Source of the DNA: Prochlorococcus sp. AG-363-O16
GTDB taxonomy: Bacteria; Cyanobacteriota; Cyanobacteriia; PCC-6307; Cyanobiaceae
Direction: 5' to 3'
DNA length: 64,000 bases
Assembly: GCA_003280095.1 (NCBI GenBank)
Contig: QCGA01000001.1
Location: forward strand, 185,664-249,663
Position numbers and translations under genes: made by a program. The notes beneath the pieces are model-generated. The model was not told the origin of the DNA, searched no databases, and was given only the letters and a program-made list of their open reading frames with translations. Positions 1-64,000 of this stretch are shown piece after piece (positions within the stretch are counted from its first letter, which is position 1; each line of letters begins with the position of its first letter).

Positions 1-1
1 T

Positions 2-454
2 ATAAATGCCATTCGATTCTTATCGAATACTGCACCTGCGATCCAATTACCACCACTTGCAGGCTATCAAAACGTTATTATTCATAGACATGGGGTTTCC
101 CCATGGCGAACAACTAGAGACAATCCTTTAGATTTAGAATGTCTTGGAGCAGACTCTGTCATTCTGCAATTATTCATAAGAGGCAATCCATTCAATGACA
201 CCAAAGATCAACAAGAAGCTTGGAGTGAAGCTGTACAACAGCTACAAAAGGAAAAGTTATTGAAGGCTCTAGTGGTCTATGGCAGTCCTTATCTATGGGA
301 AAAGCTGGTTCCAGTTCTAGATCCCCACCTCCCAGCCGTTTATTGTCCAGGACAAATGCCCAATGCACAAGAACTCGCTCTAAAGTCTCTATTTCGATCC
401 AATATTCCTTTAAACACAACAAAAGGGAACATACATAAGGCATTTACTGACTGA
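2..454 (+). CDS. C-terminal part of glycoside hydrolase family 3 / beta-N-acetylglucosaminidase-like protein (truncated by window start)
   Basis: Open frame continuous from base 2 to stop at 454 (INAIRFLSNTAPAIQLPPLAGYQNVIIHRHGVSPW...FTD); 260-454 ORF is only the tail. Family call is from memory of picocyanobacterial NagZ-like C-termini. Confidence 0.55.
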   Translation: MNAIRFLSNTAPAIQLPPLAGYQNVIIHRHGVSPWRTTRDNPLDLECLGADSVILQLFIRGNPFNDTKDQQEAWSEAVQQLQKEKLLKALVVYGSPYLWEKLVPVLDPHLPAVYCPGQMPNAQELALKSLFRSNIPLNTTKGNIHKAFTD

Positions 455-860
455 CTCCTAGTGCTAAAGATCGTGCGCATCCAATCTGAATTCCGATTAA
501 ATCCTTGGAGCTCCGCCAAACCTTGTTGATTCATCTGTTAACGAAAGACAACTTGCAGAAGCTATCTAGCTCGATACCCCATTACCTCAAAAAGCCCCCT
601 AAATCGTGCTTGGTTGGTTACTGGAAAAATGAAACGTCTTTCAAAGTACCAAGGAACCTTACTAGCAAACTAAACACCGAAATCCAATTCATCCAAAAAC
701 ACAGCACAATCATGCATTGATGTACTTTTTAGTGGAAGACATCAATAATCCCAGAAACAATTTAAAGAATCAATTAATCTTTGAAGGACTAACCCGCATA
801 AATGAACCATAAGAGTTTAAAAAGCAATTAAATGAAATTATCAAACTCAAGAGAAAGCGT

Positions 861-1670
861 ATGAACCAATCAAATAAAAATGAACAACCACTATCAGGAA
901 AGACTATTGTTATAACGAGAGCTCAGGAACAACAAAGTGAAGTCAAAGCTTTGTTGAAAAATCTCGGAGCAAGAGTTTTGGATCTACCAGCTCTCATCAT
1001 TGGAGAACCCAGTGACTGGGAACCCCTAGACACTGCACTTGCGGAACTCAACAACTTCCATTGGATGATCTTCTCTAGTGCGAATGGAGTTAAAGCAGTA
1101 GAAAATCGATTACAGCTATCAGGGACCTCTCTATCTCGACACCCCAAAACACTCAAAATCGCTGCTGTGGGGCGCAAAACCGCTCATCTTCTCAACAATC
1201 TAGATACTGACGTCGACTTTATCCCCCCCAACTTTGTCGCTGACAGCTTAATCAAGCATTTCCCAGTATCTGGCTTTGGGCTCAGGATTCTCCTACCAAG
1301 AGTCGAGACTGGTGGTAGGACATTGATTGCTGAAGCATTTAGACAAGCTGGAGCTTTTGTCCTTGAAGTACCCGCATACGAATCATCTTGTCCCCAAAAC
1401 ATACCTTTATCCACAGCAAAGGCGTTCTTAAATGGTGAAGTAGATGCAATCGCATTTACAAGTGGGAAAACCGCTATTCACACTGCACAACTATTAAAAA
1501 AAAATCTTCATGGAGAATCAATCAAACACTTATCAAGAATCAAAATTATCTCAATTGGCCCACAAACAAGTTTAAGTTGCAAAAAATATTTCAACAAAAT
1601 CGATCAAGAAGCCGATCCACATGACGTTGAAGGGCTTGTTCAGGCTTGCGTTAAAGCAATAAATCAATAG
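861..1670 (+). CDS. hemD: uroporphyrinogen-III synthase
   Basis: 269 aa; HemD-like motifs (TRAQEQ, FSSANGVKA, AFTSGKTA, IGPQTS). Confidence 0.85.
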   Translation: MNQSNKNEQPLSGKTIVITRAQEQQSEVKALLKNLGARVLDLPALIIGEPSDWEPLDTALAELNNFHWMIFSSANGVKAVENRLQLSGTSLSRHPKTLKIAAVGRKTAHLLNNLDTDVDFIPPNFVADSLIKHFPVSGFGLRILLPRVETGGRTLIAEAFRQAGAFVLEVPAYESSCPQNIPLSTAKAFLNGEVDAIAFTSGKTAIHTAQLLKKNLHGESIKHLSRIKIISIGPQTSLSCKKYFNKIDQEADPHDVEGLVQACVKAINQ

Positions 1671-1731
1671 GATTCATAACTTATTTTAACAACATTTAAT
1701 AAGCAGCATTTCTATTTAATTACTAAGGATT

Positions 1732-2199
1732 TTAGGACTTATATCCAGTCTGAACTAAATCTCTGAATCTATTTAAATTATTCTGCAGTTCATTGGTTAC
1801 CATTCTACTAAGTATTCTTGCTTCCATCAAAGGGGCTAAAGCTTTTGGAAGCTCATAAGAAACACTTAATTTCACAACTGTCAGGTTTGTCTCTTCCTCA
1901 TAAAAACGAGCCGCACCTTTTGTGGGCAATCCACCAACAGAAACCCATTCCAATTTTTGCTCATCAATACGTTGAGTGATCTGAGCTTTCCAGGTAAAAC
2001 GAAAGCCATTTGCTGCCAAAGTCCATTCAGTGAGGTCAGGCAGTGTTTTCGCAGTTTCATCGTCAACTGTTTTGACTGATTCAATCCACGTCATCCAACG
2101 TGGCATAGCTTCCAAATCACTCCAAACTGCCCACACCTGTTTAACAGGTGCTTGGACATTGGTCTTCACAGTGTGTTCAAGCCATTTCCCCATGTTCAA
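1732..2199 (-). CDS. SRPBCC family (cyclase/dehydrase-like) protein
   Basis: 155 aa; [32 protein letters not shown] typical of SRPBCC/polyketide cyclase family; overlaps upstream zds start by 4 nt. Confidence 0.8.
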
Positions 2200-3680
2200 G
2201 CAACCGCTGTGTTCGTAGCTAATTGAGCTTTCTTGCGAAGGATCGCTGAAGCAGCCAAATGACCACTCATAGTTGCTCCTTCCATTGAGTCAATATAATC
2301 CTGTTTGGTGTAACTGCCAGCGAGGAAAAAATTACTTATCGGAGTTGCTTGAAGAGGTCTATAAGGCTCCATTCCTGGTGCTTCCCTATATAAAGATTGC
2401 GAAAGTTTTACAACATTACTCCACACAAGATTTAGAGACATAGATGAAGGGAACAACTCGCGAACTTGAGCATCAGTATGAGTAACTATTTCTTCAATAG
2501 ATTTACTTATCCAGGGATCTCCTGGAGTCAATACACATTGAAGCAACGAACCCATCCCCTCAATCCGATAATCTTCAGGACTTGTAAGTGCTAAATCCGC
2601 AAAGCAACTAAAATCAGCATCAGCTGTATAAAGTAGATTATCCAACCCAGAAGGTTTCGATAAGTTCTTAAGAGATAAATCATTAGACAACTCTGTCACC
2701 CAGCCGTCATATCTCAGTTGTACTGTTGCGACAGGAACCGCCTGAAGTTTTTTTATATTTGCAAATTGTGAGAACCTTTCCCATTCCTTTGGAACAAGAT
2801 TCTTAATTCCTGGTACATCACATGCAGCCAGATATGCATCGGCCTGAATAGTCTTTTCGCCCTCAGATGTTCCAAAAGTCACTCCAGTAACTAAAGGTCC
2901 TTGAGAATCATCAAAATGAATTCTTCGAGCCTTATAACGCAAATGTAAGTTGCCACCCTTAGCCGTTATGTAATCGAGAATCGGAGAGGTTAACCAACGA
3001 TGAGGGGACCCCTTCAGCAGATTCAGTTTAGAAGCCTCAGTTTTAGCCGCAAACATCATGAAAATTGTGAGCATGCATCTAGCAGAAATCGACTCACAAT
3101 CAATAAATCCCAATGCATAAGCAATCGGATTCCACATTCTTTTGATGCTCTGAACACTTCCCCCATGATTAAGGAACCATGTTTGAAAGCTAATTGAATC
3201 AAGATCTCTAATTACTTGCATGGCACCTTCATAATCAACCAAACCTCTGACAATTGGACTCGTACCCAAAGCCAAAGCATTGCGCAATTTGTCAATCCAA
3301 CTCAATTGATCAGTTGTAAAAAAAGCCTTGAGCCCATTAAATGGGGCACCCAGAGGAAAGCGAAAATCAAGATCTCTAAGATCTCCTCCTTTGTTAACAA
3401 ATAAATGGGTATGGTCCTTTGGAAGGAGGTTTTCGATTGCTCCTACTTTCCGCATAAGAGCAAAAAGATTGGCGTAATTGAAGAAGAACACATGAAGGCC
3501 CATTTCAATATGGTTGCCGTTTGAATCTTCCCAACTGCCGACTTTCCCACCCAGAAACGGTCTAGCTTCATAGAGATCCACTACATGACCTTCATCGACA
3601 AGGTCTACAGCTGCTGTCAAACCAGCAAGCCCTGCACCAATAATTGCTACCCTCACTGCTTCCAAAAAAGAACCTTCCAA
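2196..3680 (-). CDS. crtQ: zeta-carotene desaturase
   Basis: 494 aa; N-terminal FAD motif [40 protein letters not shown] and zds-like [21 protein letters not shown]. Confidence 0.9.
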
Positions 3681-3766
3681 AGCACTCTATGAAAATGAAT
3701 GCAAGTTTGAATAGGGCAAAAGTCAGGATGACTTCATAAAGTGGTATTAATCCAGTCTCAGCAGTC

Positions 3767-4159
3767 ATGAGCACCCCTTCCTCTTCTGCCGCAACCCATT
3801 CAGCCAGAGACGGCAAAGGAATCATTGTTACTGAAGCAGCTATGCAGCAATTAGCCCGACTGTGTAACGAACAGGGTGATGGGCAAGTCCTAAGGGTCGG
3901 AGTTCGTTCTGGGGGTTGTAGCGGAATGAGCTACACAATGGACTTCATTTCAATCAACGAATTACAAAAGGAAGATGAGGTCTATGAATACACACCTCCA
4001 AATGGAAGAGTTTTCAAAGTAGTCTGTGATCCCAAAAGCCTCCTTTATATTTATGGAATGCAATTAGATTTCAGTACAGAATTAATTGGTGGCGGTTTTA
4101 ACTTCACTAACCCCAATGCCACGCAAACATGTGGATGTGGTAGTTCTTTCGCAGTCTAG
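3767..4159 (+). CDS. HesB/IscA-type iron-sulfur cluster assembly protein
   Basis: 130 aa; LRVGVRSGGCSGMSY and C-terminal CGCGSSF conserved Cys motifs. Confidence 0.9.
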   Translation: MSTPSSSAATHSARDGKGIIVTEAAMQQLARLCNEQGDGQVLRVGVRSGGCSGMSYTMDFISINELQKEDEVYEYTPPNGRVFKVVCDPKSLLYIYGMQLDFSTELIGGGFNFTNPNATQTCGCGSSFAV

Positions 4160-4219
4160 AAACAAAAAGTCGTTAAATATGGGAATCTGAGAATCTCTGA
4201 AAAAAAGCAGCCTCTTCCA

Positions 4220-4639
4220 ATGGAGTCAAATCAAGATAGCCTATTTACAAAAGCCATGGCGCGCTACGAGGCGGGAGTGGCGCCAACTGAACTAATTAAA
4301 GATTTCGAGGAAATCACCACAGCAATCCCAAACCAATCAGCGGGATGGACATGTCTAGCTTGGCTACAACTCCTTTGTAATGATTCGAGTGCAGCCCTAC
4401 GCTCAGCCAGGGTTGCCGTCAAGCTAAATGGTCAGGATCCACAAGCTCGAATCAACCTTTGCCTAGCACTTCTAGAGACAAATTCCAAAGGTGTAAGAGT
4501 ACAAATCGATTTCGTTAAAAACATCTTAGGAGCCTTACCAGAACTGAAAAAAGAATTGCAAGATTCAATAAATGACGGGCTAACGAAAAAACCAGATTGG
4601 GGAGCCCTGCAAAAGGTCAAAAGTTGGTTAGGCCTTTAA
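4220..4639 (+). CDS. TPR-like protein
   Basis: 139 aa; helical TPR-like pattern (GWTCLAWLQLLCNDSSAALRSARVAVKLNGQDPQARINLCLALLE). Confidence 0.65.
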   Translation: MESNQDSLFTKAMARYEAGVAPTELIKDFEEITTAIPNQSAGWTCLAWLQLLCNDSSAALRSARVAVKLNGQDPQARINLCLALLETNSKGVRVQIDFVKNILGALPELKKELQDSINDGLTKKPDWGALQKVKSWLGL

Positions 4640-4640
4640 C

Positions 4641-5882
4641 TTGGCAAGACTACTCCTATTGAGCAATGGTCATGGCGAAGACCTCTCAGGAGCTTTACTA
4701 GGGAAAGCCCTCACAAGACTCAATCATGAGGTTGATGCTCTTCCCTTAGTTGGTGTTGGTAGTCCCTATGTCGATAGGAAAATAGCAGTACTTGGAAAAA
4801 CAAAAGATTTCAGCACGGGAGGCCTTGGCTACACGAGCTGGCAAGGACGCCTAACTGAGTTTTTTCAAGGGCAAATCTTCTACTTACTAAAACGTTTCTG
4901 GAAACTAATATTAATAGCTCATCAGTATGACTTAATCATAGTGATTGGAGACATAGTGCCAATAATCGGAGCGTGGCTGACTAATCGTCCAATCGTTACC
5001 TATCTTGTTGCCTATTCCACTCATTATGAAGGGAAACTAAGATTACCCTGGCCATGCAAAAAGCTTTTAAGAAACAAGCGATTTCTAAATATCTATAGTA
5101 GGGATCAACTCACTGCAGAAGACCTTTCAGAACAACTACATCGCCGTGTTGAATTTCTTGGCAATCCCTTTATGGATGATGTGTTAACTCCTTGCCCCAG
5201 ACTATCAGAAATCAAATATCGAATAGGACTAATACCAGGCAGTCGCTTCCCCGAACTTGAGCATAATCTCAACTTAATGTTATCAGTTATAGAATTGCTA
5301 CCAGAAGATAGGTTTACTAAAAATGAACTGAGTCTTGATTTGGCATTAGTTCCAAAGCTTGATAATTTCAGACTCAAAAAATTAACTAATCAACACGGTT
5401 GGGAGTTAGAAGAAACTTCCAATCATTCTGCAGAGCCTGTACTTAGCCGTGGTCATTATCGAATCAATGTACGCAGAGAGGCCTTTATTCAAATCTTGCA
5501 AAATAGTGACTTACTGCTCTCAATGGCAGGTACAGCAACCGAGCAAGCTGTAGGGCTTGCTAAACCAGTAGTGCAGCTACCAGGATCGGGACCACAATTC
5601 ACAGAAAACTTTGCCGAAGCACAAAGACGATTACTCGGCCCAACAGTCTTCTGTGCAGATGGAGTTCCAGGAGGGAAACTCATCTTACGTAACACTGCAG
5701 AACTCACTATGGATTTAATCGACAGAATCAAGGAAGATTTTGATCTCCAGCAAAGATGTAAAAGGCAAGCCAAACTACGTCTAGGGAAAGGCGGTAGTGG
5801 AGACAGAATTGCAAAGGCAATTAACAATCAGTTGCTACTTATCAGTAGTAATTGTAGTGGCCGCACTGAGCGCATCATTTAA
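4641..5882 (+). CDS. lipid-A-disaccharide synthase-related protein (LpxB-like)
   Basis: 413 aa, TTG start; LLLLSNGHGEDLSGALLG... and IGLIPGSRFPELEHNL typical of the LpxB-related cyanobacterial family. Confidence 0.8.
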   Translation: MARLLLLSNGHGEDLSGALLGKALTRLNHEVDALPLVGVGSPYVDRKIAVLGKTKDFSTGGLGYTSWQGRLTEFFQGQIFYLLKRFWKLILIAHQYDLIIVIGDIVPIIGAWLTNRPIVTYLVAYSTHYEGKLRLPWPCKKLLRNKRFLNIYSRDQLTAEDLSEQLHRRVEFLGNPFMDDVLTPCPRLSEIKYRIGLIPGSRFPELEHNLNLMLSVIELLPEDRFTKNELSLDLALVPKLDNFRLKKLTNQHGWELEETSNHSAEPVLSRGHYRINVRREAFIQILQNSDLLLSMAGTATEQAVGLAKPVVQLPGSGPQFTENFAEAQRRLLGPTVFCADGVPGGKLILRNTAELTMDLIDRIKEDFDLQQRCKRQAKLRLGKGGSGDRIAKAINNQLLLISSNCSGRTERII

Positions 5883-6779
5883 ATCTGGATATTTAAAGCT
5901 AAAGCCAAGCTGTTGAAGCCGTTTCGATACAACTCTCTGCCCTTCAAGAACAACTGAAGCACCATCTCCTAGAAAGATCTTTAGAATTGGCCCTGGGACC
6001 GGCAACACAGTCGGTCGCCCAAGGACCTTTCCTAGTTCAGAGGAAAAGTTAGTCATTAAAACAGGAGATGGTGCGACAGCATTAACAACTCCTAACCATG
6101 TTCGATTTTCAAGTGCTTCAACAATAATTCGACACAAGTCAGTTCTATGAATCCAACTCATCCATTGATCACCTTTACCTATTGGACCTCCTAAGCCTGC
6201 CTTGAAAACTGGCAACATCTTGCCTAAAGCACCTCCTCCCGGAGCCAAAACTATTCCAAATCTTACAATCAACAGTCGAGTAGAGCGTGGTTTACCCTGA
6301 GCCAAGGTTTCCCAACGCGAACAAAGTTGTGCCAGGAAATCTTGCCCAGAGGGACTAGCTTCATTAAACTCAGCGGTCCGACTAGTGCCGTAATAACCAA
6401 CCGCTGAGGCATTAACTAAAACGCGTGGAGGTTTCCTCAGTCGCTGCATAGCCTCAACTAATTCCTTAGTCGTCTCTAGACGACTATTCTCTATTTTCTT
6501 TAAATGTCTCGGGGTCCATCGCCTTTCGGCAATCGGCTCTCCGGTCAAGTTCACAACACCTTCCGCTTCTGCTAAAGCCTTCAATAGCGAATTACGCTGC
6601 CATGTCTCTGGGTCCGAAGGATCCATCTGCAAAAAGAAAAGTTGACCCTCTTTTGGTGGGCGAGGAAAATCCCCAATTCTCTTTCTACTGACAATGGTCA
6701 ACTGATGACCACAAGCCAGCAACTGAGGCACCAACTCACGACCTACAAAACCCGAACAACCAAAAAGTAGTAGACGCAA
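5835..6779 (-). CDS. TIGR01777/SDR39U1-like NAD-dependent epimerase
   Basis: 314 aa; MRLLLFGCSGFVGRELVPQL, NLTGEPIAERRWTPRHLKKIENSR, LVNASAVGYYG motifs. Confidence 0.85.
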   Translation of the reverse strand: MRLLLFGCSGFVGRELVPQLLACGHQLTIVSRKRIGDFPRPPKEGQLFFLQMDPSDPETWQRNSLLKALAEAEGVVNLTGEPIAERRWTPRHLKKIENSRLETTKELVEAMQRLRKPPRVLVNASAVGYYGTSRTAEFNEASPSGQDFLAQLCSRWETLAQGKPRSTRLLIVRFGIVLAPGGGALGKMLPVFKAGLGGPIGKGDQWMSWIHRTDLCRIIVEALENRTWLGVVNAVAPSPVLMTNFSSELGKVLGRPTVLPVPGPILKIFLGDGASVVLEGQRVVSKRLQQLGFSFKYPDLNDALSAATTITTDK

Positions 6780-6982
6780 GAATCTGAAAAAGCTAGTATG
6801 AAAATCTATTCAAACCCAACTCTCTTCAGTGGAGGAATAGATTGGGAAAAAACTTACTATTGTGATAAAGATACTGTTGAAAGATGCCTCTCGAATCAGT
6901 TTCAGTATCTGATTCATAAATAGAAAGACGATATTGATGCCAATTCTTCCTAAGAGGCTTTAGCCTACTAACTAAGAAATTC

Positions 6983-7240
6983 ATGCTTATGACTGACAAC
7001 GAAGGACCTAGCAAACCCACAAACAACTTTAGGAAAGGTGCACTTGTCCGAGTCAACCGCACGGCATTTTTAGAAAGTATCGAAGCCTCTGCCAGTGATC
7101 CACAACCTCCCGAATATATCTTCGAAGGTCCTGGGGAATTACTCATAATCAAAGGAGAATATTGCCAAGTTCGGTGGCGCAAACCTGCCCCAGACACATG
7201 GCTAAGAATTGATCAATTAGAAACATGGCAAAATTCCTAG
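6983..7240 (+). CDS. ndhO: NAD(P)H-quinone oxidoreductase subunit O
   Basis: 85 aa; FRKGALVRVNRTAF...PPEYIFEGPGELLIIKGEYCQVRWRKPAPDTWLRIDQLE. Start may be the ATG at 6989. Confidence 0.85.
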   Translation: MLMTDNEGPSKPTNNFRKGALVRVNRTAFLESIEASASDPQPPEYIFEGPGELLIIKGEYCQVRWRKPAPDTWLRIDQLETWQNS

Positions 7241-9321
7241 GGTTCCTCATCTGTTGAACTTAGAGCCTCCTCTACAAAATCAATTGCCTTAGGAATCGTC
7301 TTAGAAGCGGAAGGCAAACGCCAAACAAATCCTCCCATTACACCACTTAAATCTCCCAAGCCGGCCAACAATGCATTTGGATTTTTTTGATTGGCCGTGT
7401 CAGCAACTAAGGCAGCCTTCCAAGGATTCCAACTCGCCAAAATAACTGCACTCCGATAAGCACTAGGCCAAGGGTTAGCAGGAAGATATTGTTCTAAAAT
7501 TGCAAATTGCTTGGATGCTTCATAAGGCCTATTCTCAAGGACGGCCAACAAAGCAAGTGTCCAACGGGCTTCAATATCAACAGGATTGTTCATCAAAGTA
7601 TTCATTGCCTTCTTACGAACCTCACTTTGATATTCAAAGTGACCATCTACCATATGTTGAATAGCAACTACGGAAAAGACATCCTCAAGCCCTTTAACTC
7701 CTGTCTCTAACCCTTTTGCAAGACTAGGGAAAGTTTCCGAGAAACTAATTCGAGCAGGAGCAGTAGATTTTCTACTCCAAAGGGAATAATTACCTCCACC
7801 GAGACGAGAGAAAATCCTTTTCTGAACAAACCAACCACTATCTCTAACAGCTTGATCAAGAATTGCCGCTGACTCACGTACGGAACCCTGATCACCTTCA
7901 GCCAAGACTACCCACTGTGCTTGAGTTAATAATGGCTCTATATCTTGCAGACTATTACCTAGTTGCCTACCAACTAACTTCCCACCATTTCTACGACCGT
8001 AATAGCTCACATTGTGCTGATTCAAATCAGGAGTGCTAGGTACAACAATTAAAGTAGTTGGTACTCCTGAAGGATTTGCTCCTCCCGCTGCAAGAACTAT
8101 TTCCTGCAAAGGTCCGTTTCTTGCCGAGCCTAATCGTGAAACTTGAGCATTCCAAGCGACTGGGAACATACTTAACCAACCAGTAACCAAAACCATTGGG
8201 AATGCAAAAGATATCCGTGGAAACCATTTTCTCTCTATAAATAACCCCCACTGCAACCAACCCCTAGCCAATATCAGCAGAATTGAAGGTAAAACCGGTG
8301 CAATATAGCGGTCACCCTTATTAGGACTCAAACTCGTGAAAATCCAAGCTGCAAAAAGAGTAAAAATCAACCAAAACCAAGCCAATTTATTATCCAAACC
8401 AGACCATCGCTCGTTAAGCTTTAGTACGCAGGCCCGATTCAGAAATAAGCACAGCAATACACCACTCAAACCAACAACTAAGAAAAGATGTCCTACTTGA
8501 GAAGGTAAAAGTTGTGCATACCAAGTCCAATTATCTAGTGAAAACAATGAAGGGTCCCCTTCCCTCACTGCAGATTCAATAACCGCTCTCTTTGTTCCAC
8601 CAATTGTAGTAATCCAATTATGTTTCAGCCATGGAAGGACACCCAACAGCACCAAACATATTCCCATGACACATTGACGACGTGTGGACCTATCTCTTCG
8701 CAATGCAACCCAACCAGCCCAAAGAACAGCTGGTAAAAGAACTAGCAAAGCACTCTGTTTAACAAGAACGGCAACCGTAAAAGCAGCTGCCGCCCAAAAA
8801 GCTTGAGTCCATCTCCCTCCTGTCTCAGGATCCCACCAGCAACCCAACCGCCAAAGAGCCAAGGTAACAACAGCAGTCAAGGGCATTTCCAAGAGATAAT
8901 CTGAACGTAAGGTCAACAATGCAGGAGTGATTGAGACAAAGGCGACACCTAGCAATGCCAAATCTCGACCACGTAAATGCAACCCCCAAAATGCAACTGA
9001 TACCAGTAACAACCCATTCCAAAGACTCAGACTCCATGCGGCTTGCCTAGGAGCATCCCCAGCCAACGCCATCACACTTCCATTAACTAATGAAGCCAAT
9101 GGAGGAATCTTTGGCGAAAGATCCAATAACGCTTTCCATCCAAGCCAATGTCCTCCGTGCAAAAGACCAAGTGCTCTGCCATGGTCCAATGCACTATTCA
9201 AATAATCAGCTTGGTCCCATGAAGGGATACCACTAAAGGAGTGCCACCACAAACGGTCAGCCACTGTAGCTATAAGCCAAATAAAACCAACCAGACCCCA
9301 AAATTTAAAAGAAACTTTCAC
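7237..9321 (-). CDS. PMT-family membrane glycosyltransferase with C-terminal soluble helical/TPR-like domain
   Basis: 694 aa, multiple TM segments, SWDQADYLNSALDHGRAL acceptor-type motif; C-terminal ~170 aa soluble and helical. Confidence 0.7.
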   Translation of the reverse strand: MKVSFKFWGLVGFIWLIATVADRLWWHSFSGIPSWDQADYLNSALDHGRALGLLHGGHWLGWKALLDLSPKIPPLASLVNGSVMALAGDAPRQAAWSLSLWNGLLLVSVAFWGLHLRGRDLALLGVAFVSITPALLTLRSDYLLEMPLTAVVTLALWRLGCWWDPETGGRWTQAFWAAAAFTVAVLVKQSALLVLLPAVLWAGWVALRRDRSTRRQCVMGICLVLLGVLPWLKHNWITTIGGTKRAVIESAVREGDPSLFSLDNWTWYAQLLPSQVGHLFLVVGLSGVLLCLFLNRACVLKLNERWSGLDNKLAWFWLIFTLFAAWIFTSLSPNKGDRYIAPVLPSILLILARGWLQWGLFIERKWFPRISFAFPMVLVTGWLSMFPVAWNAQVSRLGSARNGPLQEIVLAAGGANPSGVPTTLIVVPSTPDLNQHNVSYYGRRNGGKLVGRQLGNSLQDIEPLLTQAQWVVLAEGDQGSVRESAAILDQAVRDSGWFVQKRIFSRLGGGNYSLWSRKSTAPARISFSETFPSLAKGLETGVKGLEDVFSVVAIQHMVDGHFEYQSEVRKKAMNTLMNNPVDIEARWTLALLAVLENRPYEASKQFAILEQYLPANPWPSAYRSAVILASWNPWKAALVADTANQKNPNALLAGLGDLSGVMGGFVWRLPSASKTIPKAIDFVEEALSSTDEEP

Positions 9322-10019
9322 TAGAGATTTAGAGATCGACGTTCTTTTTGCAGTGATACACGCCTTTTCTTAGCCTCTCTCAGCATTTCCTTCCCATCAT
9401 GCAAGTAACTATCTACATAACCCATCGTGTATCTATCCAATTCAACCAAAGCATCATCAACCTCAGAAAAACACTGATAAAGACTCAAAGCGAAACCTTG
9501 CGCAGAATTAGGTACAGGAACTGATCTATACAGTGAATTAACCCTCTCCATGCGTTTACGACTCTTCTCCAAATAATCACAAAATTCACTCATAAGCTCA
9601 TCATCGTAGGGATCTGCCGACAACTGCCGCAATTGTGCTTGGAAAGGATTAATAACAGTACCCAATAACCGATCAATAGGGTGATACACCTTTGTGAACC
9701 AAGTCAAACGTATCTCATCTGCTTCTACTGATTGAGCTTTCGCAACACTTGCAGCGACAGTCGCACGAGCATTGCGAATACCTCGTTTTTTAGATTCATT
9801 GACACAAGAAACCATCCTTTGATTGGCGAGGTCATATTCCCTTCGACGTTCAGGATCACCTAGCAATTCCCAAGCTGCATTAAGTGAAATAATTTGCTCC
9901 TCATCTCCACCTGCATCAGGATGATGACGTTTTACAAGTTCTCGATACGCAGCCTTAATCTCCGCTTCAGTAGCGTTTGAACTAATTCTAAGCACCTCAT
10001 AAGGGTCAACTAACATCAA
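9321..10019 (-). CDS. DnaJ-domain protein
   Basis: 232 aa; N-terminal DPYEVLRISSNATEAEIKAAYRELVKRHHPDAGGDEEQI with HPD motif. Confidence 0.85.
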   Translation of the reverse strand: MMLVDPYEVLRISSNATEAEIKAAYRELVKRHHPDAGGDEEQIISLNAAWELLGDPERRREYDLANQRMVSCVNESKKRGIRNARATVAASVAKAQSVEADEIRLTWFTKVYHPIDRLLGTVINPFQAQLRQLSADPYDDELMSEFCDYLEKSRKRMERVNSLYRSVPVPNSAQGFALSLYQCFSEVDDALVELDRYTMGYVDSYLHDGKEMLREAKKRRVSLQKERRSLNL

Positions 10020-10037
10020 CGCCTACCCCCTTGAACA

Positions 10038-11006
10038 TTAAAGGTGTACATCAAGCCTTCGAGACATCGATGAACTTGAACTGAACATCGGAGTAGACAA
10101 ATAACGTTCTCCAAAACTTGGTAACACTACAACGATTCGCTTATCAGCCATTTCAATTCTAGAACCTATCTGAAGAGCTGCTGAAATTGCAGCTCCACTA
10201 CTGACACCACACAACAGGCCCTCTTCCCTTGCAAGACGTCTACCCATGTCCATAGCGACTTCATCACCAATAGTGAAGATCTCATCAACCAATGACATAT
10301 CTAAAACACCAGGTATAAATCCAGCTCCAATACCTTGAATTGAGTGGGGCCCTGCAACTCCACCTGAAAGAACTGGACTTGATGCAGGTTCAACAGCAAC
10401 TACATGAAGATTAGGAATTTTTTCCTTAAGTACTCGGGCACAACCAGTCAGAGTACCTCCTGTACCAACCCCACAAATCAAAGCATCTAAACGACCTTCA
10501 CAGTCATCCCAAATCTCAACTGCAGTTGTCTTTTCATGGACACGAGGATTTGAAGGATTATCAAACTGCTGTAAAAGATATGCATCCGGCATCGATGACA
10601 CCAATTCTTTCGCCAACTGAATTGCACCTTGAATACCATCCCTTCCCGAGGTGAGTTGTAATTCAGCTCCATAAGCACGCAACATTGAACGCCTCTCAGT
10701 ACTCATTGAATCAGGCATCGTCAGTATCAAACGGTAGCCCCGTGCCGCAGCAACCATTGCCAGTGCAATCCCAGTATTACCGCTGGTAGGTTCGACAAGC
10801 ACAGTCCTGCCTGGTGAAATTGTTCCATCAGCTTCGGCAGCCAAAATCATTGCTACAGCTATACGGTCTTTAACAGAAGCTGTGGGGTTAAAACTTTCTA
10901 GTTTTGCCAACAGTTCGGCGTGACATCCACTCGCATTAGTTAAACGATGCAACCGCACGAGTGGAGTGCCTCCAACCAAAGCAGTTATGTCAGACGCTAT
11001 AGGCAT
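10038..11006 (-). CDS. cysK: cysteine synthase (O-acetylserine thiol-lyase)
   Basis: 322 aa; [32 protein letters not shown] lysine motif, [10 protein letters not shown]. Confidence 0.9.
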
Positions 11007-11165
11007 GATTCACAACGGACTAAAAACCGCATCAACATTCAAGAGGGAATTGATCCATGTCGAAATCTATAAGCGAAATCACATAGATAAAGAACTGAAA
11101 ACAAAATCAACAACAACTTACTGTGTTTTTTAATCTACTTCTAATCCTGATTTGATTAGCTCATG

Positions 11166-11195
11166 AAAAACCCCCATCGCACAATGCAATGGGGG
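11166..11195 (-). terminator. Rho-independent terminator downstream of the porin gene
   Basis: Minus strand reads CCCCCATTGCATTGTGCGATGGGGGTTTTT: GC-rich hairpin followed by T-run, 43 nt after the stop of the minus-strand porin gene. Confidence 0.85.
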
Positions 11196-11237
11196 TAAGC
11201 GAACTTAGGCTCTCTCTGATTTCTCAGAAACCTCAGA

Positions 11238-12641
11238 TCAGAACTGGAAAGTTGTTTTTACCAATGCGCCGGTAACATCATCAGCACCGTCCTTCTCAAT
11301 TGAGAAGAAAGCAGGTGTAACGGTGATGTTATCGCTAACAGCCATTGAGTAATAAACTTCATAGGCCATTGGGTCGTCATAACCAGAGTCATCTCTATGA
11401 CCTTCAGCTGTGCCATAAGCAAAACCAAGGGTGTTGCCTTCAGCACCAAAGTCGCTCCACACAACCCCTAAGGACCAGGTGGTTTCGTCTTCGATGTTGC
11501 TAGCATCGCTCTCCTCGTCAGGAGTTTTCCAGCCATAACCGGCATTTAAAGAAATACCGTTATCTAGATCGTACTGAGCACTGATTCCATAAGCCTCGAA
11601 ATCAGCAGCATTTGCAGAACTAGTTGTGTTACCACCGTCTGATGTGGTGTAAGCAGCAGCCACTGTGTAGTTGTCACCAATCCAGGCAATCTGGGCAGTG
11701 ATGTCATCAGAGCCTTGCTCAGTCAAAACACCCTGAGTAGCATCATCCGCTTCATCAGATACCAATACCAAGCTTGCGCTTAGATTGTCTTTTGCATAAG
11801 TGATACCTGCGCCAGCACCCATTGAAAGGTTGTAAGCATCATTAGCACCTGCGTATGTCAGGACATCCAGGATGGAATCACTTGGATAAGAACTAGGCCA
11901 TACACCAAGCATGTCGTCTTGACGAACCTTCGCACCAACAGTTGCTGTTAGGTTGTCACCAACAGGGAACTGGTAATAAGCTCTATGAACTTCGAGGTTG
12001 TCAGAGCTGTTGAAAGCAGTTTCCAACAATGCAGCGCCATTGAAAGGACCGCTGACGTTACCCGCACGTAGTGTTGTCTTTAAAAGATCTTCACCGGTGA
12101 AGCTGCTATCAAGACTCAACTTTGTGTCGTACTGGAAGGTGACAGCTTCGTTGTTTGAAACTTCGTCAACACCACCAACGATAAAGGCAGTAGTTCCAGA
12201 AAGCTTAGTGGTAGTCGAAAACTGAGAAGCTCCAAACTCACCAACCTTGGCTTCTAAGCCATCAACACGTCCCCTGATAGTTGCAAGTTCAGGAGCAAAT
12301 TCTTTAAGAAGACGACGCTCAGAATCAGTGATTTCAGCAACGCTGTCGAGGCAAGAATTAACGAGAGCAGCAGCCTCATAACGAGTCATAGCCCTGTTGC
12401 CATCAAAACTGCTGCCAGGAGTACCAGCAACACAGCCATAGCGCTCAACTAAGCTGGAAAGTGCCTGATAGGCCCAGTCAGTAGGGCGTACATCAGAAAA
12501 CTGAGAGACACTGGTTACTTGCTCAGTAGCGGCCGAATAATCGGACATGCCTTCGAGATTCAAGTCTGCAGCTGTAGCAGCCATTGGAGCCATTAGGCCC
12601 AACGCCGCAGGTGCTACCAGCAATTGCCGGAAGAATTTCAT
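11238..12641 (-). CDS. outer membrane porin with SLH domain (cyanobacterial OprB/Som type)
   Basis: 467 aa; signal peptide, SLH segment (FSDVRPTDWAYQALSSLVERYGCVAGTPGSSFDGNRAMTRYEAAALVNSCL), beta-rich body, C-terminal F (VKTTFQF). Confidence 0.9.
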   Translation of the reverse strand: MKFFRQLLVAPAALGLMAPMAATAADLNLEGMSDYSAATEQVTSVSQFSDVRPTDWAYQALSSLVERYGCVAGTPGSSFDGNRAMTRYEAAALVNSCLDSVAEITDSERRLLKEFAPELATIRGRVDGLEAKVGEFGASQFSTTTKLSGTTAFIVGGVDEVSNNEAVTFQYDTKLSLDSSFTGEDLLKTTLRAGNVSGPFNGAALLETAFNSSDNLEVHRAYYQFPVGDNLTATVGAKVRQDDMLGVWPSSYPSDSILDVLTYAGANDAYNLSMGAGAGITYAKDNLSASLVLVSDEADDATQGVLTEQGSDDITAQIAWIGDNYTVAAAYTTSDGGNTTSSANAADFEAYGISAQYDLDNGISLNAGYGWKTPDEESDASNIEDETTWSLGVVWSDFGAEGNTLGFAYGTAEGHRDDSGYDDPMAYEVYYSMAVSDNITVTPAFFSIEKDGADDVTGALVKTTFQF

Positions 12642-12661
12642 TTAGATACCTCACACAGTAT

Positions 12662-12785
12662 TAGGCGCATTACGCCTATTTAATATCTTGGGACCTCATG
12701 TGACTTTTAGCACATCTTTATGTGCCAGAATTATCGATGGTATAGAGATAATCCGAAGTAGCTAAAGGTCCCAAGATATTAAATA
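12662..12785 (-). promoter_or_regulatory. Structured leader element or sRNA upstream of porin: 20-bp outer stem, two inner hairpins, and one hairpin near the RBS
   Basis: Perfect inverted repeat 12677-12696 / 12766-12785 (TATTTAATATCTTGGGACCT / AGGTCCCAAGATATTAAATA); inner hairpins 12708-12727 and 12728-12754; extra hairpin 12662-12678 (TAGGCG/CGCCTA). Confidence 0.6.
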
Positions 12786-13006
12786 TGATCTAGTTCCTAT
12801 CGCAAATTATCTGTGTAAATGATCACCAATTAAACAAACAAGCTTATTTAAAATATATTTGCTATCTCTTGAATTCTATTAAATGCTAATGAAGCTATAA
12901 ACAAATAAGAACTTGACTGCTACATCTAATCATTAATTCTATAAAGACTAAAGGCCATCTATAGAGGTTGTCTCTATAAGTAGTTGATCTCCCAATGCTT
13001 GTCTAA

Positions 13007-14638
13007 ATGTTTACAGGGAACAACCCTAAAGACACAAAAGCACCTCTTGGATGGTTAATTCTACTTTGGCTACTGGGATGCATTCTCGCTCTAACAAAAC
13101 TTGGATCCTTACCGCTGAGAGATTTTGATGAAGCCACTGTTGCAAGAGTGGCTTTTGAAATAAGCCAACAGACTGGAATAGACCGTCTGTTGCCAACGCT
13201 ATGGGGAGACTCCTACCTCAACAAACCGCCAGGACTACACGGGCTTATCGCTATTGCGATACAACTTAGGAACATTACGCATCCAATATCTAAATTACCT
13301 TCCGAACAGATACTCCGATTAGTTCCAGCACTCTTATCGACTCTAATAATTCCAATCGGTGGGTTAATTCAATGGAAACTGAAACCTAACAACCGAACTT
13401 GTTCTATCACTACTGGGGCAATTCTTCTAACACTCTTACCCATCGCAAGGCATGGTCGATTGGCAATGCTAGATGGAACTCAGCTAACTGCAATGGGACT
13501 GTTGTGGTTACTGATTCTTAGCCTAAATAATTCTCAAATGGATCGATGGAAGGCTCTTGGTATAGGTATTGCTACTAGCAGCATGCTTTTACTGAAGGCT
13601 CCTTTATTTTTGCCAGCCACTGTTGCCGCATTTATCCCGTTTCATTTAGAAGGTAATTTGAGGCGTTTTTGGAGTTGGCCTACCCTGACTTGGTTAAGCA
13701 TTGGTCTCTTACCGGGCATAGGTTGGCATATTTGGCATTACTTTCAACGTGGCGCAGGAGCACTGTGGCTTTGGACAGGAGATGGTGCAGGACGAGTTCT
13801 TTTTGACATTGGAGAAGGAAGTGATCTTGGCTGGAAAGTCCCTATTGTCGAAATCTTAGAAGGAGGGTGGCCGTGGCTTGTACTTTGGCCTTTTGCAATA
13901 GCTTTGGCCTGGAAAGAAAGAAACAGCCGTTGGGGAAGATGGACCCTAAGCTCACAAATAGTATTGGCCATATCAATCCTCCCGCTAAAAACTCAACTAC
14001 CCTGGTATAGCCATCCTCTTTGGCTACCAATCTCATTACTATGTGCCAGCCCACTTACAAGGATTGTTGAAAATACACATGGATTAAACGAAATTCCAGG
14101 TAAGAATATTTTAAAAAAAATCCCAATTCTTTGGTTCAGCCTTGGAATTCTGCTCTTGATGTTTGGGGTTTTAGGTTTTTCAAAACCACTAATCATTCTG
14201 CGCCCTTATCGCTACATAGCACTTGCCGTTGGAGCTGGTTGGGGCATTGGTGGATGGTTACTATGCAATTCATCTGAAAACTATCGTCGAAAAGGTTTGA
14301 TCTGTCTAATCGCTGGAAACCTTGCAGGACTATGTCTTCTAATGAATTCACCTTTGTGGTTATGGGAACTAAATGAAAATTGGACAGTAAAACCAATCGC
14401 TGCATTAGCGAATAAAGCCGAAGGCTATGAAACCTTCATTGATGGGAGTCACGAAAGACCTAGTCTCAACTGGTATGCAGGCAAAAGAATACGAACATGG
14501 ACTCCGTCTATAAACGCACCCTCTATTCTGAGTCAAAACCCGTCAAAGGTAATGAATCTCATGCCTCAAATGAACTGCAAGGTAACTGAAAAAGAAGGAA
14601 CATGGAATTTACTAATTTGTTCATCTCCCCGACCCTAA
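13007..14638 (+). CDS. ArnT-like/PMT family membrane glycosyltransferase
   Basis: 543 aa multi-TM; LPLRDFDEATVARVAFEI and LNKPPGLHGLIAIAI motifs of GT83/PMT type. Confidence 0.75.
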   Translation: MFTGNNPKDTKAPLGWLILLWLLGCILALTKLGSLPLRDFDEATVARVAFEISQQTGIDRLLPTLWGDSYLNKPPGLHGLIAIAIQLRNITHPISKLPSEQILRLVPALLSTLIIPIGGLIQWKLKPNNRTCSITTGAILLTLLPIARHGRLAMLDGTQLTAMGLLWLLILSLNNSQMDRWKALGIGIATSSMLLLKAPLFLPATVAAFIPFHLEGNLRRFWSWPTLTWLSIGLLPGIGWHIWHYFQRGAGALWLWTGDGAGRVLFDIGEGSDLGWKVPIVEILEGGWPWLVLWPFAIALAWKERNSRWGRWTLSSQIVLAISILPLKTQLPWYSHPLWLPISLLCASPLTRIVENTHGLNEIPGKNILKKIPILWFSLGILLLMFGVLGFSKPLIILRPYRYIALAVGAGWGIGGWLLCNSSENYRRKGLICLIAGNLAGLCLLMNSPLWLWELNENWTVKPIAALANKAEGYETFIDGSHERPSLNWYAGKRIRTWTPSINAPSILSQNPSKVMNLMPQMNCKVTEKEGTWNLLICSSPRP

Positions 14639-14676
14639 TCTAAATCTCAAATTAAAACCTCTACATAGAAAATAAT

Positions 14677-15789
14677 ATGAACAATTCAAAAAACAAAGAG
14701 CTACTTTCTATTGTGCTACCGACCTTTAATGAGAGGCAAAATATACTTCCATTAATCACGAAATTACTAACACTTGATCAACCATATGAACTGGAATTAC
14801 TTGTAATCGATGACAACTCAGATGATGGAACTCACTACTTAGTGAAAGAAGTCGCAGCTCAAGATCCAAGAGTTCGCCTGATTCGTAGGGTTGGCCGCTC
14901 AGGGCTTGCAAGTGCTATTACAGAAGGGTTACTAAATGCAACTGGTGATATAGCTGCAGTGATGGATACTGATGGCCAACATGAAGCAAATACCGTAATT
15001 GAAACAGTTAATAAACTCACCAATAGAAATCTAGATCTAGTTGCTGGCAGTAGGTTCTACAATGGCTCTGAAATTCTTGGTCTGAGTAGAAGACGTACAA
15101 GTGGATCGTCCATTGCAAATAAATTAGCTCGTATAAGTTTGCCAAAACAATACAAACACCTTACTGATTATATGAGTGGATGTTTAGCCATCAACTTAAG
15201 AACATGCCTCTCTATAGTTTCTAATGTAGATGTAAATGGATTTAAATTTCTCTACGAATTACTTGCAATAAGCAAAGGTTGTTTAAAAGTTTCAGAAGTA
15301 CCTTTGAGATTTCAACCACGTTCATCAGGGGAATCTAAACTTGATTTAGCTATACTTTGGGACTTTTTAGTCTCTTTAATTCATACAGCTAGCTTACGTT
15401 TACTACCAAGGAGAGCTATTAGTTTTGCCCTAGTAGGCAGCACAGGAGTCGTAGTCCAACTATTAACTACAACCCTGCTGATGAAAGTTTGGTTATTGAC
15501 ATTTGAACAAGCACTACCAATTGCGGTAGTAATAGCTGCCACTTCAAATTATCTAATTAACAATACTCTGACGTTTAGAGCACAAAGGTTAAAAGGTATA
15601 CACTTACTCAAAGGTCTATTGAAATTTCTCCTAGTTGCATCCTTGCCAGTATTGGCAAATGTTGGTGTAAGTACAGCTTTTTACACACTAATAATCCGAA
15701 ATGAATTCTGGGCTCAAATAATAGGAATTATAGTTGTATTTGTCTGGAACTATGCAGCTGCTTCTCGATTCGTTTGGAACTCTCCATAA
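14677..15789 (+). CDS. polyprenyl-phosphate (dolichol-phosphate mannose synthase-like) glycosyltransferase fused to GtrA-like domain
   Basis: 370 aa; GT2 N-terminus (SIVLPTFNERQNILPLI, VIDDNSDDGT, VMDTDGQHE) and four-TM C-terminal GtrA-like region (FALVGSTGVVVQLL...NYLINNTLTFR). Confidence 0.85.
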   Translation: MNNSKNKELLSIVLPTFNERQNILPLITKLLTLDQPYELELLVIDDNSDDGTHYLVKEVAAQDPRVRLIRRVGRSGLASAITEGLLNATGDIAAVMDTDGQHEANTVIETVNKLTNRNLDLVAGSRFYNGSEILGLSRRRTSGSSIANKLARISLPKQYKHLTDYMSGCLAINLRTCLSIVSNVDVNGFKFLYELLAISKGCLKVSEVPLRFQPRSSGESKLDLAILWDFLVSLIHTASLRLLPRRAISFALVGSTGVVVQLLTTTLLMKVWLLTFEQALPIAVVIAATSNYLINNTLTFRAQRLKGIHLLKGLLKFLLVASLPVLANVGVSTAFYTLIIRNEFWAQIIGIIVVFVWNYAAASRFVWNSP

Positions 15790-15801
15790 TCAAACTTTCT
15801 T

Positions 15802-17346
15802 ATGCAACTAACTAATGACCAAGTAAAAGATCGATTATGGTTACCTATATTAATAGGATTAACCCTTCGCCTGGTCAATATAAATGGTCCAATTCTAGGG
15901 ATACATAGTTGGCGGCAGGCTGACACTGCAGCCATGGCTAGACACTTCTACTTAGAAAAAACTCCAATTTGGCTCCCACAAATTGACTGGGGTGGTGCAA
16001 ACACTGGTTTTGTGGAATGTGAATTTCCTTTCTATCCTTATCTTCTCGCTCAGCTATACAAAGTATTTGGACTACATGAATGGATAGGAAGATCTCTATC
16101 AGTGCTTTTTAGTATTCTAACAATCATAATATTGATCAATATTGGGAGCCGACTATTGGATCCAAGGAGTGGTTGGTGGGGAGGAATTTTTTTCTCTTTT
16201 TTGCCCCTAAGTGTATATTATGGACGCACATTACAAGCTGAATCATTACTCCTACTAATTTCTGCTTTGAGTATAGACAAACTTATTGCATGGAAAGAAA
16301 ACAAGCGGGCAATCCAATTACTCTTAAGCTGGTCTTTATTTTGCCTGGCATGCTTAATAAAAGTTTTACCGATGATATGGCTAGGGATACCGTTATTAAT
16401 GATTTTAATAATTCCTGAAACTAATGGCAGGTCACTGACCACTAAGGAACTAATTACTAAGCTTAAAAATTCTCTTCACTCTGCTTTGCCGTGGCTACTT
16501 TTTGGAGGGACACTGCTCATCGGATCTCTATGGTATTACTACGCTTATAAACTAGGACAAGAAAGCAATTTATCATTCGGTTTTTGGGGAAAAAGCTCCG
16601 ACAGAAATAGTCTTAATCTGCTTCTTGATATTAATAATTGGCTAAATCTTTTGTTAAGAATAAGTCTACGTAATATGGCATTTTTTGGAGTTCCCTTGGT
16701 AATAATTACTCTACTAAGTTGCAGAGAAAAAGCTGGGGTGCAGATTTTATTTTCAGGAATCATCGGAGTCTTTCTATGTTCCATAATCTCTCTAAGAGCA
16801 AGTTCAATTCATGAATACTATCAATTACCACTGCAGTTATTCTTATGTCCTTTAATGGGAAAAGGCTTTACAATTATCTCAAGGCAACTCACCCAAAATA
16901 CTGCTATTAAGTCTTTGTTATTTTCAGGACTAGCTATCATGATTTCCATAAGTATTATTATACTCAGCATTGATTATTGGAGTATAGAAAATCGTCAAAG
17001 CAAAGTTTGGATGCCATTAGCTAAACAGATTCGCCAAGAGGTAGCCATGAATGAATTAATAGTAACTATTACAGGGTCTGATCCTAGTTTATTAAATCTT
17101 GGGCGTCGTCGTGGTTGGTCAGCTGACATATCTGAAGTTAATCAGAAAAATATTCAATATTGGGAAAAAAATGGGGCAACTTACCTGGCAGGGAATTTGG
17201 ACTGGCAAAACCTTCAAACAAGGCTAATAGATGGCAAAGTGAAAGAAAATATACTGAGGGTCTTATGCAACTATGAAACTCAATTTTGCGATAGTTTAAG
17301 TGCAAAGAAACACTACCTAATCAAGATAGATGACTTCATAAGATAA
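15802..17346 (+). CDS. PMT-family membrane glycosyltransferase
   Basis: 514 aa multi-TM; GIHSWRQADTAAMARHFYLE motif. Confidence 0.75.
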   Translation: MQLTNDQVKDRLWLPILIGLTLRLVNINGPILGIHSWRQADTAAMARHFYLEKTPIWLPQIDWGGANTGFVECEFPFYPYLLAQLYKVFGLHEWIGRSLSVLFSILTIIILINIGSRLLDPRSGWWGGIFFSFLPLSVYYGRTLQAESLLLLISALSIDKLIAWKENKRAIQLLLSWSLFCLACLIKVLPMIWLGIPLLMILIIPETNGRSLTTKELITKLKNSLHSALPWLLFGGTLLIGSLWYYYAYKLGQESNLSFGFWGKSSDRNSLNLLLDINNWLNLLLRISLRNMAFFGVPLVIITLLSCREKAGVQILFSGIIGVFLCSIISLRASSIHEYYQLPLQLFLCPLMGKGFTIISRQLTQNTAIKSLLFSGLAIMISISIIILSIDYWSIENRQSKVWMPLAKQIRQEVAMNELIVTITGSDPSLLNLGRRRGWSADISEVNQKNIQYWEKNGATYLAGNLDWQNLQTRLIDGKVKENILRVLCNYETQFCDSLSAKKHYLIKIDDFIR

Positions 17347-17348
17347 GC

Positions 17349-18986
17349 ATGAAAAGTCTTCTACCCCAGAATGACAAATGTTCAGATAACACTATTTTGT
17401 GGTGGGTCTTTACTTTTTTCTGGATTACACTTTCAATCCAAATCTTTAGAATCTTTAGCTTAAATGCAACTTATGATCAAGGATTATTCCTTCAAGAAAT
17501 ATGGAACTGCCTTAATGGAAGACCATTTGAAAGTACACTTGCCGCGGAACTATCAGCACCAGTAAAATTTGATGGAGCAATACCAGAACTTGGATACAAA
17601 CATCTTGCCCAGCATTTCACACCTTTATTAATTATCTGGTCACCACTTGTTGGAGTAATGGGGATTTGGGCACTACCGATAATTCAAACTGGCCTAATTA
17701 GTCTTGCAGGGTGGATCCTCTTTCTACTAGGGAAAGAATACTTATCCAGTCAACTATCTGGATGGATCGCATGTAGCTTCTTCGCTACTGGAACAGTAAT
17801 AGGACCAACTCTAGAAAACTTCCACGATATATGTTTAGTACCATTACTTGTATTTTCTTTGCTTTTAGGGATAAGTAAGAATAGATTTTTATTGTATCTT
17901 ATCCCAGCAATTTTATTACCTTTAGTCCGGGAAGATGTTGGACTACTTTCTTTTAGCATAGGTCTTTGGATGATAGCAAGAAAGCCCAAATGGAGAATAT
18001 GGGGTTTTTTACTTTGTCTATATTCCTTTATGGCAGTATCAATTATCACAAATATACTCATGCCTTTATTTGGCTCTGAACTCTCTGAACGTTTTTTGCA
18101 AGAGAGATTTGGTCAATATCTCAATAGTGAAGTAAGTGGAACATTTGATGTCTTATATGCAATGGCTAAACAACCATATCTTCTCCTCAAGGAAATAATA
18201 TCGCCACTTGACAGTACATTTCGTTTTCTCATCACTCTTGGCCTACCTTTAGCATTTGTACCTTGGATTTCCATTGATAGTATAATTCTTATAATAGTTC
18301 CACTATTTGTAGCACTTAGTTCACAAGGTGGGAATGCTCTCTCAGTACATCTACGTTTTGTTTTATACCTTGTACCTGGGATATTTGCAGGCACTATTTT
18401 CTGGTGGAAAGAAAACTACTCATTATTTAAACAAAGAAAATTCAAAATTTTTTGGAAAGCCTGTCTAATAATATCTTTTTGCTTCGCAATTGCAGGCAAT
18501 CCCCATCGTTCATTATCAGCAATCATCCCTGACAGCGTCGATCCATGGGTCCATATACCTATCCACAGGCAAGTTAGTAGAGGCTTCTCTGCGCAATACC
18601 TTTTAAGTCTAATCCCTAAAGACGAATCTTTGGCTGCGGAGACTCATTTAATACCTCTACTTTCAGAAAGACATATTCTGATGCGTTTTCCAGAGAATCA
18701 TCTATTTCAAGATCTAGAAGGTAAAGTAAATTCAGTAAATTACATCGTAAGTCAACCAAGATTAAATTTAGAATATGGAAAAGCCTTCAAGCATCAATCT
18801 AGGTGGGCACGCAAGAGTATTGACAAAATCGAAGAACTAACAAATTCTGGACGCTATGGGGTCTATAAATGTAGCAAGAAAGGCATTATTCTCAAAAAAG
18901 GTTTCGCAACATCTACCAGAGAAAGTGTGTGTATCAAAAAGGAGATAGACGAAATAAAAATCATTCTTGATCAAATCCAAACCTAA
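17349..18986 (+). CDS. DUF2079-type membrane protein
   Basis: 545 aa multi-TM; NATYDQGLFLQEIWNCLNG motif of DUF2079-like proteins. Confidence 0.7.
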   Translation: MKSLLPQNDKCSDNTILWWVFTFFWITLSIQIFRIFSLNATYDQGLFLQEIWNCLNGRPFESTLAAELSAPVKFDGAIPELGYKHLAQHFTPLLIIWSPLVGVMGIWALPIIQTGLISLAGWILFLLGKEYLSSQLSGWIACSFFATGTVIGPTLENFHDICLVPLLVFSLLLGISKNRFLLYLIPAILLPLVREDVGLLSFSIGLWMIARKPKWRIWGFLLCLYSFMAVSIITNILMPLFGSELSERFLQERFGQYLNSEVSGTFDVLYAMAKQPYLLLKEIISPLDSTFRFLITLGLPLAFVPWISIDSIILIIVPLFVALSSQGGNALSVHLRFVLYLVPGIFAGTIFWWKENYSLFKQRKFKIFWKACLIISFCFAIAGNPHRSLSAIIPDSVDPWVHIPIHRQVSRGFSAQYLLSLIPKDESLAAETHLIPLLSERHILMRFPENHLFQDLEGKVNSVNYIVSQPRLNLEYGKAFKHQSRWARKSIDKIEELTNSGRYGVYKCSKKGIILKKGFATSTRESVCIKKEIDEIKIILDQIQT

Positions 18987-19070
18987 GTAACTTTCATATC
19001 ATTTTGAGCGTGCCAGTAGAGGTCAAACAAGACACAATAATAAAGCCATAAATACTCAGAGCTTGCCAGA

Positions 19071-20462
19071 TTGAACTTAGGAAAATGCCTCCCCCCAAAA
19101 CTAGCAATAGCTACGACAATCATTTTTATTGTCTTCTGGGGGTGCTCCGCGACTCGCCACGCTCTGCTACAAAGCAATGCTTATGACTTAGGGCTTTTTG
19201 ACCAATGGATCTGGCTTGCAAGCAAAGGATTACCGCCGTATTCATCCATGGAAGGAGTACATCTTCTTGCAGACCATGGTGCTTGGACTCTTTACATAGC
19301 TGCTATTGCTTATAAATTCTATCCAAGTATTCAATGGCTTTTTGCCAGTCAAGCAGGAGGACTGGCACTAACGGCAATCCCCCTATGGCATATAGGAAAA
19401 ATAGAAGGTCTAAGCAACAAACTGTGCTGGCTAGTTTGCGGAATTTGGTGGCTTCAACCAGTTGTCTTCAATGTAAACCTTTTTGACTTCCATCCTGAAG
19501 TTTGGACTATGCCTGCCCTGGCAGGCTCTTACTGGGCAAATCGAACAAATAAACCACTGATATGGTTCTCCTTGCTACTGCTATTGCTTGGTAGCCGTGA
19601 CGGTCTTGTTCTCATTGTCGCTGGACTAGGACTGGAACAAGCCCTACGAAGAAAATGGTCTTGGGCCGGCGCGGCATTAGGCCTAGCCCTTGGTTGGCTA
19701 GGAATCCTTAATCGACTTTTATACCCATACCTCACAGGAGATACAAAAGGTCCCAAAGCTGTTGAGAGTCTTTTTTCATATCTAGGAAATAGCTTCGAAG
19801 AAATCCTTCTCAACCTTGTAACCAAGCCAGCTCTTTTAATTGAACATCTCGACTGGATAGGTGCCCTGATTTATTTGCTTCTCATTTCTATTAGTACAGC
19901 ACATTTTTGGAGGAAAAAATCTTTCTTAGTACTAACAGGTGCAATGCCACTAGTAATAGTTAACCTCTTATCTCAATCAGCACCTCAACGAACACTTATT
20001 CATCACTACAGCCTACCCATTGCAGTAGTATCAATAATTGCAGTAATCGATGGATTAGCTAATGATCCACGTCAAGATATTCCCTGGAAGAAACTTGTAT
20101 GGACGTCAATATGTTGGGCTGCTCTAGCTAAGCCATGGTTCTTTACAGGACCATATCTGGAGAGATTCAACACTATAAATGATAGTAAAGAAGCCATATC
20201 TCAAATCAAATCATCTGACCGAGTCACTTCAACTAGTTATCTAATACCTCACTTAAGTCAAAGGGAAAAAATTGATTTTCCTAGGGAGAATGAAACCTAT
20301 ACAACTCTTGAAGACATAGATATTCTTCTTCTAAATCCAAATGATCCAGGCTGGGGATCTAGCAAAAATAAACAACTAGATTTAATCAATCAAGCAAAAA
20401 TAATGAAATGGAAGTGCGAATCTTGGAAGAGAGGGCTCGAACTCTGCAAAAGGAATCAATAA
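19071..20462 (+). CDS. DUF2079-type membrane protein
   Basis: 463 aa multi-TM; SNAYDLGLFDQWIWLASKG and HHYSLPIAVVSI motifs. Confidence 0.75.
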   Translation: MNLGKCLPPKLAIATTIIFIVFWGCSATRHALLQSNAYDLGLFDQWIWLASKGLPPYSSMEGVHLLADHGAWTLYIAAIAYKFYPSIQWLFASQAGGLALTAIPLWHIGKIEGLSNKLCWLVCGIWWLQPVVFNVNLFDFHPEVWTMPALAGSYWANRTNKPLIWFSLLLLLLGSRDGLVLIVAGLGLEQALRRKWSWAGAALGLALGWLGILNRLLYPYLTGDTKGPKAVESLFSYLGNSFEEILLNLVTKPALLIEHLDWIGALIYLLLISISTAHFWRKKSFLVLTGAMPLVIVNLLSQSAPQRTLIHHYSLPIAVVSIIAVIDGLANDPRQDIPWKKLVWTSICWAALAKPWFFTGPYLERFNTINDSKEAISQIKSSDRVTSTSYLIPHLSQREKIDFPRENETYTTLEDIDILLLNPNDPGWGSSKNKQLDLINQAKIMKWKCESWKRGLELCKRNQ

Positions 20463-20643
20463 TGTTAATCAATCTCTCTAATCAGTTTCAAATTCATATC
20501 AACGAAATCTCAATTTCAAACTAAATGGATTATTCAATTGTCGATCAGCACATTTCCAAAGCACTGGCTTACTCATCATTTCAAAATAATTCTTCAATAA
20601 TCCACTCTAGTTTGGCAAGAATACTTCTACTCGCATTCCATTC

Positions 20644-20907
20644 ATGTACGTAATTGAACTGGCACTAAAACTAAATCCACTACCACTATCAGTCGAGCGA
20701 AAAGAGCTTAATGATGCCAAGTCGCTTTACAAGCAAATATATGGATGCATGGAAAAAGGTCATCCTCGACTTCTAGAAATCACTTGTGAAAAAGTCGAAG
20801 AGAAGAAGATCACAGTTTTAACAACCGAGATTCTTGCTGTTCAAATCTATGAAAAGACCGCTGCCAGTGGAGGAAGCAAACGTCCAGGTTTTTCATTTGA
20901 GGCCTAA
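20644..20907 (+). CDS. UPF0367 family conserved protein
   Basis: 87 aa; [25 protein letters not shown]...[26 protein letters not shown] recognised as the cyanobacterial UPF0367 family. Confidence 0.8.
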
Positions 20908-20911
20908 CTGC

Positions 20912-21619
20912 ATGGGGAAGCAAGCAGAAAACAGCACAAAAACAAGAAAAGAGCCACCACTGATTTTTGACAAGGTCAGTTTTACTTGGCCAAACGGGAA
21001 AAAAGCATTGATTAACTGCTCCTTTTCTATACCTGGACCTGGTTTATGGATGGTGGTTGGAAGTAATGGGAGTGGGAAGAGCACCCTTTTCCGGTTAATT
21101 AGCGGATTAATTCAGCCTCAACAAGGTCGAATCATCTGCCGTCTCAAGCCTGCACTAATGTTCCAAAACCCAGACCATCAACTTCTACTACCAAGCTGTG
21201 GAAGCGACCTTTTACTAAATCTTCCAAAACATTTGTCAGCAGAAAAAAGACAGGAAAGCATCGAAAAATCTCTAAACCAAGTTGGCTTGGATGGAATGCA
21301 ATTGAGGCCTATTCATACCTTGAGCGGCGGGCAAAAACAGCGCCTTGCACTTGCTGGTGCTCTTGCTGGTGAAGCATCACTGCTACTACTAGACGAACCC
21401 ACTGCACTACTAGATCCATCTAGCCAAGTAAATGTTCTGGAAACCCTTAAGCGACTTTGCCACTGTCCCAACAAACCCCTTACAGCGTTATGGATCACTC
21501 ATCGATTAGAGGAACTAGATCATGCTGATGGAGCAATTAAGATGGAAAATGGAAGTTTGAACACCTGGGAACCTGGTGTTCAATTAAAACAGCGTTTAAA
21601 CGCACTTGCCTGTAGGTAG
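20912..21619 (+). CDS. ABC transporter ATP-binding protein (cobalt/ECF-type)
   Basis: Walker A GSNGSGKST, LSGGQKQRLALAGAL signature, Walker B LLLLDEPT. ATG at 20912 follows the UPF0367 stop; the listed 20834 start would overlap that gene. Confidence 0.85.
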   Translation: MGKQAENSTKTRKEPPLIFDKVSFTWPNGKKALINCSFSIPGPGLWMVVGSNGSGKSTLFRLISGLIQPQQGRIICRLKPALMFQNPDHQLLLPSCGSDLLLNLPKHLSAEKRQESIEKSLNQVGLDGMQLRPIHTLSGGQKQRLALAGALAGEASLLLLDEPTALLDPSSQVNVLETLKRLCHCPNKPLTALWITHRLEELDHADGAIKMENGSLNTWEPGVQLKQRLNALACR

Positions 21620-21647
21620 TGGTGAAAGCTAGGTTCTTATGGTTCAT

Positions 21648-21719
21648 TCCTCGGTAGCTCAGCGGTAGAGCGGTCGACTGTTAATCGATTGGTCGCAGGT
21701 TCGAATCCCGCCCGGGGAG
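21648..21719 (+). tRNA. tRNA-Asn (GTT)
   Basis: 72-nt cloverleaf: acceptor TCCTCGG/CCGGGGA, D-arm GCTC..GAGC, anticodon loop CTGTTAA, T-loop TTCGAAT; no encoded CCA. Confidence 0.95.
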
Positions 21720-21726
21720 TTTCAAC

Positions 21727-21759
21727 AAAAAAACCACAGAATGAAACTGTGGTTTTTTT
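21727..21759 (+). terminator. Rho-independent terminator after tRNA-Asn
   Basis: AAAAAAACCACAGAATGAAACTGTGGTTTTTTT hairpin with T-run immediately 3' of the tRNA. Confidence 0.85.
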
Positions 21760-21864
21760 GTTTCGTATTTCTAAAAATCCACAACAGAGCATGGACCGAA
21801 TTGGAAGACTTCCTAAAGAGAAATACCAAGGGATAAAGACCTGGAAAAGGCCATATCAATGTCG

Positions 21865-21905
21865 TAGAAAGGTTTTGCAAACCTTACAGCTTCAAAACCT
21901 TTCTA
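21865..21905. repeat. 13-bp perfect inverted repeat with an alternative 7-bp hairpin upstream of rpaA
   Basis: TAGAAAGGTTTTG (21865-21877) / CAAAACCTTTCTA (21893-21905); alternative AAGGTTT-TGC-AAACCTT (21869-21885). Confidence 0.6.
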
Positions 21906-22004
21906 GAATCACTACTGCAAATACAAGCAAATCTTGAGAGAATCCATCAAAAGTTTATACATCAGCGAAAAGCTGACTAAACATTCCTCCGCGACTCCGA
22001 TCTA

Positions 22005-22808
22005 ATGAAGCCTTGCATCCTGCTGATCGAAGACGACAAGGACATGCGTGAGCTAGTTAGTGGCCACTTGGAACACGCAGGCTTTGATGTCCAAAAAGCA
22101 GAGGATGGAATCAAAGGGCAAGCCTTGGCTCTGCAATACACCCCAGATCTGATATTGCTTGACTTAATGCTCCCAAAGGTTGATGGTCTGACACTTTGTC
22201 AACGTTTACGTCGAGATGAACGGACCGGAAGTATCCCAATTTTGATGATTACAGCCTTAGGAGGAACAAAAGACAAAGTATCAGGATTTAACTCTGGGGC
22301 TGACGATTACTTGACCAAACCCTTTGATCTTGAAGAACTATTGGTCAGAGTAAAAGCCCTGCTTCGCCGCACCGACCGAGCTCCGATTGGTACTAGTAGC
22401 CATCAAGAAATCCTCAGCTATGGTCCTTTAACTCTTGTTCCAGAGCGTTTTGAGGCTATTTGGTTCGAAGGCCCTGTAAGACTTACCCATCTTGAATTTG
22501 AGCTATTACACTGCCTTCTTCAAAGACATGGTCAAACAGTAGCCCCATCATTAATCCTCAAAGAAGTATGGGGATATGAACCAGATGATGACATCGAAAC
22601 AATAAGAGTTCATGTTCGCCACTTAAGAACAAAACTTGAACCAGACCCACGCAAACCTCGTTTCATAAAAACAGTTTATGGAGCGGGATATTGCTTGGAA
22701 TTGCCCACAGGCGTACAGCTAGATGGTCTTCAAGATGTACTGGCTCAAGCAAGAAAAGAAAGAGAAAGCAAAATCACAACAGATGAACAGGAAAGGGCTA
22801 GCGCCTAA
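22005..22808 (+). CDS. rpaA: OmpR-family response regulator, RpaA-like
   Basis: 267 aa; receiver plus winged helix, with [44 protein letters not shown] segment characteristic of RpaA. Confidence 0.85.
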
Positions 22809-22809
22809 A

Positions 22810-23808
22810 TCACTCAATCATCTCTAGCAAAGCAACTTCCCAAGCCAGTCTCGGCTGCACAAACCTAAGAAGATGAGAACGTAATTTTGATAGCCTTTTT
22901 ACCTGGTTTGCATTTTGGTATTGAGACCAAAGATATACTTGCAACCAATCAATAATCCACAATTGCTGCTCTCCAGTTAACGCTTCCGTTATATCCTTGG
23001 CAAAGGATAACGCGTCAATAGGCTTGTTAGGAAGAACCCTCAGACGCAACCAAAAATCATTAGGAATACTTTCCGAAATGCGGATATGTCTCAGCAATTC
23101 CCCGGGTGATCCATCAGCCATTTCAAAAAGTTCCTGCTTGTCAGATGCCAAATCAAGAGAGTCAAAACATGAAATATCCTTTTTTAGCAAGACTTGTTTT
23201 AACGAAGAACTATCTAAACGCCCAAAAGAAATAATCTGACAGCGTGATCGAATAGTAGTTAAAAGCCTGCCTGGAAAAGCGCTAATCAGAACAATCAAAC
23301 CGTGCCCAGGTTCTTCCAGCGTCTTCAGTAAGGCATTAGATGTTGCTTCAGCCATAGATTCCGCTGATTCAATAACAACCATTCCTCGTTCAGCCTCTAG
23401 AGGCTTTCTTGCTAGGAACCTGGTAACTTCTCTAATCTGCTCAATCCGAATTTGGGGGGGAGTAGGACGACTTATCCCTTCAGCTTCAGATTGAGATTTG
23501 GTTAGCAAACGTCCTTGATGTTGGTAAGTAGGCTCAATCCAAATCAAATCAGGATGGTTCCGATCCAATAAACGTTTCTTTTCTCTCAAGTCAGATTTGC
23601 CACTAGAGAGAACTCCTTCCAAAAACAACGACGCGGCCAAACTTTTCCCAACTCCTTGTGGACCAGAAAAAAGGTAAGCAGGGGCAAGGCGACCATTAAA
23701 CAAGGCGGCTTGAAGAAATTGGACAACTTTGGAGTGACCAATAAGATCTTGAAAAAGAGAATTTGACTGATCTTTTGAATTCACTCTTTCATGCATATTT
23801 TCCTTCAA
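22810..23808 (-). CDS. holB: DNA polymerase III delta' subunit
   Basis: 332 aa; FSGPQGVGKSLAA Walker A, SNALLKTLEEPGHGLIVLIS. Confidence 0.85.
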   Translation of the reverse strand: MKENMHERVNSKDQSNSLFQDLIGHSKVVQFLQAALFNGRLAPAYLFSGPQGVGKSLAASLFLEGVLSSGKSDLREKKRLLDRNHPDLIWIEPTYQHQGRLLTKSQSEAEGISRPTPPQIRIEQIREVTRFLARKPLEAERGMVVIESAESMAEATSNALLKTLEEPGHGLIVLISAFPGRLLTTIRSRCQIISFGRLDSSSLKQVLLKKDISCFDSLDLASDKQELFEMADGSPGELLRHIRISESIPNDFWLRLRVLPNKPIDALSFAKDITEALTGEQQLWIIDWLQVYLWSQYQNANQVKRLSKLRSHLLRFVQPRLAWEVALLEMIE

Positions 23809-24440
23809 GACAATCCAAAATGAATCTGAACTTCCCTCTGAATTAATTTACTAACTACTTCAAGCTTGTTATCGGCTTGTATCTTGACCCAAGAACGCTG
23901 TTTTGCAAGTTCAGAGAATCCAACTGCAACTCTTGAAAGGAATTCGACTCCCTCAGCCTCAATACGATCATCAGTTAAAGCTCCTCTTCGTTGAATACTT
24001 TTGGCAAGAGGAAGCTCCAACCAAAGGGTTAAATCAGGTGTAAGTCCTCCTGTTGCAATTAATTCCAACTGTTCAATCAATTTGATATCTAAATTTCTTC
24101 CATAACCTTGATATGCAACTGTTGAACCACTGAAACGATCACTTAAAACCCAATCCCCCTTTGCCAAAGCAGGACGAATCTTCTGAGAAACATGTTGGGC
24201 CCGATCCGCTGCATATAACAACAATTCTGCAACTGGAGATGGAGTTACCTCACCAGGTCGATATAACAACAAATCCCTTAAAGCCACACCCAAAGCTGTT
24301 CCCCCTGGTTCTTTAGTGAGATGAACCTCTGCCTCAGGAGACATCAAACCACTTTTCGGCAGCCATCTCGCAAGGTGATCAAGTTGAGAGGATTTACCTG
24401 ATCCATCAATACCCTCAATAACAAGAAACCGTCCTTTCAT
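23805..24440 (-). CDS. tmk: thymidylate kinase
   Basis: 211 aa; FLVIEGIDGSGKSSQ, LSDRFSGSTVAYQGYGR; overlaps neighbours by 4 nt on both sides. Confidence 0.92.
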   Translation of the reverse strand: MKGRFLVIEGIDGSGKSSQLDHLARWLPKSGLMSPEAEVHLTKEPGGTALGVALRDLLLYRPGEVTPSPVAELLLYAADRAQHVSQKIRPALAKGDWVLSDRFSGSTVAYQGYGRNLDIKLIEQLELIATGGLTPDLTLWLELPLAKSIQRRGALTDDRIEAEGVEFLSRVAVGFSELAKQRSWVKIQADNKLEVVSKLIQREVQIHFGLS

Positions 24441-26767
24441 GCAGCTCTTAACAGCAAAGCGTTAACAACCACCGTGATTGAACTAATGGCCATCAACAAA
24501 GCTGCAATAGGGGGTGAAAGCAATAGACCGAAACCCGGCAGCAAGACTCCTGCTGCAATTGGCAAAGCAATCAGGTTGTAACCAAATGCCCAAAAAAGAT
24601 TTTGTCGTACTTTTGTCATCGTGCGATTCGCTAAAAGCAGTGCATCTGGCAGCCCCTCTAAACGATCACCCAACAAAACCAAGTCCGCGGAATCTTGCGC
24701 AACTTGTGTCCCAGTTCCCACTGCTACACCAAGATCAGCTGCAGCCAAAGCAGGTGCATCATTGATACCATCCCCAACCATTGCAACTGGTCCTAATTGC
24801 CTTAACCCTTCAAGTCTCTGGAGCTTTTGCTCAGGTAATAACTGCCAGGCAAGTTGGTTTTGTTCGAAGCCTAAATCTCTACCAAGACGAACAACCGATT
24901 CTCGTCTGTCACCACTCAACACAGACAGAGTCAACCCATTATTACGTAAACGTTCTAAAGCAAAAGCAGTGTCAGGACGAAGTCGATCTTCAATAGTGAT
25001 CACACCCAAAATATTCTCCGCCTGAGCAACTGCAATAACGGATTGTCCTTTAGAAGAAGCCTTATCTACAAACTCTTGAATTTCATAATTCCAATTAATT
25101 CCTTTTAACTGCAACCACTCCGGATTACCTACCCGAACAGTTCCATCTACTCCCAGAATCTCACCTTCTAAGCCTAATCCTGGATATGTACGCGCTGAAA
25201 CCGATTCCAATAAGCCCAAACCATTCCTCTGTGATTCCTGCAAAACAGCGTATGCAAGGGGATGTCTACTATTTGTTTCAAGACTGGCGGCAATTTGAAG
25301 TGTGTTTAAAGGATCATCCGTACAGACAATCTCAGAAACCAATGGTCTCCCAACTGTCAATGTTCCTGTTTTATCAAAAACTATCTGTCTTAGTGATGCA
25401 GCCTTTTCAATAACATCACCACCTCGAAACAACCAACCTCTCTGAGCAGCTTGACCAGAAGCAACTGTAATAACAGTTGGTGTAGCCAGGCCCAACGCAC
25501 AAGGACAAGCAACAACAAGAACTGCGATAGACAATTGAATTGCTAATCCCAATGGTGTTTCGGCCCCGCTCCCAAGAGATGTATGAAATCCATGAGAATG
25601 ACCATGTATCAATCCTTGCCCAGAAGCATTCAACACCTGCGGCCAGATTCGCGCACCGGCAGTCCACCAAAACAAGAAAGTCAATAAGGCCAAAGCAACA
25701 ACGCCATAGCAAAACCTTCCAGCAACACGATCAGCCAACCCCTGAATTGGCGCCTTTCTAGCTTGAGCCTCTTCTACTAAAGCAATGATCCTAGCCAGGG
25801 CAGTTTCTGCTCCCACACGCTGAACTTCCAGAATTAAAGTTCCTTCCAAATTCAAACTTCCTGAAGTCAATTCAACACCAGAGGAAGCCTCCAAAGGCAT
25901 TGGTTCACCTGTAAGACTCGAAACATCAACTACGGAATTACCTTCGATCACTACCCCATCAACCGGAATCCTGTCTCCTGCTAATAGTTGAACTCGTTCA
26001 CCAGGCCTTAATGCTCCAACCCGAACTTCACGAACAACATCATTACCTACAACCAATCTTGCCGTCTGAGGTTGCAATTCCACTAACTGCTTAAGTGCAT
26101 AACCGGTGCGGAAGCGAGCTCTTTCCTCCATAAATCGGCCAACCAACACAAAGCCAAGCAGCATTACCGGCTCATTAAAAAAGCATGGCCAGCCAACCCC
26201 AGGCCAAACCAAAGCAACCAAACTTGCTATGTAAGAACTGCTAACTCCCAAACCAACCAAAGTGTCCATATTTGGAGTCAAGAAACTTGCAGCACGGAAT
26301 CCACTTTTGAGGATTTTGAAGCCTGGTCCTAATAAAGCTGCTGTAGCCAATGCAGCATGAAAAGGTAATGCTCCTAGAAAAAGAAACGTGAACTGACCAC
26401 CTTCTGCCAAATGTCCCAATAGAGATAGCAATAACAATGTCAAAGCAACTATTAACTGTCTCCATTGATGCCACCAATGAACCACTTCCTCCTTATCTGA
26501 CGTAATTCCCTGATTCAAAGGGTTTACATCCCTTTGTTTAGCTGGGAACCCTCGAGTGTCTAAAGCATCCAGAACCAGTTGCAAGGGCTTCGAAGGATCC
26601 TTTAATTCCACCCAAGCAGTGCGTGCCACCAAATTGACACTTGCATTCGCAACGTTCTCATGTTCTAACAAAGTCCTTTCAACAGAGCTCACACAACCAC
26701 CACATTTCATGCCCTCCACATCGAGCAGAAATGATTGATTTCCGGAAATGACGTTGCTACTACTCAA
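24437..26767 (-). CDS. heavy-metal (copper-type) P-type ATPase
   Basis: 776 aa; HMA motif GMKCGGCVSSVE, CPC motif VVACPCALGLATPT, DKTGTLT, MVGDGINDAPALA. Confidence 0.92.
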   Translation of the reverse strand: MSSSNVISGNQSFLLDVEGMKCGGCVSSVERTLLEHENVANASVNLVARTAWVELKDPSKPLQLVLDALDTRGFPAKQRDVNPLNQGITSDKEEVVHWWHQWRQLIVALTLLLLSLLGHLAEGGQFTFLFLGALPFHAALATAALLGPGFKILKSGFRAASFLTPNMDTLVGLGVSSSYIASLVALVWPGVGWPCFFNEPVMLLGFVLVGRFMEERARFRTGYALKQLVELQPQTARLVVGNDVVREVRVGALRPGERVQLLAGDRIPVDGVVIEGNSVVDVSSLTGEPMPLEASSGVELTSGSLNLEGTLILEVQRVGAETALARIIALVEEAQARKAPIQGLADRVAGRFCYGVVALALLTFLFWWTAGARIWPQVLNASGQGLIHGHSHGFHTSLGSGAETPLGLAIQLSIAVLVVACPCALGLATPTVITVASGQAAQRGWLFRGGDVIEKAASLRQIVFDKTGTLTVGRPLVSEIVCTDDPLNTLQIAASLETNSRHPLAYAVLQESQRNGLGLLESVSARTYPGLGLEGEILGVDGTVRVGNPEWLQLKGINWNYEIQEFVDKASSKGQSVIAVAQAENILGVITIEDRLRPDTAFALERLRNNGLTLSVLSGDRRESVVRLGRDLGFEQNQLAWQLLPEQKLQRLEGLRQLGPVAMVGDGINDAPALAAADLGVAVGTGTQVAQDSADLVLLGDRLEGLPDALLLANRTMTKVRQNLFWAFGYNLIALPIAAGVLLPGFGLLLSPPIAALLMAISSITVVVNALLLRAA

Positions 26768-26917
26768 AGATCAACAATAACTAAAGGAAATCTAGTGAAT
26801 CCAAGTGAATAAAAGTCAGAGCTAAAATAATTTAATCCTCACAAGGTTGACCAGGAACAAGACTCTTGGAATTCCTGCAGGATTTTTTACTACCAACGTT
26901 ATCCCCTCCTAGAACTC

Positions 26918-27439
26918 GTGCCTCGTAGCCAAAACGACGATAACTTCATCGACAAGGCCTTCACTGTGATGGCTGAGATGATTGTCAAGGCGATGCCAAT
27001 TGAATCTCAAGAAAAGCAAGCGTACATCTACTACAGAGATGGATTGGCAGCTCAAAACGATGGAGATTATTCAGAGGCACTAGAAAACTACGAAGAAAGT
27101 CTAAAACTTGAACAAAATGCAATTGACCGCAGTGAAACTTTGAAAAATATGGCCATTATTTATATGAGTAATGGTGATGAAGACAGAGCTCTTGAGACCT
27201 ATCAAAAAGCATTAGAGGAGAATCCCAAACAACCCTCATGTTTAAAAAATATGGGGTTGATATATGAGAAAAGAGGACGCCTTGCTGAACAGTCTGGCCA
27301 AATAGATGAATCTGACAGATGGTTTGACCAGGCTGCTGAGGTCTGGACCAAAGCCGTCCGTCTCTATCCAGGAGGCTACTTAGATATTGAGAACTGGCTT
27401 AAAACAACTGGAAGAAGCAACGTAGATGTCTATTTCTAA
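26918..27439 (+). CDS. ycf3: photosystem I assembly protein Ycf3
   Basis: 173 aa, GTG start; [21 protein letters not shown] and TPR repeats as in Ycf3. Confidence 0.92.
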
Positions 27440-27460
27440 AAAACCAAACTAAAAATATTT

Positions 27461-28855
27461 TTAATCCAATTCAGATTCAATACCCAAAGCCAATATAAGA
27501 GCCTCTGATACGGTTTCAGCCTCCATTAAATCTAAATCAACAACGAAATCATTAGCGACTAAACCACTGCCTTTAGGTATTACAACCCTTTTGAAACCCA
27601 ATCTCAAGGCCTCTTGAATTCGCTGAGACAATTGTCCTACCTGCCTTAACTGTCCTCCTAAACCCAACTCTCCTATCAATACAGTCCCAGCGGGAAGAGT
27701 TAAATCCCTAAAGCTTGAAACAACAGCAGCTGCAACACCCAAATCAGCAGCAGGCTCCTCAACTTCTAAACCTCCTGCAACAGCTAAATAACAGTCATAA
27801 CGAGACAAAGGAATTCCCATATGTTTTTCAAGTACCGCAAGAATTTGATGAAGCCTATTAGTTCCTATACCTGTTGCAGTTCGACGTGGACTGGCATAAC
27901 TAGTTGCACTTACAAGAGCTTGCATATCAACCACTAAAGAACGCGTACCTTCACAGGCAACGATGGTAGAAACGCCTGATGCATAACCACCACTCAAGAA
28001 AAGCTCGCTCGGATTCCTAACCTCCACCAAACCATGCCCTTGCATTTCAAATACACCAATCTCATATGTAGCTCCATATCTATTTTTCACTGCTCTTAAC
28101 AATCGATGACTTGCGAAACGATCTCCTTCAAACGTCAAAACAGCATCGACCAAATGTTCTAAAACCTTCGGTCCAGCCAACATTCCCTCTTTCGTTACAT
28201 GTCCAACAATTAATAATGCTATTTCCTTTGTCTTAGCCAACCGCTGTAGTGCAGCAGAACACTCGCGAACTTGTCCGACTGAGCCAGGCGCACTGGACAG
28301 GTTCTCATCATTCAAGGCCTGAATGCTATCAATAATTGCCACTGAAGGTTTTACCGCCTCCAATTCTTGAAGGACTAGTTCTAAGTTAGTTTCTGCCAAA
28401 ATTCGCAAGTCAGCATCGTAATTCTCCAGTCTTTGCCAACGCATCTGAACCTGCTGGGCTGATTCTTCTGCGCTGACATAAAGAACTGACTGGTTAATTG
28501 CCATAGCTGAAGCACTCTGCAAAAGAAGTGTGCTCTTACCAATCCCTGGGTCACCACCAACCAATACAAGGGAACCAGGGACCAGTCCTCCTCCTAGAAC
28601 CCTGTCGAATTCGGCATAACCAGTTTGATAACGCGTTATTGGCTTGTTCCCCAAAGATTTCATCGACATGGAACGACAGGAATAAGTAGAACCTGCTGGT
28701 TGACTTCTTGCTGGAGCACCTCCTCCCCGCTTATTAGAAGAAACGACTTCTTCAACTATTGAATTCCAATTTCCACAACTTGAACAACGACCAAAAAACT
28801 GTCTTGTTTGAGCTCCACAGCTCTGACAGATGTAGAGAGAAACAGAGCGAACCAC
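27461..28855 (-). CDS. radA: DNA repair protein RadA
   Basis: 464 aa; N-terminal zinc finger CQSCGAQTRQFFGRCSSCGNW, LVGGDPGIGKSTLLLQ, KNRYG motif. Confidence 0.93.
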   Translation of the reverse strand: MVRSVSLYICQSCGAQTRQFFGRCSSCGNWNSIVEEVVSSNKRGGGAPARSQPAGSTYSCRSMSMKSLGNKPITRYQTGYAEFDRVLGGGLVPGSLVLVGGDPGIGKSTLLLQSASAMAINQSVLYVSAEESAQQVQMRWQRLENYDADLRILAETNLELVLQELEAVKPSVAIIDSIQALNDENLSSAPGSVGQVRECSAALQRLAKTKEIALLIVGHVTKEGMLAGPKVLEHLVDAVLTFEGDRFASHRLLRAVKNRYGATYEIGVFEMQGHGLVEVRNPSELFLSGGYASGVSTIVACEGTRSLVVDMQALVSATSYASPRRTATGIGTNRLHQILAVLEKHMGIPLSRYDCYLAVAGGLEVEEPAADLGVAAAVVSSFRDLTLPAGTVLIGELGLGGQLRQVGQLSQRIQEALRLGFKRVVIPKGSGLVANDFVVDLDLMEAETVSEALILALGIESELD

Positions 28856-28936
28856 GTAGAAATGTTAAGAAAACTGGCGTTAAGTTAAGAGAAATGAGCT
28901 TTTGCCTTGGAGGCTCTTCTCTAGGATCAAACACAT

Positions 28937-29701
28937 GTGGACGCCAATCAAGTCATGACGGCCACCAGTCCATCCAAAGAAACTATTCTTGTAGTTGATG
29001 ACGAGGCCAGCATTCGCCGGATCCTCGAAACTCGACTATCGATGATCGGGTATCACGTGGTCACTGCTAGAGATGGCAATGAAGCACTTGATAGATTTCG
29101 CAAAAGCGAACCCGATCTAGTAGTTCTTGACGTAATGATGCCAAAGCTAGATGGCTATGGCGTATGCCAGGAGCTTCGGAAAGAATCTGATGTTCCCATA
29201 GTGATGCTTACAGCACTTGGTGATGCTGCAGACAGAATTACTGGTTTAGAACTTGGGGCTGATGATTATGTCGTCAAACCCTTCAGCCCAAAAGAACTAG
29301 AAGCTCGTATTCGGTGCGTACTTAGAAGAGTCGAAAAAGAAAATGTTGCAGGAATTCCTAATTCAGGTGTGATTCTGGTAACTAATTTACGTATTGACAC
29401 CAATAAGAGACAAGTATTCCGAGCAGATGAAAGGATCAGATTGACCGGAATGGAGTTCAGCTTGCTTGAACTTCTTGTAAGTCGGTCTGGAGAACCTTTC
29501 AGTCGAGGAGAAATTCTTAAAGAAGTATGGGGGTACACCCCTGAACGTCACGTAGACACACGTGTTGTTGACGTTCATATTTCTAGACTCAGATCAAAGC
29601 TTGAGGATGATCCAGCCAATCCCGAGCTAATCCTCACAGCCAGAGGTACTGGCTACTTATTCCAGCGCATAGTCGACTCCATTGGTTCCGAAGGACTCTG
29701 A
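28937..29701 (+). CDS. rpaB: OmpR-family response regulator, RpaB/Ycf27-like
   Basis: 254 aa; ILVVDDEASIRRILETRLSMIGYHVVTARDGNEAL, FSPKELEARIRCVLRR; start could be ATG at 28955. Confidence 0.87.
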   Translation: MDANQVMTATSPSKETILVVDDEASIRRILETRLSMIGYHVVTARDGNEALDRFRKSEPDLVVLDVMMPKLDGYGVCQELRKESDVPIVMLTALGDAADRITGLELGADDYVVKPFSPKELEARIRCVLRRVEKENVAGIPNSGVILVTNLRIDTNKRQVFRADERIRLTGMEFSLLELLVSRSGEPFSRGEILKEVWGYTPERHVDTRVVDVHISRLRSKLEDDPANPELILTARGTGYLFQRIVDSIGSEGL

Positions 29702-31007
29702 TTTTTCCTCGGCATTCTGGCCAAGGAACAAAGTAAACCGCTCCAGAGCAATCAGGCGTCTGGTGATCTGGTATCGACGCAATACAGCTGTAACAACACT
29801 GGTAGATACCGCCACTAACTCTGCATCAGCAGCCGGCAACGTTGCTGGGAATGTTGTATCCAACGCTGGCTCAATGGCTGAAAGTGTACTTCAGCCATTG
29901 GTTTTTGACCCACTCAGACGACTGCAAGGGGCTGAGCCTGACTCCCAAACTAAAACCATCGATAACGCTAAAAGACTATGGCTTGCGGTTGATGGTATGG
30001 GAGGCGATTATGCACCAGGGGCGATACTAGATGGATGCCTTCAAGCAATTCAAAGACTGCCTATTCGCATCAAATTCATAGGTGAAGTAGAGAAAATTCG
30101 AAAAGCTGCTGAAGAATTCGGAATAACCGAGGCTCTTAATACTGCTGAATCAAATGGTCAATTAGAAGTCATTGGCAGTGGTCCTTCGGTCACGATGAAT
30201 GACGAAGCAACAGTTGTAAGACGAAAAAGAGACGCAAGCATCAACGTTGCAATGGATCTAGTGAAAAAAGGTGAAGCTCTTGCAATGTATTCAGCTGGAA
30301 ATTCAGGTGCACTTATGGCATCTGCCATTTTCAGACTTGGACGACTATCAGGAATTGAAAGGCCAGCAATAGGAGCATTATTTCCTACGAAGGATCCTGG
30401 ACAACCAGTCTTGGTTTTAGATGTTGGCGCAAATATGGATTGCAGACCCAGTTATTTGCACCAATTCGCACTATTAGGCAACATCTATTCTCGTGATGTT
30501 CTGCAAGTCAAAAAGCCTCGAATAGGACTACTCAATATTGGCGAAGAAGAATGTAAAGGTAATGATTTAGCGATTAATACTTTCCAATTATTAAAAGAGG
30601 AGAACCGTCTCACATTTGCCGGAAATTGTGAAGGCAGAGATGTTTTGTCCGGAGAGTTTGACGTTGTTGTGTGTGATGGATTTACTGGCAATGTACTTTT
30701 GAAATTCCTTGAGTCAGTTGGAAGCGTGCTCCTAGATGTACTAAAAGCGGAACTACCCCGAGGCAGACGAGGAAAAGTTGGTTCAGCCTTCCTCAGAAGC
30801 AACCTAAAACGAATTAAGAAGCGCCTCGATCACGCAGAACATGGAGGTGCTTTGTTACTTGGGATTAATGGAATTTGTGTAATTGGGCACGGAAGCAGCA
30901 AAGCTCTTTCAGTAGTCAGCGCTCTTCGTTTAGCCCACTCTGCCGCTTTTCATGGTGTTATGGATGACCTTGCTGAGCTGCAAAAAACTTCTGAAACCGC
31001 AAAATGA
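29682..31007 (+). CDS. plsX: phosphate acyltransferase PlsX with long N-terminal extension
   Basis: 441 aa; PlsX core begins at LAVDGMGGDYAPGAILDG; about 100 aa upstream open frame; TTG start overlaps rpaB 3' end. Confidence 0.87.
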   Translation: MVPKDSDFSSAFWPRNKVNRSRAIRRLVIWYRRNTAVTTLVDTATNSASAAGNVAGNVVSNAGSMAESVLQPLVFDPLRRLQGAEPDSQTKTIDNAKRLWLAVDGMGGDYAPGAILDGCLQAIQRLPIRIKFIGEVEKIRKAAEEFGITEALNTAESNGQLEVIGSGPSVTMNDEATVVRRKRDASINVAMDLVKKGEALAMYSAGNSGALMASAIFRLGRLSGIERPAIGALFPTKDPGQPVLVLDVGANMDCRPSYLHQFALLGNIYSRDVLQVKKPRIGLLNIGEEECKGNDLAINTFQLLKEENRLTFAGNCEGRDVLSGEFDVVVCDGFTGNVLLKFLESVGSVLLDVLKAELPRGRRGKVGSAFLRSNLKRIKKRLDHAEHGGALLLGINGICVIGHGSSKALSVVSALRLAHSAAFHGVMDDLAELQKTSETAK

Positions 31008-31062
31008 CCCCACGTCAGGGGAACGTTGTGATTGACTTACGCCAAATGCAAATTCTGACCCT

Positions 31063-32082
31063 TTGGATGAAACACCAAAAATCCTTGGAGGAGTAGCCCT
31101 TCTAGGCAGTGGAAGTTCTATTCCATCGCAAAGGGTTACTAATGATCAACTTGGCCTCAGGGTGGAAACCAATGATTCTTGGATCAAGAGTCGCACTGGA
31201 ATTCGATCACGCCATGTAATTGGCCCCAATGAAAGTCTTACTGAAATCAGTCAGGTTGCTGGATTGAAAGCTATTCAAGCCGCTGGATGGGACCCAGAAT
31301 CCATAGACATAATTCTCCTGGCAACCTCAACTCCTGACGATCTTTTCGGCTCTGCACCGCAAATTCAGGCACACATAGGGGCGAAAAATGCTGTCGCCTT
31401 TGATCTCACTGCAGCCTGCAGTGGTTTTATCTTTGCGCTTATTACAGCATCTCAATTTTTACGCAATGGATCAATGCGTAGAGCTCTGGTGATTGGGGCA
31501 GACCAATTAAGTAGTTGGATTGATTGGGACGACAGAACAACATGTGTCCTATTTGGCGATGGTGCAGGTGCCATTGCTTTAGAAGCAACCAACAAAGATT
31601 TAGACGGTCTTCTGGGCTTCGAAATGCGATCTAATGGATCCAGAGGAGACTCCCTCAATCTCAGCAAGTCAAAAAAACACCTCCCCCTAATAAAGGACAT
31701 CAGTCATCAAGAAGGGAGCTATATGCCAATCCAAATGAACGGTCAGGAGGTCTACAAATTTGCCGTGAGAGAGGTACCAAGTGTCTTACAAAAATTGCTT
31801 CATAAAACCAAAACTGACCCTAAAGAGCTGGACTGGCTACTTTTGCACCAAGCAAACCAACGGATCTTGGATGCAGTCGCAGATAGATTTGATATCCCGC
31901 AGTCAAAAGTCCTAAGTAATTTGTCCCACTATGGCAATACTTCTGCCGCGACAATTCCGATCATGCTTGACGAGGCCGTTCGAAAAGGACTCGTCAAACC
32001 TGGCGATCTAATAGCAAGTAGCGGGTTTGGAGCGGGGCTTAGCTGGGGCGCTGCTCTACTTAAATGGCAAGGACCCTCCTAG
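31063..32082 (+). CDS. fabH: 3-oxoacyl-ACP synthase III
   Basis: 339 aa; SWIKSRTGIRSRH, DLTAACSGFIFAL, LLHQANQRI, SHYGNTSAATIP. Confidence 0.93.
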   Translation: MDETPKILGGVALLGSGSSIPSQRVTNDQLGLRVETNDSWIKSRTGIRSRHVIGPNESLTEISQVAGLKAIQAAGWDPESIDIILLATSTPDDLFGSAPQIQAHIGAKNAVAFDLTAACSGFIFALITASQFLRNGSMRRALVIGADQLSSWIDWDDRTTCVLFGDGAGAIALEATNKDLDGLLGFEMRSNGSRGDSLNLSKSKKHLPLIKDISHQEGSYMPIQMNGQEVYKFAVREVPSVLQKLLHKTKTDPKELDWLLLHQANQRILDAVADRFDIPQSKVLSNLSHYGNTSAATIPIMLDEAVRKGLVKPGDLIASSGFGAGLSWGAALLKWQGPS

Positions 32083-32106
32083 GCTCGGAAAGTCGCAATG
32101 AATTAA

Positions 32107-33003
32107 ATGTCAATAGCCTGGGTTTTCCCTGGACAAGGCTCTCAAAAAGTAGGCATGGCAGAGACTTTGCTATCGCTGCCTAATGCTGTGGAACGTTTTG
32201 AAACTGCCTCCAAATTAATAGGCCGAGACTTGCTAGCAATCTGCAATGGGAAGGGACCAGAAAATAGCCCTCTCGACGAGCTAAATCAGACTATTAATAC
32301 TCAACCTGGGTTATTTTTAGTGGAGTCACTACTAGTGGATGACCTCAAAAAACAAGGTCGAAAGGCATCTTTAGTCGCAGGACACAGTCTTGGTGAACTG
32401 GTTGCACTTTATGCAGCAGAAGTTTTTGACTGGGATACTGGACTAAAGCTCATGATTCAACGCTCAGAGCTTATGAGTAAAGCGAAGAATGGAACAATGA
32501 CAGCTGTATTGGGATTTGATCGTCCACAACTTGAAGACCTGATAAAAGATACACAAGACGTAGTAATTGCAAATGACAACAGTGAATTTCAAGTTGTACT
32601 ATCTGGCCAACCTGAATCTATTAAAAAAATTGTCAATCAAATAACTTGTAAGCGAGCAATTCAACTGCCAGTATCAGGTGCTTTTCACTCACCTTTAATG
32701 AATGAAGCAGCAGAATTATTTTCCAGTGAACTCGACAACATTCAGTTCAACGAAGCCATTTTCCCAGTAATTAGCAATACAGACCCAACTCCTACATCCA
32801 ATGGGAATCTATTAAAAGAACGCTTGAAACAGCAAATGACTACTGGAGTTCGATGGAGAGAAACAATGGATACTCTGGCCAGTAAAGGGATTAAAACCGT
32901 AGTAGAAATAGGCCCAGGCAATGTACTAAGTAATCTAATTAAGCGCTCTATAAAAGGTATTACCACAACGCAATTATCCACCAGTTCAGATCTAGGACAC
33001 TGA
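32107..33003 (+). CDS. fabD: malonyl-CoA ACP transacylase
   Basis: 298 aa; WVFPGQGSQKVGM, AGHSLGELVALYAA, GAFHSPLM. Confidence 0.93.
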   Translation: MSIAWVFPGQGSQKVGMAETLLSLPNAVERFETASKLIGRDLLAICNGKGPENSPLDELNQTINTQPGLFLVESLLVDDLKKQGRKASLVAGHSLGELVALYAAEVFDWDTGLKLMIQRSELMSKAKNGTMTAVLGFDRPQLEDLIKDTQDVVIANDNSEFQVVLSGQPESIKKIVNQITCKRAIQLPVSGAFHSPLMNEAAELFSSELDNIQFNEAIFPVISNTDPTPTSNGNLLKERLKQQMTTGVRWRETMDTLASKGIKTVVEIGPGNVLSNLIKRSIKGITTTQLSTSSDLGH

Positions 33004-33007
33004 ACTA

Positions 33008-33688
33008 ATGAGCAATACTCACTTACCAACAAACAACAATCTCCCACAAATAAGAGCTCCTAGATCAAGTATTACCTACAAGTTCGTAAGTTTTTTATTG
33101 GTATTTCCCCTCTTCAGAGTTCTGTTGCGAGGGAAAACTTCAGGGCGCAAAAACATGCCAATGGAAGGTCCTTTAGTTGTAGTCGCTAATCACGGTTCAC
33201 ACCTAGACCCACCTCTACTTGGCCACGCTCTAGGAAGACCAATTGCCTTCATGGCCAAAAAAGAGCTCTTTGATATCCCTATCCTTGGAAGAGTTATCAA
33301 ATCATGCGGCGCATATCCCGTAAACAGAGGAGCTAGCGATAGAGAAGCTATTCGCATTGCCAGTGCCCGTTTAAATGAAGGCTGGGCAATTGGAGTCTTC
33401 CTAGACGGAACCAGGCAAGCAGATGGTCGAATCAATGAACCAATGGCAGGAGCAGCACTCCTTTCAGCAAGAACCGGTGCTCGTTTGGTTCCAGTCGCAA
33501 TCATAAATAGCCACCGTGTGCTTGGGCCAGGGACACGGTGGCCAAAAATACTTCCTATTCACCTCCGCATAGGGGAGGCTTTAGGACCTCCAGTTAGCAG
33601 AAAAAAAGCCGACCTTCAAGCTATAACAAAGGACATACAAGAGAAAATCAACACTCTTTTAGACCAAGGGTTGATCAAAACTAATTAA
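33008..33688 (+). CDS. plsC: 1-acyl-sn-glycerol-3-phosphate acyltransferase
   Basis: 226 aa; VVVANHGSHLDPPLLGHAL (HX4D motif), FLDGTRQADGR. Confidence 0.88.
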   Translation: MSNTHLPTNNNLPQIRAPRSSITYKFVSFLLVFPLFRVLLRGKTSGRKNMPMEGPLVVVANHGSHLDPPLLGHALGRPIAFMAKKELFDIPILGRVIKSCGAYPVNRGASDREAIRIASARLNEGWAIGVFLDGTRQADGRINEPMAGAALLSARTGARLVPVAIINSHRVLGPGTRWPKILPIHLRIGEALGPPVSRKKADLQAITKDIQEKINTLLDQGLIKTN

Positions 33689-34286
33689 TATCAATAATCT
33701 GAGAATCAAAGATTCCTGGCAATCGTCTTTTGGTCCAAGCCTTCAGATCTCTACCAGTAATTACCCACACAAAAGCTCTCATTGAATCAAAAACAATTTT
33801 TTTTCTACTCTCCTCTACACACTTAGATCGACAAGAAACTGCAATAGGAGTTAAACGAATGCCCCTACTACCAGCTACCAGCCTCCCTACTGCCATAGCT
33901 CGAGGGAGATGATCTTCGCTAGTAACAAGCAACAAATGATTTATTTGCTGACGAAACAAATCATCAGCTAATGACGTGAAGTTGCTGAGCGTGTCTTGTG
34001 CGCGGTAATCAAACTGGACTTGGCTCTCAGAAATACCTGCTTGAGAGATTAACCAGGATGCATGTTCTGGATTACTCCCACCACTCACTAACAAAGGCAA
34101 GCTCAACTCACGGGCCAATATTGCACCTACTCTTTCCCTCTCAACATCACCACCCAATACAAGAATTGCCTTTGGAGACCCTTGAGAGATAAAGCTCGTC
34201 AAATATGGACGAATAGGACCCAAGCCAATCAACCAAATGCAAAACCCAACCACCAGTACACGGCCGGGATACTTAACCATCTTCAA
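33681..34286 (-). CDS. DUF218/YdcF-like protein
   Basis: 201 aa; single N-terminal TM, AILVLGGDVERERVGAILARELSLPLLVSGG, LLVTSEDHLPRAMAVGRLV. Confidence 0.8.
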   Translation of the reverse strand: MKMVKYPGRVLVVGFCIWLIGLGPIRPYLTSFISQGSPKAILVLGGDVERERVGAILARELSLPLLVSGGSNPEHASWLISQAGISESQVQFDYRAQDTLSNFTSLADDLFRQQINHLLLVTSEDHLPRAMAVGRLVAGSRGIRLTPIAVSCRSKCVEESRKKIVFDSMRAFVWVITGRDLKAWTKRRLPGIFDSQIIDIN

Positions 34287-34954
34287 AAGTCACCAACAGG
34301 TGAGGTGGGATATATAGGGAGAACATTTGTCCATGAAGATTGAGTACGCTCTCTATATGCAATTTCACAAAGCCTTATTAGGCGAGCTACATCATCAGCA
34401 ACATTTTCTTCTGCCTTCACAGTCGGTTTTACCTCACTACCCATTGGCAGAAGATGAGGAACCACTAGTTCATCGACCTCTGGGAAATCATTTGAAGATT
34501 GATTCTTCACCAAATAACTACCTGCAACAATTCGCCTATTCCTTAAATACTTAACTATCCAAAATGGCTTAATACGTTCTTCTGAATTTAATTTCATAAC
34601 CAGTCGAGGTGCCATCAAAGAAAAACTACTCAATCCATAAAGGGGACAGTCAAGTTGTTGAGCCAATGATCTTGCCATAACAACAGTCAACCGATTTCCC
34701 GTAAATCCACCTGGCCCTATTGCCACACCGATCCCAACCAATCCACTCCATGATGAAGATGGGAATACCTCCTCTACACAGGTAATCAAACAATTTGAAA
34801 GACCTCTACCAACAGGAAAAGTTTCAATACGACTCTCAATCCAAGGTTCGCCCTCCTTTAGAACTGCCACTCCCAAGATGTCCGATGAGCTATGTAGAGC
34901 AAGTAAATATCGGCTCTTTTCACTATCAAATCCTCTGGCCGGAACTCTAATCAT
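34283..34954 (-). CDS. tsaB: tRNA threonylcarbamoyladenosine biosynthesis protein TsaB
   Basis: 223 aa; LLALHSSSDILGVAVL, GVAIGPGGFTGNRLTVVMARSLAQQL. Confidence 0.82.
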   Translation of the reverse strand: MIRVPARGFDSEKSRYLLALHSSSDILGVAVLKEGEPWIESRIETFPVGRGLSNCLITCVEEVFPSSSWSGLVGIGVAIGPGGFTGNRLTVVMARSLAQQLDCPLYGLSSFSLMAPRLVMKLNSEERIKPFWIVKYLRNRRIVAGSYLVKNQSSNDFPEVDELVVPHLLPMGSEVKPTVKAEENVADDVARLIRLCEIAYRERTQSSWTNVLPIYPTSPVGDF

Positions 34955-35202
34955 TGTGGGATCTCCTGATCAGGACACAATCGCTGCCATCGGCCAGAAT
35001 CCTTCAAGAAACTTTCACAGGAACGAACATCCCACTCAACCCCTGAACCTCTTCCAGGAATTTCACACAAACTGATGTGAATGCGCGGGTTAACTGGCTC
35101 CCAATCTGGGCTTTCTGTGAGATGAGGAGCCCCATGCTGTCTTTCTACGGCGTGATACGCCTTACAACGGTCTACCCAGAGACAATCAACACAAATGCAC
35201 AT
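34951..35202 (-). CDS. ycf34: Ycf34 family protein
   Basis: Starts at MCICVDCLWVDRCKAYHAVERQHGAPHL inside the longer listed ORF; conserved Cys pattern of Ycf34; 83 aa. Confidence 0.82.
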   Translation of the reverse strand: MCICVDCLWVDRCKAYHAVERQHGAPHLTESPDWEPVNPRIHISLCEIPGRGSGVEWDVRSCESFLKDSGRWQRLCPDQEIPQ

Positions 35203-36442
35203 GGTATCCCCCCTCAATAATGATCTCATTCTGAACGGTGGAAACAATGCAGAATTAGAAATCCTTTGGAAACGTTTAGACCCAGAAAGATGGCCTATCC
35301 CATTAGAAGATTTACCGCATGGAAGCGCATTGGTTGGAGGTGCAGTTAGAGACGGACTACTCAATAGATTAAAAAAATATCCAGATCTTGATTTTGTTGT
35401 TCCTAATAATGCATTAGAATTAGCAAAACATTTGGCTGAAAAGTTAAAAGGCAGGTATATTGTTCTAGATGCTAATAGAGAAATAGCCCGAATAGTAATT
35501 AACAAGTGGACCATTGATTTCGCCACTTGCAAAGAAGTTAATCTAGAAGAAGATCTACGCCAGAGAGACTACACAATTAATTCAATTGCTCTCACTCTGT
35601 CTCCAAAAAAAACCCTTATAGACCCAACAAATGGTATGGATGATATAAAGAGAAAGAGACTGATCGCTTCAAAGGAAAAAAACCTTACTGATGATCCATT
35701 AAGACTTTTAAGAGGGCTTCGTCTTATAGCAGAAATTGATTTGGAACTAGATGAAAAAACCAAGTCATGGATCTTCAAACATCACAAACTCTTAGAACAA
35801 TCTGCTCCAGAAAGAATTCAATCAGAAATACAAAAGCTCGTCAAAGGGAAATTAGCAGACGAATCAATCCCTCTACTAATTTCATCTGGCCTCTTAAGCA
35901 TCTGGCAAAACACAAATAAAGATCTCAATCAAATATTACCTTCCTTCAGAAATACAACGGCACTTAGTAATGATGAAAGAGATATTGCATTCCCATTAGC
36001 AAGAATTACTTACCTTCTAAGCGACAATGGCCTAAGAAAACTACGTTTTAGCAAGAAGGAACAAAAACGCTGTAGTCAATTAAGGCAATGGAAGTTGGAG
36101 AATGATGGAATTGAATTTAAAACACTTACAGAAACAAAACGGCTTGCATTACATCAAGATCTGGAAGAAGATCTTCCAGCTTTAATAATTGAACTTGCCC
36201 CATTGCAACAGGTTCAATGGCTAGAGCGATGGCGAGATATCAATGATCCACTCTTTCATCCCTCAACACCACTTGACGGCAATACACTCTCTGAGAAGCT
36301 CAATATCCCACCAGGGAGGATAATGGGAGAAATCATGAGACATCTTCTCCATGAAAGAGCCTTTGGCAGAGTAAGCACGGGTAACGAAGCCCTACAAGCT
36401 GCAAGGTGCTGGTTAAAGCAAAACAAACCTCGCTGTGATTAA
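35195..36442 (+). CDS. tRNA nucleotidyltransferase/poly(A) polymerase family protein
   Basis: 415 aa; ALVGGAVRDGLLNRLKKYPDLDFVV, LEEDLRQRDYTINSIAL, DDPLRLLRGLRL. Start uncertain (35195 or 35201). Confidence 0.88.
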   Translation: MHMVSPLNNDLILNGGNNAELEILWKRLDPERWPIPLEDLPHGSALVGGAVRDGLLNRLKKYPDLDFVVPNNALELAKHLAEKLKGRYIVLDANREIARIVINKWTIDFATCKEVNLEEDLRQRDYTINSIALTLSPKKTLIDPTNGMDDIKRKRLIASKEKNLTDDPLRLLRGLRLIAEIDLELDEKTKSWIFKHHKLLEQSAPERIQSEIQKLVKGKLADESIPLLISSGLLSIWQNTNKDLNQILPSFRNTTALSNDERDIAFPLARITYLLSDNGLRKLRFSKKEQKRCSQLRQWKLENDGIEFKTLTETKRLALHQDLEEDLPALIIELAPLQQVQWLERWRDINDPLFHPSTPLDGNTLSEKLNIPPGRIMGEIMRHLLHERAFGRVSTGNEALQAARCWLKQNKPRCD

Positions 36443-36505
36443 CTGCACAGGTAGTGACAAAATCGATCTACTGATCGGAATCCTTTTTTACATCCCCTCT
36501 TTTTC

Positions 36506-36925
36506 ATGAGTGTTCGCCTTTACATCGGCAACCTGCCGCAAACCTTCGAAAGCAAGGAGCTAGAAGCCCTGCTAGCAACGGCTGGAGAAGGCATTCGTTT
36601 CAAGGCAGTTCTAGACAGAGAAACAGGGGAATGCCGAGGATTTGGCTTTGCAAACGCTAATAATGAGAAGATTGCAAATGCAGTCATAAAACAACTCAAT
36701 GGGAAAGAATTTAATGGCAACAATTTAAGAGTCGAAAAGTCTGAAAGACGTGACTCAAAGGGCTCAGGTCGTCGTAATAATGACGGCGGACAGAGCTCAC
36801 CAAGGAAAGAAACCAAGAAGGTTGTGCATAGTGATGCCCCAAACAAAGAAGGTCCCGACCCTCGCTGGGCTGGCGAGCTTTCCAAGCTGAAAGATCTGCT
36901 CGCAAATCAGAAAACAGCGGTCTAA
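36506..36925 (+). CDS. RRM-type RNA-binding protein
   Basis: 139 aa; MSVRLYIGNLPQTFESKELEALL (RNP2), GECRGFGFANA (RNP1), basic Gly/Ser-rich tail. Confidence 0.9.
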   Translation: MSVRLYIGNLPQTFESKELEALLATAGEGIRFKAVLDRETGECRGFGFANANNEKIANAVIKQLNGKEFNGNNLRVEKSERRDSKGSGRRNNDGGQSSPRKETKKVVHSDAPNKEGPDPRWAGELSKLKDLLANQKTAV

Positions 36926-36964
36926 TAATTGTAAAGATTTAAAAGAATTTAAAGTTGGCTAGAG

Positions 36965-37873
36965 CTAACGAGATTGAGCGATGAAATAGGAGATAGGGAT
37001 ATCGAGTAACTTGACCCACCTATTCACATATGCCCTGTTATTGAATACGTCATAATCCAACCTTTCTATAGATTCCAAAATTCCTCTATAGAGCCTTAAT
37101 GAAGTCCATACTGGCCATCTGGCATCTGCAGAAAGCCATCTAACCCCTTCCTCTGAGCGAGAGAACCAATCTCGAGCCCTTTTTAATTGAAAAGCCATTA
37201 AAGCTTTCCATTGACGATTTAAACAACCAGCCATCAAATCCTCTTCTGAATAATCAAAGCGAACAAGATCTTCTTGCGGGATATAGATACGTCCACGTCC
37301 ACGATCTTCTCCCACATCCCGCAAAATATTGGTCAACTGATTCGCTATCCCAAGAGCAATCGCCGCGTTAGATGGGTCTGGGGAAGAGCTCCAGGGAGCA
37401 TTCGTATAGGCAGGATCTAATCCCATAACACCCTGTGTCATCAACCCTACGGTTCCCGCAACCCTGTAGCAATAAAGTTTTAACTCTTCAAAAGTTGCAT
37501 ACCGATGTCGATATAAATCCATTCTCTGCCCCTCAATCATGTCCAGATATGGCCTAATTGATTGAGGAAATCTTTCAATAGTATCTGTCATAACGGCCCC
37601 AAGGTCATCTTCCACATGACCTGAGAAAATTGCCTTTGTTTTGTCCTCCCATTGATCAAGACGATCAGAAAGTTGAGTTACTGATAGAGCCTGCGCCTCA
37701 GGACTATCCATTAACTCGTCCGTTCTTCTACACCAAACGTAAATCGCCCAAATAGCTCTCCTTTTTACAGGAGGTAGGAGCATCGTGCCCAGGTAAAAGG
37801 TTTTTGCCCATTGGGCAGTCTCCTTCCTGCAGCTTTCATAAGCATCCTCAAGCCTCATTTTTGGGTTATCCAT
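36965..37873 (-). CDS. crtB: phytoene synthase
   Basis: 302 aa; TFYLGTMLLPPVKRRAIWAIYVWCRRTDELMDS, GIANQLTNILRDVGEDRGRGRIYIP. Confidence 0.93.
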   Translation of the reverse strand: MDNPKMRLEDAYESCRKETAQWAKTFYLGTMLLPPVKRRAIWAIYVWCRRTDELMDSPEAQALSVTQLSDRLDQWEDKTKAIFSGHVEDDLGAVMTDTIERFPQSIRPYLDMIEGQRMDLYRHRYATFEELKLYCYRVAGTVGLMTQGVMGLDPAYTNAPWSSSPDPSNAAIALGIANQLTNILRDVGEDRGRGRIYIPQEDLVRFDYSEEDLMAGCLNRQWKALMAFQLKRARDWFSRSEEGVRWLSADARWPVWTSLRLYRGILESIERLDYDVFNNRAYVNRWVKLLDIPISYFIAQSR

Positions 37874-37939
37874 TGATGGGGCAATCCGATGAGCCAGTTG
37901 TTAATTCAGGCCAGTACAAGTTCACTTTACGAATATTCT

Positions 37940-39346
<1,407 letters not shown>

Positions 39347-39436
39347 CTAACTGTAAGTAATTAACTGACCAAACCCAAAAGGTAACTAAAGTCCTCTCAT
39401 AAGATCCTTCGGTCCCTTAGTCGGACTGGTCAACCG

Positions 39437-39784
39437 ATGAGCGATACCCAACTGAAATGCACCACCCGACACGTGCGAATATTTACGGCCTTGGTCAAAA
39501 ACAATAATCTTGTGCCCAACTCAGATCACTTAACACTCGACCTTGATCCCGACAACGAATTCATTTGGACAGAAACGACAATAGAAAAAGTTCATGAGAT
39601 CTTCCGCTCTTTAATAAAGGGGTCTGCAGGTCAAGAGCTAAATGAATACAAGCTGCGATGCATTGGCAGCGAGCTAGAAGGGGCTATTCGCCAATTACTA
39701 CAAGCGGGTGAACTCGCATACAACAATAATTGTCGAGTCCTCAATTACTCAATGGGACTTCCAAGGAGCCCTGAACTGTTGTGA
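39437..39784 (+). CDS. ndhM: NAD(P)H-quinone oxidoreductase subunit M
   Basis: 115 aa; [36 protein letters not shown]-like NdhM pattern and C-terminal [18 protein letters not shown]. Confidence 0.87.
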
Positions 39785-40446
39785 ACCGTTCTCCATATAA
39801 CAGACCGTCAAACCGAAATAGCTTTCCTCCTGATGGTGGGCGCAACAATGAAAGGCGCTTCAGTCCTAACAATCAATACAACAAAGCAGGGGGGTATAGC
39901 AGAGGGAATCGTCCTGTTAGTCAAAAGTCCCCAAGACCTCCAGGAGGAGGTGGCTCAAGCATAAATTTAAATACTGGCAGCATCGCTGTACTAGCAGGGG
40001 TTCTTGTCGTAGGGGTTGGCATAGGTAGTGCCATCACAAGTACTACACAAGGTGGCCAGGGAAACATTGCAAGCCAACAACAGCTTGACATGGCCGTACC
40101 AGATCCAGAATTCTGCAGACAATGGGGCGCAAGCGCATTCGTTATCGATGTAGAGATGTATACAACACTCAACCCATCAACTAGTTTCGTGACCCAGCCT
40201 GCTCTGCAACCAGGATGCGTAATTAGAAGAGAGAACTGGACTGTTCTTCAGAAACAAGGTGCAATTACAAATGATGACGTGCGTGAATGCAAGCAGAGGA
40301 TGAATACATTCGCTTACATCGGTTCAATTCGAGATAAGCCTGTTGTGCGTTGTGTGTATCAAACAGATGTAAATGAAAATAAATTCATCACTAAAGGCGT
40401 TGCAGAAGATGGCGTAGGTATCAATCAAGAAGCAATTCAATTCTAA
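39781..40446 (+). CDS. DUF3172-type conserved cyanobacterial protein
   Basis: 221 aa, GTG start overlapping ndhM stop; Asn/Arg/Pro-rich N-terminus, one TM, then Cys-containing domain ([25 protein letters not shown]). Confidence 0.7.
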
Positions 40447-40480
40447 ATTAATGATTTAAATACTAAAAACATTAAGTCTT

Positions 40481-41422
40481 CTACCTACGAACTGGACTGT
40501 CAGGACTTGCGAAGACAGGAAGAATATTGTTTAAAAACGCCTCGGCTGCTCTAGAACAATAACGGGCAGGATGAGTAATCAATTTCAGTTGTCGATGAAC
40601 CTTCAGATCAACCACATGAGGTTTGAGAATCGTTCCGGCAGCAATTTCTCTTTCAATTGAAACCACAGGAAGAAACGCAGCTCCTAGTCCTGATTGAACA
40701 GCATTTTTTATTGCTTCTAATGAATTGAGCTCCATCTCGATTCGCAAGCGCTGAACATCCAATCCGGAACTTTCCAAAAGCTGATCAACAACCTTCCTGG
40801 TCGTGGACTGTGTATCAAGACTGACAAAACCCAACCGATATAAATCCTCTTTTGAAAGCTCTCCAAGTCTTGCAAGAGAATGCTTTGGAGGAAGTACTAA
40901 AGCCAGCTCATCAGACGCATAAGGCAATACTTGGAGTACTTCATTTAAATCAGCCGGGAGTTCACCTCCAATAATTGCCAGATCAATTTGCCCATTAGCA
41001 ACACTCCACCCAGTCCGTCGAGTGCTATGAACTTGAAGTTGAACAGACACATCAGGATATTTCTGACGAAACAGTCCAATCATTCGAGGCATTAAATAAG
41101 TTCCAGTCGTCTGACTCGCTCCAACGACTAATGAACCTCCCTTCAAATTATGAAGATCTTCAATTGCCCGACATGCTTCATCACATTGATTGAGAATTCT
41201 TTCGCAATAACTAAGCAATAACTTTCCAGCTTCTGTTAGCTGTGCTCGCCGACCTCCACGATCAAAGAGAGAAACCTCAAGCTGTTTCTCAAGATTCTGA
41301 ATCTGAAGACTTACTGCAGGTTGAGTCACATAAAGGCTATCGGCCGCTTTCTTAAAGCTGCCCTCCCTAACTATCGCTCGGAGGATTCGCAGTTGGTCGA
41401 GTGTAAAAGGCAGTTCGGCCAT
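40481..41422 (-). CDS. LysR-family regulator (RbcR/NdhR-like)
   Basis: 313 aa; [44 protein letters not shown] and substrate-binding domain. Confidence 0.88.
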
Positions 41423-41509
41423 AGGGCCCTACCAACCTTGAAGCAACAAATTAAAACTTTAAGCGCGAACCGACAAAAGCTCAGAATTCAATAAGTATTT
41501 AGCGACTTT

Positions 41510-42256
41510 GTGGCACAAATGACTCCCCCTGGAATCCACCACAGCAGCATGGTGATGTTTGGTTTGTTAATACTATTTGGGATAATTCATAGTGGGGGAG
41601 CTGCTTTTCGCAAGAAGGCCGAATCATTTATAGGTGCCAGATGCTGGAGAGTGATCTTTGCTTGTGTCAGCATCCCCTCCGCCGTTCTCTTAATAGGTTT
41701 TTTCCTCCCACATCGCTATGACGGCATACGTCTTTGGAATCTTCAAGGAGTTCCAGGAATTTCAATAATCATTTCGGTGCTTACAGGAATTAGCTTCCTC
41801 TTCCTTTATCCAGCCACATACAACTTATTAGAAATACCAGCCATCCAGAAGCCAGAAATCCGACTTTATTCAAAAGGGATCATTCGAATAAGTCGACATC
41901 CGCAAGCAATTGGCCAAATACTTTGGTGCATCAGCCATTCACTTTGGATTGGAACTAGCTTCATGCTCGTAACTTCATGTGGTCTTATTGGTCATCATAT
42001 TTTTGCAATCTGGCACGGTGATAGAAGACTTCAAGAAAAGTTTGGAGAAGCCTTTGAAAGGTTGAAAGAGGAAACATCCATTATCCCTTTTCTTGCAATT
42101 GCCCAAGGGAAACAGAAGTTTGTATTGGAAGAATTCCTTCGACCTTCCCAACTAGGTATTGCTATAGCTATAGGAGTGCTGTGGTGGTCTCACCGCTTTA
42201 TTACTCTTGCTAGCGAAACTTTCCTATCTTCCCAGCTCGGAAAGTTACTTAGCTGA
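41510..42256 (+). CDS. NnrU-family membrane protein
   Basis: 248 aa; multi-TM, HSGGAAFRKKAESFIGARCWRVIFA, RISRHPQAIGQILWCISH motif. Confidence 0.75.
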   Translation: MAQMTPPGIHHSSMVMFGLLILFGIIHSGGAAFRKKAESFIGARCWRVIFACVSIPSAVLLIGFFLPHRYDGIRLWNLQGVPGISIIISVLTGISFLFLYPATYNLLEIPAIQKPEIRLYSKGIIRISRHPQAIGQILWCISHSLWIGTSFMLVTSCGLIGHHIFAIWHGDRRLQEKFGEAFERLKEETSIIPFLAIAQGKQKFVLEEFLRPSQLGIAIAIGVLWWSHRFITLASETFLSSQLGKLLS

Positions 42257-42295
42257 GCAGAACTGCTTACACTCGCTGAAACATGCTTCATCCGA

Positions 42296-44311
42296 ATGCT
42301 CTCGGCTGCTGATATTGCCTGGTTGATTCCTGTACTCCCTCTAATGGGAGCAATAGCAACAGGTCTTGGACTAATTAGTTTCAACAAGACTATTAACAGG
42401 CTGCGAAAACCTGTTGCTATTTCACTCCTCACTTCTGTAGGCGCCGCAACAGTTTTGAGCTATGCAGTACTCATTGAACAATTATCAGGCGGACCCACGA
42501 AGGAAAAACTTTTTGTTTGGGCAAGTGCTGGTGATTTCATCTTGCCGATGGGGTACGTCATTGATCCTCTTGGTTCTGTGATGTTGGCGCTGGTAACGAC
42601 CATTGCCCTATTAGTCATGATTTACTCACATGGGTATATGGCTCACGACAAAGGCTATGTGCGTTTCTTTACATATTTAGCCTTGTTTAGTAGTTCAATG
42701 TTGGGTTTGATAATCAGTCCCAACCTTTTGGAAATCTATGTTTTCTGGGAACTGGTTGGAATGTGTTCATATTTACTTGTTGGGTTTTGGTATGACCGGG
42801 AAGGTGCTGCTCATGCGGCTCAAAAAGCCTTCGTTGTAAATCGTGTAGGAGATTTTGGGCTGTTACTTGGAATCCTCGGCTTGTTCTGGGCAACGGGAAG
42901 CTTTGATTTCGCAGGAATTGCTAATGGCCTATCTACTGCCTTAAGCGATGGAAGTGTCCCGGAATGGGCTGCCCTGACACTGTGTCTTTTGGTGTTCATG
43001 GGACCAATGGCAAAATCAGCCCAATTTCCTTTACATGTTTGGCTACCAGATGCAATGGAAGGGCCAACACCCATTTCTGCGTTAATTCATGCAGCAACGA
43101 TGGTTGCTGCTGGAGTATTCCTTGTGGCAAGGCTAGAACCCATTTATAGCCAATTCCCAACAGTTGGTTTCGTTATAGCCATCTTTGGAACAATCACTTG
43201 CTTCCTTGGGGCTTCCATCGCTTTAACCCAGATGGATTTAAAAAAAGGTCTTGCCTACAGCACTGTTTCACAACTTGGTTACATGATGTTGGCAATGGGA
43301 TGTGGCGCCCCAACCGCAGGAATGTTCCACCTAGTTACACATGCTTTCTTCAAGGCGATGCTTTTCCTGGGATCAGGTTCAGTAATTCATGCGATGGAAG
43401 ACGTTGTAGGGCATGAACCAATCCTTGCTCAAGACATGCGTCTAATGGGTGGTCTTCGCAAAAAAATGCCAATTACATCAATCACTTTCCTAATTGGTTG
43501 CATAGCCATTAGCGGCATCCCACCTCTTGCAGGCTTTTGGAGTAAAGATGAAATCCTGGGACAAGCATTCAATACTTTTCCGATCCTTTGGATCGTGGGA
43601 TTTCTAACAGCAGGAATGACAGCTTTCTATATGTTCAGGCTGTACTTCCTGACTTTCGAAGGGGAATTCCGTGGGACCAACAAAGAACTCCAAATTCAAT
43701 TACTCAATGCTGCTGGGGAAAACGATGGAGATGAATCTCAACACCATCAACAGAATGAGCCACATGAATCTCCATGGTCAATGACCCTCCCCCTTGCAGT
43801 TTTAGCAGTGCCTTCAATTCTCATAGGGCTTTTAGGAATGCCCTGGAATAACCGTTTCGCAAGCCTTCTGAACCCTTTAGAAGCAATTGAAATGTCGGAA
43901 ACATTTCAATTGAATGAATTTCTATCGCTCGCAGGTTTATCAGTCGCAATCTCATCAGCAGGTATTTATTTGGCGTTATATACCTATGGACTAAAACGTT
44001 TGGACATTGGAATTCTTTTAGCAAAACGATTTCCGCAAATCAATCATTTCCTTGCCAATAAATGGTATTTGGATGACATTAATGAAAAAATATTCGTTCG
44101 AGGCAGCAGAAAACTGGCACGAGAAGTACTAGAAGTCGATGCCAAAGTCGTAGATGGCGTAGTCAATCTCACTGGCCTCCTTACTCTTGGCAGTGGAGAA
44201 GGTTTGAAGTATTTCGAAACCGGAAGAGCACAATTTTATGCACTGATTGTTTTCGCAGGAGTTATAGCTTTAGTAATGCTTTTCGGGATTTTAGGAAATC
44301 CTCCGACCTGA
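42296..44311 (+). CDS. ndhF: NAD(P)H-quinone oxidoreductase subunit 5
   Basis: 671 aa; AWLIPVLPLMGAIATG, VFWELVGMCSYLLVGFW, FPLHVWLPDAMEGPTPISALIHAATMVAAGVFL. Confidence 0.93.
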   Translation: MLSAADIAWLIPVLPLMGAIATGLGLISFNKTINRLRKPVAISLLTSVGAATVLSYAVLIEQLSGGPTKEKLFVWASAGDFILPMGYVIDPLGSVMLALVTTIALLVMIYSHGYMAHDKGYVRFFTYLALFSSSMLGLIISPNLLEIYVFWELVGMCSYLLVGFWYDREGAAHAAQKAFVVNRVGDFGLLLGILGLFWATGSFDFAGIANGLSTALSDGSVPEWAALTLCLLVFMGPMAKSAQFPLHVWLPDAMEGPTPISALIHAATMVAAGVFLVARLEPIYSQFPTVGFVIAIFGTITCFLGASIALTQMDLKKGLAYSTVSQLGYMMLAMGCGAPTAGMFHLVTHAFFKAMLFLGSGSVIHAMEDVVGHEPILAQDMRLMGGLRKKMPITSITFLIGCIAISGIPPLAGFWSKDEILGQAFNTFPILWIVGFLTAGMTAFYMFRLYFLTFEGEFRGTNKELQIQLLNAAGENDGDESQHHQQNEPHESPWSMTLPLAVLAVPSILIGLLGMPWNNRFASLLNPLEAIEMSETFQLNEFLSLAGLSVAISSAGIYLALYTYGLKRLDIGILLAKRFPQINHFLANKWYLDDINEKIFVRGSRKLAREVLEVDAKVVDGVVNLTGLLTLGSGEGLKYFETGRAQFYALIVFAGVIALVMLFGILGNPPT

Positions 44312-44403
44312 AGGGAATTTCCTTTCTGTGTGTCAACACCAATTTAAACGTCCTAGATCGCCAATGATTTCTACACTCCAACAAATGATGAGAAGGCCAT
44401 TCC

Positions 44404-46062
44404 GTGCTGGAACTTGCCGTAGGTGTACCAATGGACCCTGGTGAAATAGTTAGTACTAATGAGGTCTTAACCACCTTCCCCTGGTTAAGCCTATCTATCC
44501 TTTTCCCAATTGTTGGATCCTTTTTAGTGCCCTTCATTCCTGACGAAGGGGAGGGGAAACAAATCCGCTGGTATGCCCTTGGGATAGCACTCACAACTTT
44601 TCTCATTACTGTTGGAGCCTATTTATACGGTTACGACCCTCATCAGGAGGGTCTGCAACTGTCTGAGCGAATTGATTGGCTTCCTGATCTTGGCCTCATT
44701 TGGGCTGTTGGAGCAGATGGCCTATCAATGCCCCTAATTCTTCTAACTAGCTTTATCACGGCTCTTGCGGTCTTGGCTGCTTGGCCCGTTAGCTTTAAAC
44801 CAAGATTATTTTTCTTTTTAATACTTGCTATGGACGGCGGCCAAATAGCCGTTTTTGCAGTGCAAGATATGCTCCTGTTCTTCTTGGCCTGGGAACTGGA
44901 GCTCTTACCGGTTTATCTTTTACTTGCTATCTGGGGTGGGAAAAAACGCCAATATGCAGCAACTAAATTCATTATTTATACCGCAGGGAGTTCTCTTTTC
45001 ATTCTTCTAGCTGCCCTTGGGATGGGTTTTTTTGGAGGCGAAACACCAAATTTCGAATATATCAATTTGGCTCAAAAGAATTTCGGATCAGGCTTCCAGC
45101 TCCTTTGCTATGCCGGCTTATTAATTGCATTTGGAGTCAAGCTTCCAATAGTGCCTCTCCATACTTGGCTGCCTGACGCTCATGGAGAAGCTACTGCACC
45201 AGTGCACATGCTACTTGCTGGAATCTTATTAAAAATGGGTGGATATGCACTACTTCGATTCAATGCTCAATTACTTCCAGACGCCCACGCACAATTTGCC
45301 CCTCTACTAATAATTCTTGGTGTAGTAAACATAATCTATGCAGCACTAACATCTTTTGCACAAAGAAACCTTAAAAGAAAAATTGCCTATAGTTCAATTT
45401 CTCATATGGGATTTGTCTTAATCGGTATAGGAAGCTTCAGCACTATTGGAACTAGTGGGGCAATGCTTCAAATGATTAGTCATGGGTTAATAGGTGCAAG
45501 TCTTTTCTTCCTTGTAGGAGCCACATACGACAGAACTCATACCTTACAGCTAGATGAAATGGGTGGAGTAGGGCAAAAAATGAGAGTGATGTTTGCACTA
45601 TGGACTGTATGTTCGCTAGCTTCTTTAGCACTGCCAGGCATGAGTGGATTCGTCTCAGAACTGATGGTTTTTGCTGGGCTTGTTACCGATGAAGCATTTA
45701 CACTGCCATTCAGAGTTGTTATTGCTGGTTTAGCAGCTATTGGTGTAATTTTGACTCCTATATATTTATTATCGATGCTAAGGGAAATATTCTTTGGGAA
45801 AGAAAATAGAGAATTAGTTTCTCATACAAATCTTGTAGATGCAGAACCACGAGAAATTTATATAATCAGCTCTCTTCTAGTTCCAATTATTGGGATTGGC
45901 CTATATCCAAGGCTTATGACAGATAGTTATATCGCTTCAATTGAAGCCTTAGTCAAACGTGACTTAACAGCTGTTGAAAAACTCCAAAAACCATCAGCCC
46001 CTATCATCCGAAATACCAGTTTTCCCATGGCATTAATCACGGCCCCTGGCATACCTCACTAA
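44404..46062 (+). CDS. ndhD: NAD(P)H-quinone oxidoreductase subunit 4
   Basis: 552 aa; [71 protein letters not shown]. Confidence 0.93.
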
Positions 46063-46098
46063 ATCTAGATAGGTTTTGAACTAAGCGAAAAAGTCACC

Positions 46099-46992
46099 TT
46101 GCAGGATGTACATCCAACAGCCCGGGCTGATGCAGGCGCAAGACTTGCTATACGGCTTTTGCAAGATGCTGCAGAGACTGGAGAGTTGGACCCATGGGAC
46201 GTAGATGTAATAGCAGTAATTGATGGTTTCCTTGATCAATTGCATCAACGTATAGAAATACCTAAAAAAGTTTCAATCGAGTTACAACAACAAGGTGGAA
46301 GTTATGAAAAGGATCTTGCTGATAGCAGTGAAGCCTTTCTGGCTGCCGCAGTATTGGTTGGACTAAAAGCTGAAATTCTTGAAGCTCAAACATTCCCACA
46401 AGAACTAAATCCAGAAGAAGACTTCATTGACAATGATCTTCTAGAGCAAGATTGGCTCGATCCAAGCTTTGCATTCCCAAAACGGCCAGAACGTCATCTT
46501 CTGCGCAGACCTGTGGCTCCACCGCCATTGCGTCGCCCAGTCACCCTAGGAGAGTTAATAGAACAACTTGAATCAATTGCTAAACAATTAGAGTCAGACG
46601 AAATCAATTCATACCGCAAGAAAAGACAAAAGCGTTTCAGCAATAAAGAAGTAATTGCTCAAGTCTCTGCCTTGGCTCATAGAGAAAAGCTTCCTGAAAC
46701 GACTGCAGCTTTAGGTGTATTCCTCAATAATTGGGAGCAAGCTATGCATTGGGTTGATTTCGAGACTTTGGTTGTCAAATGGGCCTATCAGGCACCATCT
46801 GACCTCGATACAGATCGTGTAGGCGTCTTTTGGGCACTCTTGTTCCTTTCCTCGCAAGGCAAGCTAGAGCTTGAACAGAAAGATTCTTTATATTCCCCAC
46901 TAAGACTCAAAAGGATTTTGGCTCCTGGAACTGTCGCCCAACTACCCATACAAACTGTGGACGTGACAGCTGCCAGTCCGGCTGCTGCCTAA
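46099..46992 (+). CDS. segregation and condensation protein A-like (ScpA)
   Basis: 297 aa; AIRLLQDAAETGELDPWDVDVIAVIDGFLDQL, FLAAAVLVGLKAEIL; ScpA-like architecture. Confidence 0.78.
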   Translation: MQDVHPTARADAGARLAIRLLQDAAETGELDPWDVDVIAVIDGFLDQLHQRIEIPKKVSIELQQQGGSYEKDLADSSEAFLAAAVLVGLKAEILEAQTFPQELNPEEDFIDNDLLEQDWLDPSFAFPKRPERHLLRRPVAPPPLRRPVTLGELIEQLESIAKQLESDEINSYRKKRQKRFSNKEVIAQVSALAHREKLPETTAALGVFLNNWEQAMHWVDFETLVVKWAYQAPSDLDTDRVGVFWALLFLSSQGKLELEQKDSLYSPLRLKRILAPGTVAQLPIQTVDVTAASPAAA

Positions 46993-47046
46993 GAGGTGGA
47001 TTGAAAGGGCGTCTATGTTGTCACTTAGCTGAAGGCCACAACGCCA

Positions 47047-48225
47047 ATGAAGGCGATGATTCTTGCGGCCGGCAAAGGGACGCGAGTACAACCGATCACG
47101 CATGTGATCCCAAAGCCCATGATTCCGATCCTTCAGAAACCTGTAATGGAGTTTCTGCTGGAGCTGCTCAAAGAGCATGATTTCAAAGAAATCATGGTTA
47201 ATGTCTCTCACCTTGCCGAAGAAATTGAAAATTATTTCCGCGATGGGCAAAGATTTGGAGTGGAAATTGCCTATAGCTTTGAAGGCAGAATTGAAGAAGG
47301 AGAGTTAATTGGAGACGCACTTGGGTCAGCTGGAGGTCTCAAAAAAATTCAAGATTTTCAAAATTTCTTTGATGACACATTCGTAGTTCTCTGTGGAGAC
47401 GCTCTCATTGATCTAGACCTAACCGAAGCAGTAAAGCGACATAAAGAAAAAGGTGCTTTAGCAAGCCTAATAACAAAAAAGGTTCCAAAAAGTGAAGTCT
47501 CTAGCTATGGGGTGGTAGTAACAGATAGCAATGATCGTGTTAAGCAATTCCAAGAAAAACCGTCTGTAGATGAGGCCCTAAGTGACACAATCAACACAGG
47601 AATATACCTATTTGAACCAGAAATTTTTGAACACATACCTTCAGGAAAAGCTTTCGACATTGGATCAGATCTTTTCCCTAAATTGGTCCAATTAGGAGCA
47701 CCATTCTATGCTCTGCCAATGGACTTTGAGTGGGTTGACATTGGCAAAGTCCCCGATTACTGGCAAGCAATACGTAACGTTCTTCTTGGAGAAGTCAGAC
47801 AAGTTGGAATACCTGGGAAAGAAATTCTTCCAGGTATCTATACCGGTCTAAATGTTGCTGCAAATTGGGACAAAATCCAAGTTACTGGTCCAATTTATGT
47901 AGGTGGAATGACAAAAATTGAAGATGGAGCAACAATTATTGGACCTTCAATGATTGGACCTAGCTGTTGCATTTGTGAAGGCGCAACAATTGATAACTCA
48001 ATCATCTTTGATTATTCAAGAATTGGTCCAGGAGTCCAGCTTCTAGAGAAATTAGTCTTTGGCAGATACTGTGTCGGTAAAAATGGTAATCACTTCGACC
48101 TCCAAGAAGCTGCTTTGGATTGGTTAATTACCGATGCTCGAAGACAAGATCTAGTGGAACCTTCTCCTCAGCAAAAGGCAATGGCAGAATTACTGGGTAC
48201 CGATATCACTACTGCTGCAAGCTAA
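47047..48225 (+). CDS. nucleoside-diphosphate-sugar pyrophosphorylase (mannose-1-phosphate guanylyltransferase-like)
   Basis: 392 aa; MKAMILAAGKGTRVQPITHVIPKPMIPILQKPVMEF plus C-terminal left-handed beta-helix repeats. Confidence 0.88.
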   Translation: MKAMILAAGKGTRVQPITHVIPKPMIPILQKPVMEFLLELLKEHDFKEIMVNVSHLAEEIENYFRDGQRFGVEIAYSFEGRIEEGELIGDALGSAGGLKKIQDFQNFFDDTFVVLCGDALIDLDLTEAVKRHKEKGALASLITKKVPKSEVSSYGVVVTDSNDRVKQFQEKPSVDEALSDTINTGIYLFEPEIFEHIPSGKAFDIGSDLFPKLVQLGAPFYALPMDFEWVDIGKVPDYWQAIRNVLLGEVRQVGIPGKEILPGIYTGLNVAANWDKIQVTGPIYVGGMTKIEDGATIIGPSMIGPSCCICEGATIDNSIIFDYSRIGPGVQLLEKLVFGRYCVGKNGNHFDLQEAALDWLITDARRQDLVEPSPQQKAMAELLGTDITTAAS

Positions 48226-49099
48226 CTCCAGCCTGTTCAAGGATCTGAGGGATAAACTCCTCAGTCTTAACAGCCATAACATGAACTCCCTGAGCTAATT
48301 CAAGGAATCTTCGTACCTGTTCAGCTGCTATAGAAACTCCTTCCATAGCAGGGTTCGAGGAGTCTTCTAGACGTGAAATAATTGAATCAGGAATACTTGC
48401 TCCAGGGACAACACGATTAATAAAGCGTGCATTTCGCGCAGACTTCAATAAGAAAACTCCAGCCAGAACAGGAAGCTCGAGAGGATTAGCAACTTCATTA
48501 CAGAAACGCTCCAACACATATGGATCCATCACCATCTGTGTCTGAAGAAAACTTGCACCCGCTTCCTTCTTCATTGCCAATCGCCGCTTCAAACTAGTAA
48601 AGCTCTGACAATTAGGATCAGCCGCTGCACCTGTAAACAGATTTGTAGACCCATCAGGCAATACACCTCCGATAGGATCTTCACCATTGTTGAGAGCTTT
48701 GATCTGCCTCAAAAGCCTCACCGCCTCAAATTCATTTACTGGTCTCGCGTCTGGCTGATCTCCAACCCTCACGGGATCGCCTGTCAAACAAAGGACATTC
48801 CTAATGCCTAAGGCATCTGCTCCTAGCAGATCAGCCTGAATTGCAATGCGATTACGATCTCTGCAAGCCACCTGAAGAATCGGTTCCAAACCTTTCTCTA
48901 CAAGCAATCTGCAAAGTGAAAGACTGCTCATTCTCATAACTGCACGACTGCCATCAGTCACATTGATTGCATGAACCCAGTTCTTAAGGCATTGAGCCTT
49001 AGCAAGTGCTTTAGATGGATCTGCCCCACGCGGCGGCATGATCTCAGCTGTAATTGTTACTGCGCCTGCTTCTAGGGTGCGTTGTAGCACTGAGCTCAA
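48209..49099 (-). CDS. metF: methylenetetrahydrofolate reductase-like protein
   Basis: 296 aa; VTITAEIMPPRGADPSKAL, NVLCLTGDPVRVGDQPDARPVNEFEAVRLL, QTQMVMDPYVL. Confidence 0.85.
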   Translation of the reverse strand: MSSVLQRTLEAGAVTITAEIMPPRGADPSKALAKAQCLKNWVHAINVTDGSRAVMRMSSLSLCRLLVEKGLEPILQVACRDRNRIAIQADLLGADALGIRNVLCLTGDPVRVGDQPDARPVNEFEAVRLLRQIKALNNGEDPIGGVLPDGSTNLFTGAAADPNCQSFTSLKRRLAMKKEAGASFLQTQMVMDPYVLERFCNEVANPLELPVLAGVFLLKSARNARFINRVVPGASIPDSIISRLEDSSNPAMEGVSIAAEQVRRFLELAQGVHVMAVKTEEFIPQILEQAGVSLQQ

Positions 49100-49187
49100 A
49101 TCCCTATATACAATAAGCTACTTACTATGGTTGATCGTAGTCCCCCAAGTCTGCCTAAAATGATTTCGTAGGGACAACTGGGAGCAC

Positions 49188-49466
49188 ATGGTTATTGGCG
49201 AAGCCCCTAATTCAACTCCTATATCCCTTTCAGCAAGGGAAATGGAAATCATTGAGTTAGTAGCTGGAGGACTAACAAATCAAGAAATTGCGGAAAAATT
49301 AACCATTAGCAAACGAACCGTGGACAACCATGTAAGCAACATGTTCACAAAAACTGGTTCAAAAAATCGTGTAGCTCTTCTTAACTGGGCAATGGATCAC
49401 GGAAAAATTTGCCGGGACGGTTTTAACTGCTGCTCACTTCCCGACGAACCTGCTTCAAACCCCTGA
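49188..49466 (+). CDS. LuxR-type HTH transcriptional regulator (stand-alone DNA-binding domain)
   Basis: 92 aa; LSAREMEIIELVAGGLTNQEIAEKLTISKRTVDNHVSNMFTKTGSKNRVALLNWA. Confidence 0.88.
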   Translation: MVIGEAPNSTPISLSAREMEIIELVAGGLTNQEIAEKLTISKRTVDNHVSNMFTKTGSKNRVALLNWAMDHGKICRDGFNCCSLPDEPASNP

Positions 49467-49608
49467 AAGAAGTTGACTTCATTTCTGGCACATTCATCAA
49501 TGAACATCTAGAAGAATCCAGTTCAAAAAGTTCGGCATACGCTAAACAAGACTCTCGATCCCTTCCTGTAAAGCGAAGGATTCCGTCAGTGTCATATAAA
49601 CCAAACAA
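49423..49608 (-). CDS. small conserved-looking hypothetical protein (61 aa)
   Basis: MFGLYDTDGILRFTGRDRESCLAYAELFELDSSRCSL looks coding and sits convergent to the LuxR gene with 44-nt overlap. Confidence 0.55.
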   Translation of the reverse strand: MFGLYDTDGILRFTGRDRESCLAYAELFELDSSRCSLMNVPEMKSTSFRGLKQVRREVSSS

Positions 49609-49715
49609 GAGCTTTTACCCTCCCACAGCTTGCACTGCTCGAAGCAACGCCTTTTGGGCAATTGCAAATATAAAAACAATCTAAAGGATCGAGTGTCTTC
49701 CTTATGCGAAATTGC

Positions 49716-50213
49716 TTAAAAGCCGTATTGATGTCGAATTTTCGATGGCCAACCTGCAATAGGAAAAGAAGCTAATGCAGCATTATTCCAACATGACTGA
49801 CCTGTAACTTCAGCAGTACACCAACTAGGCAGAACAATAGGCTTTTCTGCAAATGGGAGCTCCACCTCGGCTAAAACCAGTGGCGAATTATCCCCTTGAA
49901 AACAGTCGATTATCCAGTCTCCTCCTCCAAGACTTAGTTCATAACGAATCTTGGTTAATCGATGAAGTGCCAGTGACCATAAATCCTCTGCATCCTTCAA
50001 TGGAATCAAATATTCAAATTCATTACGAGAAATACCCTCAGCAGGTGATTTGAGTGTTAGCCAGGCCTTCTCGTTACCATCAATTCTCACTCGAACGGTG
50101 AACCCTTCTTTATCCGCGCAAAGATAACCCTGTCGTAAATAATGGGCAGAACCAGCTAAAGATCTCCAGTCATTTCCAGTTACCAGAAATCGCCTTTCAA
50201 TCTCAATACCCAT
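49716..50213 (-). CDS. CYTH domain protein
   Basis: MGIEIERRFLVTGNDWRSL (ExExK-like motif), KAWLTLKSPAEGISRNEFEYLIP. Start at MGIEIERR just after nadK stop is preferred over the listed 50312. Confidence 0.87.
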   Translation of the reverse strand: MGIEIERRFLVTGNDWRSLAGSAHYLRQGYLCADKEGFTVRVRIDGNEKAWLTLKSPAEGISRNEFEYLIPLKDAEDLWSLALHRLTKIRYELSLGGGDWIIDCFQGDNSPLVLAEVELPFAEKPIVLPSWCTAEVTGQSCWNNAALASFPIAGWPSKIRHQYGF

Positions 50214-50217
50214 AACA

Positions 50218-51162
50218 TTAACTGGAAGCTTTCTCTTGATATCCAAGGCTTCCCGCCCAATGAAGTTTTTGAGCAAGAGTCCTGTAATAGGAAGGACTCT
50301 GATCAAGAACAACCATTAATGCACTTTCTCGAGCTCTCTGTACAACACAACAGTCCCCTGGCTCTAAAAAGCCTCCACTTACTCCGTCCTGCCAGAGCTT
50401 CACTCGTGTTGTTATATCTCCTAGTGGCCAGACAACTAACCTTGAAGCAGGAGGAACAACAATTGGTCGACTAGACAAACTAATAGGACAAATCGGACTA
50501 ACTATGATTCCATCAAGTCCTGGGTGCAAAATAGGGCCACCTGCAGCCATTGCATAAGCTGTGGAACCAGTAGGAGTAGCAAGAATTAATCCATCTCCCC
50601 TGTAATGATCAACCACCTCACCATCAATTTCCAGTTCGAGATTGCAAGTTGGTGAAATGACATCCTGATAAGGGCGTAAATAAAAATCATTTAATGCCAA
50701 AATCACTTCTTGCTTGTTCGCGGTTGATTGAAAAGACTTGGATTGAAAAGGCCTAGTTTGACCAAGATCTCTGAACAACGTGGCCTGCAGCATCATCCTG
50801 CGCTCCAAAGCAAAATTGTCCTCTAACAATCTTGCCCAAAGATCTTTATTAAGAAGGCGACTTTTTTCATGACTCAAAAAACCTAAGTTGCCTCCGACAT
50901 TGAAACTAAGAATTGGAATCCCATAGACCGCAACATGCCTTGCTACTCCTAGTACAGTTCCATCTCCTCCTAGAACTATTGCCAAGTCAGGAATTCCATA
51001 TTCTGACTTCAATAAATCAGGGAAAGGATTATCTCTGGGACCACTCTTAGCTAATAAGACCTTTACACCTATCAATTCCAACCTTTTGACACACGATTGA
51101 GCTTCTATACAGGCTGATCTACTATCAGCCCGATAAATGACCCAGGCCAAGTCAATTTGCAT
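50218..51162 (-). CDS. nadK: NAD kinase
   Basis: 314 aa; [61 protein letters not shown]. Confidence 0.93.
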
Positions 51163-51171
51163 AATGCAAAC

Positions 51172-51513
51172 CTACCAGCGCAATAGATTGAAACGCTCCA
51201 TGTCAACAGTTACCCGATTTCGATATAAAGAAAGGAGAATTGCCAAGCCAACTGCAGCCTCCGCCGCGGCAACAGTAATGACAAAAACTGTAAATACCTG
51301 TCCTCGAATTAATTGACCATCAAGATAAGATGAAAATGTCATTAAATTGATATTCACTGCATTCAGCATTAACTCAATACTCATCAAAACTCTTACAGCA
51401 TTCCGGCTATTAATTAAACCCCAAACACCAATACAAAAAAGGATTGCAGCAAGAAGCAGATACGCTTGTATAGGAACTAAACCCGAAGAGGAGTCAATCA
51501 TGTAGTTAATCAA
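51172..51513 (-). CDS. ndhE: NAD(P)H-quinone oxidoreductase subunit 4L
   Basis: 113 aa; [42 protein letters not shown]. Confidence 0.93.
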
Positions 51514-52118
51514 GTAGAAGATTCATCAATCAAAAATGGTGACTGAGCTTGCTCAATTAAGCCCTGAGTCACAGCATCTCCTGTCCCGACATCAGAAGTC
51601 AAAACTTCTCTCCGAGCAAGGACTATTGCACCAATCATTGCCATTAGCAATAACACTGAAGCAAGCTCAAAAGGTAACAGGTAATCTGTAAACAAATGCT
51701 CCCCTATGCGCGCCGTAGCTTCTTCTCCAATAGGCTCAGGTCCAGGTAAATTCCAAGGTGTAGTAATGACTACTCTAACTAACAACAAAAGCAATCCCGC
51801 ACATACAGCTCCAGAAAGAAAACGTCGCAATCTAATACCCTGAATTGGCTTCATTTCTTCTCGTTTATTCACAAGCATAATTGCAAACAATATAAGAACA
51901 TTTACGGCCCCTACATAGACTAAAACTTGTGCCGCTGCAACAAAGCTTGCATTTAGCAAGAGATAGAGGCCTGCAACTGCCATAAACACACCTCCAAGTA
52001 AAAATGCTGAATAAACAATGTTGCTCAAAAGCACAACGCCTAAACTTCCCAAAACAATTACGGTTGCAAGGACGAGAAAACAGAAAAGCTCAGTTGAAGT
52101 GGCAATATTCATCGTCAA
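51510..52118 (-). CDS. ndhG: NAD(P)H-quinone oxidoreductase subunit 6
   Basis: 202 aa; NuoJ-like [56 protein letters not shown]. Confidence 0.93.
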
Positions 52119-52759
52119 GAAGCATCTCCATCAGGGTTTAGTTGTACTGAATTTGACTGTCCCCCCTTAGCTTCCTCCGTGGCTATCCTTTTGAGAACGT
52201 TTTCGGGTAACTCACCAACCCTTGGAAGATCCTTAGGAACATCATGAGGATCCATAACGCCCTTAGGAAGATATGCCAACTCTCTCAAAGGTTGTACTGA
52301 AGGATCAGTTGTAACGTTTGTAGGAAGACGTCCTAAGGCGACATTATCAAAATTCAAGCTATGTCTATCAAAAGCCGATAATTCATACTCCTCAGTCATA
52401 GAAAGGCAATTGGTAGGGCAGTATTCAACGCAATTCCCGCAAAAGATACAAACACCAAAATCAATTGAATAATTTCTCAGCTCCTTCTTTTTTGTTTGCT
52501 TATTCATAACCCAATCAACTACTGGAAGGTTGATTGGGCAAACCCTTACACACACTTCACAAGCAATGCACTTATCAAACTCATAATGGATTCTGCCTCG
52601 ATACCGCTCAGAAGGTATAAGTTTTTCATATGGATACTGAACCGTTATCGGCCGCCGCCGCATATGGTCAAAGGTAACCGAAAGACCCTGGGCCAAATAC
52701 TTTGCTGAATCCCTCGCATCACGAGTGTAGTCAGCTACTTTCTTGAGGAACCCGAACAT
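52115..52759 (-). CDS. ndhI: NAD(P)H-quinone oxidoreductase subunit I
   Basis: 214 aa; two 4Fe-4S motifs [12 protein letters not shown] and [12 protein letters not shown]. Confidence 0.95.
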
Positions 52760-52876
52760 ACAAGGAGGCCTATAAAAAGACCAAATGTGACCTCTTAAGA
52801 ATTTTACAGTCTTTCCAAAAAGCCTGAGTAGAAGTACCCAAGAAAATCATTGTTTACTCAAAACACAAAAACCTTG

Positions 52877-54049
52877 TTAACCACCAAAAGCGAAAGGAAA
52901 AGCCAGCTTCAAGGCAGCTGTAAAAAGTAAGTTAACTAGCGAAATTGGCAGAAGGAACTTCCAACCAAGATCTAATAATTGATCTATCCGGACCCTAGGA
53001 GTAGTCCAGCGAAGCAAGATGGCCAAAAAGACCAGCAAATAGGCCTTCAAAACGGTCATCACAATCCCAACAGAAGCTGCTATTACTTGAACCAAAGGAG
53101 AATCTATGGACTGCCCAACTAAAGTTGCTAGCCACTCAACGGAAAACGGGAACCCCCATCCACCCAAATAAAGAATTGAAACCAATAACGCTGATAACAC
53201 AAGATTTATATAACTACCCAAGTAAAAAAGAGCGAACTTCATTCCTGCATATTCAGTTTGATATCCAGCCACAAGTTCTTCTTCTGCCTCAGGTAAATCA
53301 AAGGGCAATCTCTCACATTCAGCCAAAGCACAAATCCAAAATATCAAGAAACCAACAGGCTGTCTCCAAACATTCCAGCTCAGAAAACCTGCAACATTTT
53401 GCTGCTCAACAATATCAACTGTACTCAAAGAATTACTCATCATTACAATCGCTAAAACAGATAGTGCTAATGGTATTTCATAACTAATTGATTGAGCAGC
53501 AGCACGTAATCCACCTAGCAAAGAGTATTTATTATTTGAAGCATAACCACTCATCAACAATCCAATTGGCTGAATGCTACTTAGAGAGATCCAGAGAAAA
53601 ATCCCGACCCCAACATTACTTATTAGTAGATTCTGGCCAAAAGGAACTATTAGCCAAGAAAGGATGACTGGCACTAGTACTAATATTGGGCCAAGAGTGA
53701 AAAGCAATCCATCTGCTCTAGCAGGAATAACATCTTCCTTCAAAAGTAACTTCAAGCCATCTGCCATAGGTTGCAACACACCCAAAGCACCTGCATATTC
53801 AGGGCCAATTCGCTGTTGAGCAGATGCAGAAATCTTTCGTTCTAACCAAACCGTTACTAATACACCCACCAAAGCAGCCGCAAGTACAAGCAACATCGGG
53901 AGAGGAAGCCAAAAAACATGAGCCAACTGCGTAGACAAGCCCAAGCCCTCTAAGGCATTGATAAAGCTTGACTCCAAGTCAATCCCATTACTCACAACCA
54001 CAGGAGAAGCAGAGGCAATAAAAGTAAGCATTTCATTGTTTAGTTGCAT
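52877..54049 (-). CDS. ndhA: NAD(P)H-quinone oxidoreductase subunit 1
   Basis: 390 aa; [42 protein letters not shown]. Confidence 0.95.
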
Positions 54050-54054
54050 AAACC

Positions 54055-55245
54055 TTAACTTCCTTCCGTTGTAGTCCGTTCAGAAGGTGCTATCCACTGA
54101 CGAGACTTCGAACCGGTATAAATTTGTGAAGGACGAAAAATTCTATTTGCTCCCAATTGTTCTCTCCAATGTGCCAACCACCCCGCAACCCTAGAAATCG
54201 CAAATACAGGAGTAAATAAATCTCGAGGAATGCCTAATTTTCGATAAACCAAACCAGAATAAAAATCTACATTTGGGAAAATTCCTTTCGGCCCTAATCT
54301 TGAAGCAGATTCAGCCTCTAATTCCCTAGCCACGTCATACATCTCATCCTTCCCAAACCTGGCAAACAATTCTTCAGCTAAATCTTGAAGAATCGAAGCC
54401 CTAGGGTCCTTGACCCTATATTCACGATGGCCAAAACCCATTACTTTTTTTTTGTTGGTTATAGCATCATCAAGATACGCTGAAACATTATTAGGGCTAC
54501 CTATCTCTTCGAGCATTGCCAAAACATCTTCGTTTGCACCTCCATGAAGTGGGCCTGCAAGAGTTCCCACAGCAGACGCAACAACTGCGTAAGGGTCCGT
54601 CAGAGTACTCGCAGTTACTCGGGCACTAAAAGTACTTGCATTAAGACTGTGTTCCGCATGAAGTATCAAACAACGATCAAAGATACGAGCAGCCAATGGG
54701 TCCTGCTCTCTCTCAGTCAACATATAAAGGAAATTTGCTGAATAAGCCAGATCATCTCTCGGTTGTATTGGATCCTGACCTTTACGAATTAACTGGAAAG
54801 CAGCAACCATAGTTGGAATTTTTGCAATCAATCTCACTACAGCGTCATATATATATTGAGGATTATCTATTGCACGACGAGAATAAAAAAGTCCTAATGA
54901 AGCGGCGCTGGATTGAAGCGCATCCATTGGATGACCTGTTGCAGGGAAGCATTTCATCATGTCTCGTACACGAAAACTAACTCTTCTATGCATTTGAACC
55001 TCTGCTTCGAAATCACGCAGTTGTTGCGGATTAGGTAATTCTCCCCAAATCAGTAGATATGTAGTCTCTAGAAAGGTACTTTTAGCAGCCAACTCTTGAA
55101 TTGAATATCCGCGATAACTCAAGTTCCCTTGCAAACCATCAATATCACAAATAGACGAATGAGTTACCGGAACACCCTCCAAACCTGGTCGAAAAACCGT
55201 TCCACTGGCTTCGTTAATTGTCTCTCTCACCTGCGCTTGGCTCAC
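54055..55245 (-). CDS. gltA: citrate synthase
   Basis: 396 aa; [61 protein letters not shown]. Confidence 0.93.
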
Positions 55246-55481
55246 CTGTTAGCTACAACTATTTTCAACTTAAACGGATAGGGGCAAAAATATGAAAGGT
55301 CTAATCAAAGACAACAAACTTCCGGAAAAAGCTAATAACCATTGTTTTCGTCTCTGGCAAAAGATTTAACCGCTCAGAAGACTCGATCTTGAGCCAAGCA
55401 TAAGTCAACATTAGTAGCAACTTCTCTACCTTGGGAACACCGCGAAGGTCACTTGACGGTGAGATTAGTCCAGAAATCAGG

Positions 55482-57095
55482 TCAACTAAAACTCACGAAG
55501 GCACGCAAACCAAGTTCTGAATTATCCACATCCTCATTCGAACCGAACCCAATTGCCAGTCCTTTCACAGAAGACTCCAAGGATGGTCCAGCAAAAATCT
55601 TTAAGAGAGACCAAGGTTCCCAACCCCTTAACAATTGTCTAGCTGAATCAGGTCCAAACACAGCACTATTAGAAAAGACATTTAGTCGATCATTTTGCAT
55701 TGCCAACCACTGACTTAGTCGTGGCTGCAAAGACTGTTTTTCTTTTCTTGATTGTAAAGCGGCAAATGTCTTCCCCCACAATGCATTTTCCTCTTGCCGA
55801 GACAACACAACACCAACGTCAACATCCACTTCGTCATTCTCCAACACTCGATGTGGGAAGAAACGCAACCAACCCTGAAAGAGATCGTCATCAAAGACGA
55901 AATCAGATCTAACAAAACCTTTTTCTTCGAGAAATTTATTCACATCCAATTCCTTCGAAGATTCAAACTGTGTCCCGACTATCCAACCTTCCGGCTCTTG
56001 GAGCCACAGCAAGGGCCCTGTTGCACCGCTAGCAATTCTTTCGAGAATGGAATCTTGACCAATCCAATTTCGAAAAATACTCCCTAACCATTGAGAAGTA
56101 AAACTCTGATCCTCAGCATTAAACAACCTATAAGGAGCATCCATAAATGCAAGAGATTCTGCCGGACCACCTGCCATATCGATTAAAGGTGTGAGATCAA
56201 AAGATTGCTGTAGCCATGGTTCTAATGGCTGGATGAATACCAATAATCCTTCTATCAGGAATCCATTTTCTTTTAGTTGCAAAGCCCCCACAAACTGCTT
56301 CAAATCATTCCTTCTACTGATTGCTTCAGGGAAACCAATCCAAGTATTGAGAGCAGAAGATGATGCAGTCAAAAGAGCCACACCACTACCAAATCGCCTA
56401 GTCATCCCTTGAAGCTCAACATCTCCTAACTGATTGTTTTCTGGACTCTCAGAAACATCCACAGCCCGTTGAAGAGACTCCTTGCTAGAAGCTATAAGGA
56501 TTAGTTCCTCACTTACCATCGATGAAGCGATAGTTGAATCACTAGAATTACTAATAGTCAGAGGTGATGTTTGACTAGTAACACTAAAGCCCTTATAGGT
56601 AGCGACATCTACATCTATACCTTGTGAAGAACGACTCGCCCAAAAACTCTCCAGAAAAGTTTTTGCGCCTTCTTTATCAAGAGTTGATAGAGCCAAAACC
56701 CAACCTCCAGAGAACTCTTGAAAATCATTAGGTTTCAATAAACTCAGACTTATCTGAGAACCTACCCAATTAGAGATTTCAATTTCATAATCAATGCCCA
56801 CTAGGGCAAATAAACCATGTCTGAGACCTTGCATACCTAAAAGCAAATTCCTCTGTTCACCAGGAACTGAAAATCCTTCTAGGTATTGAGAAAACTTTTC
56901 TTGCGGAATCATCCAATGCAAAGTAACCGCAGCATCACGAGGAGCAAACTTTGCGGCAAGAGGAAGTTCCAAGGACTGGTCTTCAACTATCCGAATTGGA
57001 CTTTGATTAATGACGTTCCCGCCAAATCCAAAACCCACCAAAAATAATGAAAGGAAAATGGTTGTAAAAACAGTCAAGAAGGGACGAACCTTCAT
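55482..57095 (-). CDS. DUF3352-type conserved protein, exported/anchored
   Basis: 537 aa; signal/TM N-terminus; DAAVTLHWMIPQEKFSQYLE..., cyanobacterial DUF3352-like pattern. Confidence 0.75.
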   Translation of the reverse strand: MKVRPFLTVFTTIFLSLFLVGFGFGGNVINQSPIRIVEDQSLELPLAAKFAPRDAAVTLHWMIPQEKFSQYLEGFSVPGEQRNLLLGMQGLRHGLFALVGIDYEIEISNWVGSQISLSLLKPNDFQEFSGGWVLALSTLDKEGAKTFLESFWASRSSQGIDVDVATYKGFSVTSQTSPLTISNSSDSTIASSMVSEELILIASSKESLQRAVDVSESPENNQLGDVELQGMTRRFGSGVALLTASSSALNTWIGFPEAISRRNDLKQFVGALQLKENGFLIEGLLVFIQPLEPWLQQSFDLTPLIDMAGGPAESLAFMDAPYRLFNAEDQSFTSQWLGSIFRNWIGQDSILERIASGATGPLLWLQEPEGWIVGTQFESSKELDVNKFLEEKGFVRSDFVFDDDLFQGWLRFFPHRVLENDEVDVDVGVVLSRQEENALWGKTFAALQSRKEKQSLQPRLSQWLAMQNDRLNVFSNSAVFGPDSARQLLRGWEPWSLLKIFAGPSLESSVKGLAIGFGSNEDVDNSELGLRAFVSFS

Positions 57096-57152
57096 GGCCT
57101 AAAAAAAAGAATCATTATTGTCGCTTAACTATCAAAAAACCTAGCAAACACA

Positions 57153-57503
57153 ATGAAAGCAATCCCAAAGCAACTCTCACCATCTGATTTAAATCACTGG
57201 CTTCAGAAACCCAATCAACATCCTCTATTAATCGACGTCAGAGAAGAAAACGAATTAAAAATTGCTCCTTTCCCTTTTCCAGTAATTCACCTTCCGTTAA
57301 GTCAATCATCAGATTGGATAGAAAACTTACCTGAATTAATGCCAAAAGCAAAAAATATAGTTGTTTTATGCCATGCAGGAGTGCGGAGCTGGCAATTTGG
57401 TAGTTGGCTAATCAATCAAGACTGGGGATATGAGGTCTGGAATCTCAATGGCGGCATCGATGCATGGAGCTCCTCTGTTGACCCAAGTGTTCCAAGGTAT
57501 TAA
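57153..57503 (+). CDS. rhodanese-domain protein
   Basis: 116 aa; LLIDVREENELKIAPFP, VVLCHAGVRSWQFGSWL active-site CHAGVRS. Confidence 0.92.
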   Translation: MKAIPKQLSPSDLNHWLQKPNQHPLLIDVREENELKIAPFPFPVIHLPLSQSSDWIENLPELMPKAKNIVVLCHAGVRSWQFGSWLINQDWGYEVWNLNGGIDAWSSSVDPSVPRY

Positions 57504-57559
57504 ACGAACCAAAGTTCTTCTTCATTAGTGAACCAAGAGAAGAAAGAACCACTTAACAT

Positions 57560-58567
57560 TTGTTTTGGCGAATGGAAAACTTGGAGCAGCTGCCAACACG
57601 CCACGAAGAGGTTCTAAAAGCAACGGTGCATCATTACGTTGACACCATTGAACCTGTAAGCAGCAAAACGCTCGTACAACGCTTTGGCTTGGCCGCAAGT
57701 TCAGCAACCATCCGCTCCGCTATGGGTGCTTTGGAACAAAGAGGCTATCTCACACAACCTCATACATCAGCAGGACGAGTTCCAAGCCCTCAAGGCTATA
57801 GACACTATGTAGATCGACTTCTACCACCACCAGGATGTGCAGTGCAATATCTCGAGAAGGAGTTAACAAATTTGAGCTTGCAATGGGCTTCCTTTGATGA
57901 TTTGCTATGGCATCTAACAAAAAGGCTGACAGATTTCACTGGCTTAATGAGCCTTATAACAAAGCCAGCTGGTCAAGAACCAATACTTAGAGAAATTCGA
58001 CTTGTTCAAAGTCGCAATAGGCTCTTAGTCATGCTTGTTGACAGCGCCAATCATGCTAGTCACCTAAATGTTCGCTTCACTTATCAAGCTGCACCAGAAA
58101 TAGAAGCGATTGAAAAATGGTCTCGCCAACAGTTAAGTCAATCAAGCAAAGGAGTTCTCGACTGGGCTAACCTTCCACCACAACTCCATTTAAGTGGATC
58201 GATTCTGAAAGAAGCCATAGAAAGTCATAGACATGCACAAGAAAAAGGTAATGCTGTCTTCCATGGAATGTCCCAACTAATCAGTCAACCAGAATTCAGT
58301 AATAGCAATGAATTTCGCCCTCTACTCGAACTTATGGATACTCATCCGACCGCAATAATCCCAGACAAACAAAAAAAACGTGTTTGGATAGGATCAGAAC
58401 ATCCTCAACGTGCCCTCGCTATATGTTCAGTAGTGCAAGCTTCATATAAGAATTCAGACAAGAATGTAGGGCAAGTAGTACTTGTAGGGCCAATGCGTAT
58501 GGCATATGCCACAGCTATGGCAGCGGTACAAAGCGTAGCTAAACACCTCGAAAGAATTCTGTCTTAA
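57560..58567 (+). CDS. hrcA: heat-inducible transcription repressor HrcA
   Basis: 335 aa; YVDTIEPVSSKTLVQRFGLAASSATIRSAMGALEQRGYLTQPHTSAGRVPSPQGYRHYVD. Confidence 0.92.
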   Translation: MFWRMENLEQLPTRHEEVLKATVHHYVDTIEPVSSKTLVQRFGLAASSATIRSAMGALEQRGYLTQPHTSAGRVPSPQGYRHYVDRLLPPPGCAVQYLEKELTNLSLQWASFDDLLWHLTKRLTDFTGLMSLITKPAGQEPILREIRLVQSRNRLLVMLVDSANHASHLNVRFTYQAAPEIEAIEKWSRQQLSQSSKGVLDWANLPPQLHLSGSILKEAIESHRHAQEKGNAVFHGMSQLISQPEFSNSNEFRPLLELMDTHPTAIIPDKQKKRVWIGSEHPQRALAICSVVQASYKNSDKNVGQVVLVGPMRMAYATAMAAVQSVAKHLERILS

Positions 58568-58570
58568 ACC

Positions 58571-59821
58571 TCACATGCGTTCATTTAACTTCTCAGCGAC
58601 AGTATTGACATCTTTATCTCCACGACCTGAACAATTGAGAACCACTTCACTACCTGGTGGAAGAGTCGGACAAAGTTCGTCCAACCATGCAAATGCATGA
58701 GCTGTTTCCAAGGCTGGAATAATTCCTTCTTGCTGACTAACTAACTGCAAGGCTGCCAAAGCCTGAGAATCAGTAACTGCAACATATTCTGCTCGACCAA
58801 TTTCAAGGAGATAACTATGCTCAGGGCCCACACCGGGATAATCGAGACCTGCGCTTATTGAATGAGCTTCTTGTACCTGGCCATTCTGATCTTGTAATAG
58901 AAGACTCATAGCCCCATGTAAAACACCAATACTGCCTTCGGTGATTGTGGCCGCATGCCTACCTGTAAAGATTCCTTCGCCTGCTGCCTCGACACCAATC
59001 ATTCGTACTGACTTGTCCTCTACAAAGGCATGAAATAGTCCCATCGCATTAGAACCTCCTCCCACACAAGCTAAAAGTACATCCGGCAATCTGCCAAAAG
59101 AGTTCTCACATTGTCTACGTGTTTCTTCGCCTATCACAGCATGAAAATCTCTCACCAACTTGGGATATGGATGAGGCCCAGCAACTGAGCCAAGTATGTA
59201 ATGGGTTGTCTCAACATTAGTTACCCAATCGCGAATAGCTTCACTCGTGGCATCTTTCAGAGTTGCAGTGCCGGCGGTAACTGGTTGTACCGTTGCACCC
59301 AGTAGTCGCATTCTAAAAACATTCAAAGCCTGCCTTCTCATGTCTTCTTCCCCCATATAAATCACACACTCAAGTCCAAAACGTGCACAAACAGTGGCAG
59401 TTGCAACGCCATGTTGACCAGCACCAGTTTCAGCAATAATTCTCTTCTTCCCCATCCGAATTGCCAACAGAGCTTGACCAAGAGCATTATTGATCTTGTG
59501 AGCACCTGTATGATTCAAATCCTCACGTTTAAGCCAAATCCTCGGACCTCCTTCAGGTCGACTGTAATGAGCAGTTAATCGTTCCGCTTCATAAAGAGGC
59601 GTAGGCCTACCTACATAAGATTTCAAAAGTCTGTTCAATTCATCCGTAAAAGCAGCGTCCTGCCAAGCCTGATCAACAGCAACCTCCAGTTCAGCAAGTG
59701 CTGGCATAAGCGTCTCTGGAACATATTGGCCTCCAAACCGCCCAAAACGTCCAAGAGGTGATGGGCGTGCACTAACAACTAAATCTTCATCCTTGGGATG
59801 GGGAGGCAACGTGCTTGTCAA
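58571..59821 (-). CDS. trpB: tryptophan synthase beta chain
   Basis: 416 aa; [53 protein letters not shown]. Confidence 0.96.
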
Positions 59822-59865
59822 CGTTTTTCAGCGCAAGATACATAACAGCCTAAGAACTATTTGGA

Positions 59866-60201
59866 TTGATCTGTATGCCAAAAGGAAACTGGAATGAATT
59901 TAAGGATCCATTAGCTCGCTCCAAAGTCAACAACCCCATAAACACAATTCCAAAGAAAGACCAGAGAGTACGTATCGAGAAAGTCCGCAGCGGAAGAAAA
60001 GGCAAAACCGTGACTTTGATCAGCGGACTAGAAATACCTGAGGAAGAGTGCCGTAAGCTTCTGAAAGCCTTAAAAACCTCCAGTGGTACTGGAGGGACAA
60101 TTAAAGGAGGGACTCTCATCGAACTACAAGGTGATCAAATGGAAATCGCTTTAAATTATTTAAAACGAGAAGGGTTTCATCCAAAGCAATCAGGCAATTA
60201 A
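59866..60201 (+). CDS. SUI1/eIF1-family translation factor
   Basis: 111 aa; VRIEKVRSGRKGKTVTLISGL...KTSSGTGGTIKGGTLIELQGDQ. Confidence 0.9.
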   Translation: MICMPKGNWNEFKDPLARSKVNNPINTIPKKDQRVRIEKVRSGRKGKTVTLISGLEIPEEECRKLLKALKTSSGTGGTIKGGTLIELQGDQMEIALNYLKREGFHPKQSGN

Positions 60202-60247
60202 AACATTCAAGACCGAACTCTTTTCTCAATAAGCATTACTCATCAAA

Positions 60248-60880
60248 ATGAATAACAACCTGCAAACTCCAAAACAAACACACTCCAAAAATATTATTTG
60301 GCATCAAGCTTCTGTCACTCGTGATTCAAGGGCAGAACTTAATGGCCACAAGAGTGCAATCCTTTGGTTTACTGGACTTTCAGGATCTGGTAAAAGCACA
60401 CTTGCCAACGCAGTTAATTTGGCACTTTTCAAGAAAGGGATCAAATCTTATGTACTGGATGGGGACAACATTCGTCATGGCCTATGTAAAGATTTAGGTT
60501 TTTCAGATACAGATCGAAAAGAGAATATTCGCAGAATTAGCGAGGTCTCTAAACTCTTTTTAGATGCAGGAGTAATAGTTCTGACCGCTTTTGTCTCTCC
60601 CTTTCGTCAAGATCGTGATACTGCAAGATCGTTAGTAGAAAAAAACGATTTCGTAGAAATTTACTGTGCCGCAGATCTAGATATCTGTGAAGGAAGAGAT
60701 CCTAAAGGATTATATGTGAAAGCAAGGGCTGGAGAAATTAAGGAATTTACTGGCATATCGAGCCCATACGAAGAACCTCTTTGTCCAGATCTAAAGTTAG
60801 ATACAGGCAAGCAAAAACTAGATAAATGTGTCGAAATAGTGCTGGAAAAGTTATTAAGCAAAAAGATAATTAATACTTAA
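60248..60880 (+). CDS. cysC: adenylylsulfate kinase
   Basis: 210 aa; LWFTGLSGSGKSTLANAV, VLDGDNIRHGLCKDLGFSDTDRKENIRRI. Confidence 0.94.
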   Translation: MNNNLQTPKQTHSKNIIWHQASVTRDSRAELNGHKSAILWFTGLSGSGKSTLANAVNLALFKKGIKSYVLDGDNIRHGLCKDLGFSDTDRKENIRRISEVSKLFLDAGVIVLTAFVSPFRQDRDTARSLVEKNDFVEIYCAADLDICEGRDPKGLYVKARAGEIKEFTGISSPYEEPLCPDLKLDTGKQKLDKCVEIVLEKLLSKKIINT

Positions 60881-60949
60881 ACAGCTAAGCCAACTACCAA
60901 TAAAAGCAATATGAGTTCAACTAAAAACTTTTAAAAAATCACAACGCAA

Positions 60950-61501
60950 CTAAATCTCTTCCAAATATGAATCGACACCAAGCTCAGTTAATCTTCTATC
61001 TTTAGTGACAACTTTATCATGCATTTCCTTTCGATAGTTTAAGATTTTCTTATCTAATTTTTGATCATAAATAGCCAAGATCTGCGCAGCCAGAAGTCCT
61101 GCATTTAGGCCTCCAGCTATCGCAACAGATGCCACTGGTATTCCAGCAGGCATCTGAACGATTGAATGCAAAGAATCGACTCCTGAAAGAGCACGACTTT
61201 TCACAGGAACTCCAATTACTGGAAGAGAAGTCAAGGATGCCAGCATGCCTGGCAAATGTGCGGCGCCTCCAGCACCTGCAACAATAACTTTGAGACCCCT
61301 TACCTTTGCCTTCTGAGCAAAATCAACCATCTCCAAAGGTGTCCGATGTGCTGATAGAACCCTTACTTCTACTGGCAAATCGAACTGCTCTAAAACAATG
61401 ATGGCTGGTTGCAGAGTAGGCAGATCAGAATCACTACCCATAACTACAGCCACCAATGGACCATTCTCAAAGGCGACCGAAGACACAAAAATACTCCACA
61501 A
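60950..61501 (-). CDS. purE: N5-carboxyaminoimidazole ribonucleotide mutase
   Basis: 183 aa; VVMGSDSDLPTLQPA, VLSAHRTPLEMVDFA, AGAGGAAHLPGMLAS. Confidence 0.94.
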   Translation of the reverse strand: MWSIFVSSVAFENGPLVAVVMGSDSDLPTLQPAIIVLEQFDLPVEVRVLSAHRTPLEMVDFAQKAKVRGLKVIVAGAGGAAHLPGMLASLTSLPVIGVPVKSRALSGVDSLHSIVQMPAGIPVASVAIAGGLNAGLLAAQILAIYDQKLDKKILNYRKEMHDKVVTKDRRLTELGVDSYLEEI

Positions 61502-61562
61502 GTCACTCTAAATAATGACGAGAAATACATCTTTCTGCACCAATCTTTTCTAAATCAATCAA

Positions 61563-62720
61563 ATGCGAACGATCACGAATGTTCGACTCCCTCACCCTCG
61601 AAATCATGAGGGAGACGAAAACCTATGGTGCATTTCTTTAGATAATCTCAACCGAATAGTTGAGATAAACCCAATCAAGAGTAATCCTTTAAATCAAGGC
61701 CAGGACTGGAAAGGTGATTGGCTAAGCCCAATGGGTGTTGACTTACAATTCAATGGAGGTATGGGCATCAATTTCCCAGACATCAACAATAAAGACATCC
61801 CAACATTATTCAAACTATTAGACCATTTATGGGCCGATGGTGTGGAGGCGATCTGTCCAACAATTATTACTTGTGAAATTATCAAACTCAGAAAAGCCCT
61901 CCAAGTGTTTCGAGAAGCTCGAAAACATCATCATGACAACCGATGCAAATTACTTGGAGCCCACCTTGAAGGGCCTTTCCTAGCATCCGAACGCCGAGGA
62001 GCTCACCCTAAAGAACATCTCTGCCAGCCAAGCCTTGATGCCTTGAGCGCACGTATAAACGGCTTCGAAAAAGAAATATGCCTTATGACAATTGCACCAG
62101 AAATCTCTGGAACAGCAGCAGTGATCTCGCGACTAAAAGCACTAAATATTATTGTTTCTCTGGGACACTCAAAAGCCAATACCAAGGAATCCCAAGTTGC
62201 TTTCAATCAGGGTATAAGCATGCTCACTCATACATTTAATGCCATGCCAGGATTGCATCACCGAGAACCTGGACCGATTGGATCAGCACTAAATCATGGA
62301 GATATTGCACTAGGACTTATAGCTGATGGAGTTCACGTGAATCCAACCATGGCAGTTCTTTTACACCGCCTAGCACCTGAACAGGTGGTTTTGGTTAGTG
62401 ACATGCTTTTCCCATATGGCTTGAAAGACACGAACTATCAATGGAACCAAAAACTGTTGTTGGCTGAAAAAGGGACTTGCAAATTAGAAGATGGAACACT
62501 TGTAGGAGTTAAAAGCCCTTTTCTTGATGGTTGTAAAAGACTTGCGAAATGGAATGGAACGCCCTCTGCCGCTATTTGGGCGGCAACTATGGCGTCACGA
62601 AAAGTTCTTGGAGAACGACGCCCCATACAAGAATTCTTAAAAGGTCAAACCCTAATGCAACTTCTCCGATGGAGAGGAAAATTAAATGGCGATTACCTTA
62701 ACTGGCAACACGCTGCCTAA
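61563..62720 (+). CDS. nagA: N-acetylglucosamine-6-phosphate deacetylase
   Basis: 385 aa; GVDLQFNGGMGINF, LLGAHLEGPFLASERRGAHPKEHL, SLGHSKA, THTFNAMPGLHHREPG. Confidence 0.9.
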   Translation: MRTITNVRLPHPRNHEGDENLWCISLDNLNRIVEINPIKSNPLNQGQDWKGDWLSPMGVDLQFNGGMGINFPDINNKDIPTLFKLLDHLWADGVEAICPTIITCEIIKLRKALQVFREARKHHHDNRCKLLGAHLEGPFLASERRGAHPKEHLCQPSLDALSARINGFEKEICLMTIAPEISGTAAVISRLKALNIIVSLGHSKANTKESQVAFNQGISMLTHTFNAMPGLHHREPGPIGSALNHGDIALGLIADGVHVNPTMAVLLHRLAPEQVVLVSDMLFPYGLKDTNYQWNQKLLLAEKGTCKLEDGTLVGVKSPFLDGCKRLAKWNGTPSAAIWAATMASRKVLGERRPIQEFLKGQTLMQLLRWRGKLNGDYLNWQHAA

Positions 62721-62753
62721 TATCTCATTTGCGACCACCTGATTAAATAAGCA

Positions 62754-63476
62754 ATGGACAATCAACAGGCACTCAAACAATCTGAGAAAGAAGAGGTTGC
62801 TCAATACTTCAACGGAATGGGGTTCGATCGTTGGAATCGTATTTACAGCAATAGCAATGATGTAAACAAAGTTCAACGTAATATCCGTTTGGGTCATCAA
62901 AAGACTGTTGACGATGTTCTCTGTTGGCTTAAAGAGTCCGGTGACCTGAGTGGAATTAGTTTCTGTGATGCTGGTTGCGGAGTAGGTAGTCTTTGTCTCC
63001 CTTTGGCCGCAATGGGAGCAGGATCAATAGCCGCGAGTGACATCTCATCTGCAATGGTTAAAGAAACTCAACGACGAGCTATAGAAGCCGGGCTAAACGA
63101 AACAAAACTGACCTTTATGACCTCTGACCTTGAAAGTTTAAAAGGCTCATTTCACACTGTTATATGTCTCGATGTATTCATTCATTACCCTCAAGAGGCA
63201 GCAGAAGAAATGGTTAAACACCTTTGCAGCCTTACCGAAAAGCGTTTACTTGTAAGTTTTGCTCCTTACACACCTATGCTTGCTCTTTTAAAGAAAATAG
63301 GTCAATTGTTCCCTGGAGCGAGCAAAACTACACGTGCTTATACTCTTCGGGAAGATGGGATAGTCAAGGCAGCCATGGAGTGCGGTTTCCAGCCAATGCG
63401 TAAAAGTCTTAATAAAGCACCCTTCTATTTCTCACAATTAATCGAATTCAAAAAAGAGTCAAATATTTGTTCTTAG
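62754..63476 (+). CDS. chlM: Mg-protoporphyrin IX O-methyltransferase
   Basis: 240 aa; VAQYFNGMGFDRWNRIYSNSNDVNKVQRNIRLGHQKTV, FCDAGCGVGSLCLPLA. Confidence 0.94.
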   Translation: MDNQQALKQSEKEEVAQYFNGMGFDRWNRIYSNSNDVNKVQRNIRLGHQKTVDDVLCWLKESGDLSGISFCDAGCGVGSLCLPLAAMGAGSIAASDISSAMVKETQRRAIEAGLNETKLTFMTSDLESLKGSFHTVICLDVFIHYPQEAAEEMVKHLCSLTEKRLLVSFAPYTPMLALLKKIGQLFPGASKTTRAYTLREDGIVKAAMECGFQPMRKSLNKAPFYFSQLIEFKKESNICS

Positions 63477-64000
63477 TCTTTCCTGATTTCAGGTTCCATT
63501 AGCAATTTTAAGGGGGGCGGAGCTACAAAAGAAAGAATCCGGTTCATAAATGGTAGATTCAAAATAGAATGAGAATGCAACAGATATCCACCTTCTCCTG
63601 GTGTAACTGTTTGGGAAATACTTGTCCCAATCCCATACAAGGGATCCCCTGCTAGTGGAACACCTAAAGCTGCCATATGGATTCGAATTTGATGAGGACG
63701 ACCAGTAGAAATAATTACTTTATAGAGATCATCCTGATTTCTCTTTTCAATTAGCTTAATAGTAGAAGAAGCTTGCAATAAACGCCCATCAACTTGATTC
63801 CTAGAATATTCTTGAGAAGGGAAATAACCACACCAAATTTTTCGAAGTAATGGATGGTAAGTTTCACAAATAGGAATATCAATCTTCACAGACTCATTTA
63901 ATCTGAATTTCGCACTTGAGCATGCAACCGCTCGATATACCTTTTGAAAAACACAATCTCCGTTTGTACTTCTTCTGAAGAGTGAAGATAATTCTGCCCT
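63473..64000 (-). CDS. RluA-family pseudouridine synthase (5' part beyond window end)
   Basis: GRPHQIRIHMAALGVPLAGDPLYG motif; frame stays open from 63889 to 64000 (..RRSTNGDCVFQKVYRAVACSSAKFRLNESVKIDIPI), so the listed ORF start is internal. Confidence 0.85.
   Translation of the reverse strand, partial: RAELSSLFRRSTNGDCVFQKVYRAVACSSAKFRLNESVKIDIPICETYHPLLRKIWCGYFPSQEYSRNQVDGRLLQASSTIKLIEKRNQDDLYKVIISTGRPHQIRIHMAALGVPLAGDPLYGIGTSISQTVTPGEGGYLLHSHSILNLPFMNRILSFVAPPPLKLLMEPEIRKD

Follow-up and report, generated by a model that had tools for sequence, protein, structure and literature searches.

A putative start-site hairpin beside the Yfr1 site in picocyanobacterial porin leaders, and a neighbouring 20-bp inverted repeat found in one genome

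The window analyzed here (the whole stretch of DNA, 64 kb in length) comes from the draft assembly of Prochlorococcus sp. AG-363-O16 (1.35 Mb, 64% complete). Positions 11238-12641 of its minus strand encode a 467-aa outer-membrane porin of SLH/OprB type, a som-family protein matching NCBIfam NF033921 ('iron uptake porin'), and a gene at 13007 is divergent from it. Reading upstream from the porin in its own sense, the minus strand carries the Shine-Dalgarno-like sequence GUGUGAGG (12649-12656), an AUACU spacer (12657-12661) and a small hairpin, UAGGCG-UAAUG-CGCCUA (12662-12678), followed by the downstream arm (12677-12696) of a perfect 20-bp inverted repeat, the upstream arm of which lies at 12766-12785 after a 69-nt spacer. 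A candidate -10 box, GATATT (12682-12687), is located inside the downstream arm, and two putative operators (12698-12715 and 12720-12741) are located between the arms. The closest relatives of the porin in the genome collection are encoded by Prochlorococcus single-cell genomes, followed by Cyanobium and Synechococcus. A picocyanobacterial porin was also found on a contig titled Bifidobacterium breve MAG (L109, CALPNT020000209.1), where the species label is evidently a binning or labelling error.

The 20-bp repeat, the small hairpin and two inner helices had been pointed out in an earlier note on this DNA, and all of them are present. Inner helix 1 pairs 12708-12715 with 12720-12727, and inner helix 2, which reads GGATTATC-N11-GATAATTC on the minus strand, pairs 12728-12735 with 12747-12754; each contains one G-U pair in the minus-strand RNA. 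The large repeat is not a chance product. No longer perfect pair exists in the window at distances of at most 300 nt, and a search for its 20-mer with up to three mismatches, for which 0.02 matches are expected in the window, returned only the two arms. The minus-strand fold of the region reaches -57.7 kcal/mol (z = -7.3), a value equalled by none of 200 shuffles, and the plus-strand fold is nearly as stable (z = -5.9); both strands fold well because one long perfect repeat dominates. Elsewhere in the window, a perfect inverted repeat of 16 bp around a 7-nt loop (21724-21762) directly follows tRNA-Asn (21647-21720) and is probably the terminator of that gene.

The central question is which of these structures is kept in related genomes. 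For the small hairpin, 99 picocyanobacterial porin starts with a GTGAGG site were reduced to 82 upstream regions less than 85% identical to each other, and a perfect stem scoring at least 14 was sought in the 34 nt above GTGAGG. Such a strong stem occurs in 72% of the 82 leaders, versus 7% of dinucleotide shuffles and 5-15% of control windows further upstream; about a quarter of the leaders lack a strong hairpin under this strict rule. The stems are formed by 33 distinct strands (for example GGCGC, AAGCCCT, GCTTGA, TACTAGT, GAGAC and ACTTCC), and the distance from hairpin to GUGUGAGG is usually 3-8 nt and extends up to about 14 nt. A covariance model was then built from 11 relatives of equal geometry with the window excluded; its best match in the AG-363-O16 genome was the window site, and two other porin genes came next. 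In the model-fitted alignment, pairing amounts to 98.9% (slid controls, 25-64%), and double changes are found at all five pairs, in 27 cells compared with 3.4 in shuffles; since this alignment was fitted to the structure, the unaligned shuffle test is the stronger evidence. Taken at the level of sequence comparison, the small hairpin is an RNA structure that is kept and covaries across porin leaders. A class-wide search of 243 genomes under strict filters gave matches with E <= 0.001 within the same family only, with a model that favours GGCGC stems and missed the window site; thus, we make no claim beyond the picocyanobacteria.

The position of the hairpin relative to the promoter can be judged from the same leaders. 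In promoters aligned on the first base of the hairpin, A occupies position -11 in 57% and T occupies position -7 in 67%, and A and T at these two spots are the invariant positions of a -10 box. Thirty-two of the 63 aligned promoters carry such a box, at a distance of 12 nt from the hairpin. Split by stem type, a -10 hexamer at offsets of 10-14 nt was detected in 8 of the 28 promoters with GGCGC stems (control windows, 0-1) and in 24 of the 35 whose stems differ from GGCGC (control windows, 0-5). The GATATT of the window matches the hexamer at only four of six positions. Given a -10 box 12 nt before the hairpin, the porin mRNA probably starts at the hairpin foot, at about 12676 (give or take 2 nt), and would therefore retain no more than the final few bases of the lower repeat arm.

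Above the -10 box, the downstream operator (12698-12715, minus strand) is a CRP-type pair of half-sites, ATGTG-CTAAAAGT-CACAT, which has no other exact match in the genome. The upstream operator (12720-12741, minus strand), ACCATCGATAATTCTGGCACAT, corresponds to the family consensus GCCATTGTGNNTTCTGGCACA, with the right half conserved and the left half degenerate here. Among the porin promoters, copies of the motif TTCTGGCACA are found in both Prochlorococcus and GC-rich Cyanobium at a distance of 69-81 nt upstream of GTGAGG, usually within GGCCATTGTGNNTTCTGGCACA, that is, TGTG-N8-CACA. Exact CTGKCACA was found 34 times in the porin sense and never on the opposite strand. The spacing is fixed as well: TGTG-Nk-CACA with k = 8 is present in 23 of 82 promoters, versus 0-3 at any other spacing, and NtcA-type GTA-N8-TAC is present in 14 of 82, versus 0-2 at other spacings. 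In the window, the conserved half-site TTCTGGCACAT adjoins ATGTG-N8-CACAT, and the right half-site of the upstream operator and the left half-site of its downstream neighbour face each other. Two such facing half-sites yield the 'helix' at 12708-12727, which is thus better explained as part of a putative CRP-type DNA operator than as an RNA helix.

Genes for candidate regulators are also available, as both a PtrA-like protein and NtcA are encoded in the AG-363-O16 genome. At locus L155, a second porin gene (2297-3826, plus strand) has as its divergent neighbour a PtrA-like Crp/Fnr regulator (1446-2066, minus strand), which matches NF053664 with E = 5e-70 but falls short of the equivalog cut-off; the pair lies at about 111945-114325 of G000:C1, and in three relatives (G001, G007 and G016) PtrA-like regulator matches are likewise located near a porin. 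Several paralogous porins (L012, L014, L016, L017, L023 and L105) carry NtcA-type GTA-N8-TAC where others have TGTG-N8-CACA, which suggests that porin paralogues may be split into nitrogen-wired and CRP-wired copies. In Synechococcus sp. 8F6 (L055), a 22-bp operator, GGCCATTGTGCGCACTGGCACA, occurs in about five tandem repeats 70-160 nt above the porin GTGAGG.

Can the hairpin or the large repeat be explained in another way? Reading the small hairpin as an intrinsic terminator or attenuator placed closely upstream of the porin ribosome-binding site can draw on some relatives in which T-runs follow the stem, as in AAGCCCT-TATA-AGGGCTTTTTT of L019. However, such a run is missing in the porin sense from most leaders, including that of the window, and with a -10 box 12 nt above it the hairpin would stand at +1, a position from which no longer leader could be terminated; we regard this reading as very unlikely. 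The earlier note had dismissed an ordinary terminator on the grounds that no T-run follows either arm, which is correct for the large arms. On the plus strand, the small hairpin is followed by TTTAATATCT and yields a terminator-like score, a weak point in favour of a terminator. The other proposal of that note, a large RNA folded as a three-way junction on the 20-bp stem, either a leader that governs the porin or an sRNA, draws on the very stable minus-strand fold and on a perfect stem far beyond chance. Its parts are nevertheless not retained: when six orthologous upstream regions are aligned, with the window among them, 54% of cells are paired in the outer stem and 47-50% in helix 12728-12754. 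None of the other porin promoters among 79 has a comparable long-range repeat (score of 46 in the window, 22 for the next best), and the 79 show no excess of such repeats overall (mean score of 15.0 versus 14.8 in shuffles); an imperfect arm pair in one orthologue (L005) is suggestive in its single fold. At the gathering score, tRNA was the sole Rfam match in the window, and with relaxed thresholds the best match at the site was a chance miRNA (E = 9). Moreover, the predicted transcription start lies downstream of nearly the whole repeat. The argument that G-U pairs indicate a minus-strand RNA concerns single pairs only, and the homologues do not bear it out. The large repeat lacks the conservation by which function would be judged; a three-way-junction RNA on this scale finds no support, and we consider it very unlikely. 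What remains of the leader idea is the small hairpin, conserved with compensatory changes, and the note is borne out in treating the region as cis-regulatory for the porin and in giving weight to a hairpin close to GAGG/ATG.

What, then, is the 20-bp repeat? The earlier note had named many genomic copies as a sign of a repeat element, and a MITE- or REP-like element does not fit the single copy: no further copy exists in the 1.35-Mb assembly, and across 398 family genomes the operator core turned up once, in G058, all other matches being short and at chance level. The single copy in a single genome, the lack of a target duplication around the repeat and the incompleteness of the draft assembly would all fit a functionless mutational by-product (an inverted duplication by template switching) or an assembly error, which we hold to be somewhat more probable than the converse. 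Against the assembly-error variant, an amplification chimera is expected to mirror beyond 20 bp, and here both flanks are unrelated. A functional alternative is a bidirectional promoter of symmetric layout: the upper arm would give a -10 box to the divergent gene at 13007, and a central CRP-type operator would be common to both directions. The arms do hold GATATTAAATA at the mirror positions 12682-12687 and 12775-12780, and on the plus strand the upper arm mirrors the -10 region (GATATT at 12775-12780). A possible start for the divergent gene would then lie at about 12787, giving it a leader of about 220 nt. On the other hand, no homologue shows the repeat and the operator is off-centre between the arms, which makes this arrangement unlikely. 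Our simplest guess is that the -10 region was duplicated in inverted orientation and that the copy perhaps serves the divergent gene as a mirror promoter; the repeat is a lineage-specific oddity. The by-product reading covers the 20-bp repeat only and is compatible with a promoter and short leader as the explanation for the rest.

In tandem second porins (L063:3346, L068:3904, L069:4122 and L081:2666), a U-rich stretch (for example GCTTCCCTAGGGAAGCTTCCTCTTTTTG) separates the leader hairpin from GTGTGAGG, and in these copies the hairpin may double as the terminator of the upstream porin.

Another important element of the leader is GUGUGAGG itself, which over 8 nt is perfectly complementary to the Yfr1 motif CCUCACAC and is placed at the ribosome-binding site, as expected of a Yfr1/Yfr10 target. 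A Yfr1 gene with its terminator is present in the same genome (G000:C15:5927), and the predicted accessibility of GUGUGAGG in the short leader is only about 0.4. A switch in which CACAT sequesters GUGUGAGG was set aside because, given the predicted start, CACAT lies outside the mRNA. Further copies of ACTCCTCACAC were detected (L140, L141, L142, L144 and G000:C44), those of L140, L141 and L144 in look-alike hairpin contexts, which suggests that a multi-copy Yfr10-like sRNA family may exist beside the single Yfr1.

Together, these data make it likely that the porin is expressed from a CRP-family-controlled promoter with a short leader, in which a 5'-terminal hairpin stands beside the Yfr1 target. 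A CRP/FNR-family regulator, PtrA-like or NtcA, would bind the TGTG-N8-CACA type dyads at 12698-12741, and RNA polymerase would use the GATATT box and start at about 12676. The resulting mRNA would consist of the small hairpin, a short spacer and GUGUGAGG, the latter acting as ribosome-binding sequence and target of the sRNA Yfr1/Yfr10 at once. Most likely, the hairpin would shield the 5' end from decay and hold the ribosome/Yfr1 site in a domain of its own, and the 20-bp repeat would be a lineage-specific inverted duplication of the -10 region. More tentatively, and with the odds slightly against it, picocyanobacterial porin mRNAs may form a previously undescribed 5'-leader family, in which a variable hairpin at +1 above GUGUGAGG acts as a joint mRNA stabilizer and sRNA-docking module, with CRP- and NtcA-type operators swapped among paralogues so that different porins are wired to different nutrients. 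Porins decide nutrient entry into the ocean's most abundant photosynthetic cells, and most of what is known of their control concerns one sRNA. In most of the leaders examined, a covarying hairpin, putatively at the start site, lies by the Yfr1 site; together with CRP- or NtcA-type operators of fixed spacing, it provides a testable model that combines transcriptional and post-transcriptional control. The locus also illustrates that a spectacular inverted repeat of one genome can mask a modest, truly conserved structure beside it.

Three known systems resemble this arrangement. The E. coli ompA mRNA has a 5'-terminal stabilizing stem-loop, and in both cases the message of an outer-membrane protein begins with a short 5' stem and carries the ribosome site just below it; this is a likeness only and not homology, and the stabilizing role of the porin hairpin is putative. 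The cyanobacterial CRP/FNR operators (CRP consensus TGTGA-N6-TCACA; PMC2633013) share with the porin promoters the 8-nt dyad spacing, and here the half-sites are conserved in a sense-specific manner and the NtcA and PtrA-like genes are present. In classical cyanobacterial CRP/NtcA promoters, however, the site is centred at -41.5 with the -10 box about 22 bp below (PMC2633013), whereas in the window the operator centres lie about 30 and 52 nt before the predicted start, and the distances to GATATT are 11 and 33 nt. The classical activator layout is thus not present, and we suggest at most that the site works like a CRP/FNR-family operator, without claiming membership in the classical activator class.

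The closest parallel is provided by the Yfr1-regulated porins of Prochlorococcus MED4 (PMM1119/PMM1121), which belong to the same porin family and have GUGUGAGG beside the start codon; a Yfr1 gene is likewise present in the AG-363-O16 genome. Yfr1 represses PMM1121 via its 5'UTR in an E. coli reporter (PMC6778093); repression is thereby established for MED4, whereas the AG-363-O16 porin is a predicted target only. In the accessible portions of the literature on these MED4 porins, we found no description of the conserved leader hairpin. The PMM1121 porin mRNA is listed among the longest-lived in MED4 (PMC2897979), and such a long life would fit a putative 5'-terminal stabilizing hairpin.
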